Shown: positions 1 through 45,978 of the stretch, in pieces
Layout of the letters: every line of letters starts with the position of its first letter
How positions within the stretch are numbered: the first letter of the stretch is position 1
Source of the DNA: Phytoplasma sp.
GTDB lineage: Bacteria > Bacillota_I > Bacilli_A > Acholeplasmatales > Acholeplasmataceae
Direction: 5' to 3'
Assembly: GCA_012519065.1 (NCBI GenBank)
Contig: JAAYQV010000033.1
Span: forward strand, 1-45,978
Length of the DNA stretch: 45,978 bases
Notes under the pieces: generated by a model
What the model was told of the DNA's origin: nothing
Seen by the model: the letters and a program-made list of their open reading frames with translations, nothing else
Databases searched by the model: none
Made by a program: the position numbers and the translations under genes

Positions 1-230
1 AAAATTGTAAAAACATCACTTGTCTGTGTTGTTTGATCAATGTAATAAATATCTCCTGCTACTATTTTTTCTTCAGGAAGCGCATTTCCTGAGTCAAACA
101 TAGAAACAAAGGTTGGAATTAAACTAACTGCAATGAGAACAATTGCCATAATGATATTTGAGATGACAAAAGCTTTGGTTTTAACTCTTTTTTCAATACC
201 TTGAATAAATAAGAATTTAAATTTCTTCAT
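1..230 (-). CDS. ABC transporter permease (ABC-2/NatB-like), N-terminal part, truncated by window edge
   Basis: Minus-strand reading from ATG at 228-230 gives MKKFKFLFIQGIEKRVKTKAFVISNIIMAIVLIAVSLIPTFVSMFDSG..., open to the window edge. It overlaps the end of the upstream ABC ATPase gene. Confidence 0.75.
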   Translation of the reverse strand, partial: MKKFKFLFIQGIEKRVKTKAFVISNIIMAIVLIAVSLIPTFVSMFDSGNALPEEKIVAGDIYYIDQTTQTSDVFTI

Positions 231-1119
231 ATGCAACACCTACTTTCGCAATAAAAATCTCTGAAAGCGGAGCTTCTTCGACTTCAAATTTCGTAACCTC
301 TTTACATGTGCTGACATAGTCAAAAACATTTTGAGTATATTTTTCATCTTCGATTTTGACGATAGTTTGATCCTGATTGACTATTACTTCATAGACACCT
401 TGAATTTTTTTTAAAGTCTCTGGATCAACTTGTCCTTTTATTTTAATACTTTGTTTTTTATATTCTTTTTTAATCTCTTTGATTTTTCCTTCTAAAACGA
501 CTTTCCCTTTTTGCAAGACAAGCAATTGCTCACAAAATGATTCTACATGATCGATTTGGTGAGATGAAAAAATAATAGTTGCCCCTTTTTGTTGGTATTC
601 TCTAATGACATCTACAAACAGTTGAACGTTAAATAAGTCTAATCCACTAAAAGGTTCATCTAAAACCAAGAGTGTAGGTTCATTAATTAAAGCGGATATA
701 AACTGAATTTTTTGTTGATTTCCTTTAGATAATTCTTTAATTTTTTTATCTTTATATTCACTTATTTTAAATCTTTCTAACCAATAATCTAATCTTTTTA
801 AAATGTCTTCTTTTGGCACGTTTTTCAATTGTCCATAAAATAACATCAGATTTTTTACGGTTAATTTTGTTAGTAAAGATCTTTCTTCAATCATATATCC
901 AATTTGATCTACAGTATCATAGCTAACCGTTTCTCCGTTATATTTTACATATCCTTCGGTTGGCTCTAATAAGCCCATAATCATTCTAAATGTCGTTGTT
1001 TTACCAGCACCATTAGTTCCTAGTAATCCAAAAATTTCACCTGGTTGGACTTGGAAACTTAAATTGTGGACTGCGGTGAAATCACCATACATTAATTTTG
1101 CGTTTACGACCTCAAGCAT
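217..1119 (-). CDS. ABC transporter ATP-binding protein (NatA/ABC-2 exporter type)
   Basis: Walker A GTNGAGKTT, signature LSKGNQQK, Walker B LLVLDEPFSGLD. Confidence 0.93.
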   Translation of the reverse strand: MLEVVNAKLMYGDFTAVHNLSFQVQPGEIFGLLGTNGAGKTTTFRMIMGLLEPTEGYVKYNGETVSYDTVDQIGYMIEERSLLTKLTVKNLMLFYGQLKNVPKEDILKRLDYWLERFKISEYKDKKIKELSKGNQQKIQFISALINEPTLLVLDEPFSGLDLFNVQLFVDVIREYQQKGATIIFSSHQIDHVESFCEQLLVLQKGKVVLEGKIKEIKKEYKKQSIKIKGQVDPETLKKIQGVYEVIVNQDQTIVKIEDEKYTQNVFDYVSTCKEVTKFEVEEAPLSEIFIAKVGVAYEEI

Positions 1120-1183
1120 TGTATCACGTCCTTTTTATTTTCATTATACACTAGTAAGTATGCTTATTCAATATTATTTATAA

Positions 1184-1209
1184 ATAAATCCTTTTTTTAA
1201 AGGATTTAT
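1184..1209 (-). terminator. Hairpin downstream of thrS
   Basis: 11-bp perfect stem ataaatccttt/aaaggatttat just after the thrS stop. The following U tract is weak. Confidence 0.45.
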
Positions 1210-1212
1210 CGT

Positions 1213-3141
1213 TTATATTTTATGTTTAATTTGTGTTTCTAATAATGCGACAAACTCATCTAAACTAATAGTCACTTGTTCTTGGCTACCATATTTTCGA
1301 TAGGTGACTGTTTTTTGTGCAACTTCATTATCTCCAACAACTATTTGATATGGAATTTTTAAAGATTGAGCTTCTCTAATTTTATACCCTAATTTTTCAT
1401 CTCTTAGGTCCATTTCTGCTCTAATACCTAATTTCATTAAGTGTTGATACACTTCTTTTGTGTAATCAGTATGTGCTTGTAGCGCAACTGGTAATAGTTT
1501 TACTTGGACTGGTGATAACCATAGTGGGAAAGCACCTTTATATTCTTCAATTAAGTAAGCTACAAATCTTTCCATAGTTGAAACAACCCCACGGTGAATA
1601 ACTACCGGTCTATGATCGTTTTTGCCATCTTCTCCAACATAGGTTAGATCAAATCTTTGTGGTAATAAGAAATCTAATTGTACGGTAGATAAGGTTTCTT
1701 CATTGCCTAAGGCTGTATAAACTTGAACGTCTAGTTTTGGTCCATAAAATGCAGCTTCTCCAATAGCTTCAAAATAAGGAAGCCCAAGTTCATCCATTGT
1801 TTCTTTTAAATATTTCTCTGCTTTATTCCACATGTCATCGTCATCAAAATATTTTTCTTTATCTTCTGGGTCTCTATAGCTCAATCTAAATTTAAATTCT
1901 GTGATGTTAAAATCTTTATAGCAGTCTAAAATTAGATTAACTGCACGGGTAAACTCTTCTTTAATTTGATCTGGTCTAACAAAGATGTGGGCATCGTTTA
2001 AAGTCATTTCTCTTACTCTTTGTAACCCGGATAATGCTCCGGATTTTTCATAGCGATGCATCATACCTAACTCTGCAATTCTAATTGGTAATTCTCTATA
2101 ACTATGTAGGTCTTTTTTATAAATCATCATATGGTGCGGGCAATTCATTGGTCTTAAAACTAATTTTTCACCATCGCCCATATCCATTGGTGGAAACATG
2201 TTTTCATGATAGTGATCCCAGTGTCCTGATGTTTTATAAAACTCAACATCTGCCATAATTGGTGTATAAACGTGAAGATATCCTAATTCTACTTCTTTAT
2301 CAACGATGTATCTTTCAATGGTGCGTCTAATAGTTGCTCCTTTTGGTAACCAAAACGGTAATCCTGAACCAACCTCTTTTGATACCATGAAAATGTCTAG
2401 CTCTTTTCCTATTTTTCTATGATCTCTTTCTTTTCTTTCTTCTAGTAAGATAAGATGATCATCTAACGCTTTTTTAGTGTAAAAAGCAGTACCGTATATA
2501 CGTGTTAGCTGTTTGTTTTTAGCATCTCCTCGCCAATATGCACCGGCTAGGTTTAAAACTTTAAAGTGTTTGATTTGTTTGGTGTTTAATAAATGTCCAC
2601 CACGACATAGGTCTGTAAATTCACCTTGTGTGTATACAGTTAATTGATCATTTTTATAGTCTTCTAAAATTTGAAGTTTATATATATCATCTTTAAATAT
2701 TTCTTTTGCTTCTTCATAAGTAACTTCTTTTCTAATGATATCTAACTCTTCTTTGGCGATTTGGTGCATCATTTGTTCAATTTTAGGTAGTGCTTCATCA
2801 GAGAATTTAATGTCATTAAAATCAACGTCATAATAAAAACCTTCTTTGATGGCAGGTCCAACACCAAACATGGCGTTTGGGTATAATCTTTTAATGGCTT
2901 GAGCCATAAGGTGTGCTGCACTATGGTTAATGATATCAAGACTTCTTATGTCTTTTTCTGTTAGTAATTCTAATTGTCCATCAATGGTTAACGCTCTGTT
3001 TAACTCTATATAATCACCATTATAAATGGCAGCTACAACGCTTTTTGATAGACTTTTTGAAATAGATTCGGCTATTTCAAAAGGTGTGATGTTTTTATGA
3101 AATTCTTTAATACTTTTGTCTGGAAATGTTACTTTAATCAT
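1213..3141 (-). CDS. thrS: Threonyl-tRNA synthetase
   Basis: TGS domain, class II aaRS motifs ([31 protein letters not shown]), C-terminal anticodon-binding domain. Confidence 0.98.
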
Positions 3142-3163
3142 TTTAATTCCTCCTTTTTATAAT

Positions 3164-3378
3164 AAAAAAGTCCTTAGAAAAATCTAAGGACGAATATTTT
3201 CGCGGTACCACCTTAGTTCTAGTTATGTTGTATAACTAGCACTTAATCATTTTTAACGGAATGACCCGAACTGTTTTTTGCAGTTAACTCCAAGGTAGTA
3301 ATTTTAATAAGTCGTAGCTTACACCATCCTACGTCGCTTTTGGGTATTAAAATCGTGTCCTCTTCTTCGTTCTATTTT
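3164..3378 (-). promoter_or_regulatory. T-box riboswitch (thrS leader) with intrinsic terminator
   Basis: Minus strand carries AAGGTGGTACCGCG (T-box), Stem I elements AGCGAC and GGTGTAAGC, antiterminator CTAAGG/CCTTAG, and terminator GTCCTTAGA...TCTAAGGAC followed by TTTTTT. Candidate specifier codons ACT and ACC are both Thr. Confidence 0.93.
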
Positions 3379-3418
3379 ATATTTTATCTTTATTTGTTGG
3401 ATAATTCAAGTGTTTTAG

Positions 3419-4204
3419 TTACTTTTCAAAGCTTATTGGTGTTGTTAAATCAACAATACGTCTTAAAAGTCTGCCTGCTTTGATTTTAGCATCTGCTGCT
3501 TGAGTTTGTGATAGGGCAATAGATAGTCTATGACCATCGTAATTACTGGTAATAAAAACGGGTAATCCTGCGGATAAACGATAATGTAGAATAGGAAATA
3601 AAATCTCATCTCTAAACCAATCTGAAATATATTCTCCACCTAAATCATCTAAAATTAAGCAATCACATTGTTTGAGTTGATTGACTCTTTTTTCTAAGGT
3701 ACCTTGATTCATATTTGAACGTATACTTCTGACTAAATCTGGCATAAAGACAAATAATACATTAACATTTTTTCTAGTTAATTCTTTTGCCATGGCTGAC
3801 ATTAAATAGCTTTTCCCAGTGCCGTATTCCCCATATAAGTATAACCCTTGTTTATGATTTGGATAATCTTCTACAAATTTTTTAGATAAATGAAGGGCTT
3901 TTTCTTTATTTTCTGTGGTTGTGTAAAAATCATCAAAACTAGCATCTTGAATATAGACATCACTTTCAAAAGTTTCTAGTTGTGATTTTAAGTAATCTTT
4001 GATTTTTTCATCAGTTTTTTCTTTAGTGGGTGCTAAAACGATATGAAGATGTGGTTCTGTTTTTAGAACTTTAACATAACCGCCTTCTACTTTTTTGTCT
4101 TCTGTTAAATATTGATAAAGCATGATAATATCTGTATCTTTAATGTCAAGATCTTTGGTTTCTGGGTGGGATTTAATGTAGTTTTTCATTTCATCTAAGG
4201 TCAT
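3419..4204 (-). CDS. dnaI: Primosomal protein DnaI / helicase loader, AAA+ ATPase
   Basis: Walker A GEYGTGKSYL, Walker B CLILDDLGGE, DnaI N-terminus MTLDEMKNYIKSHP. Start set at ATG 4202-4204, preceded by GGAGG and overlapping the dnaB stop (ATGA). Confidence 0.92.
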   Translation of the reverse strand: MTLDEMKNYIKSHPETKDLDIKDTDIIMLYQYLTEDKKVEGGYVKVLKTEPHLHIVLAPTKEKTDEKIKDYLKSQLETFESDVYIQDASFDDFYTTTENKEKALHLSKKFVEDYPNHKQGLYLYGEYGTGKSYLMSAMAKELTRKNVNVLFVFMPDLVRSIRSNMNQGTLEKRVNQLKQCDCLILDDLGGEYISDWFRDEILFPILHYRLSAGLPVFITSNYDGHRLSIALSQTQAADAKIKAGRLLRRIVDLTTPISFEK

Positions 4205-5391
4205 TTCCATTCCTCCAATCCTTCCATATAAGAATCTAGCCATTCTGGTGTGACTTCTTTAGCAACACCTTTATTTTTTTGTCTACCTTTTTTAGATGGT
4301 TCATATTTTTCAATTTCCATATAAAACTTATATGCATCTTCTGTTGTAGTGATGCCTCGCTGTTGCCAGTTTTCTAATACTTTTTCTAAATATTTAATGC
4401 CGGGCAATATACCTTCTTTAATTTTTAAAACATGAAGTAATAAAACATTGATGATGCCTATTTCGACTTGATTTCTTTCTAGAAGCGTTGCAACTGTATC
4501 TGAAGCAACGGCTTGATAATTGTTTTTACATAACTTAGTAATAATGCGTTGCGGTGAACTTTTCTTTAAGACCTCTAACTCAAGATCATTATCATTGGTT
4601 TTTTCTGTAATGACTGGTTTGGTATTTTTATTGAGTGTTTCATAATATTGTTTGGTTTTTACACTAAGTTCTTGAATGTTAATTTGGCCATTTGGCAATG
4701 CCGTATGAATATAAATTTCAGCAAGCTGTTTTTCATTGAGTTGATAAACAAAACTAAGTCTTTTGACATGATCTACTGTCTTGAAATTAAGTAAAATGGG
4801 TTTTTTTAATCTTTCTGGTAAATTTGAAATAAAAAGTTCATAATCAAATTCACTATCAAAAATAACTCCTCCATTATTTCTTTTACCTATATATGAACTA
4901 TTATCCTTCATTTTTAAAGTTTTAAATTCAAATAAATCATCAAATTGTTTGCTGATGTTTTCATACTCATCTAAATTTTCTTTTTCGATTAAAAACTGTT
5001 TAGTGAGTGCTAAATAGGTAGTTTCACCTACTTGGCTTAACAAGAATTGACCAAAAATAGTATCTCTTAAAAATTGTTGAGCTGAAAGAGGATGTTTTAA
5101 CATATATATATAGTTTTTGTTTTTTTGATAGGTTTCAAGTAAATTAAGTGCTTCTAGTTTTTCTCTTGCTTCTATAAAATTTTCTTCTTTGATGTTTAGT
5201 AGATCAAAAAGAAAAAGATGCTTATGCTTTTCTGATTTATAGTTTTTCTTATTTACTAAATGAAATAAGGCAGAATAAATACTATATGAAGAAAATCCCA
5301 TAATCGGTTGATATAGGAGCATTAAAACCTTATGATCATCAATTGAAAGATCACCAGGTATCATACATATAAAATTATCTTTTTCTATCAT
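4201..5391 (-). CDS. dnaB: Replication initiation / membrane attachment protein DnaB (Bacillus type)
   Basis: DDHKVLMLLYQPIMG N-terminal motif, C-terminal PEWLDSYMEGLEEW, and position directly upstream of dnaI. Confidence 0.85.
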   Translation of the reverse strand: MIEKDNFICMIPGDLSIDDHKVLMLLYQPIMGFSSYSIYSALFHLVNKKNYKSEKHKHLFLFDLLNIKEENFIEAREKLEALNLLETYQKNKNYIYMLKHPLSAQQFLRDTIFGQFLLSQVGETTYLALTKQFLIEKENLDEYENISKQFDDLFEFKTLKMKDNSSYIGKRNNGGVIFDSEFDYELFISNLPERLKKPILLNFKTVDHVKRLSFVYQLNEKQLAEIYIHTALPNGQINIQELSVKTKQYYETLNKNTKPVITEKTNDNDLELEVLKKSSPQRIITKLCKNNYQAVASDTVATLLERNQVEIGIINVLLLHVLKIKEGILPGIKYLEKVLENWQQRGITTTEDAYKFYMEIEKYEPSKKGRQKNKGVAKEVTPEWLDSYMEGLEEWK

Positions 5392-5395
5392 TTTT

Positions 5396-5989
5396 TTACA
5401 CCACCGATTTAAGATATTGATCTATTTGATCATAAAGTTCTTCTAGACCCTTATTATTGTTTATAATATGGGTTGCATATTTTTTCTTTTCATTAATTGA
5501 TATTTGAGTAGAAATTCTTCTTTTAGCTTCTGCTTTGGTTAGATGATTTCTTTTCATCAGTCTTTCTGTTTGTGTCTTTATGGTTGTATATATGAGTAAA
5601 ATCTCATCTACTTTTTGATAGTATCCTGTTTCTATTAAAAGTGGCATATCAATAAAGATAGGTTGTTTATTGTTTACTTTTTTAATTTGTCTTTCAATTT
5701 CTTCAAACACTTTGGGATGGATGATTTGATTTATTTCATGTCTAATTTTCTCATCTGAAAATAAGAGTTTAGCCATCTTTTGTTTGTCTACTGTATTTTT
5801 GTCATCTAGGACGTTAAATTTTTCTAGTTCCTTAATCACCTTTGGCGTTGTTAATAATTGAGCAACAATTTGATCACTGTCAATAACCTTATAACCTTTT
5901 TTTATAAGGTAGTTTGCTACTGTTGTCTTTCCGGTAGCGATACTTCCTGTTAAGCCTATTAACTTATTTTTGACAATTTTCGCACACAT
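5396..5989 (-). CDS. coaE: Dephospho-CoA kinase
   Basis: IGLTGSIATGKTTVANYL P-loop, IDSDQIVAQLL, IFIDMPLLIETG. Start chosen at ATG with AGAGGG Shine-Dalgarno, inside the 3' end of mutM. Confidence 0.93.
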   Translation of the reverse strand: MCAKIVKNKLIGLTGSIATGKTTVANYLIKKGYKVIDSDQIVAQLLTTPKVIKELEKFNVLDDKNTVDKQKMAKLLFSDEKIRHEINQIIHPKVFEEIERQIKKVNNKQPIFIDMPLLIETGYYQKVDEILLIYTTIKTQTERLMKRNHLTKAEAKRRISTQISINEKKKYATHIINNNKGLEELYDQIDQYLKSVV

Positions 5990-6773
5990 AAGTCCCTCTA
6001 CCTCCAACCTTTATTTTTGTAATGATGGTATGACAAATAGGGCAAGGTAAGCCTTTTTTTCCATGCACGTTTAGTTTTAATTGAAATCTACCGTGAACAC
6101 CTAGACTTGATTCATAACTACTAATCGTTGTTCCACCTAAGGCAATTGCTTTATCAAGCGTTGTGATGCTATTTTCAAGAATTTCTTTTGCTTGTTTTTC
6201 TGTAATTAATTGGGCTAATTTTGTTGGATGTATTTTAGATAAAAACAAGACTTCGTTAACATAAATATTACCTAAACCAGCGATGACGGTTTGGTCAAGT
6301 AAAGCATTTTTTATAGGTATTTTTCTTGTTTTTAGTTTTTGATAAAAGGTTTGAAAGTTAATATCCGTTGGATCTGGTGCTAATTTATTAAGTGGTTTTT
6401 CTGTTAAGTATGTACTTTTATGATGTACTGAAAACCTTCCGAATTTTCTGAAATCTTGGTATCTAACAGATCGTCCACTTTCTAATTCCCATGAAAAGTG
6501 TTCATGTTTTTCTATTGGGTCTTCTTGCTTTTTCAAATAGAATTTGCCTTCCATACGAAGATGACCAACGACGATGATATCATTAGTAAGATGAAAAATA
6601 AGATATTTTCCTTTTCTGGTAATATCTGTTATTTTAAGCCCTGTAAGTTCTTTGAACTGAGGGTTGTGGTAAACAATTGGCTCATAGTAAACATGAACTG
6701 CTTTAATTTCATCATTTAAAATTTGTTTTTTAAGTGTTTGTACAACAACTTCTACTTCTGGTAATTCTGGCAT
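5964..6773 (-). CDS. mutM: Formamidopyrimidine-DNA glycosylase
   Basis: MPELPEVE N-terminus, H2TH region, C-terminal zinc finger CPICHTII...CENCQK. Confidence 0.97.
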   Translation of the reverse strand: MPELPEVEVVVQTLKKQILNDEIKAVHVYYEPIVYHNPQFKELTGLKITDITRKGKYLIFHLTNDIIVVGHLRMEGKFYLKKQEDPIEKHEHFSWELESGRSVRYQDFRKFGRFSVHHKSTYLTEKPLNKLAPDPTDINFQTFYQKLKTRKIPIKNALLDQTVIAGLGNIYVNEVLFLSKIHPTKLAQLITEKQAKEILENSITTLDKAIALGGTTISSYESSLGVHGRFQLKLNVHGKKGLPCPICHTIITKIKVGGRGTYVCENCQK

Positions 6774-6781
6774 ATCATCAC

Positions 6782-9415
6782 CTAATTTAATTCGTACCAG
6801 TTTGAACCGATATCACAAGATGTTTCTAACGAAACACTCATTTGATAGGCTTCTTTCATAATTTTTGGGACGATTACTTTCATTTCTTCTAATTCATTTT
6901 CAGGCACTTGTAAAATAAGTTCGTCATGAACCTGTAAAATGAGTTTGGATGCTTTTTGATTATCTTTTAAGTATTGATAAAGTTTGACCATTGCTATTTT
7001 AATGATATCAGCCGCGCTACCTTGAATTGGTGCGTTTAAAGCTGTTCTTTTTCCAAATTCTCTTTGCGCATATACCTTTGAGTGGATTTCTGGAATATAT
7101 CTTCTACGATTTAAAATAGTTTCTACGTATTCGTTTTTATCTGCAAACGCAACAATTTCTTCCATGTAGGTTTTTATTTCTGGATAGACCTCTAAATATC
7201 TATCAATAAATTTTTGAGCTTCTGCTGGGCTTACGTTAATGTCTTCTGATAAACTCCAGGCCCCGATACCATAGATAATACCAAAGTTAACAGCTTTTGC
7301 TTGTCTTCTTTGTTCAGAATCTACATTTTCTACATGAAATACTTTTTGAGCAGTACTTTTATGAATATCTTCTTGTTTTAAAAACGCTTCTTTTAAATTT
7401 TTAACATTAGCCATATGAGCTAAAACTCTTAATTCAATTTGTGAGTAGTCAGCGCCTAAAAGATACGATCCTTCTTTTGCTTTAAATATTTTTCTAATTT
7501 TTCTTCCTTCTTCTGTTCTAATTGGAATATTTTGTAAATTAGGTTCAATTGATGATAGCCTGCCTGTTGTGGTTAAGGCTTGTTTTAAGATGGTATGTAC
7601 TTTTCCGTCTTCAAATAAAGATTGTTCTATCCCTATGATATAGGTGGAATATAATTTAGTTAATTGTCGATAATCCATAATAAAAGGAATAATTGGATGA
7701 GCATCTTTTAAACTATTTAGAACCTCTACATTAGTTGAATACCCAGTTTTAAGTTTTTTTCCATGTGGTAAATTTAATTTTTCAAATAAGATATCACCTA
7801 ATTGTTTAGGGCTTGCAATGTTAAAGGTTTCTCCAGCGTGTTGATATATTTGCTCTTCTAATTCTGAAATTCTCTTTTCTAGTTCTTCTTTTTGTTGATT
7901 CAATTCTTTTTGATCGACTAAAAGTCCTTCAAATTCCATTTTTGCTAGCACTTCTGTTAGCGGAATTTCAATGTCATTTAGTAAAGTTAATTGATTTTGT
8001 TGTTTAATGGTTTCCATCATTTCATCTTTTAGTGTATAAATGATGTTTGCTTTATTGGCTATATGGCTTTGATAGAGTTCTTTTTCTTCTGGCAGTCCTT
8101 TTTTTACGCCTTTACCATAAACTTGTTCATCATATAAAATATTGGTTTCATTAAATAATTGAACGGTTGTGGTGAAGTCTTCTTTCCCAATAGATGATTT
8201 AATGATATATGCTGCTAAAAGTAAATCAAAGGAAATATTATTTATTTTTTTATTTCGCCACATTAAAAAAACTTTGATTGCTTTATAATTGTATGTATAT
8301 TTTTCAATGGCTTTATTTTTTAAGTAGTTAAGAAAGGTAGCATTTTCTAAGGCAATTTTAGGGTCAATAAAATAATGATTCATTCCATTAGATAAACCAA
8401 TACCCCATAGGTCTGCTTTATGATAATTTTCTTCACTAAATTCAAAGTGGATTGCTAAAGGCATTGAGTGATTAAAGATGAGTTGATCTAATTGTTCATG
8501 TGTTTCAATGACTTGATAAGTAAATTTAGTATGTTTTTGTTGGTGATTCTCAGAATATCTTACAACTAATTGTTTAAGTTCTAACTCTTTTAAGTATTCA
8601 ATAAAATCTGTTAAATCAACTTCTTTAATTTCAGTGTCCTCATAAGTTAGTGGTAATGGAGATGAGACGTTGATGGTAACAAGTTCTTTACTTAATAAAG
8701 CTAAAGATTCATTTTCTCTAATTCTTTCTCCTAGTTTTCCTTTAATATTTTCTTTGTTTTTTAAAATATTTTCTAAGGTTTCATATTCTTTTAGTAGTTT
8801 GATTGCTGTTTTTTCTCCTACACCTGGAATACCTGGAATGTTATCTGAAGGATCACCCATTAACGCTTTTAAATCAATCATTTGATGGTGTGTGAGTTCA
8901 TAGGTTTCAAATAGACTTTTTGGTGTAAAAACATCTATTTCCTTCATCCCTTTTTTTAATAAATTAACAGTGATTTTATCATCAACAAGTTGTAATAAGT
9001 CCTTATCACTTGAAAATATATCTACTAAAACACCTTTTTGACTCGCTTGTTTAGCTAAAGTACCAATGATATCATCGGCTTCATATCCAATTTGTTCATG
9101 TTGATTAAAGCCTCTTAGTGTTAAGTATTGTTTGACTAAAGGAATTTGTTGTGCCAATTCTTCTGGCATCGCTGCTCTTCCTGCTTTGTATTCTTTGTAT
9201 TGTTCATGTCTTTTGGTTGGATGTGCTGTATCAAAGGCAACTAAAATGTGGTGATTAGTTTGTTCTTTGATTTTTTCCATCATGTTAATAAATGCAAAAA
9301 CGGCATTTGTGTAAATGCCTTTGCTGTTTTGCATTAAAGTAGCTCCTGGATATGCAGTTGCATAATAGGCTCGAAATAAAACTGAGTTCCCGTCAACTAA
9401 AGTTAAATGTTTCAT
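6782..9415 (-). CDS. polA: DNA polymerase I
   Basis: 5'-3' exonuclease domain (GEKTAIKLL, DPSDNIPGIPG) and polymerase motifs (SQIELRVLAHM, RRQAKAVNFGIIYG, LQVHDEL). The true start is probably MKHLTLVDG at 9415, after GGAGG. Confidence 0.97.
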   Translation of the reverse strand: MKHLTLVDGNSVLFRAYYATAYPGATLMQNSKGIYTNAVFAFINMMEKIKEQTNHHILVAFDTAHPTKRHEQYKEYKAGRAAMPEELAQQIPLVKQYLTLRGFNQHEQIGYEADDIIGTLAKQASQKGVLVDIFSSDKDLLQLVDDKITVNLLKKGMKEIDVFTPKSLFETYELTHHQMIDLKALMGDPSDNIPGIPGVGEKTAIKLLKEYETLENILKNKENIKGKLGERIRENESLALLSKELVTINVSSPLPLTYEDTEIKEVDLTDFIEYLKELELKQLVVRYSENHQQKHTKFTYQVIETHEQLDQLIFNHSMPLAIHFEFSEENYHKADLWGIGLSNGMNHYFIDPKIALENATFLNYLKNKAIEKYTYNYKAIKVFLMWRNKKINNISFDLLLAAYIIKSSIGKEDFTTTVQLFNETNILYDEQVYGKGVKKGLPEEKELYQSHIANKANIIYTLKDEMMETIKQQNQLTLLNDIEIPLTEVLAKMEFEGLLVDQKELNQQKEELEKRISELEEQIYQHAGETFNIASPKQLGDILFEKLNLPHGKKLKTGYSTNVEVLNSLKDAHPIIPFIMDYRQLTKLYSTYIIGIEQSLFEDGKVHTILKQALTTTGRLSSIEPNLQNIPIRTEEGRKIRKIFKAKEGSYLLGADYSQIELRVLAHMANVKNLKEAFLKQEDIHKSTAQKVFHVENVDSEQRRQAKAVNFGIIYGIGAWSLSEDINVSPAEAQKFIDRYLEVYPEIKTYMEEIVAFADKNEYVETILNRRRYIPEIHSKVYAQREFGKRTALNAPIQGSAADIIKIAMVKLYQYLKDNQKASKLILQVHDELILQVPENELEEMKVIVPKIMKEAYQMSVSLETSCDIGSNWYELN

Positions 9416-9501
9416 CTTTTTCCTCCTTGACTCTATCTTTATTGTAGCATGAAAATCATTACTTTTTTCCCACAATATATGTGGAAAATTTATAAAAATA
9501 A

Positions 9502-9532
9502 AACCTCGAGATTTTTATTTACGAGGTTTTTT
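9502..9532 (-). terminator. Intrinsic terminator downstream of ffh
   Basis: AAAACCTCG...CGAGGTTTT stem followed by a T-rich tract on the minus strand. Confidence 0.75.
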
Positions 9533-9535
9533 AAG

Positions 9536-10942
9536 TTAATATCTAAAGTTTCCTTTACCCTTGCCTTTTCCTTTTTTGGCTTGAGGTGTGTTTCTCATAA
9601 GTGCTGATGGATCTTTTTGTAATCTATCTAATTCCTTTTCATCCATGTTTGCCATTGTTTTGACCATTTTCTTTTGAGTTGCTAAAGCTTCTCTTAATCT
9701 GTTAACATCCGCAACCTGCATACCAGAACCTTTTGCGATTCTTTCTCTTCTTTTACTACTTTGGTCAATTAATTTAGGATTTTTCCTTTCTTCTTCTGTC
9801 ATACTATGAATTAAAACTGCCATTTTTTCAAATTGTTTATCATCAATTTGTGATCGTGCTTCTTTTAATTTAGAACCTAGTCCCGGTATAAAGCCTAACA
9901 TTTTACTAATTGAACCCATTCGTTTAATCATCTTAAATTGCTTTAGTAAGTCATTATAGTTAAAATCATCAGACATCATTTTGTCCATTAAATTTTTAGC
10001 TTCATCTTCATCAATGTTTTCAGTAACTTGTTCAATTAAGGTTAAAACATCTCCCATACCTAAAATACGTGATGCCATTCTTTCTGGATGGAACGCTTCT
10101 AAACTGTCCATTTTTTCTCCTGAAGAAGAAAATTTAATAGGAATTTGAGAAATCTCTCTAATAGATAATGCTGCTCCACCTCTGGTATCACCATCCATTT
10201 TAGTTAAAATAGCACCGGTTGCCCCTATTTGATCATGGAAGGATTTTGCTATATTAGCAGCTTCTTGACCCATCATCGCATCTACTGTTAATAGGATTTC
10301 ATCTGGTGATGCAATTGCTTTAACATCTTTAAGTTCTTGCATCATTTCTTCATCTATAGTTAAACGGCCAGCCGTGTCGATAATTACGACATCAAATTTA
10401 TGTTCTTTTGCATAATTTAATCCGTTTTTAACAATCGTTCTAGCATCAATTAATCCTTCTTGGTAAACCTCTATGTTAATTTGTTTACCAATGGTTTGTA
10501 ACTGAGCAATTGCAGCTGGTCTATAGACATCAGCAGCAATAAGTAATACTTTTTTCTTCTCTTTTTTTCTAATCCAAACCGCTAGTTTACCTATAGCTGT
10601 AGTTTTTCCACTACCTTGTAAACCGATGGTCATAATGGTTGTAATACCATTGATTTTAAATCTAATATCTTCTGTTTCATTTCCCATGACACGCTTAAGT
10701 TCTTCGTGCACCACTTTAACAACTTGTTGCCCTGGATTTAATCCTTTTAAGATTTTTTCTCCTAATGCTTTTTGCTTAACATTTTGAGTAAATGATCTAA
10801 CGACTTTAAAGTTAACGTCAGCTTCTAATAAAGACAGACGTACTTCTCGCATCATTTCTTCTATATCTTTTTCATCTAATTTGCCGCGACCCGTAATACG
10901 TCGCATTGACATTTGTAGTCTATCGCTTAAACTGTTTGACAT
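9536..10942 (-). CDS. ffh: Signal recognition particle protein Ffh
   Basis: G1 GLQGSGKTT, DTAGRL, TKMDGDTRGG, methionine-rich M domain. Confidence 0.98.
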   Translation of the reverse strand: MSNSLSDRLQMSMRRITGRGKLDEKDIEEMMREVRLSLLEADVNFKVVRSFTQNVKQKALGEKILKGLNPGQQVVKVVHEELKRVMGNETEDIRFKINGITTIMTIGLQGSGKTTAIGKLAVWIRKKEKKKVLLIAADVYRPAAIAQLQTIGKQINIEVYQEGLIDARTIVKNGLNYAKEHKFDVVIIDTAGRLTIDEEMMQELKDVKAIASPDEILLTVDAMMGQEAANIAKSFHDQIGATGAILTKMDGDTRGGAALSIREISQIPIKFSSSGEKMDSLEAFHPERMASRILGMGDVLTLIEQVTENIDEDEAKNLMDKMMSDDFNYNDLLKQFKMIKRMGSISKMLGFIPGLGSKLKEARSQIDDKQFEKMAVLIHSMTEEERKNPKLIDQSSKRRERIAKGSGMQVADVNRLREALATQKKMVKTMANMDEKELDRLQKDPSALMRNTPQAKKGKGKGKGNFRY

Positions 10943-11259
10943 TATGATTCATCCATCTTTCTTAACATTTTTAAGTACTTCTCATCTTTTGTATGTTCGT
11001 ATTGATTCAAATAAGTGAGTCTTAATATTTTTTTTTCGTTTAATTTCAAAATTTGCTCATAGTTTAATAAGTGTTGTTCTACTTTATTGAGTTGGTCATA
11101 AACAGCATTTCTACTGATTGATAAAGTTGTTGCAATTTCCTGTAGGGAGTAGTCCTCATAATAGTAGAGTTGATAGTATTCTCTTTGTTTTTCTGTTAAT
11201 AAGTCTTGATATAGTTCAAATAGTTGGTTAAGTTTTTCAGTTTTTTCTAGTGCTTCCAT
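10942..11259 (-). CDS. ylxM: YlxM family helix-turn-helix protein (SRP-associated)
   Basis: LTEKQREYYQLYYYEDYSLQEIATTLSISRNAVYDQL; lies between ftsY and ffh. Confidence 0.92.
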   Translation of the reverse strand: MEALEKTEKLNQLFELYQDLLTEKQREYYQLYYYEDYSLQEIATTLSISRNAVYDQLNKVEQHLLNYEQILKLNEKKILRLTYLNQYEHTKDEKYLKMLRKMDES

Positions 11260-12215
11260 TAAAAGAACCCCTTGAATAATCCATATATATATTCTTCTAT
11301 ATCAAATGGTACTAAGTCTTCTATTTTTTCGCCTAATCCTACATATTTGATTGGTAGTCCGTATAAATGTCTAATTGCTAAAACAATGCCACCTTTTGAA
11401 GTACCATCTAATTTGGTTAAAATGATACCTGAAACATCGGTTACCTCATTAAAGACAGATGCTTGTGTCATCCCATTTTGACCAGTTGTAGCATCAATAA
11501 CTAAAAGCGTTTCTTGAGGGGCGTTTGGTAATACTTTTTGAATGACTCTTTTCATTTTGCCTAATTCATTCATTAAGTTTACTTTGTTTTGCAATCTTCC
11601 TGCTGTATCACATAATACAACATCATATTTTTCTTCTTTTGCTATTTTTAAAGCATCAAAAATAACACTAGATGGGTCTGTCATCGCTTCTTTATGATAT
11701 ACATAGGTGTTGCTTCGTTTCCCCCATTCTATAAGCTGTTCAATTGCTCCTGCTCTAAAGGTGTCTCCGGCAACTAACATAACTTTTTTGCCTTCTTGTT
11801 TTAATTGTTGAGCTAGTTTACCAATGCTCGTTGTTTTTCCTACGCCGTTGACTCCTACAAATAGATAAACGTTTAATTCTTCTTCATCATATCTTAAGGT
11901 GGTGTCAACAAACTCACCCTTTAAATAAATTTCAAACATTTTGTCAACAATGAGCTCTGACAAATCTATTGGGTTAGTGATTTTTTTATTAGATGCTTCA
12001 TTTCTGATTTCATTAACAAAATAAATGACTGTATCTACTCCAATATCTGCTTGAATAAATAAATCTTCTAATGCTTCATATAAGTCTTCATTAATTTCAT
12101 CTGATTCTTCTAATAATTTTTTTAAATTATCAAAACTTTCTTTTGCTTTATGTAAACCTAATTCATATTTTTCATTTTTGCTTTTTCTTTTAAATAATTT
12201 ACGAAAGAAACTCAT
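11259..12215 (-). CDS. ftsY: SRP receptor FtsY
   Basis: GVNGVGKTTSIGKLA, DTFRAGAIEQL, DTAGRLQNK, TKLDGTSKGG. Confidence 0.97.
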   Translation of the reverse strand: MSFFRKLFKRKSKNEKYELGLHKAKESFDNLKKLLEESDEINEDLYEALEDLFIQADIGVDTVIYFVNEIRNEASNKKITNPIDLSELIVDKMFEIYLKGEFVDTTLRYDEEELNVYLFVGVNGVGKTTSIGKLAQQLKQEGKKVMLVAGDTFRAGAIEQLIEWGKRSNTYVYHKEAMTDPSSVIFDALKIAKEEKYDVVLCDTAGRLQNKVNLMNELGKMKRVIQKVLPNAPQETLLVIDATTGQNGMTQASVFNEVTDVSGIILTKLDGTSKGGIVLAIRHLYGLPIKYVGLGEKIEDLVPFDIEEYIYGLFKGFF

Positions 12216-12287
12216 TATATCACTCCATTTTCTAAACTATTATAACATTTATACCTTATTTAATAAAGTTATATTGAATCCTTAAGA

Positions 12288-12317
12288 TAAAAAAAACCGG
12301 AATATTATACTTCCGGT
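12288..12317 (-). terminator. Intrinsic terminator of tpx
   Basis: ACCGGAA/TTCCGGT stem (12296-12317 on +) followed by a minus-strand T run; overlaps the tpx 3' end. Confidence 0.85.
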
Positions 12318-12805
12318 AAATTTCTAACAAATTCTAGTAAAGCATCATAGTTAGGATGTTTACCCATTTCATCTAAATATTCTAAATATACTATTTCTCT
12401 TTTTTGATTTAAAACAAATACAGCTCTACCTAATAATCGCATTTCTTCAATTAATAGGCCATATTTATTTGCAAAATCTAAATCTTTATAATCACTTAAG
12501 GTAATTGCGTTTGGAAGTCCTGCATTTGCACACCATCTTTTTTGGGCAAATGGTAGATCATTGCTTAAGGTTATTACCAAAGTATCTTCTTTCCCTGCTA
12601 ATTCTTGAATGATTGTTCTGGTCTGTAAATCACAAACTGATGTGTCTAATGAAGGTACACTATTTAGTACAATATACTTTTCATTGTAGTCTGATAAAGA
12701 AACTGGCTCTAAGTCTTGATTTAAGGCTGTAAAATCTGGTGCAATATCACCGATATTTCTTACTTGACCTAATACATGTATTGGTTTTCCCTTAAAAGTC
12801 TTCAT
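12305..12805 (-). CDS. tpx: Thiol peroxidase, atypical 2-Cys peroxiredoxin
   Basis: APDFTALNQDLEPVSLSDY, PSLDTSVCDLQTR, RWCANAGLPNAITLSDY. Confidence 0.95.
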   Translation of the reverse strand: MKTFKGKPIHVLGQVRNIGDIAPDFTALNQDLEPVSLSDYNEKYIVLNSVPSLDTSVCDLQTRTIIQELAGKEDTLVITLSNDLPFAQKRWCANAGLPNAITLSDYKDLDFANKYGLLIEEMRLLGRAVFVLNQKREIVYLEYLDEMGKHPNYDALLEFVRNLPEV

Positions 12806-12858
12806 ATTTTATCCATCCTTTTTAATTATTACATCTTATATTATATCTTATAATAGCG

Positions 12859-12977
12859 AAAAAAACAAAGAAAAGGTCTTCTAGCAATTTTCTAGAAGAC
12901 CAAATCAAAGGGGATTTTTGTATACACTTTAATGTATACAGTAATTAGGGGATAAGTAGCATCCATTTTGGGATGCG
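12859..12977 (-). ncRNA. Candidate trans-acting small RNA with two C-rich (UCCCC) motifs, RoxS/RsaE-like
   Basis: Minus-strand promoter (13006-13011 TTTACA, 17-nt spacer, 12983-12988 TAATAT), three hairpins, and a 10-bp terminator stem (12875-12901) followed by TTTTCTTTGTTTTTTT. Single-stranded ATCCCCTAA and ATCCCCTTTGATTT lie between the hairpins. Confidence 0.65.
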
Positions 12978-12982
12978 CTCAT

Positions 12983-13011
12983 ATATTATCATAGGATTTT
13001 TATTTTGTAAA
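12983..13011 (-). promoter_or_regulatory. Sigma-A type promoter of the candidate sRNA
   Basis: TTTACA-17-TAATAT on the minus strand. Confidence 0.6.
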
Positions 13012-13033
13012 GAGTATTGACTTCTTTTAAGTT

Positions 13034-14833
13034 TTATTCTTCTTTCTTCTTTTCCAGTGTTCCAATATAACGACACTTTGGAAAATTGCTGCATCCTAAA
13101 AATTCACCATATTTACTTTTTCTAATGACCAATGGTGAGCCACATTCAGGGCAAAGTTGATCGGTAACTACGGGTTGGATTTTTTCCATTTTTTCATCTG
13201 CAAGTTTTAAACTAGGAATGAATCTTTGATAAAAATCACTTAACAATTCTACACCATTTACTTTTCCTAATGAAATATCGTCTAAATCTTTTTCCATGTT
13301 AGATGTGTATTCAACATTGATAATATGATTGAAAAACTCATCCAATTTATCGGAGGTTAAACGTCCTTGTTTGGTTGGTTTAAATCTTTTTTCTTCCATT
13401 TCAACATATAATCTATCCTTAAGTGTTTTAATGATTTGAGCATATGTTGACGGTCTACCAATACTAAGTCGTTCTAATTCTTTAATGAGGGTTGCTTCTG
13501 AAAATCTTGCAGGCGGAGTTGTGAATTTTTGTGTTGCAACAACTGATTTAGCTTGATAGGTTTCTTGTTCTTTGATTTCAGGTAATAGTTTATCTTTTGT
13601 GCTATCATCATATACTTTTTGATACCCATCAAAAATTCTAATCATTCCTTCAAGTCCATATGGATGGTTATTGCTTTCTAAGATGACTTTTGTTTGTTCA
13701 AAGACAGCATCTGACATTAAACTAGAAACTGCTCTTTGATAAATTCGTTGATATAGTTTAAATTCATCTTTTGATAAATATGGTTCTATAGATTCTGGCG
13801 TTCTTAAAACACTTGTGGGTCTGATAGCCTCGTGTGCATCTTGACTGCCTTCTTCTTTTTTAAATTGATATTTCCCTAAATATTCTTTACCATAAAATTC
13901 TTTAATAAAGTTTTGGGCATCTGTAACAAAGACGTTTGAAAGTCTGGTTGAATCGGTTCTCATATAGGTAATTAAACCCACAGGTTCACCATCAATTTCA
14001 ATACCTTCATATAATTTTTGGGCTACCATCATGGTTCTACTTGATGACATATTTAAGTTATTAACTGCATCTTGTTGCATAGTTGAGGTCGTAAATGGCA
14101 GTTTAGCTTTTCTTTTGGTTTCTTTTTTTGTTACAGATGTTACTGTGAATGGATTGATAGACTCTTCTACAATTTTTTTAGCTTCATCTGCTTTAATTTT
14201 ATAATCTTTTTTAATGATGTAATCTGCTTTAAATTTAGCAAACTCGGCAGTGATTGTGTGATATTCTTCTGGAATAAATGCTTCTCTTTCTTTTTCCAAA
14301 TCAACAATGAGTTTTAGTGCTACTGATTGTACACGACCTGCTGATTTTGATTTGATCTTTTTTTGTAATAAAGTTGATAATTTAAAACCGATAATTCTAT
14401 CTAACATTCTTCTTGCTTCTTGTGATTCAACTAATGCTTGATCGATTTTATCAGGATTTTTCATTGCTTCTATAACCGCAGGTTTTGTGATTTCTCTAAA
14501 TATGACACGGTTTTTAGCTTCCTTATCTAAATTAAGTACCTCTGCTAAATGCCATGCAATTGCCTCTCCTTCTCTATCGGGGTCAGTTGCTAGGTAAACT
14601 TCTTTTCCTTTAGCTTCTTTTATGAGGTTTTTAACCATTGTGCCTTTTCCATTGATGATTTTATATGTAGGGGTAAAATTATTTTCAACATCAATTCCTA
14701 AACCACCTGGACCAGACGTTGCTAAGTCTCTTATATGTCCTTTTGAAGAAAGTACAACAACATCTTCGTCTAAATAACGAGAAATGGTTGTAGCTTTAGA
14801 TGGGGACTCAACGATGATTAATTTTTTTGCCAT
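13034..14833 (-). CDS. topA: DNA topoisomerase I
   Basis: KKLIIVESPSKATTI, TOPRIM DPDREGEAIAWHL, active site YMRTDSTR, one C-terminal zinc finger CPECGSPLV..C. Confidence 0.98.
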   Translation of the reverse strand: MAKKLIIVESPSKATTISRYLDEDVVVLSSKGHIRDLATSGPGGLGIDVENNFTPTYKIINGKGTMVKNLIKEAKGKEVYLATDPDREGEAIAWHLAEVLNLDKEAKNRVIFREITKPAVIEAMKNPDKIDQALVESQEARRMLDRIIGFKLSTLLQKKIKSKSAGRVQSVALKLIVDLEKEREAFIPEEYHTITAEFAKFKADYIIKKDYKIKADEAKKIVEESINPFTVTSVTKKETKRKAKLPFTTSTMQQDAVNNLNMSSSRTMMVAQKLYEGIEIDGEPVGLITYMRTDSTRLSNVFVTDAQNFIKEFYGKEYLGKYQFKKEEGSQDAHEAIRPTSVLRTPESIEPYLSKDEFKLYQRIYQRAVSSLMSDAVFEQTKVILESNNHPYGLEGMIRIFDGYQKVYDDSTKDKLLPEIKEQETYQAKSVVATQKFTTPPARFSEATLIKELERLSIGRPSTYAQIIKTLKDRLYVEMEEKRFKPTKQGRLTSDKLDEFFNHIINVEYTSNMEKDLDDISLGKVNGVELLSDFYQRFIPSLKLADEKMEKIQPVVTDQLCPECGSPLVIRKSKYGEFLGCSNFPKCRYIGTLEKKKEE

Positions 14834-14867
14834 TTAATACATCTCCTTTGTTTGCAATACCTTATTA

Positions 14868-14895
14868 ATTATATTATGCTTTTTTGTATTGTCAA
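14868..14895 (-). promoter_or_regulatory. Consensus promoter of topA
   Basis: TTGACA (14890-14895), 16-nt spacer, TATAAT (14868-14873) on the minus strand. Confidence 0.8.
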
Positions 14896-14947
14896 GTATA
14901 AAAACTTTAAGAACAAAGCTTCCTTATTTATAATAAGGAAAAAAAGT

Positions 14948-15574
14948 TTAATTCTTCTGACTTCGAATTAAACTTAAAATAGGTTCATATGTTTTTCTAT
15001 GTATGGGAAGGATACCGTATTTTTTAATGGCTTCAATATGTGCTTTGGTTCCATAACCTTTATGTTTTTCAAAACCATATTCAGGATATTTTAAAGCTAT
15101 TTGCTTCATATATTCGTCTCTTTTGGTTTTTGCAATGATAGAGGCTGCAGCAATTGATATACTTTTTTGATCTCCTTTGATGATTTTTAAGTGAGGAATA
15201 TCGTTTTTAAGTTCAACTGCATCAATTAAATTGAATTCTGGTTTAACTTTTAATTGAGCAATGGCTTTTTGCATGGCTTCCTTGGTTGCTTGTAAAATAT
15301 TGATTTCATCTATTCTTTGTTCTGATATAAAAACTGTTGAGATAGCAAGTGCGTTTTTCTCTATTTGTTTAACCGCTTTTAATCTTTGCTTTTCAGTTAA
15401 TTTTTTTGAATCATTAACCAGTGGTAACTGGGCATTTGGTTTTAAGATGACTGCTGAGGCAACTACTGGTCCTGCTAAAGGACCTCTGCCTGCCTCATCT
15501 ACACCAGAAATGAGTTGATAGCCTTTTTTAAGTAACTCATTTTCATATTGATATAAGTCTATCGTATCTATCAA
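14948..15574 (-). CDS. rnhB: Ribonuclease HII
   Basis: GVDEAGRGPLAGPVVA, NDSKKLTEKQR, HKGYGTKAH. Confidence 0.97.
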   Translation of the reverse strand: MIDTIDLYQYENELLKKGYQLISGVDEAGRGPLAGPVVASAVILKPNAQLPLVNDSKKLTEKQRLKAVKQIEKNALAISTVFISEQRIDEINILQATKEAMQKAIAQLKVKPEFNLIDAVELKNDIPHLKIIKGDQKSISIAAASIIAKTKRDEYMKQIALKYPEYGFEKHKGYGTKAHIEAIKKYGILPIHRKTYEPILSLIRSQKN

Positions 15575-16406
15575 ATGTAAGCCCTCCTAGGTATTTATTT
15601 CTAATATCTGTTAGGAGTATGCTATAAACTCTTTCATAGTCTATTTCGTTGCCTTTTAAAAGTGCTCCTCTTCTTTTTCCTATTTCATCTAAGATTTCTA
15701 TGAATTCTTTGTCTAATGTAGATAATTCATATCTTTCCATAAATTGTTTAGGATAGTATTTTTTTAAATGTTCTACCGCATGATAAACAACATCATCAAT
15801 AGGTAAGATAGTATCTTTGATCGCACCTGTAATGGCTAGTGAGTATCCTACTTGTTCTAAATCAAACTTTGGCCATAGAACGCCTGGTGTGTCTAGCAGT
15901 TCAAATTGGTCATTGATTTTAACCCATTGTTGTGCTTTTGTTACTCCCGGTTTATTTCCTGTTTTAGTCGCTTTAGTTTTAGTCATTTGGTTAATTAAGG
16001 TTGATTTCCCTACATTTGGAATACCCATGATCATTGCTCTGATGGCTTGTTGTTGCATACCTTTATTTTTTTGTCTTGCTATTTTATCACTTAGGATTTC
16101 TAATGATTTTTCATAGATCATCGAAACATTTTTTCCTGATTGCGCATCAATCTCTAGTGTATAAAATCCTTGTTCTTCATAGTATTTTGTCCATCTTTTG
16201 GTTTGATTGTGATCAGCTAAGTCTATTTTGTTAAATAGTAATAATGTAGGTTTTACTCCAACAATTTCTAATACATTTGGATTCATACTTGAATAAGGAA
16301 TGCGGGCATCTAAAAGTATGTATACAATATCCATTAATTTTAGTTTTTCTTTGATTTCCCTTAGTGATTTAAACATATGGCCTGGAAACCATTGTATTTG
16401 CTTCAT
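15543..16406 (-). CDS. rbgA: Ribosome biogenesis GTPase RbgA (YlqF)
   Basis: WFPGHMFKSLREI, circularly permuted GTPase motifs NKIDLAD, GIPNVGKSTLINQ, DTPGVLWPK. Confidence 0.96.
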   Translation of the reverse strand: MKQIQWFPGHMFKSLREIKEKLKLMDIVYILLDARIPYSSMNPNVLEIVGVKPTLLLFNKIDLADHNQTKRWTKYYEEQGFYTLEIDAQSGKNVSMIYEKSLEILSDKIARQKNKGMQQQAIRAMIMGIPNVGKSTLINQMTKTKATKTGNKPGVTKAQQWVKINDQFELLDTPGVLWPKFDLEQVGYSLAITGAIKDTILPIDDVVYHAVEHLKKYYPKQFMERYELSTLDKEFIEILDEIGKRRGALLKGNEIDYERVYSILLTDIRNKYLGGLTFDRYDRLISI

Positions 16407-16426
16407 TTTGCCCCTCTTTTCTGTTT

Positions 16427-18436
16427 TTAATTAAATATCTGTTCTAAATCCGCCTCGGTTGCTAAAACCTCTCTAGCTTTAGTTCCTTGGCTTTCTGAAA
16501 CAATGTTGTATTGTTCTAATAGTGTCATTAATTTTTGTGCTCGGTTAAATCCAATGCTAAATTCTTTAGTTATGGTATTAATAGAGGCTACATTTTCACT
16601 TACCACATAGCGTGCTACTGCTTCAAACAATTCATCAGATGCAGTTTCTCTGAATTCAATTTGTCTGGTAAGTGCTTCGTGTTCAAAGATATAGTCTGGT
16701 TCTCTTTGTGCTCTAATAAAATCTGTGACCTCATAAATTTCATCATCTGGAATGTATGCCCCTTGAAGTCGAATGGCTCGATCACTTTCTTTTAGCAACA
16801 TATCTCCGCGACCTAAGAGTGTTTCTGCCCCTGCATTATCTAATATGGTTGTTGAGTCTACAAAAGAAGCAACTTTAAAGGCGATTCTAGTAGGGATATT
16901 CGATTTAATAGTCCCTTTGACAACGTCTGTTGTCGGTCTTTGGGTAGCTACTAATAAGTGAATTCCTGCGGCTCTAGCTTTTTGAGTTAATCTTTGAATC
17001 GCATCTTCTACATCATTTGCAGCAACCATCATTAAGTCGGCTAATTCATCAATGATAATAACTAAATAAGGCATGTGATCTCCATCAATTAACCCTTTAT
17101 CGATGTTTTCATTATAAGATTTAATATCTCTACTTCTAGCACCTGCAAAACGTTTGTATCTATTTTCCATTTCATCAACAGCCCATTTTAAAGCAGATGC
17201 TGCCATTTTAGCATCTGTAATAACTGGGGTGATCAAGTGAGGAAGATCGTTATAAGGCGTTAATTCTACCATTTTTGGATCTATTAAGATAAGTTTTAAC
17301 TGTTCTGGGGTGTTTTTTAAAAGTAAACTAACTAAAATCGTGTTCACTGAAACGCTTTTTCCACTATTGGTTGCTCCTGCAATTAGTCCATGTGGCATTT
17401 TTGCAATGTCTACATATATGTTTTTTCCATCAATGTCTACACCTAGAGCAACTTTTAATGGATGATCATGGTCTTCTAAAAACTCTTTTTGATCAACAAC
17501 ATTACCAAAAGCAACAATTTCTGTTTCTTTATTAGGCACTTCTATTCCTACATACATTTTTCCTGGAATAGGTGCTTCTATTCTTAAACTAGTCGCTGCA
17601 AGGTTCATCATTAAGTTATCTTGTATCGTAACTACTTTTCTAACATTGACACCTGGCTCTAAAGCTATTTCATATCTTGTTACTGTTGGACCTTTGGTAC
17701 TACCTGTTACGTGTCCTTCAACCCCATGATCTTGTAGCGTTCGATCAATGATATCAATTTGATCTAATAACCATTGTGGTCTACTTTCTTGGTCTCTTTT
17801 TATTTTTTTAAACATAGAAACATCTGGTAATCTATACGTGTTTTGTTTTTTAAATAACGGTTTTGGTATGTCGTTTTTTGGTTCTTCATAGGATGGTTCT
17901 ATTTTAGTTTCTACTTGTTCAAAGCCGGTTGATAAAACGGCTTCTCTTTCAAATAATGGAATATTTATATCATTTTCTTCTGGAGATAAGTTGGTTGCAA
18001 CTGTTTTGGGTGTTAACCAACTTAACGATGGTTCTTGCGTTTCTTTTGGCGTAATAATCGGTTTGATTGGTTCATATCTTGTATCTTCATATGAAACAGA
18101 AGGGGTAGTTTGCTTCTTTTCAGTAAAAGCATCTCCACCAAAAACATCACTTCTTGTTTTTTGTGTGATTACATCAAACTCATAATAATTGCCTCTAACT
18201 GCTTGTTTAGGATTGGTTCTAAAGGCATCGTATTTTTTGATTTTATCTCCCTCTAATTTTACATCGTATGGAGCAACAACTTCATCTTTTACTTTAGTTC
18301 CAAAAAGAGGGGAAACAAAAGGTGTTCTTTCATATTTTTTTGCACCTCTTATACCTTCAATTTTTGCAATTTGTGGGATTTTGAAAGCTGGTGTTAGTTG
18401 TGTTTCTACTTTTTTATTTTTTTTACTTTTCTTCAT
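16427..18436 (-). CDS. ftsK: DNA translocase FtsK/SpoIIIE, without N-terminal membrane domain
   Basis: GATNSGKSVSVNTIL, LIIIDELADLMM, ATQRPTTDVVKGTIKSNIPTRIAF, C-terminal gamma-like winged helix. The N-terminus is charged with no TM helices. Confidence 0.95.
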   Translation of the reverse strand: MKKSKKNKKVETQLTPAFKIPQIAKIEGIRGAKKYERTPFVSPLFGTKVKDEVVAPYDVKLEGDKIKKYDAFRTNPKQAVRGNYYEFDVITQKTRSDVFGGDAFTEKKQTTPSVSYEDTRYEPIKPIITPKETQEPSLSWLTPKTVATNLSPEENDINIPLFEREAVLSTGFEQVETKIEPSYEEPKNDIPKPLFKKQNTYRLPDVSMFKKIKRDQESRPQWLLDQIDIIDRTLQDHGVEGHVTGSTKGPTVTRYEIALEPGVNVRKVVTIQDNLMMNLAATSLRIEAPIPGKMYVGIEVPNKETEIVAFGNVVDQKEFLEDHDHPLKVALGVDIDGKNIYVDIAKMPHGLIAGATNSGKSVSVNTILVSLLLKNTPEQLKLILIDPKMVELTPYNDLPHLITPVITDAKMAASALKWAVDEMENRYKRFAGARSRDIKSYNENIDKGLIDGDHMPYLVIIIDELADLMMVAANDVEDAIQRLTQKARAAGIHLLVATQRPTTDVVKGTIKSNIPTRIAFKVASFVDSTTILDNAGAETLLGRGDMLLKESDRAIRLQGAYIPDDEIYEVTDFIRAQREPDYIFEHEALTRQIEFRETASDELFEAVARYVVSENVASINTITKEFSIGFNRAQKLMTLLEQYNIVSESQGTKAREVLATEADLEQIFN

Positions 18437-19205
18437 TTAAGCCCTCCACAATGTTTTGATTGATTTCTTGATAAATATCTTCTAAATTACTGTCAATACT
18501 TCTTTCTTCATTAAAGACTTTTTTACTGTATATTTTATAAGTTTCTTCACCTGTAATACCAATGATAACTAAGCCGATTTTCACCATTACCATGTTCATA
18601 ACATTATTCACAACTACTTTTTTAAACCAATAAACTGGATTGACTGCATTTAAGGTTGCAAAAATAGCACTGGTAACTTTGTTGTATTTCTTAGCTGTTT
18701 TTCCTAGTTTTGTATTTTCAATAACATCCTTTGTATCTTTTAATTCTACGATTCTTCGGATGGTTAGCCCTCGAAACATTTTCAAAAACTTAGCTTCAAA
18801 TAATTCATCCACTCTTTTTTCTATATAACCGATAAGCGCTAGTCCCTCATCAATAGTTAATTCTAAAAATGGATATTTAGATTTAGGATAAAATTTTGTC
18901 GCAATATCTCTAGCTAAATCTTTGTTGATGCGCAACAACATTGTACCATAGCCTTCTAACTCACGCTCTGTTTTATTGTTAAACTGATTTTGCGCATCTT
19001 TAATGAGCCATTTGATTTCTTCTTCATCAATATCTTCTTCTTGTACGTCATGATGTTTAAATGGTTGTTTTAATCCTTTAATGACTGAAAAAAGATATAA
19101 AAGAGCAATGATTAACATGCCCATCAATATACCAGAAAAAAAGCTGATTAAAATGGTTAAATTAATTTCTATTCCGGCTATTTTTAAAAAAAGCATCTTT
19201 ATCAT
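18423..19205 (-). CDS. Conserved membrane-anchored protein of unknown function, overlapping ftsK
   Basis: N-terminal TM segment INLTILISFFSGILMGMLIIALLYLFSV and a second hydrophobic region VNNVMNMVMVKIGLVIIGITG; stop region overlaps the ftsK start by 14 nt. Confidence 0.75.
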   Translation of the reverse strand: MIKMLFLKIAGIEINLTILISFFSGILMGMLIIALLYLFSVIKGLKQPFKHHDVQEEDIDEEEIKWLIKDAQNQFNNKTERELEGYGTMLLRINKDLARDIATKFYPKSKYPFLELTIDEGLALIGYIEKRVDELFEAKFLKMFRGLTIRRIVELKDTKDVIENTKLGKTAKKYNKVTSAIFATLNAVNPVYWFKKVVVNNVMNMVMVKIGLVIIGITGEETYKIYSKKVFNEERSIDSNLEDIYQEINQNIVEGLNEEK

Positions 19206-19307
19206 TTCCTTTCTCTTTTATTATACACTAAACGTATCTTAAAGTTATAATTTTATTCATCTTGGTTTTTAGTCATTTTTATGCGATAATGAGTGTGGAG
19301 TGATATT

Positions 19308-20120
19308 ATGGAAAAATTTTTAATTGCATTAGACTTAGATGGCACTCTTTTAAATAACCAAAGTCAGTTGTCTAATTATACTATTTCTACTATTAAAAAA
19401 CTTAAAGATTTAGGACATGTTTTAGTCATTGCAACAGGTCGTCCTTACCACGCTTGTATTGATTTTTATTATCAGCTAAATTTAGATACCCCTTTGATTT
19501 CAGATAATGGTGGTTCTATTAGATTGCCAGATGATGAAAATTTTGTCCCTGTGATTAAGCGTATTGAATTGGATGTAGCTCACGAGCTATTTAAAAAAAG
19601 TAAACCTTTTTTAGTTTCTGCTTTTTTTAGCGAAGGGGATGTTAGTTATTCTTATCAAGATACTTCTATTTTAAGAAAGATCTTTAAAGAAAATAGTAAA
19701 GAAGTGATTCATACTGATTTTGATCAATTAGATATAGCCCCAACAGGCGCTATTTACTTGGTTTCTACTCAGTATAAAGATGAATTTGAGAACTTAATTT
19801 CTAATGAGTTTAAAGGACGCCTTCAGTATAGATTTTGGGGTAGTGATAGTAAACATGCTATTTATGAATTTTATGTTCCAGGAATTTCAAAAGCTAGTGC
19901 CTTGGATTATGTTGCTAAATTATATGGTATTAAATCGGATCATATTATGGCTTTTGGTGATGGCGCTAATGACTTAGAAATGCTTAGTTTTGCTACTTAT
20001 GGTGTTGTAATGAAAAATGCTTTCCCTGATGTGATAGGACATACTTCTTTTGTCAGTGAGTTTGATAATGACGATGATGGCGTTGCTAAATATTTATCTA
20101 ATTTTTTTAATATTAAGTAA
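19308..20120 (+). CDS. Cof-type HAD hydrolase
   Basis: ALDLDGTLL, ATGRPYHA, SDNGGSI, GDGANDLEML. Start moved to ATG 19308, after GGAGTG. Confidence 0.93.
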   Translation: MEKFLIALDLDGTLLNNQSQLSNYTISTIKKLKDLGHVLVIATGRPYHACIDFYYQLNLDTPLISDNGGSIRLPDDENFVPVIKRIELDVAHELFKKSKPFLVSAFFSEGDVSYSYQDTSILRKIFKENSKEVIHTDFDQLDIAPTGAIYLVSTQYKDEFENLISNEFKGRLQYRFWGSDSKHAIYEFYVPGISKASALDYVAKLYGIKSDHIMAFGDGANDLEMLSFATYGVVMKNAFPDVIGHTSFVSEFDNDDDGVAKYLSNFFNIK

Positions 20121-20133
20121 TTTATAAAAAATA

Positions 20134-20158
20134 AAACACTTCATTCAGTGAAGTGTTT
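20134..20158. terminator. Bidirectional terminator between convergent cof-type HAD gene and recX
   Basis: AAACACTTCA-TTCAG-TGAAGTGTTT flanked by A- and T-tracts; overlaps the recX stop codon. Confidence 0.85.
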
Positions 20159-20869
20159 TTTTATGGTGTCTTTAATTTCTTGATAAGAATAGCCTAATGT
20201 TAATAATTTTTTTATCGTTTTTTGCTCATCTTGATATTTTTGATACCATTTTTTATAGTCTTTATTAATGGCTTCTGGATTAAAGTCATACTGATTTATT
20301 TGATTCATAATCTCTTTAATATGATGATAGGCATATCCTTTACTTAGTAAAGAACGTTCTATTTTAATTTTCGCAACAGCTTGACTCTCTTTTTGATGTT
20401 TTAAAACCAATTTGTGAAAATCTTTTTCTAACCAAATATTTTCATCTTTCTTTTGAAGTAGATCTTGAAAATCTGATTCTATAAACCCTTTTTGAAGTAG
20501 TTTTAGTTTGATTTTATTTCTACTTTGATTGGTATAGGTAATGATATTTTCAATTAATTTATGATCATCAATCAGTTTTTTTTCTTTAAGTTCTTTCATC
20601 ATTTCATTGATGTTTTTTTGATCTAGTTTTTCTTTTTCTAGATACTTTATAATTTCATGACTTGATTTTGGATATTTTAATTTTCTGATCACTTTTTGAT
20701 ATGTTAAATAATATAAATTTTTTTCTTTAATCTCATCGATACTATCAGAAATAACTTTCCCTTTAGATATTCTATAAAAAAGCATTGTTTCTTCAGTTAA
20801 TTCTACTGTTTCCTGATTAAGAGTGACTAAATAATTCTTACCTTTTTTTTCTATCTTTGTAACTGTCAT
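20141..20869 (-). CDS. recX: Regulatory protein RecX
   Basis: Three-helix RecX repeats: YPKSSHEIIKYLEKEKLDQKNINEMMKELKEKKLIDD..., KIKLKLLQKGF, KIERSLLSKGYAYHHI. Confidence 0.85.
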   Translation of the reverse strand: MTVTKIEKKGKNYLVTLNQETVELTEETMLFYRISKGKVISDSIDEIKEKNLYYLTYQKVIRKLKYPKSSHEIIKYLEKEKLDQKNINEMMKELKEKKLIDDHKLIENIITYTNQSRNKIKLKLLQKGFIESDFQDLLQKKDENIWLEKDFHKLVLKHQKESQAVAKIKIERSLLSKGYAYHHIKEIMNQINQYDFNPEAINKDYKKWYQKYQDEQKTIKKLLTLGYSYQEIKDTIKKHFTE

Positions 20870-22359
20870 GGCTGAATTTCATTAAAGTAATTGAGTGCAT
20901 ATTTAACATATGCATCGTTATTGATGTTTACTAGTTTTTCATAATATTTTTGAGTCAAAATGTTAGATAGATTAGAATCATATAAATTATCTATATAAAG
21001 ATGCCCATTTTCATTTGCCAATCTTTTTAATGCTGCATTAAGCTCAGTATCATTTGTAATAGGGTTTCCATATAAATACTCTAAAAATAGTCTTTCTGAT
21101 ATCAATTGATTTTGATAAGTAATTTCAATATCTTTTAGATTTTGTCTAATGTTTAAGTCTTCTAAATATATTTCTGATAACTCTGTGCTTTCATTTAAAA
21201 TAGGTTGTTGGGTTAAAGTCACAAATTTATTTTCTGTGTTTTTATATAACCAATGTCCTTCTGTATATTTAAAGTAATAGTCACTTTGACCAATTTGAAC
21301 AGTTGTTTGATATAAGTCTTTGCCATATGTAGGTTTCCCAATAACTTTTGCGTTATTTTGGCTTTGTAAGACTGAGGTTAATCCTTCTGCTGCTGATGCA
21401 GAATTTTCATTAACTAAAATAGCTATATTGTTTAAATAAGTTTTATTTTCTAAGTTTTTATTTGCATAAATAATGCTTGTATATGAGTCTTGAATGGTTT
21501 TATAGGTTTGTGTTTTAAATACTGCATTCCCAACGTTTGAAGAAGTTCCTTTTTGTGGCACTAATTGCTGAATGATTAAATCTAGTTCACTAACATATCC
21601 ACCTGGATTGTCTCTTAAATCGATGATTAATTTTTCCATATTTTGATTTTCTAGACTCATTAATCCTTGAGTAAATTCTTGTGCAGAACCTCTTTCAAAT
21701 TGAGTTAGCTTAATGTATCCAGTATCTTGGTTAATCATTTCTGCTTTTACATATTGGTTGGTTGAAACTTCTTTATACTCTATTTCAAACACAAATTCTT
21801 GATCTTCTCTTTGAACCAATAGTTTGATGGTTGGATTATTTTTATATTGTAGCATGTTAGTAATTTGTACTTGTGTTTTATTTCTAAATCTTTCTAAGGT
21901 ATCGTTAACATAAGCCCCTATAATGATATCTCCTGGAAATATTTTACCAAAAGCATCACTATCCCTTGCTACATCGATTATTTCTAGTTCATTGTATGTT
22001 GTAAATCTAAAGGTGATACCTATTTTTTTATTTGATGATTCTTTGGTTCTCAATGAGGTTTCTGTTCCTCCATTGCTATAAATAATATCAGCATATGGAT
22101 CTTCCATCAAATAAAGCATCCCTAATAACTTGGCGTGCAAAACAACCTCTTGGTCATAGTTGTCATCTGCATACATTGCGTAGTTTTCTAATAAATATTG
22201 TAGTTCTGATTCTACTTGGTTTCTTTGATATCTTACGTTCACTGTTTTAGAACTGTAAAATCCCAAAATAAAGGCTAAAGGTAGTAAGAATATCACGACG
22301 AATAATACTATCTTTTGACTCATTTTGTTATCACGTATCATTTTTAAACTCCTTTCCAA
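20866..22359 (-). CDS. S41 family C-terminal processing peptidase with PDZ domain, membrane anchored
   Basis: N-terminal TM, IIDLRDNPGGYVSELDLI, NENSASAAEGLTSVLQ with downstream YGK lysine (Ser/Lys dyad). Confidence 0.9.
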   Translation of the reverse strand: MERSLKMIRDNKMSQKIVLFVVIFLLPLAFILGFYSSKTVNVRYQRNQVESELQYLLENYAMYADDNYDQEVVLHAKLLGMLYLMEDPYADIIYSNGGTETSLRTKESSNKKIGITFRFTTYNELEIIDVARDSDAFGKIFPGDIIIGAYVNDTLERFRNKTQVQITNMLQYKNNPTIKLLVQREDQEFVFEIEYKEVSTNQYVKAEMINQDTGYIKLTQFERGSAQEFTQGLMSLENQNMEKLIIDLRDNPGGYVSELDLIIQQLVPQKGTSSNVGNAVFKTQTYKTIQDSYTSIIYANKNLENKTYLNNIAILVNENSASAAEGLTSVLQSQNNAKVIGKPTYGKDLYQTTVQIGQSDYYFKYTEGHWLYKNTENKFVTLTQQPILNESTELSEIYLEDLNIRQNLKDIEITYQNQLISERLFLEYLYGNPITNDTELNAALKRLANENGHLYIDNLYDSNLSNILTQKYYEKLVNINNDAYVKYALNYFNEIQP

Positions 22360-23204
22360 AAGCCTTCCCCTATTACCTCATTGGTTTTTACAATGATAGT
22401 AAAAGCTTTGCGATCACTTTCGTCTATTAGTTTTTTTAATATATACAGTTGCTGGCGATATAAAGTACAAATAATCATTGTCCTATCTTCATCTTTATAT
22501 CCACCTTTAACTGATATTTTTGTTAAGCCTCTATCCAGTTTTTCTATGATGTTATTTCGCATTTTATCTGCTTCCTTAGTTACGATAAAAACAGTGTAAC
22601 TTGTTCTTCCCATAACCGCTACTTTTTCAATTAAAACGCCGGTAACAAAAATTGAGATAATCGCAAAAAAGACATTTTGAAATGCAATGGTTGCTCCTAG
22701 TAAAACGATGATTCCATCAATTAAATAAAGAGCTACTGAAAAAGGAATGTGTAATTTAATGCTTAAAATTCTTTGGAAAACATCCATTCCACCAGTCGTT
22801 GAATTATTTCTAATGACAAGTCCCATACCAACTCCTACAAAGATTCCGCCAAAAATAGCAGTGATCAGAAGTTGATAGTTAGAATCAATTTGATTAATGA
22901 TTACTTGGTCATTAGGGAAAAGAATCTCAAAGATAAAAATTAATCCTGGATATAACAACGTGGCATAAAACGTTTTGTAAAAGAAGCTTTTTCCTAAAAT
23001 CCACCATCCTACTAAAAGAGCAACGATGTTCATAAGTAATATGAAAATCGAGTCTGGCATTAGCTTAAAAGGCCTGATTAAGACACTTAAACCAGTAACT
23101 CCACCTGTAACTAAATTGGTTGCTGAAAGGAAAAAATAGAAGCCTACTGCAAGTAGAGTAACACCTAATGTGATTTCTACCCATTCAAATACTTTTTCAC
23201 GCAT
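22344..23204 (-). CDS. YitT family membrane protein (DUF2179)
   Basis: GVTGLSVLI, NNSTTGGMDVFQRIL, C-terminal YKDEDRTMIICTLYRQQLYILKKLI. Confidence 0.92.
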   Translation of the reverse strand: MREKVFEWVEITLGVTLLAVGFYFFLSATNLVTGGVTGLSVLIRPFKLMPDSIFILLMNIVALLVGWWILGKSFFYKTFYATLLYPGLIFIFEILFPNDQVIINQIDSNYQLLITAIFGGIFVGVGMGLVIRNNSTTGGMDVFQRILSIKLHIPFSVALYLIDGIIVLLGATIAFQNVFFAIISIFVTGVLIEKVAVMGRTSYTVFIVTKEADKMRNNIIEKLDRGLTKISVKGGYKDEDRTMIICTLYRQQLYILKKLIDESDRKAFTIIVKTNEVIGEGFWKGV

Positions 23205-23209
23205 GCCTA

Positions 23210-24301
23210 CTACTCTCCCTTTTTTAAATACTCATTGATGAATTGATCTATTTCACCATCCATCACTTGATCTATTTGAGATACCTCAAAGTTAGTTCTA
23301 TGGTCTTTTACCATTTGGTATGGATGAAAAACATATGATCTAATTTGAGATCCCCAACCGATATCTTTTTGTTCACCTTTGATATTTGAAAGTTCTTCTT
23401 CTTTTTTTCTTATTTCTTCTTGTATCAGTCGTGATTTTAAAATAGACATTGCTGTTTCTCTGTTTTTGATTTGACTTCTTTCATTTTGACAGGTGACAAC
23501 AATCCCGGTTGGTAGATGGGTGATTCTTACTGCAGAGTCTGTTGTATTAACTGATTGACCGCCTGCCCCACTACTTCTATATACGTCTACTTTAATATCT
23601 TCATCTTTAATATCTATATTAACTGCATCATCTATTTCAGGCATTACATCGCATGATACAAATGATGTATGTCTTCTAGCGTTTGAATCAAATGGTGATA
23701 TCCTAACTAAACGATGTACACCGCGTTCTGCTTTTAGATATCCATAAGCAAAAGGTCCTCTAATGGCCATTGTAACGCTTTTAATCCCTGCTTCTTCACC
23801 ATCTTGATAGTCTAGTATTTCTACTTTAAATTTTTTTCTTTGAGCATATCTTTGATACATTCTAAACAGCATTTCACACCAGTCTTGTGACTCAGTACCT
23901 CCGGCGCCAGAATGTAGAATTAAGATGGCATTATTAGGATCATATTCATCACTTAATAAAACTTCTATTTCAAAGGACTTAATAGTTTTTGATAGTTTTT
24001 CTATATCAGTTTCTAATAAAAACCATTCTTCTGTTTGTTCTTCACTCAGTTCAAACCAATCAATTAAATTATCATAATCTTGTTTGATTTTTTTAATAGT
24101 GTCTAAGGTTGATTGGATTTGATTAGCTTCTTGAGTTACTTTTTTTGCTTGACTGGTATTATTCCAAAAAAGCGGGTCATGCATACTTTCATTTAAACTT
24201 AAAAGACGTGCTTGTTGTTCTTCTATGTTGATTGCTTTTTCTAATGCATCAATGCTTATTTTAAATTGTTCTAATGTTTTGTTTACTTCATATCTTTCCA
24301 T
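23210..24301 (-). CDS. prfB: Peptide chain release factor 2, continuous ORF
   Basis: GGQ motif SSGAGGQSVNTTDSAVRITHLPTG; N-terminus FKISIDALEKAINIEEQQARLLSLNESMHDPLFW reads through the usual frameshift region. Confidence 0.95.
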   Translation of the reverse strand: MERYEVNKTLEQFKISIDALEKAINIEEQQARLLSLNESMHDPLFWNNTSQAKKVTQEANQIQSTLDTIKKIKQDYDNLIDWFELSEEQTEEWFLLETDIEKLSKTIKSFEIEVLLSDEYDPNNAILILHSGAGGTESQDWCEMLFRMYQRYAQRKKFKVEILDYQDGEEAGIKSVTMAIRGPFAYGYLKAERGVHRLVRISPFDSNARRHTSFVSCDVMPEIDDAVNIDIKDEDIKVDVYRSSGAGGQSVNTTDSAVRITHLPTGIVVTCQNERSQIKNRETAMSILKSRLIQEEIRKKEEELSNIKGEQKDIGWGSQIRSYVFHPYQMVKDHRTNFEVSQIDQVMDGEIDQFINEYLKKGE

Positions 24302-24319
24302 CTTAAAAACTCACCTTCA

Positions 24320-26782
24320 TTATGCCCAAGGAACATTTTTGCCTCGATGTTTTCTAACTCTTTGTTTTCTTGGTGCATTGGATTCACCATCATTGGTGCG
24401 TGTCCCTTTTACAACTGCTTCACGTGTAATATTGACTTGAATTCTTGCCATTACAGCATATTTTGTTACATCTTTAGCAATGTTATAAATCATTTCATCA
24501 AACAATCTTTTTCCTTCTTGTTGATAGATGATTAAAGGGTTTTGTTGCCCGTAGGCTTGCAGTCTAACTCCTTGGCGTAATTCACTCATGATATCAATGT
24601 GTCTCATCCAATACGTATCAATCATACGTAACATAATAACTTTTAAAAATTCGTTATATACTTCAGGTGGAGTTGTTTCTTTTTTAATTTCTAGTTCTTT
24701 TAATGCTTTTTGTCTAATATGTTCTACTAGTTCTTTTTCATCTAATTGTTCTAATATTTTAATATCAAATGTATCTTTATAAAATAATGTATTTTCTAGA
24801 TGTTGAATGAGTCCTTCATCGTTGATATCATACTTATTTCTTCCAACTTCTACAATAAATGGTGCCACTTCTGATTCAATGCTTTCATTGATCATTTTAA
24901 TGACTTTGTCTTCAATTGAAGGTAGGGTTAGTACATCTCTTCTTTGTTCATAAATAATTTCTCTTTGAATACGTAAGACATCATCGTATTTTAAAACGTT
25001 CTTACGAGCATCATAGTTATTTGCCTCAATTCTCTTTTGAGCGTTTGTAACAAATTTAGATAACATTTTAGATTGTAAAGGTACGCCAGGTCCGTTAACC
25101 TTTTTCATAGTTTCAACAATAGATCTGAATCTATCTCCTGTAAATCTTATCAGTAGTTCATCTTCACCTGAAACAAAGAATTTTGAATACCCTGGATCTC
25201 CTTGTCTTCCCGCACGACCACGCAATTGATTATCAATACGTCTAGATTCATGTCTTTCTGTTCCTAAAACAGCTAGTCCACCTAGTTCTTTAACACCTTC
25301 ACCTAATTTGATGTCCGTCCCACGACCGGCCATATTGGTTGCGATTGTCACAGAACCTTTTAATCCTGCTTTGGCAATGATTTCAGCTTCTCTTTCATGG
25401 TTTTTAGCGTTTAATATTTCATGTGGAATACGGTTTTTTCTTAAAAGTAATGAAATTTCTTCTGAGGTTTCAACTGCAACAGTACCAATAAGAAGTGGTT
25501 GTCCTTTTTCGTGTCTTTCTTTGACTTCTTGTAATAAAGCTTCAAATTTTTCTTCCTTTGTTGCATAAAGTAAATCGGTACTATCTTCTCTGATTACTGG
25601 TAAATTGGTAGGAATTTCGATAACTTCCATGTTATAAATATCTCTAAATTCATCTTCTTCTGTTTTTGCTGTACCCGTCATTCCAGATAGTTTTTTATAC
25701 ATTCTAAAAAAGTTTTGGTATGTAATTGTTGCAACTGTTACAGTTTCTTTTTTAATTTCTACATTTTCTTTAGCTTCGATGGCTTGATGTAGTCCTTCAC
25801 TAAATTGTCGACCTCTTAAAATACGGCCTGTAAATTGGTCTACAATTAAAACTTCGTTGTTATCAACCACATATTCTTTATCTTTAGACATAATATAGTT
25901 TGCTCTAAGTGCATTGTTAATATGATGTAATAAGGAAACATATCTTAAGTCATAAAGGTTAGAGATTTGGAAAACAGATTCGGCTTTGTTAATGCCTTCT
26001 TCTGTTAACTCAATGGTTTTTGATTCTATATCAATGATGAATTCCTCTTTTTTAAGTGATTTAACAAATCTATCTGCTTGTTGATATAGATTTTGAGTAT
26101 TTTTAGCGCCTCCAGAAATAATTAATGGGGTTCTTGCCTCATCAATTAAAATAGAGTCTACCTCATCTATGATCGCATAATTATATCCTCTTTGAGCAAC
26201 CATATCTTTAGCATATAAAACCATATGATCTCTTAAGTAGTCAAATCCTAATTCACTGTTAGTAGAATATAATATATCTGAAGCATAGGCCTCTTTTTTC
26301 TGTTCGCTATCAAGATCTCTTAGGTTTAAGCCAACTGTTAACCCTAAAAAGCGGAAAATATCACCAATTTCTCCTTCTGCCTCTCTTTTAGCAAGGTACT
26401 CATTGACTGTTACAATATGAACACCTTCATTGTTTAAAGCGTTTAAATATGCTGGCATAACTGATGTTAAAGTTTTACCTTCACCGGTTTTCATTTCTGC
26501 AATGTTTCCACGATGAATAGCTATTGCTCCAAGTACTTGTACATAATATGGAGACATTTTTGTAACTCTAAAGGACGCTTCCCTAACTAAAGCAAATGCT
26601 TCTACTAATAGTTGATCTAACGTCTCTCCTTCTTGGTATCTTTTTTTAAGTTTTTCAGTATAATCTTTAATTTCTTGATCACTTAATTTTTGGATTTCTG
26701 GTTCTAATTTAAATATTTGATCTGCAATTTTTCTTGCATATTTTAATTCTTTTTTGGTTGAACTAAAAAGATTTTTTAACAT
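24320..26782 (-). CDS. secA: Preprotein translocase ATPase SecA
   Basis: [70 protein letters not shown]; no C-terminal zinc-binding motif seen. Confidence 0.98.
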
Positions 26783-27246
26783 GACGACTCTCCTTGTTTT
26801 ATTGATTCTATGAAGTCTTTTAAAACGATTTGATCAATCGGTAAAATTTCTTTAAATGGTAATTCTGATATTTTAAACCATTTTAAATTCAAAACTTCAT
26901 CTGTTTGACTTATAATGTTACCTTCAAATTGAGTTAGTATATAGACTTGATTGATTAAATAACTTAAATCTCCATTAGGGTATTTAATATATATATCTTT
27001 TCCTGCATACAATTTAAAGGGTTTAAAATTTAGGCCTATAAGGCCTGTTTCTTCTTTAAGTTCTCTTTGGGCAGCCTCTAAGAAAGTTTCTTTAATTTCT
27101 AAAGCGCCTCCGTGCAATCCCCAAAGGCCATTATCTTTTCTTTGTTGTAAAAGGATTTGGTTATCTTGATAGATAATAACACCGGAACATGGCACAAAAA
27201 GTGCTTGGTTTCCTATTTGTTGTCTTATCATTTTAACATAACTCAT
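26776..27246 (-). CDS. NUDIX hydrolase
   Basis: Nudix box [24 protein letters not shown]. Confidence 0.93.
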
Positions 27247-28133
27247 TGACTTGACTCCTGAAATTTAGCTGAATCTAGTTTAAATTCATTGATAATGGCA
27301 GCAAAAATATCGATATCGATTAAATGTGGCTTAATGCTTTCTTCTGTTAATTTCGTATGAAATTTAGGTTCTAATGTGTTTTTGTTGTCATTAATGGCAA
27401 TGTGTAATTCATTTCCTCTAAATAAAAACGAAATATGACCTTTAAACATTTTCTCTAATGTTTGTAGCTTTTCTAGCATAGATGGTGTGATTTGGTAGAA
27501 TGCATATTGTTCAGATGTTGCGCTGATTCTAAATTTTTTGTTAAACTCAATACTTTCTGTTTCAACTTTTACTTGTTTTTTCGGCATATAAGATGCTCCA
27601 AAAAGTCCTTTTTCTACGATGCGTAATTCTTCTTTAAAGTCTCTGTTAAATCTAAAAATCATCCATCTGCCTAAAAAGTAGGTTACATACGTAGTAGTGG
27701 TGGTTTTTCCATTTGAGGTAGTTCTTAATTCTTCCATTCTAACATCACAAACTTCAAATGAAACACCTTTATATTTACCGGTAATATGATCCTCCCCTGT
27801 AAATCTATCTGCTCTTGCTGTAAGTTTAGTGCTATCAATAACACTTCTTGGAATACTTCCTTTTCGGTTATAAGTGGGTTCTTCATACATGTCAGTTAAT
27901 AAAGCAAGCATGAGTTGGTCTTTATACATGTTAGAAAACTTAGTCTTTTCTGAATGGGATAAAACAAACATTACCACTGCGATGATCATACCTATAATCA
28001 TACCGATGTAGAAATCAAAAATAAGGCTAATAATTGCAACAACTAAAAAAAAGCCCCCTATAGCGGTCATCCTTATATACTTTTTATATTGTTCTTCCCT
28101 AAGTTTTTCTAAGGTTTCTAATTTCTTTTTCAT
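27243..28133 (-). CDS. DUF3137 family membrane protein
   Basis: Two TM segments near the N-terminus, TTYVTYFLGRWMIFRFNRDFKEELRIVEKGLFG core, adjacent to lemA. Confidence 0.75.
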   Translation of the reverse strand: MKKKLETLEKLREEQYKKYIRMTAIGGFFLVVAIISLIFDFYIGMIIGMIIAVVMFVLSHSEKTKFSNMYKDQLMLALLTDMYEEPTYNRKGSIPRSVIDSTKLTARADRFTGEDHITGKYKGVSFEVCDVRMEELRTTSNGKTTTTTYVTYFLGRWMIFRFNRDFKEELRIVEKGLFGASYMPKKQVKVETESIEFNKKFRISATSEQYAFYQITPSMLEKLQTLEKMFKGHISFLFRGNELHIAINDNKNTLEPKFHTKLTEESIKPHLIDIDIFAAIINEFKLDSAKFQESSQ

Positions 28134-28257
28134 ATAATCACCTAACTTTATTTTACCACAAATGATGTTTTTTACTTATAAAATAATGAATTTCTATGAG
28201 TTTATCGTTTCCTTGGTTTTAAAATTTATTTTTTTGCTCTTTATATAGATTATATAG

Positions 28258-28284
28258 AAAAAAAAGTGAACCTCGTTCACTTTT
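28258..28284 (-). terminator. Intrinsic terminator of lemA
   Basis: AAAAGTGAACgagGTTCACTTTTTTTT on the minus strand. Confidence 0.85.
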
Positions 28285-28867
28285 AGAAATTAAATTCAAC
28301 GTCATTTCTTTTGATTTCTTCTGCTTCAAAGAAGTCTCTTTTAACAAATCCTTTAGCATTTGCTATGATGCTTGCAGGAAATGAAACTATTCTTTGATTA
28401 TAGAATGATACATTTGAATTATAAACTCTTCTAGCGGCTTGTAAGTTTTCTTCTACTTCAAGAGTTGCATTTTGAAGACTTAAGAAGTTCTTAGATGCTT
28501 TTAAATCAGGATACTGTTCTACAACAACGTTAACAGCTTGTAATCCTCTAGTTAATTCATTTGCGAATTCTTGTTTATCATGAATACTTGCGTTTCTAGC
28601 AGGTTGTCTCATTTCAATGATTTTTGCTAATGTTTCTGATTCATGTTTAGCATATCCCTTGGTTGCTGAAACTAGTTTTGTTAACACATCATATCTTTTT
28701 GTCAGTGCAATATCGATACTTGATTCTGACTCATCTATTTTTACTAGTGTTCTATTAAACATATTAATGGTGCCTATATACCAAGAAACGATGATCACTA
28801 ATAGTAATACCACGATACCTAAGATAACGAGTGTTACTGAAAGTGCATTAAGTAATATTGGAAACAT
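28283..28867 (-). CDS. lemA: LemA family protein
   Basis: TM plus YNRTLV-like FNRTLVKIDESESSIDIALTKRYDVLTKLV, RRVYNSNVSFYNQRIVSFPASIIA. Confidence 0.93.
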   Translation of the reverse strand: MFPILLNALSVTLVILGIVVLLLVIIVSWYIGTINMFNRTLVKIDESESSIDIALTKRYDVLTKLVSATKGYAKHESETLAKIIEMRQPARNASIHDKQEFANELTRGLQAVNVVVEQYPDLKASKNFLSLQNATLEVEENLQAARRVYNSNVSFYNQRIVSFPASIIANAKGFVKRDFFEAEEIKRNDVEFNF

Positions 28868-28911
28868 ATTCTGTTCCTCCTTTTAGTTTGTGATCTAAAT
28901 CTTATTTTATT

Positions 28912-30051
28912 TTACACTAAATCTTTGAAAATATCAATTTTATTTGTGCGTTCCCATGTAAAATCTACATCATTACGTCCAAAGTGTCCGTAAGCTGCAG
29001 TATTTTTATAGATGGGTTTTTTTAAATCTAGATACTTAATAATACTTGCCGGTCTTAAATCAAAATGTTTTTTGATGGTTTCAAGGATTTTTTCATCAGC
29101 TACTTTTCCGGTTTTAAAAGTATCTATATAAATACCTACCGGCTCTGAAACACCAATAGCATATGAAAGTTGTATTTCACACATTTCAGCAATTTGTGAA
29201 GCTACAATGTTTTTTGCTAAATAGCGCGCCATATAAGCAGCACTTCTGTCTACTTTAGATGGATCTTTACCACTAAATGCTCCACCACCATGTCTTGAGT
29301 ATCCACCATAAGTATCTACAATAATTTTTCTTCCAGTTAAACCAGAATCTCCATGTGGACCTCCAATAACAAATCTTCCGGTTGGGTTAATAAAATATTT
29401 TGTTTTTTCAGTTAATAACTCTTTTGGCAATACTGGTAAAAAAACATGTTCCATAATTTTTTTATGTAATGTTTCTTGCGTGATGTCCTCATCATGTTGG
29501 GTAGATAAAACAACGCTATCGATATAAACAGGTTTATTTTTATCATAAGCGATGGTTACTTGTGTTTTACCATCTGGTCTTAAACCACTGATGATGCGTT
29601 CTTCTCTTACTTGAGTTAATCTTAAAGCTAGTTTGTGTGCCAAATCGATAGGTAATGGCATGTAGGTTGGCGTATCGTTTTTTGCAAAACCAAACATTAA
29701 CCCTTGGTCTCCTGCGCCTTGATCTTCTTTGTCAAGACCCATCGCTATGTCAGGTGACTGTGTATGAATTTTGTTGATGATTTCTAGATTATCATATGAA
29801 AATAAATATTCTTTTTTATCATATCCTATAGATTTAACCGTTTCTTTAACGATTTTTTCTACATTTATTTTAGCTTTGGTAGTGACTTCACCAAAGACAA
29901 TAACTGTATTGGTTGTTACCGCTGTTTCAACAGCAACTCTTGATTCTGGGTCTTGCTTTAATATTTCATCTAATATTGCATCAGAAATATTATCAGCAAC
30001 TTTGTCTGGATGTCCTTTTGTTACAGACTCACTTGAAAATAATTGATACAT
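28912..30051 (-). CDS. metK: S-adenosylmethionine synthetase
   Basis: [51 protein letters not shown]. Start at MYQLFSSES (30051); the longer ORF runs into the leader. Confidence 0.97.
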
Positions 30052-30072
30052 TTTTTTCTCCTTCTTTCTTAT

Positions 30073-30105
30073 AAAAAAATAAGCTCCCAAATAAGGAAGC
30101 TTATT
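30073..30105 (-). terminator. Riboswitch expression-platform terminator
   Basis: AATAAGCTTCC...GGGAGCTTATTTTTTTAT on the minus strand. Confidence 0.85.
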
Positions 30106-30108
30106 TCC

Positions 30109-30203
30109 CTTATTGATGAGTTTCCTCCTTAGTGGTGAGCACCTAATTTAAGTAGGTTGCTGCTATTTCATCGGCCACTTACGCCTCAATAGCTCTTAAT
30201 AAG
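30109..30203 (-). promoter_or_regulatory. SAM-I (S-box) riboswitch aptamer upstream of metK
   Basis: Minus strand CTTATTAAGAGCTATTGAGGCGTAAGTGGCCGATGAAATAGCAGCAACCTACTTAAATTAGGTGCTCACC matches S-box conserved elements. P1 is CTTATT/AATAAG and P2 is GCTATT/AATAGC. Confidence 0.93.
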
Positions 30204-30268
30204 TTTGATATGAACTTTTTAAGTATAGTGCTTATTTATTCTACTATATTAATATGGTTTTGTAAAGT

Positions 30269-31564
30269 CTAAAGACCATTAAATATTTCCTTTATTTCAT
30301 TGCTATAAGTTATAAATCTTTCTTGCAGTTTATAATCAAAATAATCGGTGAGTGTTTTTGAAAAAATTTCGATACTAGCTGAATGATTTTGTGGTCTTTT
30401 ATATGGTTTTGCATTTCTTAGAGTAACATAAACATCTGCTAGTAAAATGATTTGAGAAATGATTTCAGGTTGGATTTTATTCATATCAGCTTTGAATTTT
30501 TCATCAGCTGAACCTTCATAATGTGACCTAACAATATCATCTGCTTTTTGTGCAAGCTGTAATCGTTTTGCGATTTTAGATCCTAATTGTGTTTTTTCTT
30601 TTAATTGTTGGTAAGATGTTTCATCAAAACTTATTTCTTGACTCATAATGTTACTGATCTCATCATATCGAAGATGCACTAAGGCATATTCGTTTAAGTA
30701 TTGTTTATCTTCATCTGATATATTATAATATTCAGCCAGTTTGGTTGCAATCTCTAAAACTTGATAAGCGTGCTTTTTATCTAAAAGTGTGTATGAAGAG
30801 GAAAAGACCACGGAAAACAGGTTAGTAACTATTCTTGAAAAATCATCTTGAACTTGTCTTCTTTTGATAAGTTCCTTTTTTCTTTCTTCTTGTAACTGTT
30901 GCCCTATAGAAACAATCACATAAACAACTAAATAGAAAACAATGAATAATGCCGTTCTAACTAAAATATCAACAAATTCTGGTTTGGTGAATAGTGCGGT
31001 TAAAAATTCGGCAATGCTTAGATTTTGTGATGGTATGTTATAAGTAATGACAAAATGAACGATGGTTAGAATGGTTAACATACTTAAAAATGAACTGCTC
31101 AGTAATTTTTTATCTTGATATAAGGAAATAACGACTAAAGCATAATAAATTAAAGTATATGCCGCAGTTTCTAAATATTGATTTTGTGGATATATTTTTA
31201 TATAAACCAAAATCGCTGATAGAAACATATAAAAGGCAGCAACATACATTGCTACTTGTTGTTTGGTTTGTTCTTTATCTTGTATAAGTTTTTTTAAGAC
31301 CTTATTAATCACATATGTAACTGGAAAAATCAAAACTGTTAAGAGCCAGTCACTTTGACTATTTGTTGATAATGATACAGCAAAAAAGATGGCTGTATAT
31401 AACATATTCGACATGAAAATGATATTCTTTATTACAATATTTCTTCTGTGTAATACTTCTATATCATTTGCAATATCTATACCTTCATCAAAACCAAAAA
31501 ACTTGGCAAATAAATTAAAGCCAAGGGTTTTAATACTAAGTTTTTTGGTTTTCACTTTTTTCAT
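30269..31564 (-). CDS. Multi-TM membrane protein with a degenerate HD-GYP-like cytoplasmic domain
   Basis: About six hydrophobic segments, then YALVHLRYDEISNIMSQE...KTQLGSKIAKRL...ADDIVRSHYEGSADEKF...ISQIILLADVYVTLRNAKPYKRPQNHSASIEI, which parallels the HD-GYP order of motifs. Confidence 0.65.
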   Translation of the reverse strand: MKKVKTKKLSIKTLGFNLFAKFFGFDEGIDIANDIEVLHRRNIVIKNIIFMSNMLYTAIFFAVSLSTNSQSDWLLTVLIFPVTYVINKVLKKLIQDKEQTKQQVAMYVAAFYMFLSAILVYIKIYPQNQYLETAAYTLIYYALVVISLYQDKKLLSSSFLSMLTILTIVHFVITYNIPSQNLSIAEFLTALFTKPEFVDILVRTALFIVFYLVVYVIVSIGQQLQEERKKELIKRRQVQDDFSRIVTNLFSVVFSSSYTLLDKKHAYQVLEIATKLAEYYNISDEDKQYLNEYALVHLRYDEISNIMSQEISFDETSYQQLKEKTQLGSKIAKRLQLAQKADDIVRSHYEGSADEKFKADMNKIQPEIISQIILLADVYVTLRNAKPYKRPQNHSASIEIFSKTLTDYFDYKLQERFITYSNEIKEIFNGL

Positions 31565-31578
31565 AAAATCACCTAGTT

Positions 31579-32157
31579 TTATTCTTCGTTGTCGATATAA
31601 TCAAAGATACTTGTCTTATGATAATCTCCTGACTCATGTGCTAATTCTTCATTTAATACTTGAGCAACTCTAGTTGAGGCCGCGGCAGCAACTGCACCTA
31701 CAATATCATCTAAGAAAGTATGGCATTTGCCCTCTTTTTTACCTTCTTCATTAAGTTTTTCTACAATACCTCGTTTACTAACATCAATTTCACCAAAGTT
31801 AGTAACCCCAATGGTTCCATAATTTCCTGCAACGTCAATCCCCATGAGTTCATCGATTCCAAATAAACCTAAATCTTCATAAAGAATATCTTGGATTGGT
31901 CCTTGAAATAAGCCTTCTTCTGCTAATCTATCTATTTCTGCAGATAGTTGGACATGATGGAAAATATCTCTAAAAGATAAAATTCTTTCAACTGACTCAA
32001 CACATAGTTCAAAAGGAATTCCTTTGGTGTATCTTGATTGTTGAGCGTGTGCTAACTCCGCAATATCATTAATGGTGACACCACGTCTTTCTAATGTTTC
32101 TTTGTTCATTTTCAGCATTTCTTGCTGAGTGAATACAAGTTTTTTTTCCTTAGCCAT
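31579..32157 (-). CDS. pgpA: Phosphatidylglycerophosphatase A / YutG family
   Basis: RRGVTINDIAELAHAQQSRYTKGIPFELCVESVERIL, LGLFGIDELMGIDVAGNYGTIGVTNFG, TFLDDIVGAVAAAASTRVAQ. Confidence 0.85.
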   Translation of the reverse strand: MAKEKKLVFTQQEMLKMNKETLERRGVTINDIAELAHAQQSRYTKGIPFELCVESVERILSFRDIFHHVQLSAEIDRLAEEGLFQGPIQDILYEDLGLFGIDELMGIDVAGNYGTIGVTNFGEIDVSKRGIVEKLNEEGKKEGKCHTFLDDIVGAVAAAASTRVAQVLNEELAHESGDYHKTSIFDYIDNEE

Positions 32158-32170
32158 AATGCTCTCCTTT

Positions 32171-33085
32171 TTATTCGAATTTATCGTTATTTTGAATAAT
32201 ATTTTGACCGTTTAAAAAGTCTTTGGCACTAAGTTTTTTTCTACCTTGTTGTTGCAGAGTTAAAATTTGGATAGTGCCATCAAGCGTTGATACATAAATT
32301 TTTTTATCCTTAATATGTATGATACCAGGTGTGGTACTTACTATTATATCACTTTTTTCTGCTTCATAGATTTTTATTTGTGTTTGATTGACTACGGTGT
32401 AAGCACCCACGTTTGGTGATAAACCTTTTATTTTTCCTAAAACGAATTTCGTTTCTTTTTGCCAATCAATTTTTTCTTCTTCCTTTTTAATGGTATAAGC
32501 AAACGTTACTTCTGATTCATCTTGTTTTTCTTTTTTATAATTTCCAGTTAAAATATCATCTAAATGTTTTTCTAATAGTTCTTTGCCCGCTAAACTTAAT
32601 TTTTGAGATAAACTTTGGTAATCATCTGTTTTTTCAATAATAACTTCGCTTTTGGCAATCATATCTCCTGCATCCATTTTATAAACCATTTCCATTAATG
32701 TAACACCTGTTTTTTCTTCTCCATTAAACAGTGCATATTGAATAGGTGCTCCACCTCGATATTTTGGTAGTAAAGAACCATGTATGTTAATCGCAGGAAC
32801 TTCTTCTAATAGTGCTTTTGGTAAAATTTGACCATAGGCAGCTGTAATGATTAATTTAGGTTTCTTTGAAAGAATGTATGCATATTCATCTTTCATTTTA
32901 TGTGGTTGAAATATTTCAATGTTATGATTTATAGCAATTTGTTTGACTGGTGAAAACTCAATTTTTTGCTTTCGTCCTACTTTCTTATCAGGTTGAGTAA
33001 CAATTAGACCCACTGGATAATTTTTATCAATTAACATTTGCAAAATAGGTGCTGCAAACTCAGGGGTTCCCATAAATACAATCAT
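32171..33085 (-). CDS. fmt: Methionyl-tRNA formyltransferase
   Basis: VFMGTPEFAAPIL, INIHGSLLPKYRGGAPIQYAL, GVTLMEMVYKMDAGDMI. Confidence 0.97.
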   Translation of the reverse strand: MIVFMGTPEFAAPILQMLIDKNYPVGLIVTQPDKKVGRKQKIEFSPVKQIAINHNIEIFQPHKMKDEYAYILSKKPKLIITAAYGQILPKALLEEVPAINIHGSLLPKYRGGAPIQYALFNGEEKTGVTLMEMVYKMDAGDMIAKSEVIIEKTDDYQSLSQKLSLAGKELLEKHLDDILTGNYKKEKQDESEVTFAYTIKKEEEKIDWQKETKFVLGKIKGLSPNVGAYTVVNQTQIKIYEAEKSDIIVSTTPGIIHIKDKKIYVSTLDGTIQILTLQQQGRKKLSAKDFLNGQNIIQNNDKFE

Positions 33086-33103
33086 TTTGATTCCTTCTTT
33101 CTT

Positions 33104-35407
33104 TTAATATAATGTGCCATACTTATTAAAATAAACCTGCGTGTCTAACGCTTTATTTTGGTTTATAGTGTCTTCAAAATCTTCTGGTAATTTTTGATAC
33201 TTAAGTGTAATAATAGCTCGATACTTTTTGTTTCTTTTTTGAATTAAAGAAGGCGTTGGTCCTAAAACTGTTATATCACTTAATGATAGTATATCTTTAA
33301 TTCTATGCGCTTCTTGAAATGTTTTTAAGTATGATTCATTTTCTATAAGTAGTTGACTCATTTGTTGGTATGGTGGCATTTTTTGGATTCTTTTTTCATA
33401 CATTAACTGATTAATAAATCCTTTATAATCTCCTTTTATAGCGTTTTTTATTGCATAATGTGTTGTATCATAAGCTTGTATAACTACATCACCCTTTTTA
33501 TGCCTGCCTGATCGGCCTGAGGCCTGTGTGATGAGTTGAAATGTTTTTTCAGTAGCATGATGACTTGGAATTTTTAATAGTCCGTCTGCCATGATGATAC
33601 CTACTAAGGTCACATTAGGAAAATCTAGTCCTTTAGCAACCATTTGAGTCCCTAGCAAAATGTCTGCTTTTTTATTGAAAAAATCATCCCATATTTGTTC
33701 ATGGCTATTTTTCTTTAACGTTGTGTCGGCATCTAATCTAAGAACTTTGGCTGAAAAGTGTTTGTTTAATTGTTCTTCAATATATTCAATACCAACACCT
33801 ACTTCTTTTTTGGTTGGTTTATGACATGTTTTACAAGTTTTATCAAATGGTTCTTCATAGCCACAATGTTGACATTTTAAGATATTTTTTTGTTTATAAT
33901 ACGTTAGACTTATTTGACAGTTATCACACTTTGGAACATCGCCACAATGCCTACACATTACAAACGGTGCATATCCTTTTCTGTTCATTAAAATAATGAC
34001 TTGTTCTTTTTGACTCAGTGCTTGATTAATTTTTTCAAATAATTTATTTGAAAAAGGTGTAATGTTCCCTTTTTTTAACTCTTCTGTCATGTCTATAAGA
34101 TCTATTTTTACAGGTGTTTGATTGACTGCTTTTTCTTTAAGTTCTAATAGTTTATATTGCTTTTTTTCAACATTATAATATGATTCAATTGAAGGCGTTG
34201 CACTGCCTAAAATTAAAGGTATTTTATGATACTTAGCTCTTATTTTAGCAAGTTCTCTAGTATCATATGGGATTTTATCATCTTGGATATAGGAAGCATC
34301 ATGTTCTTCATCAATGATAATGAGCCCTAGGTCATCTATTGGTGAGAAAATAGCACTTCTAGTTCCTAAAATAATTTTAACTGTTTGGTCTTTGATGCTT
34401 TGATATTGGTCATATCGTTCTCCTGAACTTAATCCACTATGTAAAATAGCTACTTCTTCTTTTTCAAATCTTGCTTTTAGTCTTTGTGCTAGTGGCGCAA
34501 TGAGCATAATTTCAGGCACCAAAATTAATGTTTTTTTATTTTTAGAAAACATATCTTCAATTAGTTTAATGTATACTTCTGTCTTTCCTGATCCTGTAAT
34601 ACCATGTAATAAGTAAGTATGGTATTTATTTTGATCTATCGATTGATAGGCAATTTGTTGTGATGGGTTTAAAATAATTTTTTTATCTTCTAAATTAAAT
34701 AAATGGTTAATTTCTCTTTTAACAACTTCCTGTGTTTCAAGTAAAACGTTATTTTTAACAAGTGTACTAATAATTGCTGGTGTTGTTAGTTCTAAAGCTT
34801 CTTTTCTTAGCATAGGTTTTTCTAAGTTTTCTAAAAACTCTTGTTGTTTTTTTGTTATTTTTGCTGTATGGGTTTTATTTAGTGTATATAAGGTTTCTAA
34901 TTTTTCTTTTTGTCTGGGTAGTAAAATATTTTTAATGCTTACTATTTTTTGCTTTTCTAATCTTTTTAATTCTTGATAATAGACTCTATCTTTTGACGTT
35001 AATATCCATTGTAAATGGCGGTTAAATTTATCTTTTAAATGGCTAGGTATTTCATCGATTTTAATGAGTTGAACTTGTTTTTTATATTGCATAAGTAGTT
35101 CAGAAGGAATAATGGTTTCATATACTGCACTTTTGAGGACAAATGGCGTTTCTAGTAGATGATCTGCCAGTAAAAAAAGCTCCTCATCTAATGTAGGACT
35201 TATATCTAAAATAGATTCTATTTTACGTGTTGCATGAATACTTTCATTGATGATATTAACAACATATCCCATGCGTTTACTATTACCGAAAGGAACAATC
35301 ACTCTCATTCCTTTTTCAAGATCGTTGATCATGTCTTTTGGAATATGATAATCAAAATGTCTATTTATTTCATGCGCTTTTATATCAATCATTATTTGTG
35401 CTATCAT
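33104..35407 (-). CDS. priA: Primosomal protein N' (PriA helicase)
   Basis: LLHGITGSGKTEVYI, IIIDEEHD, zinc-binding CRHCGDVPKCDNCQISL...CQHCGYEEPFDKTCKTC, QASGRSGR. Confidence 0.97.
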   Translation of the reverse strand: MIAQIMIDIKAHEINRHFDYHIPKDMINDLEKGMRVIVPFGNSKRMGYVVNIINESIHATRKIESILDISPTLDEELFLLADHLLETPFVLKSAVYETIIPSELLMQYKKQVQLIKIDEIPSHLKDKFNRHLQWILTSKDRVYYQELKRLEKQKIVSIKNILLPRQKEKLETLYTLNKTHTAKITKKQQEFLENLEKPMLRKEALELTTPAIISTLVKNNVLLETQEVVKREINHLFNLEDKKIILNPSQQIAYQSIDQNKYHTYLLHGITGSGKTEVYIKLIEDMFSKNKKTLILVPEIMLIAPLAQRLKARFEKEEVAILHSGLSSGERYDQYQSIKDQTVKIILGTRSAIFSPIDDLGLIIIDEEHDASYIQDDKIPYDTRELAKIRAKYHKIPLILGSATPSIESYYNVEKKQYKLLELKEKAVNQTPVKIDLIDMTEELKKGNITPFSNKLFEKINQALSQKEQVIILMNRKGYAPFVMCRHCGDVPKCDNCQISLTYYKQKNILKCQHCGYEEPFDKTCKTCHKPTKKEVGVGIEYIEEQLNKHFSAKVLRLDADTTLKKNSHEQIWDDFFNKKADILLGTQMVAKGLDFPNVTLVGIIMADGLLKIPSHHATEKTFQLITQASGRSGRHKKGDVVIQAYDTTHYAIKNAIKGDYKGFINQLMYEKRIQKMPPYQQMSQLLIENESYLKTFQEAHRIKDILSLSDITVLGPTPSLIQKRNKKYRAIITLKYQKLPEDFEDTINQNKALDTQVYFNKYGTLY

Positions 35408-35477
35408 TTAATTTCACCATAAATATTATACCATATTAAGAATGGATGAATGTTTTCTTTCTCTAGAAATCTAATTT

Positions 35478-35504
35478 AAAAAAACACACCGTTTTAGGGT
35501 GTGT
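35478..35504 (-). terminator. Intrinsic terminator of rbfA / end of nusA operon
   Basis: ACACACC/GGTGTGT stem followed by a minus-strand T run. Confidence 0.8.
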
Positions 35505-35526
35505 ATTTCTAATTAGTTTTTATTGC

Positions 35527-35871
35527 TTACTTATTAATTGATTTTAATAATCCATCAATATGGTTTCCATAGGCTAATGCCTCATCATATTTAAATACTA
35601 AATTTGGAATCTTTCTCACATTTCTAATTTTTTTAGCTAATTCCATGCGAACTAACGCTTTTTTCTCTTCAATGATTTCATTGGCTAATTTAATAGTCTC
35701 TTTATCATCACTTAAGATTGTATAATAGACGGTTGCGAAAGATAAATCGTTTGTTACCTTAACTTCAGTTAGGTTAATATACCCGATTTTACCATTTTTA
35801 ATGACCTCATTAACAATGATGGCTAACTCTCTTTGAATTAAACTTGCTAATCTTTCAATTGTAATTGACAT
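35527..35871 (-). CDS. rbfA: Ribosome-binding factor A
   Basis: RLASLIQRELAIIVNEVIKN, VTEVKVTNDLSFATVYYTIL-like core; position after infB. Confidence 0.93.
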   Translation of the reverse strand: MSITIERLASLIQRELAIIVNEVIKNGKIGYINLTEVKVTNDLSFATVYYTILSDDKETIKLANEIIEEKKALVRMELAKKIRNVRKIPNLVFKYDEALAYGNHIDGLLKSINK

Positions 35872-35875
35872 ATTT

Positions 35876-37696
35876 TTAAGCCTCCACTTCTTTTAGTTTG
35901 GATGCTTCTATTATATCACCAATTTTTAAATCGTTAAAGTTTTCGATTGATAACCCACATTCATAACCTTGTTTTACTTCTTTTACATCATCTTTAAATC
36001 GTTTTAATGAGGCTAATTTTCCTTCATAAATAACAATTCCATCTCTAATCACTCTAACTAAGGCTTCACGTCCAACTGTTCCATCTGTGACATAGCAACC
36101 TGCAATAGTTCCAATTTTACTTACCTTAAAGGTTTCTCTAACTTCAACTTGGCCTGTAACTACTTCTTCAAATGTTGGTTCTAACATTCCTTTTAAAGCT
36201 TTTTCAATATCTTCAATGATGCGATATACAACATTATATAAACGAATTTCAACGCCTTCATTTTCAGCGTGTTTTCTAACAGACGCAGTAGGTCTTACAT
36301 TAAATCCAATTAATATCGCTTCAGATGCTTTGGCTAAAGTAACATCACTTTCAGAAATTGCTCCAACACCCGCTCTAACAATATTAACTTTAAATCCCTC
36401 TACATCAATTTCTTGTAGCATACCTCTTAAGGCTTCAATAGATCCTTGAACATCACCTTTTAAAACAACGTTTAATTCTTTTTCTTGATCTTCTAAGTTG
36501 CTAAACATATTATCAAGGCTCTTTGGTTTAATCGCTTTTAATTCTAAATCTTTTTCACGTGATTCTCTTTTTTCTGCGACTTGTCTTGCAGTTTTTTCAT
36601 CGGTAAATACCATGAAAACATCTCCTGCTTGAGGTACTTTATTTAAACCCGTGATTTCAACTGGTGTTGATGGGCCTGCTTGTTCATAGCGTCTATTTAA
36701 ATCATCGGTCATAGTTCTAATTCTTCCATACGTACTACCTACAACTACGATGTCTCCAACTTTAAGTGTTCCTGTTTCAACAATAAAAGTTGCAAGCGGT
36801 CCTTTTGATTTGTCTAAACTAGCTTCAATAACTGTTCCTTTAGCTAATCTATTTGGGTTAGCTTTTAATTCTTCAATTTCACTTAATAAAATCACGATAT
36901 CTAATAACTCGTCTAATCCTTCACGTTTTAAAGCTGAAACCATTACATAAGGTGTTGTTCCACCCCATGCTTCTGGTAATAATCCGTGATTGGATAATTC
37001 TGACATAACACTATCTGGATTTGCTGCTGGTTTATCAATTTTATTGACTGCAACAATGATTGGTACTTTTGCAGCTTTAGCGTGTTCTAATGCTTCAATG
37101 GTTTGAGGCATAACACCGTCATCTGCCGCAACTACTAAAATACACATATCTGTTACTTTTGCTCCACGTGCTCTCATTTCTGTGAAAGCTGCGTGCCCTG
37201 GAGTATCAATGAAGGTAATTTTTTCTCCATTATGATTTACTTGGTATGCACCAATATGTTGTGTAATCCCACCTGCTTCGCCTTCTACCACTCTTGCTTT
37301 TCTAATTGAGTCTAATAAGGTGGTTTTCCCATGGTCAACGTGCCCCATAATTGTAATGATAGGTGGTCTTTTTTCTAAATCTTTCGCTTCATCAACGATT
37401 TCAAACTCATCAAATCTCGTGATATCAGTAATGACTTCATCTTCGATTTTAACGTCAAATTCTAAGCCTAAAAGTTCGATCGTTTCTCTATCTAAGGTTA
37501 AATTCACACTAGCCATCATACCTAGTTGCATTAATTTTTTGATTAAAACTGCATTTGAAATTCCAAAACCTGCTGCAACATCAGCAACTGTGTTATCGCC
37601 TTTAAATATATAAACTTTTTCTTCTTTTGTTTTAATCTCTCTTTTAACTGGGATATTAGATTTTCTAACATCTTTTTTTGACATTTTTTTAGCCAT
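35876..37696 (-). CDS. infB: Translation initiation factor IF-2
   Basis: [40 protein letters not shown]; shortened N-terminus. Confidence 0.98.
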
Positions 37697-37711
37697 TTTA
37701 CTTCACTCCTT

Positions 37712-37993
37712 TTATTTGACTAATAGCTCACTAAAGCCTTTATCAGTGATTCCAATCACCTTGACATTAAAGCCACCGATTGCTTTTGATAACTCCTCGC
37801 TATTTAGTCTTTCCAATACTTTTGTGTGATACGTATTGGCTTTATCATTTATTTTTTTCTTTGTATTCAAAGAAGCATCCGTTGCAAGGATAATTAAATA
37901 TAATTTTCCTTGTCTTAATGCGTGTATGACTTGGTCAGTTCCAAGAACTACTTTTTTAGCAGCATACGCTAATCCTAAATTATTTTGATTCAT
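37712..37993 (-). CDS. ylxQ: YlxQ-like L7Ae-family RNA-binding protein
   Basis: LGLAYAAKKVVLGTDQVIHALRQGKLYLIILATDAS, located between ylxR and infB. Confidence 0.88.
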   Translation of the reverse strand: MNQNNLGLAYAAKKVVLGTDQVIHALRQGKLYLIILATDASLNTKKKINDKANTYHTKVLERLNSEELSKAIGGFNVKVIGITDKGFSELLVK

Positions 37994-38249
37994 TGACTAA
38001 CTCCATCAATTCATCATATATATTTTTAGGAACTTCAACCTCTAGCTTTTTATCTAAGGCTTTATTTTTCCTCGCCAGTTCAATTACTTCTTTGCTCAAA
38101 GTTAAATACGCTCCACGCCCGTGTGCTTTTCCTGTTTTATCAACAGAAACTACGCCTTCCTTGGTGGCTGCTATTCTAATTAGTTCTTTTTTGTTTTTAA
38201 CTTCCTTAGTGACAACACACGTTCTTAAAGGTTGTTTTTTTACTTTCAT
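37980..38249 (-). CDS. ylxR: YlxR family RNA-binding protein
   Basis: LRTCVVTKEVKNKKELIRI, GKAHGRGAYLTLS. Confidence 0.92.
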   Translation of the reverse strand: MKVKKQPLRTCVVTKEVKNKKELIRIAATKEGVVSVDKTGKAHGRGAYLTLSKEVIELARKNKALDKKLEVEVPKNIYDELMELVNESK

Positions 38250-38273
38250 AAAATCACCTTCTGTTTTTTATTT

Positions 38274-39350
38274 TTAATAAATAATGCCCTCTGCTTGCGC
38301 TTGTGATTCAGATTTTATGTCAATACTCCATTCTGAAGCTTGTACTGCAAGTTTAACGTTTTGTCCTAATTTACCAATAGCAAGGGATAATTGATCATCT
38401 GGTACAATTGCCAATGCGCTTTTTTCTTTAGGATTAACTTGTGTTACAGAAACTACTTTAGCTGGTTGAAGAGCATTTGCAATTAATTCCTGTTCATTAT
38501 CGCTCCAACGGAATAAGTCTATTTTTTCACCGCTTAATGTTTTAACAATTTCTCTAATCCTTGTTCCACCCTCACCAACGCATGCCCCGATTGGATCAAC
38601 TTTTGGATCATTAGATCTAACACCGATTTTACTTCTATCGCCTGCATCTCTAGAACTTCCCATGATATCAATAATTCCCTCTTTGATTTCTGGAACAAGT
38701 TCTTCAAGCAATCTTACCACTAATCTCTTATGCACTCTGCTGACAAATATTTTTGGCCATTTAGTAGTTGCTTGTACTTCTGTTACATAAACTCTGATAC
38801 GATCTCCTGGGTGAAAGTTATCACTTGGTAATGCCTCTTTTTTAGGTAGTAAAGTCGTCATTTCTTTTTCTAACTCTAAACGGTAAAAGCGGTCATCATG
38901 ATCAATTACTTTTGCTGAAATCATTTCATTTTCTAATGCTTTAAAATGCTCATAAATCATATCTTTTTGCTTTTTAGTTAATTCTTCATTAAATCTGCTT
39001 TTAAAATCTTTGATTGCATATAAGTTAAAATCTTTAGGGTCAACTTTTACTTCTAGTATTTGACCTGGTTTTACTTTCGATTTATATTCTTTTGCTTCTT
39101 CTACAGTAATTAATGTGTAATCTTTGTTAATATCTTGCTCAAGGTAATCTTCATCTAGGACAAAAAACTGCTTGTAAACTAGTATTTCGTTTTTATCCTC
39201 TTTAAATTCTACTCTACAACTTCTGACGTTGTGTGCTTTTTTACATCCTGCGATTAGTCCAGCTTCAAAAGCGTCAATAACTTGTTCTACAGTTAAACCA
39301 CGTTCTTCTGCAACGGCTTCAATTGTGTTAAAAAAATCTTTACTAATCAT
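38274..39350 (-). CDS. nusA: Transcription termination/antitermination protein NusA
   Basis: S1 and KH domains: DPIGACVGEGGTRIREIVKTLSGEKIDLFRWS, LAIGKLGQNVKLAVQ. Confidence 0.97.
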   Translation of the reverse strand: MISKDFFNTIEAVAEERGLTVEQVIDAFEAGLIAGCKKAHNVRSCRVEFKEDKNEILVYKQFFVLDEDYLEQDINKDYTLITVEEAKEYKSKVKPGQILEVKVDPKDFNLYAIKDFKSRFNEELTKKQKDMIYEHFKALENEMISAKVIDHDDRFYRLELEKEMTTLLPKKEALPSDNFHPGDRIRVYVTEVQATTKWPKIFVSRVHKRLVVRLLEELVPEIKEGIIDIMGSSRDAGDRSKIGVRSNDPKVDPIGACVGEGGTRIREIVKTLSGEKIDLFRWSDNEQELIANALQPAKVVSVTQVNPKEKSALAIVPDDQLSLAIGKLGQNVKLAVQASEWSIDIKSESQAQAEGIIY

Positions 39351-39361
39351 GTTTTTTCTCC

Positions 39362-39799
39362 TTAAAATTTTATAGCTTTTCTTATTTGTGAAATCTTAGT
39401 ATACGGTATTTCTTTTTTTATTTTTTTACTTTTATCATTTACTTCAATTAACACAGTCTCTTCAGTAACGTTTAAAATTGTTCCGTGTCCCTTATAATAA
39501 TCAGAAACAACATAAACATATCCTTCAATATGGTCTTTAATTTCTTCTAACGTATTTAATGGTCTTTCTAACCCTACACTTGATACTTCAAGAAAAGCAC
39601 TTTCTGGTAAATCTTCATCGATTGCATTTGCTATTTTTTCATGCAGTGGTTCTATTAAATCGTGAGATAAATTTGTTTCATCCAGTAAAACTTCTAAAAT
39701 TTGAGCGCCAAATTCTTGTTTGAACTTAATACTATATATTTTATACCCATATTGATTAACAATTTCTGTGATGATTTGTTTTAATTTCTCAATATTCAT
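39362..39799 (-). CDS. rimP: Ribosome maturation factor RimP
   Basis: SAFLEVSSVGLERPL motif; start at ATG 39797-39799 with GAGGTG upstream. Confidence 0.92.
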   Translation of the reverse strand: MNIEKLKQIITEIVNQYGYKIYSIKFKQEFGAQILEVLLDETNLSHDLIEPLHEKIANAIDEDLPESAFLEVSSVGLERPLNTLEEIKDHIEGYVYVVSDYYKGHGTILNVTEETVLIEVNDKSKKIKKEIPYTKISQIRKAIKF

Positions 39800-39816
39800 T
39801 ACGCACCTCAATTAAA

Positions 39817-39843
39817 ATGAGCGAGAATCTTCGTCCCACTCAT
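39817..39843 (-). promoter_or_regulatory. Hairpin leader in the rimP-nusA operon 5' UTR
   Basis: ATGAGTGGGA-cgaaga-TTCTCGCTCAT stem (with G-U pairs) followed by TTTT, between promoter and rimP SD. Confidence 0.55.
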
Positions 39844-39855
39844 CATTACATAGTA

Positions 39856-39884
39856 ATTATATCACTATCCTTATTTCATTTCAA
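39856..39884 (-). promoter_or_regulatory. Promoter of the rimP-nusA-infB operon
   Basis: TTGAAA, 17-nt spacer, TATAAT on the minus strand. Confidence 0.75.
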
Positions 39885-39910
39885 CTTTTTTTATTTTCTT
39901 TACACCTTTT

Positions 39911-39929
39911 ATTGCAAACGATTTGCAAA
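39911..39929 (+). promoter_or_regulatory. Zur/Fur-family operator copy 1, overlapping the znuA -35
   Basis: ATTGCAAACGATTTGCAAA; near-palindrome of the same form as copy 2. Confidence 0.75.
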
Positions 39930-39952
39930 AACGTCTGTCATTGTTGTATAAT
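39923..39952 (+). promoter_or_regulatory. znuA promoter
   Basis: TTGCAA (39923-39928), 18-nt spacer, TATAAT (39947-39952). Confidence 0.7.
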
Positions 39953-39953
39953 G

Positions 39954-39972
39954 ATTGCGAATGATTTGCAAT
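39954..39972 (+). promoter_or_regulatory. Zur/Fur-family operator copy 2, just downstream of -10
   Basis: ATTGC-G-AAT-G-ATT-T-GCAAT; all paired positions palindromic, with the AATNATT core of Fur-family boxes. Confidence 0.82.
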
Positions 39973-39988
39973 AAAAGGAGCTCGCATT

Positions 39989-40888
39989 ATGAAAAAAAAA
40001 TTATTTCTACTTTTATCTTTAATTTCTATCTTGTTATTATCCGGTTGTAAAAAGACAAATGAGCACAAAGATATTGTTGTTACAATGTTTCCACAATATG
40101 ATATTGTAAAACAAATTGTTGATGATAAAATCGGTGTTTCACTTATTACTCCTATTGGTACTGAGGTTCATGGATTTGAACCCACTAGTAAACAACTCAT
40201 AACTATTAAGAACAGTAAACTCTTTATCTTTACGAGTTATGAAATTGATACTTGGGTCACCGCTAGTTTAATAAAAGATATTAATCATTTAAATCTTTAT
40301 GAAAATTTTAGTCAAATTTCTTATCCAAATACATCAGATGTAGATTTTTCTCATTATTGGACTGATCCTATCATTTTTATAAATTTAATTGATGCTATCT
40401 TAGAACAACTTATTTTAATTGATAATGTTAATCAGTCTTTTTACATTAAAAATGCCAATGATTATAAAAATAAAATTTTAAGCCTTCATAATGAAATGGC
40501 AAATTATTTTGAAAATCAAAAGGGCACTATTTTCTTTGCTGGGCATAACTCGATGTTAAATTTTTCTAGTCGTTATCAATTGAAAATGATTACCTTACAT
40601 GAACATTTTGAACCAGATGCAGATTTAACAAGTCAACAATTAAAATCATTAGTTGACAAAATCAAAGCTTCTGATATTCACTTTTTATTTATTGGAGAAT
40701 TAGTTTCTACAAAAGTGGGTGAATCTATTAAAACTGCTTTAGGAACTAATTACCCTATAAGTATTTTAGAATTACATAGTTATCATAACATCACCTTACA
40801 GGACTATAACCAACAAACATCTTATTATGATTTAATGTTACGCAATTTTAATCATTTAAAATTAGCTTTGGGAGGATTACATGAATAG
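39989..40888 (+). CDS. znuA: Zinc (metal) ABC transporter substrate-binding lipoprotein, ZnuA/TroA family
   Basis: Lipobox LLLSGCKK, TMFPQYDIVKQI, GTEVHGFEPTSKQL, FAGHNSMLNFSSRY, LHEHFEPDADLTSQQL. Confidence 0.93.
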   Translation: MKKKLFLLLSLISILLLSGCKKTNEHKDIVVTMFPQYDIVKQIVDDKIGVSLITPIGTEVHGFEPTSKQLITIKNSKLFIFTSYEIDTWVTASLIKDINHLNLYENFSQISYPNTSDVDFSHYWTDPIIFINLIDAILEQLILIDNVNQSFYIKNANDYKNKILSLHNEMANYFENQKGTIFFAGHNSMLNFSSRYQLKMITLHEHFEPDADLTSQQLKSLVDKIKASDIHFLFIGELVSTKVGESIKTALGTNYPISILELHSYHNITLQDYNQQTSYYDLMLRNFNHLKLALGGLHE

Positions 40889-41531
40889 TTTAGTTTTAGA
40901 CAATGTCTCTTATACTGTTGATCATAAAGAAGTTTTAAAAGAGATTACTTTTTCTCTTAAAAAGGGAGAGTTTTTAAACATTGTCGGTCCAAATGGTGGT
41001 GGAAAAACAACTTTGATTGAACTGATCATTGGTTTAATTAAACCTACTAGTGGAAACATTACAATACATAGTGAGAAAATAGGTTACTTGCCTCAAGTCA
41101 TTAGTTCAAAAAGAAATTTCCCTATGACTGTAAAAGAGTTTTTAAGATTAAATGTTGATAATAAAAAAGAAGATATTTTATCTTTAAGTACAAAGTGGTT
41201 AGAAAAAATGAATTTAGTCCACCACTTAAATCATAATTTAAGTACGCTTTCAGGCGGGCAGCTACAACGCCTTTATTTAATTAGAGCTTTGATTAATCAG
41301 CCTGATTTGTTAATTTTAGATGAGCCCACAAGCGCTTTAGACCCTTCTTTTAAAAAAGATTTTCATCTTTTATTAAAAGACTTACAAACGATTGAAAAAA
41401 TGACAATTATCAATGTCACTCATCATTTAGATGAAAATTTTTATGATGATAGCCTCACTATGTATATCGACCATAAAATGACCTTTTTTGGTAGTACAGA
41501 GCGTTATTTAAAGGAGGAGCATCATGTTTGA
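40881..41531 (+). CDS. znuC: Zinc ABC transporter ATP-binding protein
   Basis: GPNGGGKTTLIELIIG, LSGGQLQRLYLIRAL, LLILDEPTSALD. Confidence 0.95.
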   Translation: MNSLVLDNVSYTVDHKEVLKEITFSLKKGEFLNIVGPNGGGKTTLIELIIGLIKPTSGNITIHSEKIGYLPQVISSKRNFPMTVKEFLRLNVDNKKEDILSLSTKWLEKMNLVHHLNHNLSTLSGGQLQRLYLIRALINQPDLLILDEPTSALDPSFKKDFHLLLKDLQTIEKMTIINVTHHLDENFYDDSLTMYIDHKMTFFGSTERYLKEEHHV

Positions 41532-42345
41532 TTGGTTAAGTTATTCTTTTATTCAATACGCCTTTATGATTGCCTTAATCATTGGTTTAGCTGCAGCTAT
41601 CTTAAGCCCTTTTTTGGTTTTAGACGAACAAGCTTTGATTGCTGATGGTTTGGCACATGTCAGTTTTACTGGTTTGGTATTAGGTATTTTAACCGGTGGT
41701 CAGCCTTTGTTTATTAGTATTCCTTTTGTAGTTTTAATGTCTTTGTTAGTCAAATATCTTTCCACTCGGAAAAATATTAACGGCGATGCTGCTTTAGGCA
41801 TTGTATCTACTTTATCACTATCTATCGGCTTAATTATTATTAGTAAATCATCTGGTTTTAATCGTTCTATTGAAAGTATGTTAGTTGGTAGTTTATTTAC
41901 TGTGACACTTTCTGAAATCATTTTTTCAGCCATTACTTTAGTTTTAATTATTGTCTTTGTTGTTTTATATTATAAACCGTTATTAATGATGACTCACGAT
42001 GCTAAGTATGCAAAATTTAAAAAAGTACCTGTTACCTTTCTTTCTTATACATTGTCTATTTTAACCGCTATATTAATTTCAATTGGCGTAAGAACGATTG
42101 GAACTCTCCTTATTTCTTCATTTGTTATTTTCCCTAGTATTTTAGGTATGCAGTTTAAAAAAGGCTTTTTATATACTTTAGTTTCCGGTTTGGTGATGTC
42201 TGTAGTTGCTGTTGTATTTGGTATCAGTTTTGCTCATTTTTTAGAAATTCCTGCAGGTAGCACAATTGTTGTAGTTTATGCTATAATATTATTAATCTTA
42301 TTGTTATTTAGAAACGTGATTAAAGGCGGTGGTTATCGTGGTTAG
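41524..42345 (+). CDS. znuB: Zinc ABC transporter permease
   Basis: ABC-3 family: DEQALIADGLAHVSFTGLVLG, DAALGIVSTLSLSIGLIIIS, GTLLISSFVIFPSILGMQ. Confidence 0.95.
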   Translation: MFDWLSYSFIQYAFMIALIIGLAAAILSPFLVLDEQALIADGLAHVSFTGLVLGILTGGQPLFISIPFVVLMSLLVKYLSTRKNINGDAALGIVSTLSLSIGLIIISKSSGFNRSIESMLVGSLFTVTLSEIIFSAITLVLIIVFVVLYYKPLLMMTHDAKYAKFKKVPVTFLSYTLSILTAILISIGVRTIGTLLISSFVIFPSILGMQFKKGFLYTLVSGLVMSVVAVVFGISFAHFLEIPAGSTIVVVYAIILLILLLFRNVIKGGGYRG

Positions 42346-42715
42346 AATGACCAAGCAAAGAAAACTTATCTTAGACCTTTTTAAAAAAAGAAAGACACTT
42401 TTAAGTGCCGAAATGATTTATGAGCAATTAGGAAAAGATGTTATGGATTTATCTACTATCTATAGAACTTTGGATTTGTTTAGTCAGGAAAATATTTTAG
42501 CAAAAAGTTTTATTGAAAACATGAGTTACTACTATCTAAATGATGATGTGCATCATCATTACTTAATTTGTTTAAACTGCCATAAGATGATTCCCATTGA
42601 ATGTCATTTATTTGATTTAGAACAAGACGTAAATAAAACCCATGAATTTAAAGTTACACATCATGATATGACTTTATATGGGTATTGTAAAGAATGTCAA
42701 GAGGTACTTATATGA
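42338..42715 (+). CDS. zur: Fur-family metalloregulator, probable Zur
   Basis: TKQRKLILDLF, LSTIYRTLDLF, HHHYLICLNCHKMIPIEC, GYCKECQEVLI; placed in the znu operon. Start could be GTG 42338 or ATG 42347. Confidence 0.88.
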   Translation: MVRMTKQRKLILDLFKKRKTLLSAEMIYEQLGKDVMDLSTIYRTLDLFSQENILAKSFIENMSYYYLNDDVHHHYLICLNCHKMIPIECHLFDLEQDVNKTHEFKVTHHDMTLYGYCKECQEVLI

Positions 42716-43197
42716 GAAAAGGTGTTTACCCAGGATCATTTGATCCTATTACAATCGGCCATGTTGATATTATTAAGCGTGCAGCTTTATTGGTTGATGA
42801 ACTGCATGTTTTAGTCGCTGATAATTTATCAAAGAAAAAAACTTTTTCAACCCAAGAGCGCATCGATATGCTTAAAGATGTTTTAAAAGATATACCTAAT
42901 GTTGTTGTTAGTTCTACTACTGATTTAGTTATTCGTTATGCCAAAGAAAATGATATTTCTTTATTAGTTAGAGGACTAAGAAATATTCAAGATTATGAAA
43001 ACGAATATGCATTATATCAGTTTAATAGAAATTTAGATCCTACAATAGAAACAATTATTTTGTTTCCTACGTCTAAAAATCACTTTGTCTCATCTTCTGC
43101 GATTAAAGAACTTGTCTATCATCGTGCTGACATTTCTGCTTACCTACCAAAAGAAATTATTCCTTTTGTCGAAGAAAGACTTCATAAAAAAGCTTAA
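42712..43197 (+). CDS. coaD: Phosphopantetheine adenylyltransferase
   Basis: GVYPGSFDPITIGHVDIIKRA, VRGLRNIQDYENEY, SSSAIKELV. Start ATG 42712 overlaps the zur stop. Confidence 0.97.
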   Translation: MRKGVYPGSFDPITIGHVDIIKRAALLVDELHVLVADNLSKKKTFSTQERIDMLKDVLKDIPNVVVSSTTDLVIRYAKENDISLLVRGLRNIQDYENEYALYQFNRNLDPTIETIILFPTSKNHFVSSSAIKELVYHRADISAYLPKEIIPFVEERLHKKA

Positions 43198-43200
43198 GAA

Positions 43201-43228
43201 AAAACGAACTTATTTAAAAGTTCGTTTT
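43201..43228. terminator. Bidirectional terminator between coaD and the HAD gene
   Basis: AAAACGAACTT-atttaa-AAGTTCGTTTT followed by TT and preceded by AA. Confidence 0.87.
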
Positions 43229-44026
43229 TTTATGATTAAGTAAGTTATTTTCTTTAAAAAAATCATAGAGTCTATCTTCTTCTATATGTGGTGCAATTAA
43301 GTCAGCCGCTTCTATTAATTCTTCATATCCTGTATTTGCCATTGCAACACCAATATCTGCCATTTTAATCATATCAATGTCATTATGTCCATCTCCAATA
43401 CATATTAATGTATGTTCCGGATATTTCTTTTTTATTTCATAAATTGCATTGGCTTTATTTACACTTGGGTATACTAAATCCACGCCATCTTGATGCCAAA
43501 AATAAGGAATAAATTGTGATAACTTTGATACTATATTAGAAATATCATTTTCTTTACCTTGAAACATCCAAATTTGGTAGATATGGTTGTTTAGATAGTA
43601 TTTAGGATTAATTTCTGGCATGATATTTTGGAATCCTGATAAAGCTTTTTCTACAGTTTGATCGATACCTGTAATTACTTCTTGATCAAAACCTACCATT
43701 CCTATATTGATTTGGTGTTCTTTTGCTACGGCTAAAGCCTCTTCTAAATCTTTTTTTTGAATGTATATTTCAGAAATAATTTGTCCTTGTTTATTTAAGG
43801 TAACTGCGCCGTTAACTAAAATTTGATAGTCAAAAAAAGGAAGAGTTTCCTTTAAAATAGATACTTTTGAAGGACCTCTACCGGTTGCAAACCCTAAAAT
43901 GGTATTTGGATCTTGATTTAATTCTTCTAAAAGTTTTTTAGTTTGAGGCAACATTCGTTTTTGTTTATTGCTTAAAATTGTATTATCTACGTCAAAAAAA
44001 ATTATTTTTTTCATAAAACACCTCAT
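43214..44026 (-). CDS. Cof-type HAD hydrolase
   Basis: FFDVDNTILSNKQ, FATGRGPSK, CIGDGHNDIDMIKMADIGVAMANTGYEEL. Confidence 0.92.
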   Translation of the reverse strand: MRCFMKKIIFFDVDNTILSNKQKRMLPQTKKLLEELNQDPNTILGFATGRGPSKVSILKETLPFFDYQILVNGAVTLNKQGQIISEIYIQKKDLEEALAVAKEHQINIGMVGFDQEVITGIDQTVEKALSGFQNIMPEINPKYYLNNHIYQIWMFQGKENDISNIVSKLSQFIPYFWHQDGVDLVYPSVNKANAIYEIKKKYPEHTLICIGDGHNDIDMIKMADIGVAMANTGYEELIEAADLIAPHIEEDRLYDFFKENNLLNHKKTNF

Positions 44027-44121
44027 AATAATTATATCATAGATACATCATACTATCATTTTTTGTTTTTTTGTAGTAAAATAAACTAATAGTTAATTTC
44101 GATTCTAAGGGAGTGAGAATT

Positions 44122-45804
44122 TTGGCAAAAAATGTTTTATTAGAAAAAAATGAGCTAGCCATCTTTGCGTTAGGTGGTTTAGGCGAGGTCGGAAAAAATA
44201 CTTATGTATATGAAATAGATAATCAAATTTTTATTATAGATGCAGGAATTTTATTTCCTGATGATCATTTATTAGGGATCGATTATGTTATTCCTGATTA
44301 TCAATACTTAATTGAGAACCAAGAACGTATTGTTGGTCTTTTTATTACGCACGGTCATGAAGACCATATTGGTGGTATTCCTTATTTATTAAAAAAGGTG
44401 AAAATCCCACGTATTTATGCAGCAGGTATTGCAGTGGATTTAATTGAATATAAATTAATGGAACATAAAGATATTATTCCTCCAAAAATTGAGGAATATA
44501 AGAGTTATTATACTTATACTTTTGGGCAAACCGAAATGTCATTCATTCGTTTAAATCACTCAATACCAGATATGTTTGGTATTGTTTTTAAAACCAAAGA
44601 AGGGGTTTTGTTTCATACTGGAGATTTTAAAATAGATTACACACCTGTTGGTCTGCCGGCTGAGTATGATAAGCTAGCAAAAATAGGCCAAGAAGGGGTT
44701 TTATGTTTACTTTCAGACTCTACAAATGCTGAACAAGAAGGACTGATTCAATCTGAAAGCAAAGTAGGAAAATCGATTAATGAATTGTTTACTCGTATCG
44801 ATGGTAGAATCATTATTGCTACGTTTGCTTCTAACCTTTATCGTATCCAACAAATCATTGAGGCTGCTGTTTTAACTAATAGAAAAGTTGCTGTATTTGG
44901 AAGAAGCATGGAAAGAGCTTTAGAAGCAGGGCAGCAAAGCGGTTATATTAAAGCACCTAAAGGTACTATCATTGAAGCAAGTGAAATTAATAAATACCCT
45001 GCAAATGAAGTAACATTGTTATGTACAGGTTCGCAAGGAGAGCCTTTAGCTGCTTTAAGTAGAATTGCAAATGGTACCCATAGACAAATTAAAGCAATTA
45101 AAGGAGATACTGTCATTTTCTCTTCTTCTCCGATTCCTGGTAATCAAGAAGGGGTTAATAAAACCATTAACTTGTTGTTTAAAGCAGATGTTAACGTGAT
45201 TACTCATGGGCCATTAGCTGATACTCATACATCTGGACATGGTAGTCAAAATGATTTAAAATTAATGTTGAGTTTAACTCGTCCAAAGTTTTTTATCCCT
45301 ATGCATGGCGAACATAGAATGTTAAAACAACATAGTAAGCTAGCCATTGAATGTGGTGTTAGACCTGAAAATATTTTAATTTTAGATAACGGTGATGTTG
45401 CGGCTTTAACCAATGATTCAATTAGAATGGCAGGGAAAGTTACTGCAGGCGATGTTTATATTGATGGGTCAGGTATCGGGGATATTGGTAGTGCTGTTTT
45501 AAAAGAACGTCGATCATTGAGTGAAGAAGGTTTATTTTCTATCATTATTACTGTAGATGAAAAAAATAAGAAGGTTATTAATACACCTACAGTTATTTCT
45601 AGAGGGTTTATTTATATGAAAGGCAATGAGGCTTTAATACAAGATTTAACTAAGAATGTTGGATTAATTGCTCAAGAGCAGTTAAATAGAAAAGATTATG
45701 CAGAAAACTATTTAAAACAAGCTGTGATTGATCATTTATCTTCTAAAATATATGAACTGACTTTAAGAAAACCAATGATTATTCCAATTATTATGTCTGT
45801 TTAA
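44122..45804 (+). CDS. rnjA: Ribonuclease J
   Basis: ALGGLGEVGKNTYVYE, FITHGHEDHIGGIPYLL, SDSTNAEQEG, MHGEHRML. Probable TTG start after AAGGGAG. Confidence 0.95.
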   Translation: MAKNVLLEKNELAIFALGGLGEVGKNTYVYEIDNQIFIIDAGILFPDDHLLGIDYVIPDYQYLIENQERIVGLFITHGHEDHIGGIPYLLKKVKIPRIYAAGIAVDLIEYKLMEHKDIIPPKIEEYKSYYTYTFGQTEMSFIRLNHSIPDMFGIVFKTKEGVLFHTGDFKIDYTPVGLPAEYDKLAKIGQEGVLCLLSDSTNAEQEGLIQSESKVGKSINELFTRIDGRIIIATFASNLYRIQQIIEAAVLTNRKVAVFGRSMERALEAGQQSGYIKAPKGTIIEASEINKYPANEVTLLCTGSQGEPLAALSRIANGTHRQIKAIKGDTVIFSSSPIPGNQEGVNKTINLLFKADVNVITHGPLADTHTSGHGSQNDLKLMLSLTRPKFFIPMHGEHRMLKQHSKLAIECGVRPENILILDNGDVAALTNDSIRMAGKVTAGDVYIDGSGIGDIGSAVLKERRSLSEEGLFSIIITVDEKNKKVINTPTVISRGFIYMKGNEALIQDLTKNVGLIAQEQLNRKDYAENYLKQAVIDHLSSKIYELTLRKPMIIPIIMSV

Positions 45805-45817
45805 AAAGATAAATAAA

Positions 45818-45844
45818 AAAGAGTTATCCTAAAGATAACTCTTT
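45818..45844 (+). terminator. Intrinsic terminator of rnjA
   Basis: AAAGAGTTATC-ctaaa-GATAACTCTTT followed by TTCTTT. Confidence 0.87.
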
Positions 45845-45978
45845 TTCTTTCAGATATATAAATTATTGTGTGGTAAAGTACTACCTATCAATTTTAGTGT
45901 GGTATACCATACGATTTTGGAAAGGTCATTTTAATAGAATAAAAAATGAAGACCTCGTTTAAAATGAGATTAGCTGAT

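Follow-up and report, generated by a model that had tools for sequence, protein, structure and literature searches.

The intergenic region between topA and a tpx-like peroxiredoxin gene in an Acholeplasma-like bacterium raises the question of whether it contains a gene for an independent regulatory RNA and, if so, whether that RNA belongs to the RsaE/RoxS family of C-rich regulators, as was proposed from the nucleotide sequence alone (hereafter the sequence-only reading). Mollicute-like bacteria lose most of their regulators, and we know of few, if any, conserved trans-acting sRNAs described in them. We examined this element within a window of 45,978 nucleotides (the whole stretch of DNA analysed), which belongs to a 1.1 Mb assembly of 199 contigs that is 91% complete, and then followed it through related genomes. 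As a whole, the observations are best explained, with a probability of about 0.74, by a self-standing non-coding RNA gene of ~115 nt whose C-rich arms would block the Shine-Dalgarno sites of a few mRNAs.

A probable small RNA gene between topA and tpx

The element lies on the minus strand, as do its neighbours: upstream topA, encoding DNA topoisomerase I (13034–14833; Pfam PF01131), and downstream the tpx-like gene (12305–12805, ATG at 12805; PF08534), which is followed by ftsY (11259–12215). Its sequence is that of a gene, probably, for a regulatory RNA of ~115 nt with two exposed C-rich stretches. The promoter described in the sequence-only reading, TTTACA-17-TAATAT, can be read at 12983–13011 and has in addition an extended -10: TTTACA at 13011–13006 is followed, after a 17-nt spacer, by TG-A-TAATAT at 12991–12983 (TAATAT at 12988–12983). 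The end of topA lies 22 bases before the -35 hexamer. Mollicute promoters have a 6-base spacing between the -10 and the start (Acholeplasma transcription start-site study, PMC5138195). By this rule, which makes the predicted start the first base of the 5' stem, we set the 5' end 6 nt past the -10, at 12976; it could also be at 12978–12979. The predicted sRNA then spans 12860–12976 (~117 nt). A pattern scan recovered both the promoter and the terminator of the sRNA; promoter matches (2 versus 3.7 in shuffles) were by themselves not above chance, and terminators numbered 2 versus 0.3 in shuffles.

The RNA begins, at or beside its 5' end, with a hairpin (GCATCC-CAAAAT-GGATGC, 12959–12976), followed by the first unpaired C-rich motif, UACUUAUCCCCUA (TACTTATCCCCTA), at 12946–12958. 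A middle hairpin of 9 bp, UGUAUACAU-UAAA-GUGUAUACA (12919–12940), separates this motif from the second, AAAAUCCCCUUUGAUUU (12902–12918), which includes ATCCCCTTTG at 12915–12906; on the minus strand, the stretch joining the middle hairpin to the terminator stem reads AAAATCCCCTTTGATTT. The RNA closes with an intrinsic terminator, identified by sequence, pattern scan and covariation, that has a perfect 10-bp stem (GGUCUUCUAG/CUAGAAGACC, 12901–12875) and a T-rich tract running to ~12860. Both hairpins are supported by fold and covariation, and both motifs by conservation and unpaired probability.

Folded as a single strand, the sRNA reaches -34.5 kcal/mol (z = -7.20), a value equalled by none of 200 shuffles. 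The minimum-free-energy structure coincides with the centroid and shows three hairpins, with both UCCCC motifs unpaired save for a weak 5-bp pairing around the second. Over the ensemble, the mean unpaired probability is 0.96 for the first arm and 0.89 for the second, compared with 0.62 for C in shuffles. Together with the folds of 17 species taken singly, each of which has these three hairpins and, in the linkers, the two UCCCC stretches, these results bear out the order of parts given by the sequence-only reading: hairpin, unpaired UCCCC, hairpin, second C motif and 10-bp terminator with a U tract.

Conservation, covariation and distribution

Plain DNA comparison detected clear copies in ~16 of 60 related genomes, and all of these, where the contig permits checking, adjoin topA or sit in the topA–ftsY region. 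The structure was first derived from a MAFFT alignment of 17 sequences, before any covariance model was built. Covariation among relatives, which the sequence-only reading had suggested as a check, was found in this alignment, where 13 of the 20 predicted pairs carry compensatory changes. Conservation of the hairpins and C motifs likewise held, at first in the 17 species and later in dozens more, and since the same architecture recurs in this way, we regard the element as above chance.

Two covariance models were then used, R1 and, from 60 copies, R2. Of the 160 genomes of the order, R1 detects the sRNA in 48 and R2 in 52. In a complete genome of 1.55 Mb, the best unrelated match to R2 scores 20.7 bits against 97.5 bits for the true copy; because the matches reported in other genomes score at least 33 bits, they are clear of noise. 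With the models built here, a sample of 395 genomes from the class gave 79 positives, distributed over at least nine families (f1, f3, f5, f9, f12, f16, f19, f24 and f26). There are up to three copies per genome, with two or three in some f16 genomes. A phylum sample, whose breadth is undefined, added no positive genome outside the class.

When 60 copies are aligned, 97.3% of the alignment cells are paired and each of the 20 pairs in the three helices shows double changes; covariation scores 0.759, compared with 0.226 for shuffles and no more than 0.144 for slid controls. Because these copies were aligned by fitting them to the model, such pairing and covariation counts are inflated, whereas the 17-sequence result is free of that effect. 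Within the same fitted alignment, helix 1 has double changes at 6 of 6 pairs (97.2% of cells paired), helix 2 at 6 of 6 (98.1%) and helix 3, the terminator, at 8 of 8 modelled pairs (96.8%).

The terminator stem letters vary freely provided that pairing holds, and the most constant parts of the sRNA are the single-stranded stretches ACUUAUCCCCUA and (A)UCCCCUU. Among the 60 copies, the core UUAUCCC of the first arm is 97–100% constant and its flanks 83–92%; in the second arm, CCC is 98–100% constant, the fourth C 73% and the next U 95%. The first motif contains CCCCUA in nearly all copies, and the second reads CCCCUUAAUU in most relatives. A related type of the sRNA, found in some lineages, has ACUUAUCCCUUACAUAGCAUG and ACACAUCCCCUUCCUUAA. 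Copies in family f3 (L107, L109, L112 and L147) have a shorter and more diverged form, GGCAUCCCUAUCCCAAA ... CCCCCUUUAA, and none was seen beside topA.

These patterns bear on whether the element might instead encode a small peptide. The window does contain an open frame of 24 codons, MDATYPLITVYIKVYTKIPFDLVF, and the sister species has a similar one. However, a ribosome site does not fit before its ATG, and conservation tracks helices rather than codons. The spacing of the C motifs is spread over the three phases (39/20/19) rather than being constant modulo 3, so the reading frame is not kept. We reject the peptide on the spacing and the lack of room for a ribosome site, and consider its existence extremely improbable.

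An exact pattern scan named as carriers Acholeplasma laidlawii, A. oculi, A. granularum, A. equifetale, Haploplasma modicum and the bacteria MO-XQ and zrk7. Five further exact-pattern matches (L033, L034, L036, L049 and L060) were attributed to chance, as they have no covariance-model match and their number is as expected. An A. laidlawii-like genome (G063), which we take to be A. laidlawii PG-8A, has a copy at 352,879–352,985 on the plus strand; a map of 607 start sites already exists for PG-8A (PMC5138195). In R1 and R2 scans of the order, the sRNA was not found in g8, a small-genome genus of the same family, which presumably represents the phytoplasmas. A second, cut-off copy of the 3' part of the sRNA lies at a contig start (L035:1–59) and probably reflects either duplication or the edge of the assembly.

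At the element, every Rfam family stays below its cut-off, and no published description of such an RNA was found in the literature, the Weinberg 2017 set of 224 RNAs lying outside the comparison. Judged by its comparative record, the sRNA is an uncatalogued conserved RNA family, extending across several bacterial families with a structure supported by covariation.

Independence from the neighbouring genes

Because the sRNA lies on the same strand between topA and tpx in the window, and most Acholeplasmataceae copies keep this place, it could in principle act in cis, either as a tpx leader or attenuator or as the 3' untranslated region of topA, ending in the terminator. The order topA–sRNA–(tpx)–ftsY recurs in families f1, f5, f9 and f16. 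Against such a role, the sRNA has its own promoter at a conserved, fixed position and a strong terminator ahead of the separate -10 of tpx. As the sequence-only reading had noted, this TATAAT follows the terminator (12845–12840); its poor -35 falls within the terminator T tract. The promoter of the sRNA matches at no fewer than 9 of 12 positions in 75 of 80 copies, compared with 16% of shuffled upstream sequences, and the -10 lies at its modal base in 68 of 80.

Location argues in the same direction. Several copies (L010, L016–L018) have no adjoining tpx; at L131, L139, L146 and L148 the downstream gene is on the opposite strand; the A. granularum copy (L063) is away from topA, between nanE-like and ABC transporter genes; and L045, L048 and L053 follow a divergent gene, as do f19-type copies, which come after a divergent sigma-factor-like gene. 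With the promoter at a fixed position and copies away from topA and tpx, the sRNA belongs neither to tpx as a leader nor to topA as a tail. Position has already largely refuted the cis-element interpretation, which we now consider very improbable, and the earlier statement that the element is not simply a tpx leader stands. The adjoining peroxiredoxin gene, to which the sequence-only reading had drawn attention, is uninformative, since in several relatives the sRNA has no tpx beside it or occupies a different locus.

From sequence and conservation we conclude that the sRNA gene is self-standing, with its own sigma-A promoter and its own terminator. The element thus has what is expected of a C-rich base-pairing sRNA, namely a separate unit with promoter and intrinsic terminator, and UCCCC motifs that are both single-stranded and conserved. 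The central proposal of the sequence-only reading, an independent, structured, trans-type sRNA gene in an Acholeplasma-like genome, is supported on these grounds. We infer that the RNA is transcribed, acts in trans and pairs with mRNAs.

The placement of some copies is suggestive of mobility. Related-type copies at L110 and L148 lie 35–40 bases past large serine recombinase genes, and that at L146 lies past an IS3-like transposase region, as if mobile elements carried the sRNA or inserted ahead of it. Extra f16 copies (L133, L134 and L137) have on one side a gene for a large, secreted-looking protein of ~950–990 residues and on the other an Hsp20-like gene, and may be connected with heat stress.

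Relation to RsaE/RoxS and other C-rich sRNAs

The sequence-only reading offered homology to RsaE/RoxS as one account of the element, and the likeness is real: a length of ~110 nt, an own promoter and terminator, and exposed UCCCC motifs. RsaE (RF01820) is also the top Rfam model for this stretch, and its AUCCCCUUUG is matched exactly in the window's genome. A strongly diverged true orthologue would account for these similarities in length, unpaired UCCCC and terminator. However, the model gives only 19.6 bits where its cut-off is 79 (E = 1 over 701 bases searched), and it matched in none of 120 genomes of the phylum sample while detecting the control, B. subtilis. No sequences intermediate between the sRNA and RsaE were found in that sample, again of undefined breadth.

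The details differ as well. Four C-rich regions and a CCCCUUUGUU duplication are described for RoxS (PMC4409812), whereas the sRNA has two C motifs, located in the linkers of three hairpins (one more than RsaE/RoxS), and lacks the duplication. The string in common with RsaE, CCCCUUUG, is particular to the window's genome and a small number of others. The likeness to RsaE had been suggested by the UUUG that follows the second CCCC, but relatives do not keep it, and most of them have AUCCCCUUAAUU. The loci differ too, that of the sRNA being topA–ftsY. RsaE/RoxS has a promoter controlled by ResD/SrrA, with a conserved box near -65; the corresponding stretch in the window is topA coding sequence. 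Given the score below cut-off, the absence from all 120 genomes, the presence of two motifs only and the unkept UUUG, we place the sRNA outside the RsaE/RoxS family and regard an orthologous origin as very unlikely; the proposed homology is not supported.

The sRNA is probably a functional analogue of RsaE/RoxS that would mask Shine-Dalgarno sites. C-rich region 3 (CRR3) of RoxS blocks the ribosome site of ppnKB (PMC4409812), and the UCCCC motifs of RsaE pair with G runs (PMC9217828). RsaE/RoxS acts in this way on redox and central-metabolism mRNAs, whereas for the sRNA the corresponding evidence consists of pairing predictions. Single-stranded C-rich regions are likewise a feature of FsrA, CsfG and the S. 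aureus UCCCC family, from which the sRNA differs in structure, clade and gene neighbourhood; PMC4409812 discusses such regions of Gram-positive sRNAs as likely to meet Shine-Dalgarno sites rich in G. RsaH (RF01821) has a UCCC motif and gives a sub-threshold Rfam match (17.5 bits versus a cut-off of 50), but many model pairs are broken in the alignment, and the sRNA is a non-member.

Predicted mechanism and targets

If the sRNA works as its structure suggests, the 5' hairpin and the terminator probably cap both RNA ends against exonucleases, while the middle hairpin would separate two single-stranded C-rich arms, ACUUAUCCCCUA and AUCCCCUU, which are exposed and nearly unchanged across the clade. 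These arms most likely pair with the G-rich Shine-Dalgarno sites of a few mRNAs and would block their translation, as do C-rich sRNAs of Bacillus and Staphylococcus.

Targets were predicted in a complete sister genome (G001), that of the nearest relative, with full shuffles, UCCCC-keeping shuffles, and coding and upstream windows as controls. G runs in this genome are more frequent at translation starts than at other positions, which is what ribosome sites would produce. In the target prediction, which the sequence-only reading had suggested as a check, neither arm paired with translation starts in G001 more strongly than shuffled arms did. A comparison of 446 orthologue pairs from two genera (800 kb compared in the second genome) gave no convincing case of conserved strong pairing, and in only 3 of the 446 does GGGG occur near the start in both genomes. 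Since the arms pair no better than shuffles and so few orthologue pairs share a G run, a broad anti-Shine-Dalgarno role is unsupported. GGGGG precedes 1.6–2.8% of genes. A target search for the first arm found GGGGATAAG before ATG 47 times in 61 genomes, compared with ~12 times for the reversed pattern; a few of the matches lie inside the sRNA gene itself.

The strongest single predicted pair in G001 is with khpA (-21.4 kcal/mol), which encodes an RNA-binding KH-domain protein of the KhpA/KhpB type (PF13083). The KhpA query consisted of 60 first residues from the genome and 22 last residues that are approximate. The ribosome site of khpA is AAGGGGG in nearly all family members examined, and in the window's own genome it reads GAAGGGGGAAATGAATAATG, which has GGGG. 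In a pattern survey of the order, with presence of the sRNA in each genome taken from the R2 scan, GGGG occurs at this site in 36 of 36 sRNA carriers surveyed versus 9 of 18 non-carriers (Fisher p = 9e-6, ignoring descent). The exceptions, in genera g6 and g10 and families f2 and f5, are genomes where the sRNA was not found. The ribosome sites of the neighbouring genes rarely have such runs (tpx 0 of 30, ftsY 1 of 28). This association is confounded by descent, because most carriers come from a single family and the G run is present in half of the non-carriers as well. We therefore name khpA as the best single candidate target only tentatively, at odds clearly below even. Almost the whole family Acholeplasmataceae (for example, L270, L269 and L271–L298) has a five-G run in place of AGGAGG at the khpA ribosome site.

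No Hfq was found in the window's own genome (91% complete), and in other Gram-positive bacteria KhpA and KhpB bind each other and co-sediment with sRNAs (PMC10117718). Together these two points make a loop in which the sRNA represses khpA attractive, though the pattern beneath it could also have arisen through shared descent. In its full form, an ancient sRNA of wall-less or simple Bacilli of Acholeplasma/Izemoplasma type would repress khpA, the gene of a candidate sRNA-binding protein and presumed partner, in a feedback loop that operates without Hfq, its copies having multiplied and moved in several lineages; we consider this scenario doubtful, and less likely than khpA being a target.

A different use of the arms is that the sRNA binds or titrates a protein through its constant single-stranded motifs rather than pairing with mRNAs. 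Constancy of the first arm extends over 12 nt, beyond the demands of pairing with GGGG or a Shine-Dalgarno site, and the lack of a genome-wide pairing excess in G001 and of Hfq in the window's own genome would fit such a role. Yet UCCCC arms placed between hairpins and a terminator match those of proven pairing sRNAs (PMC4409812, PMC9217828), and the khpA ribosome-site pattern favours pairing. We judge protein binding to be unlikely, though well ahead of the cis-element, orthologue and peptide alternatives, and retain pairing with a few mRNAs as the preferred explanation. The sRNA offers a concrete, conserved candidate for Mollicute-like bacteria, with a testable target in khpA and a covariance model ready for annotation.

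Elsewhere in the window, a SAM riboswitch (RF00162) was detected at 30107–30205 on the minus strand, with a score of 45.0 bits just over the cut-off of 44.4. It lies directly upstream of an open reading frame on the same strand (28912–30090) that reads as metK.
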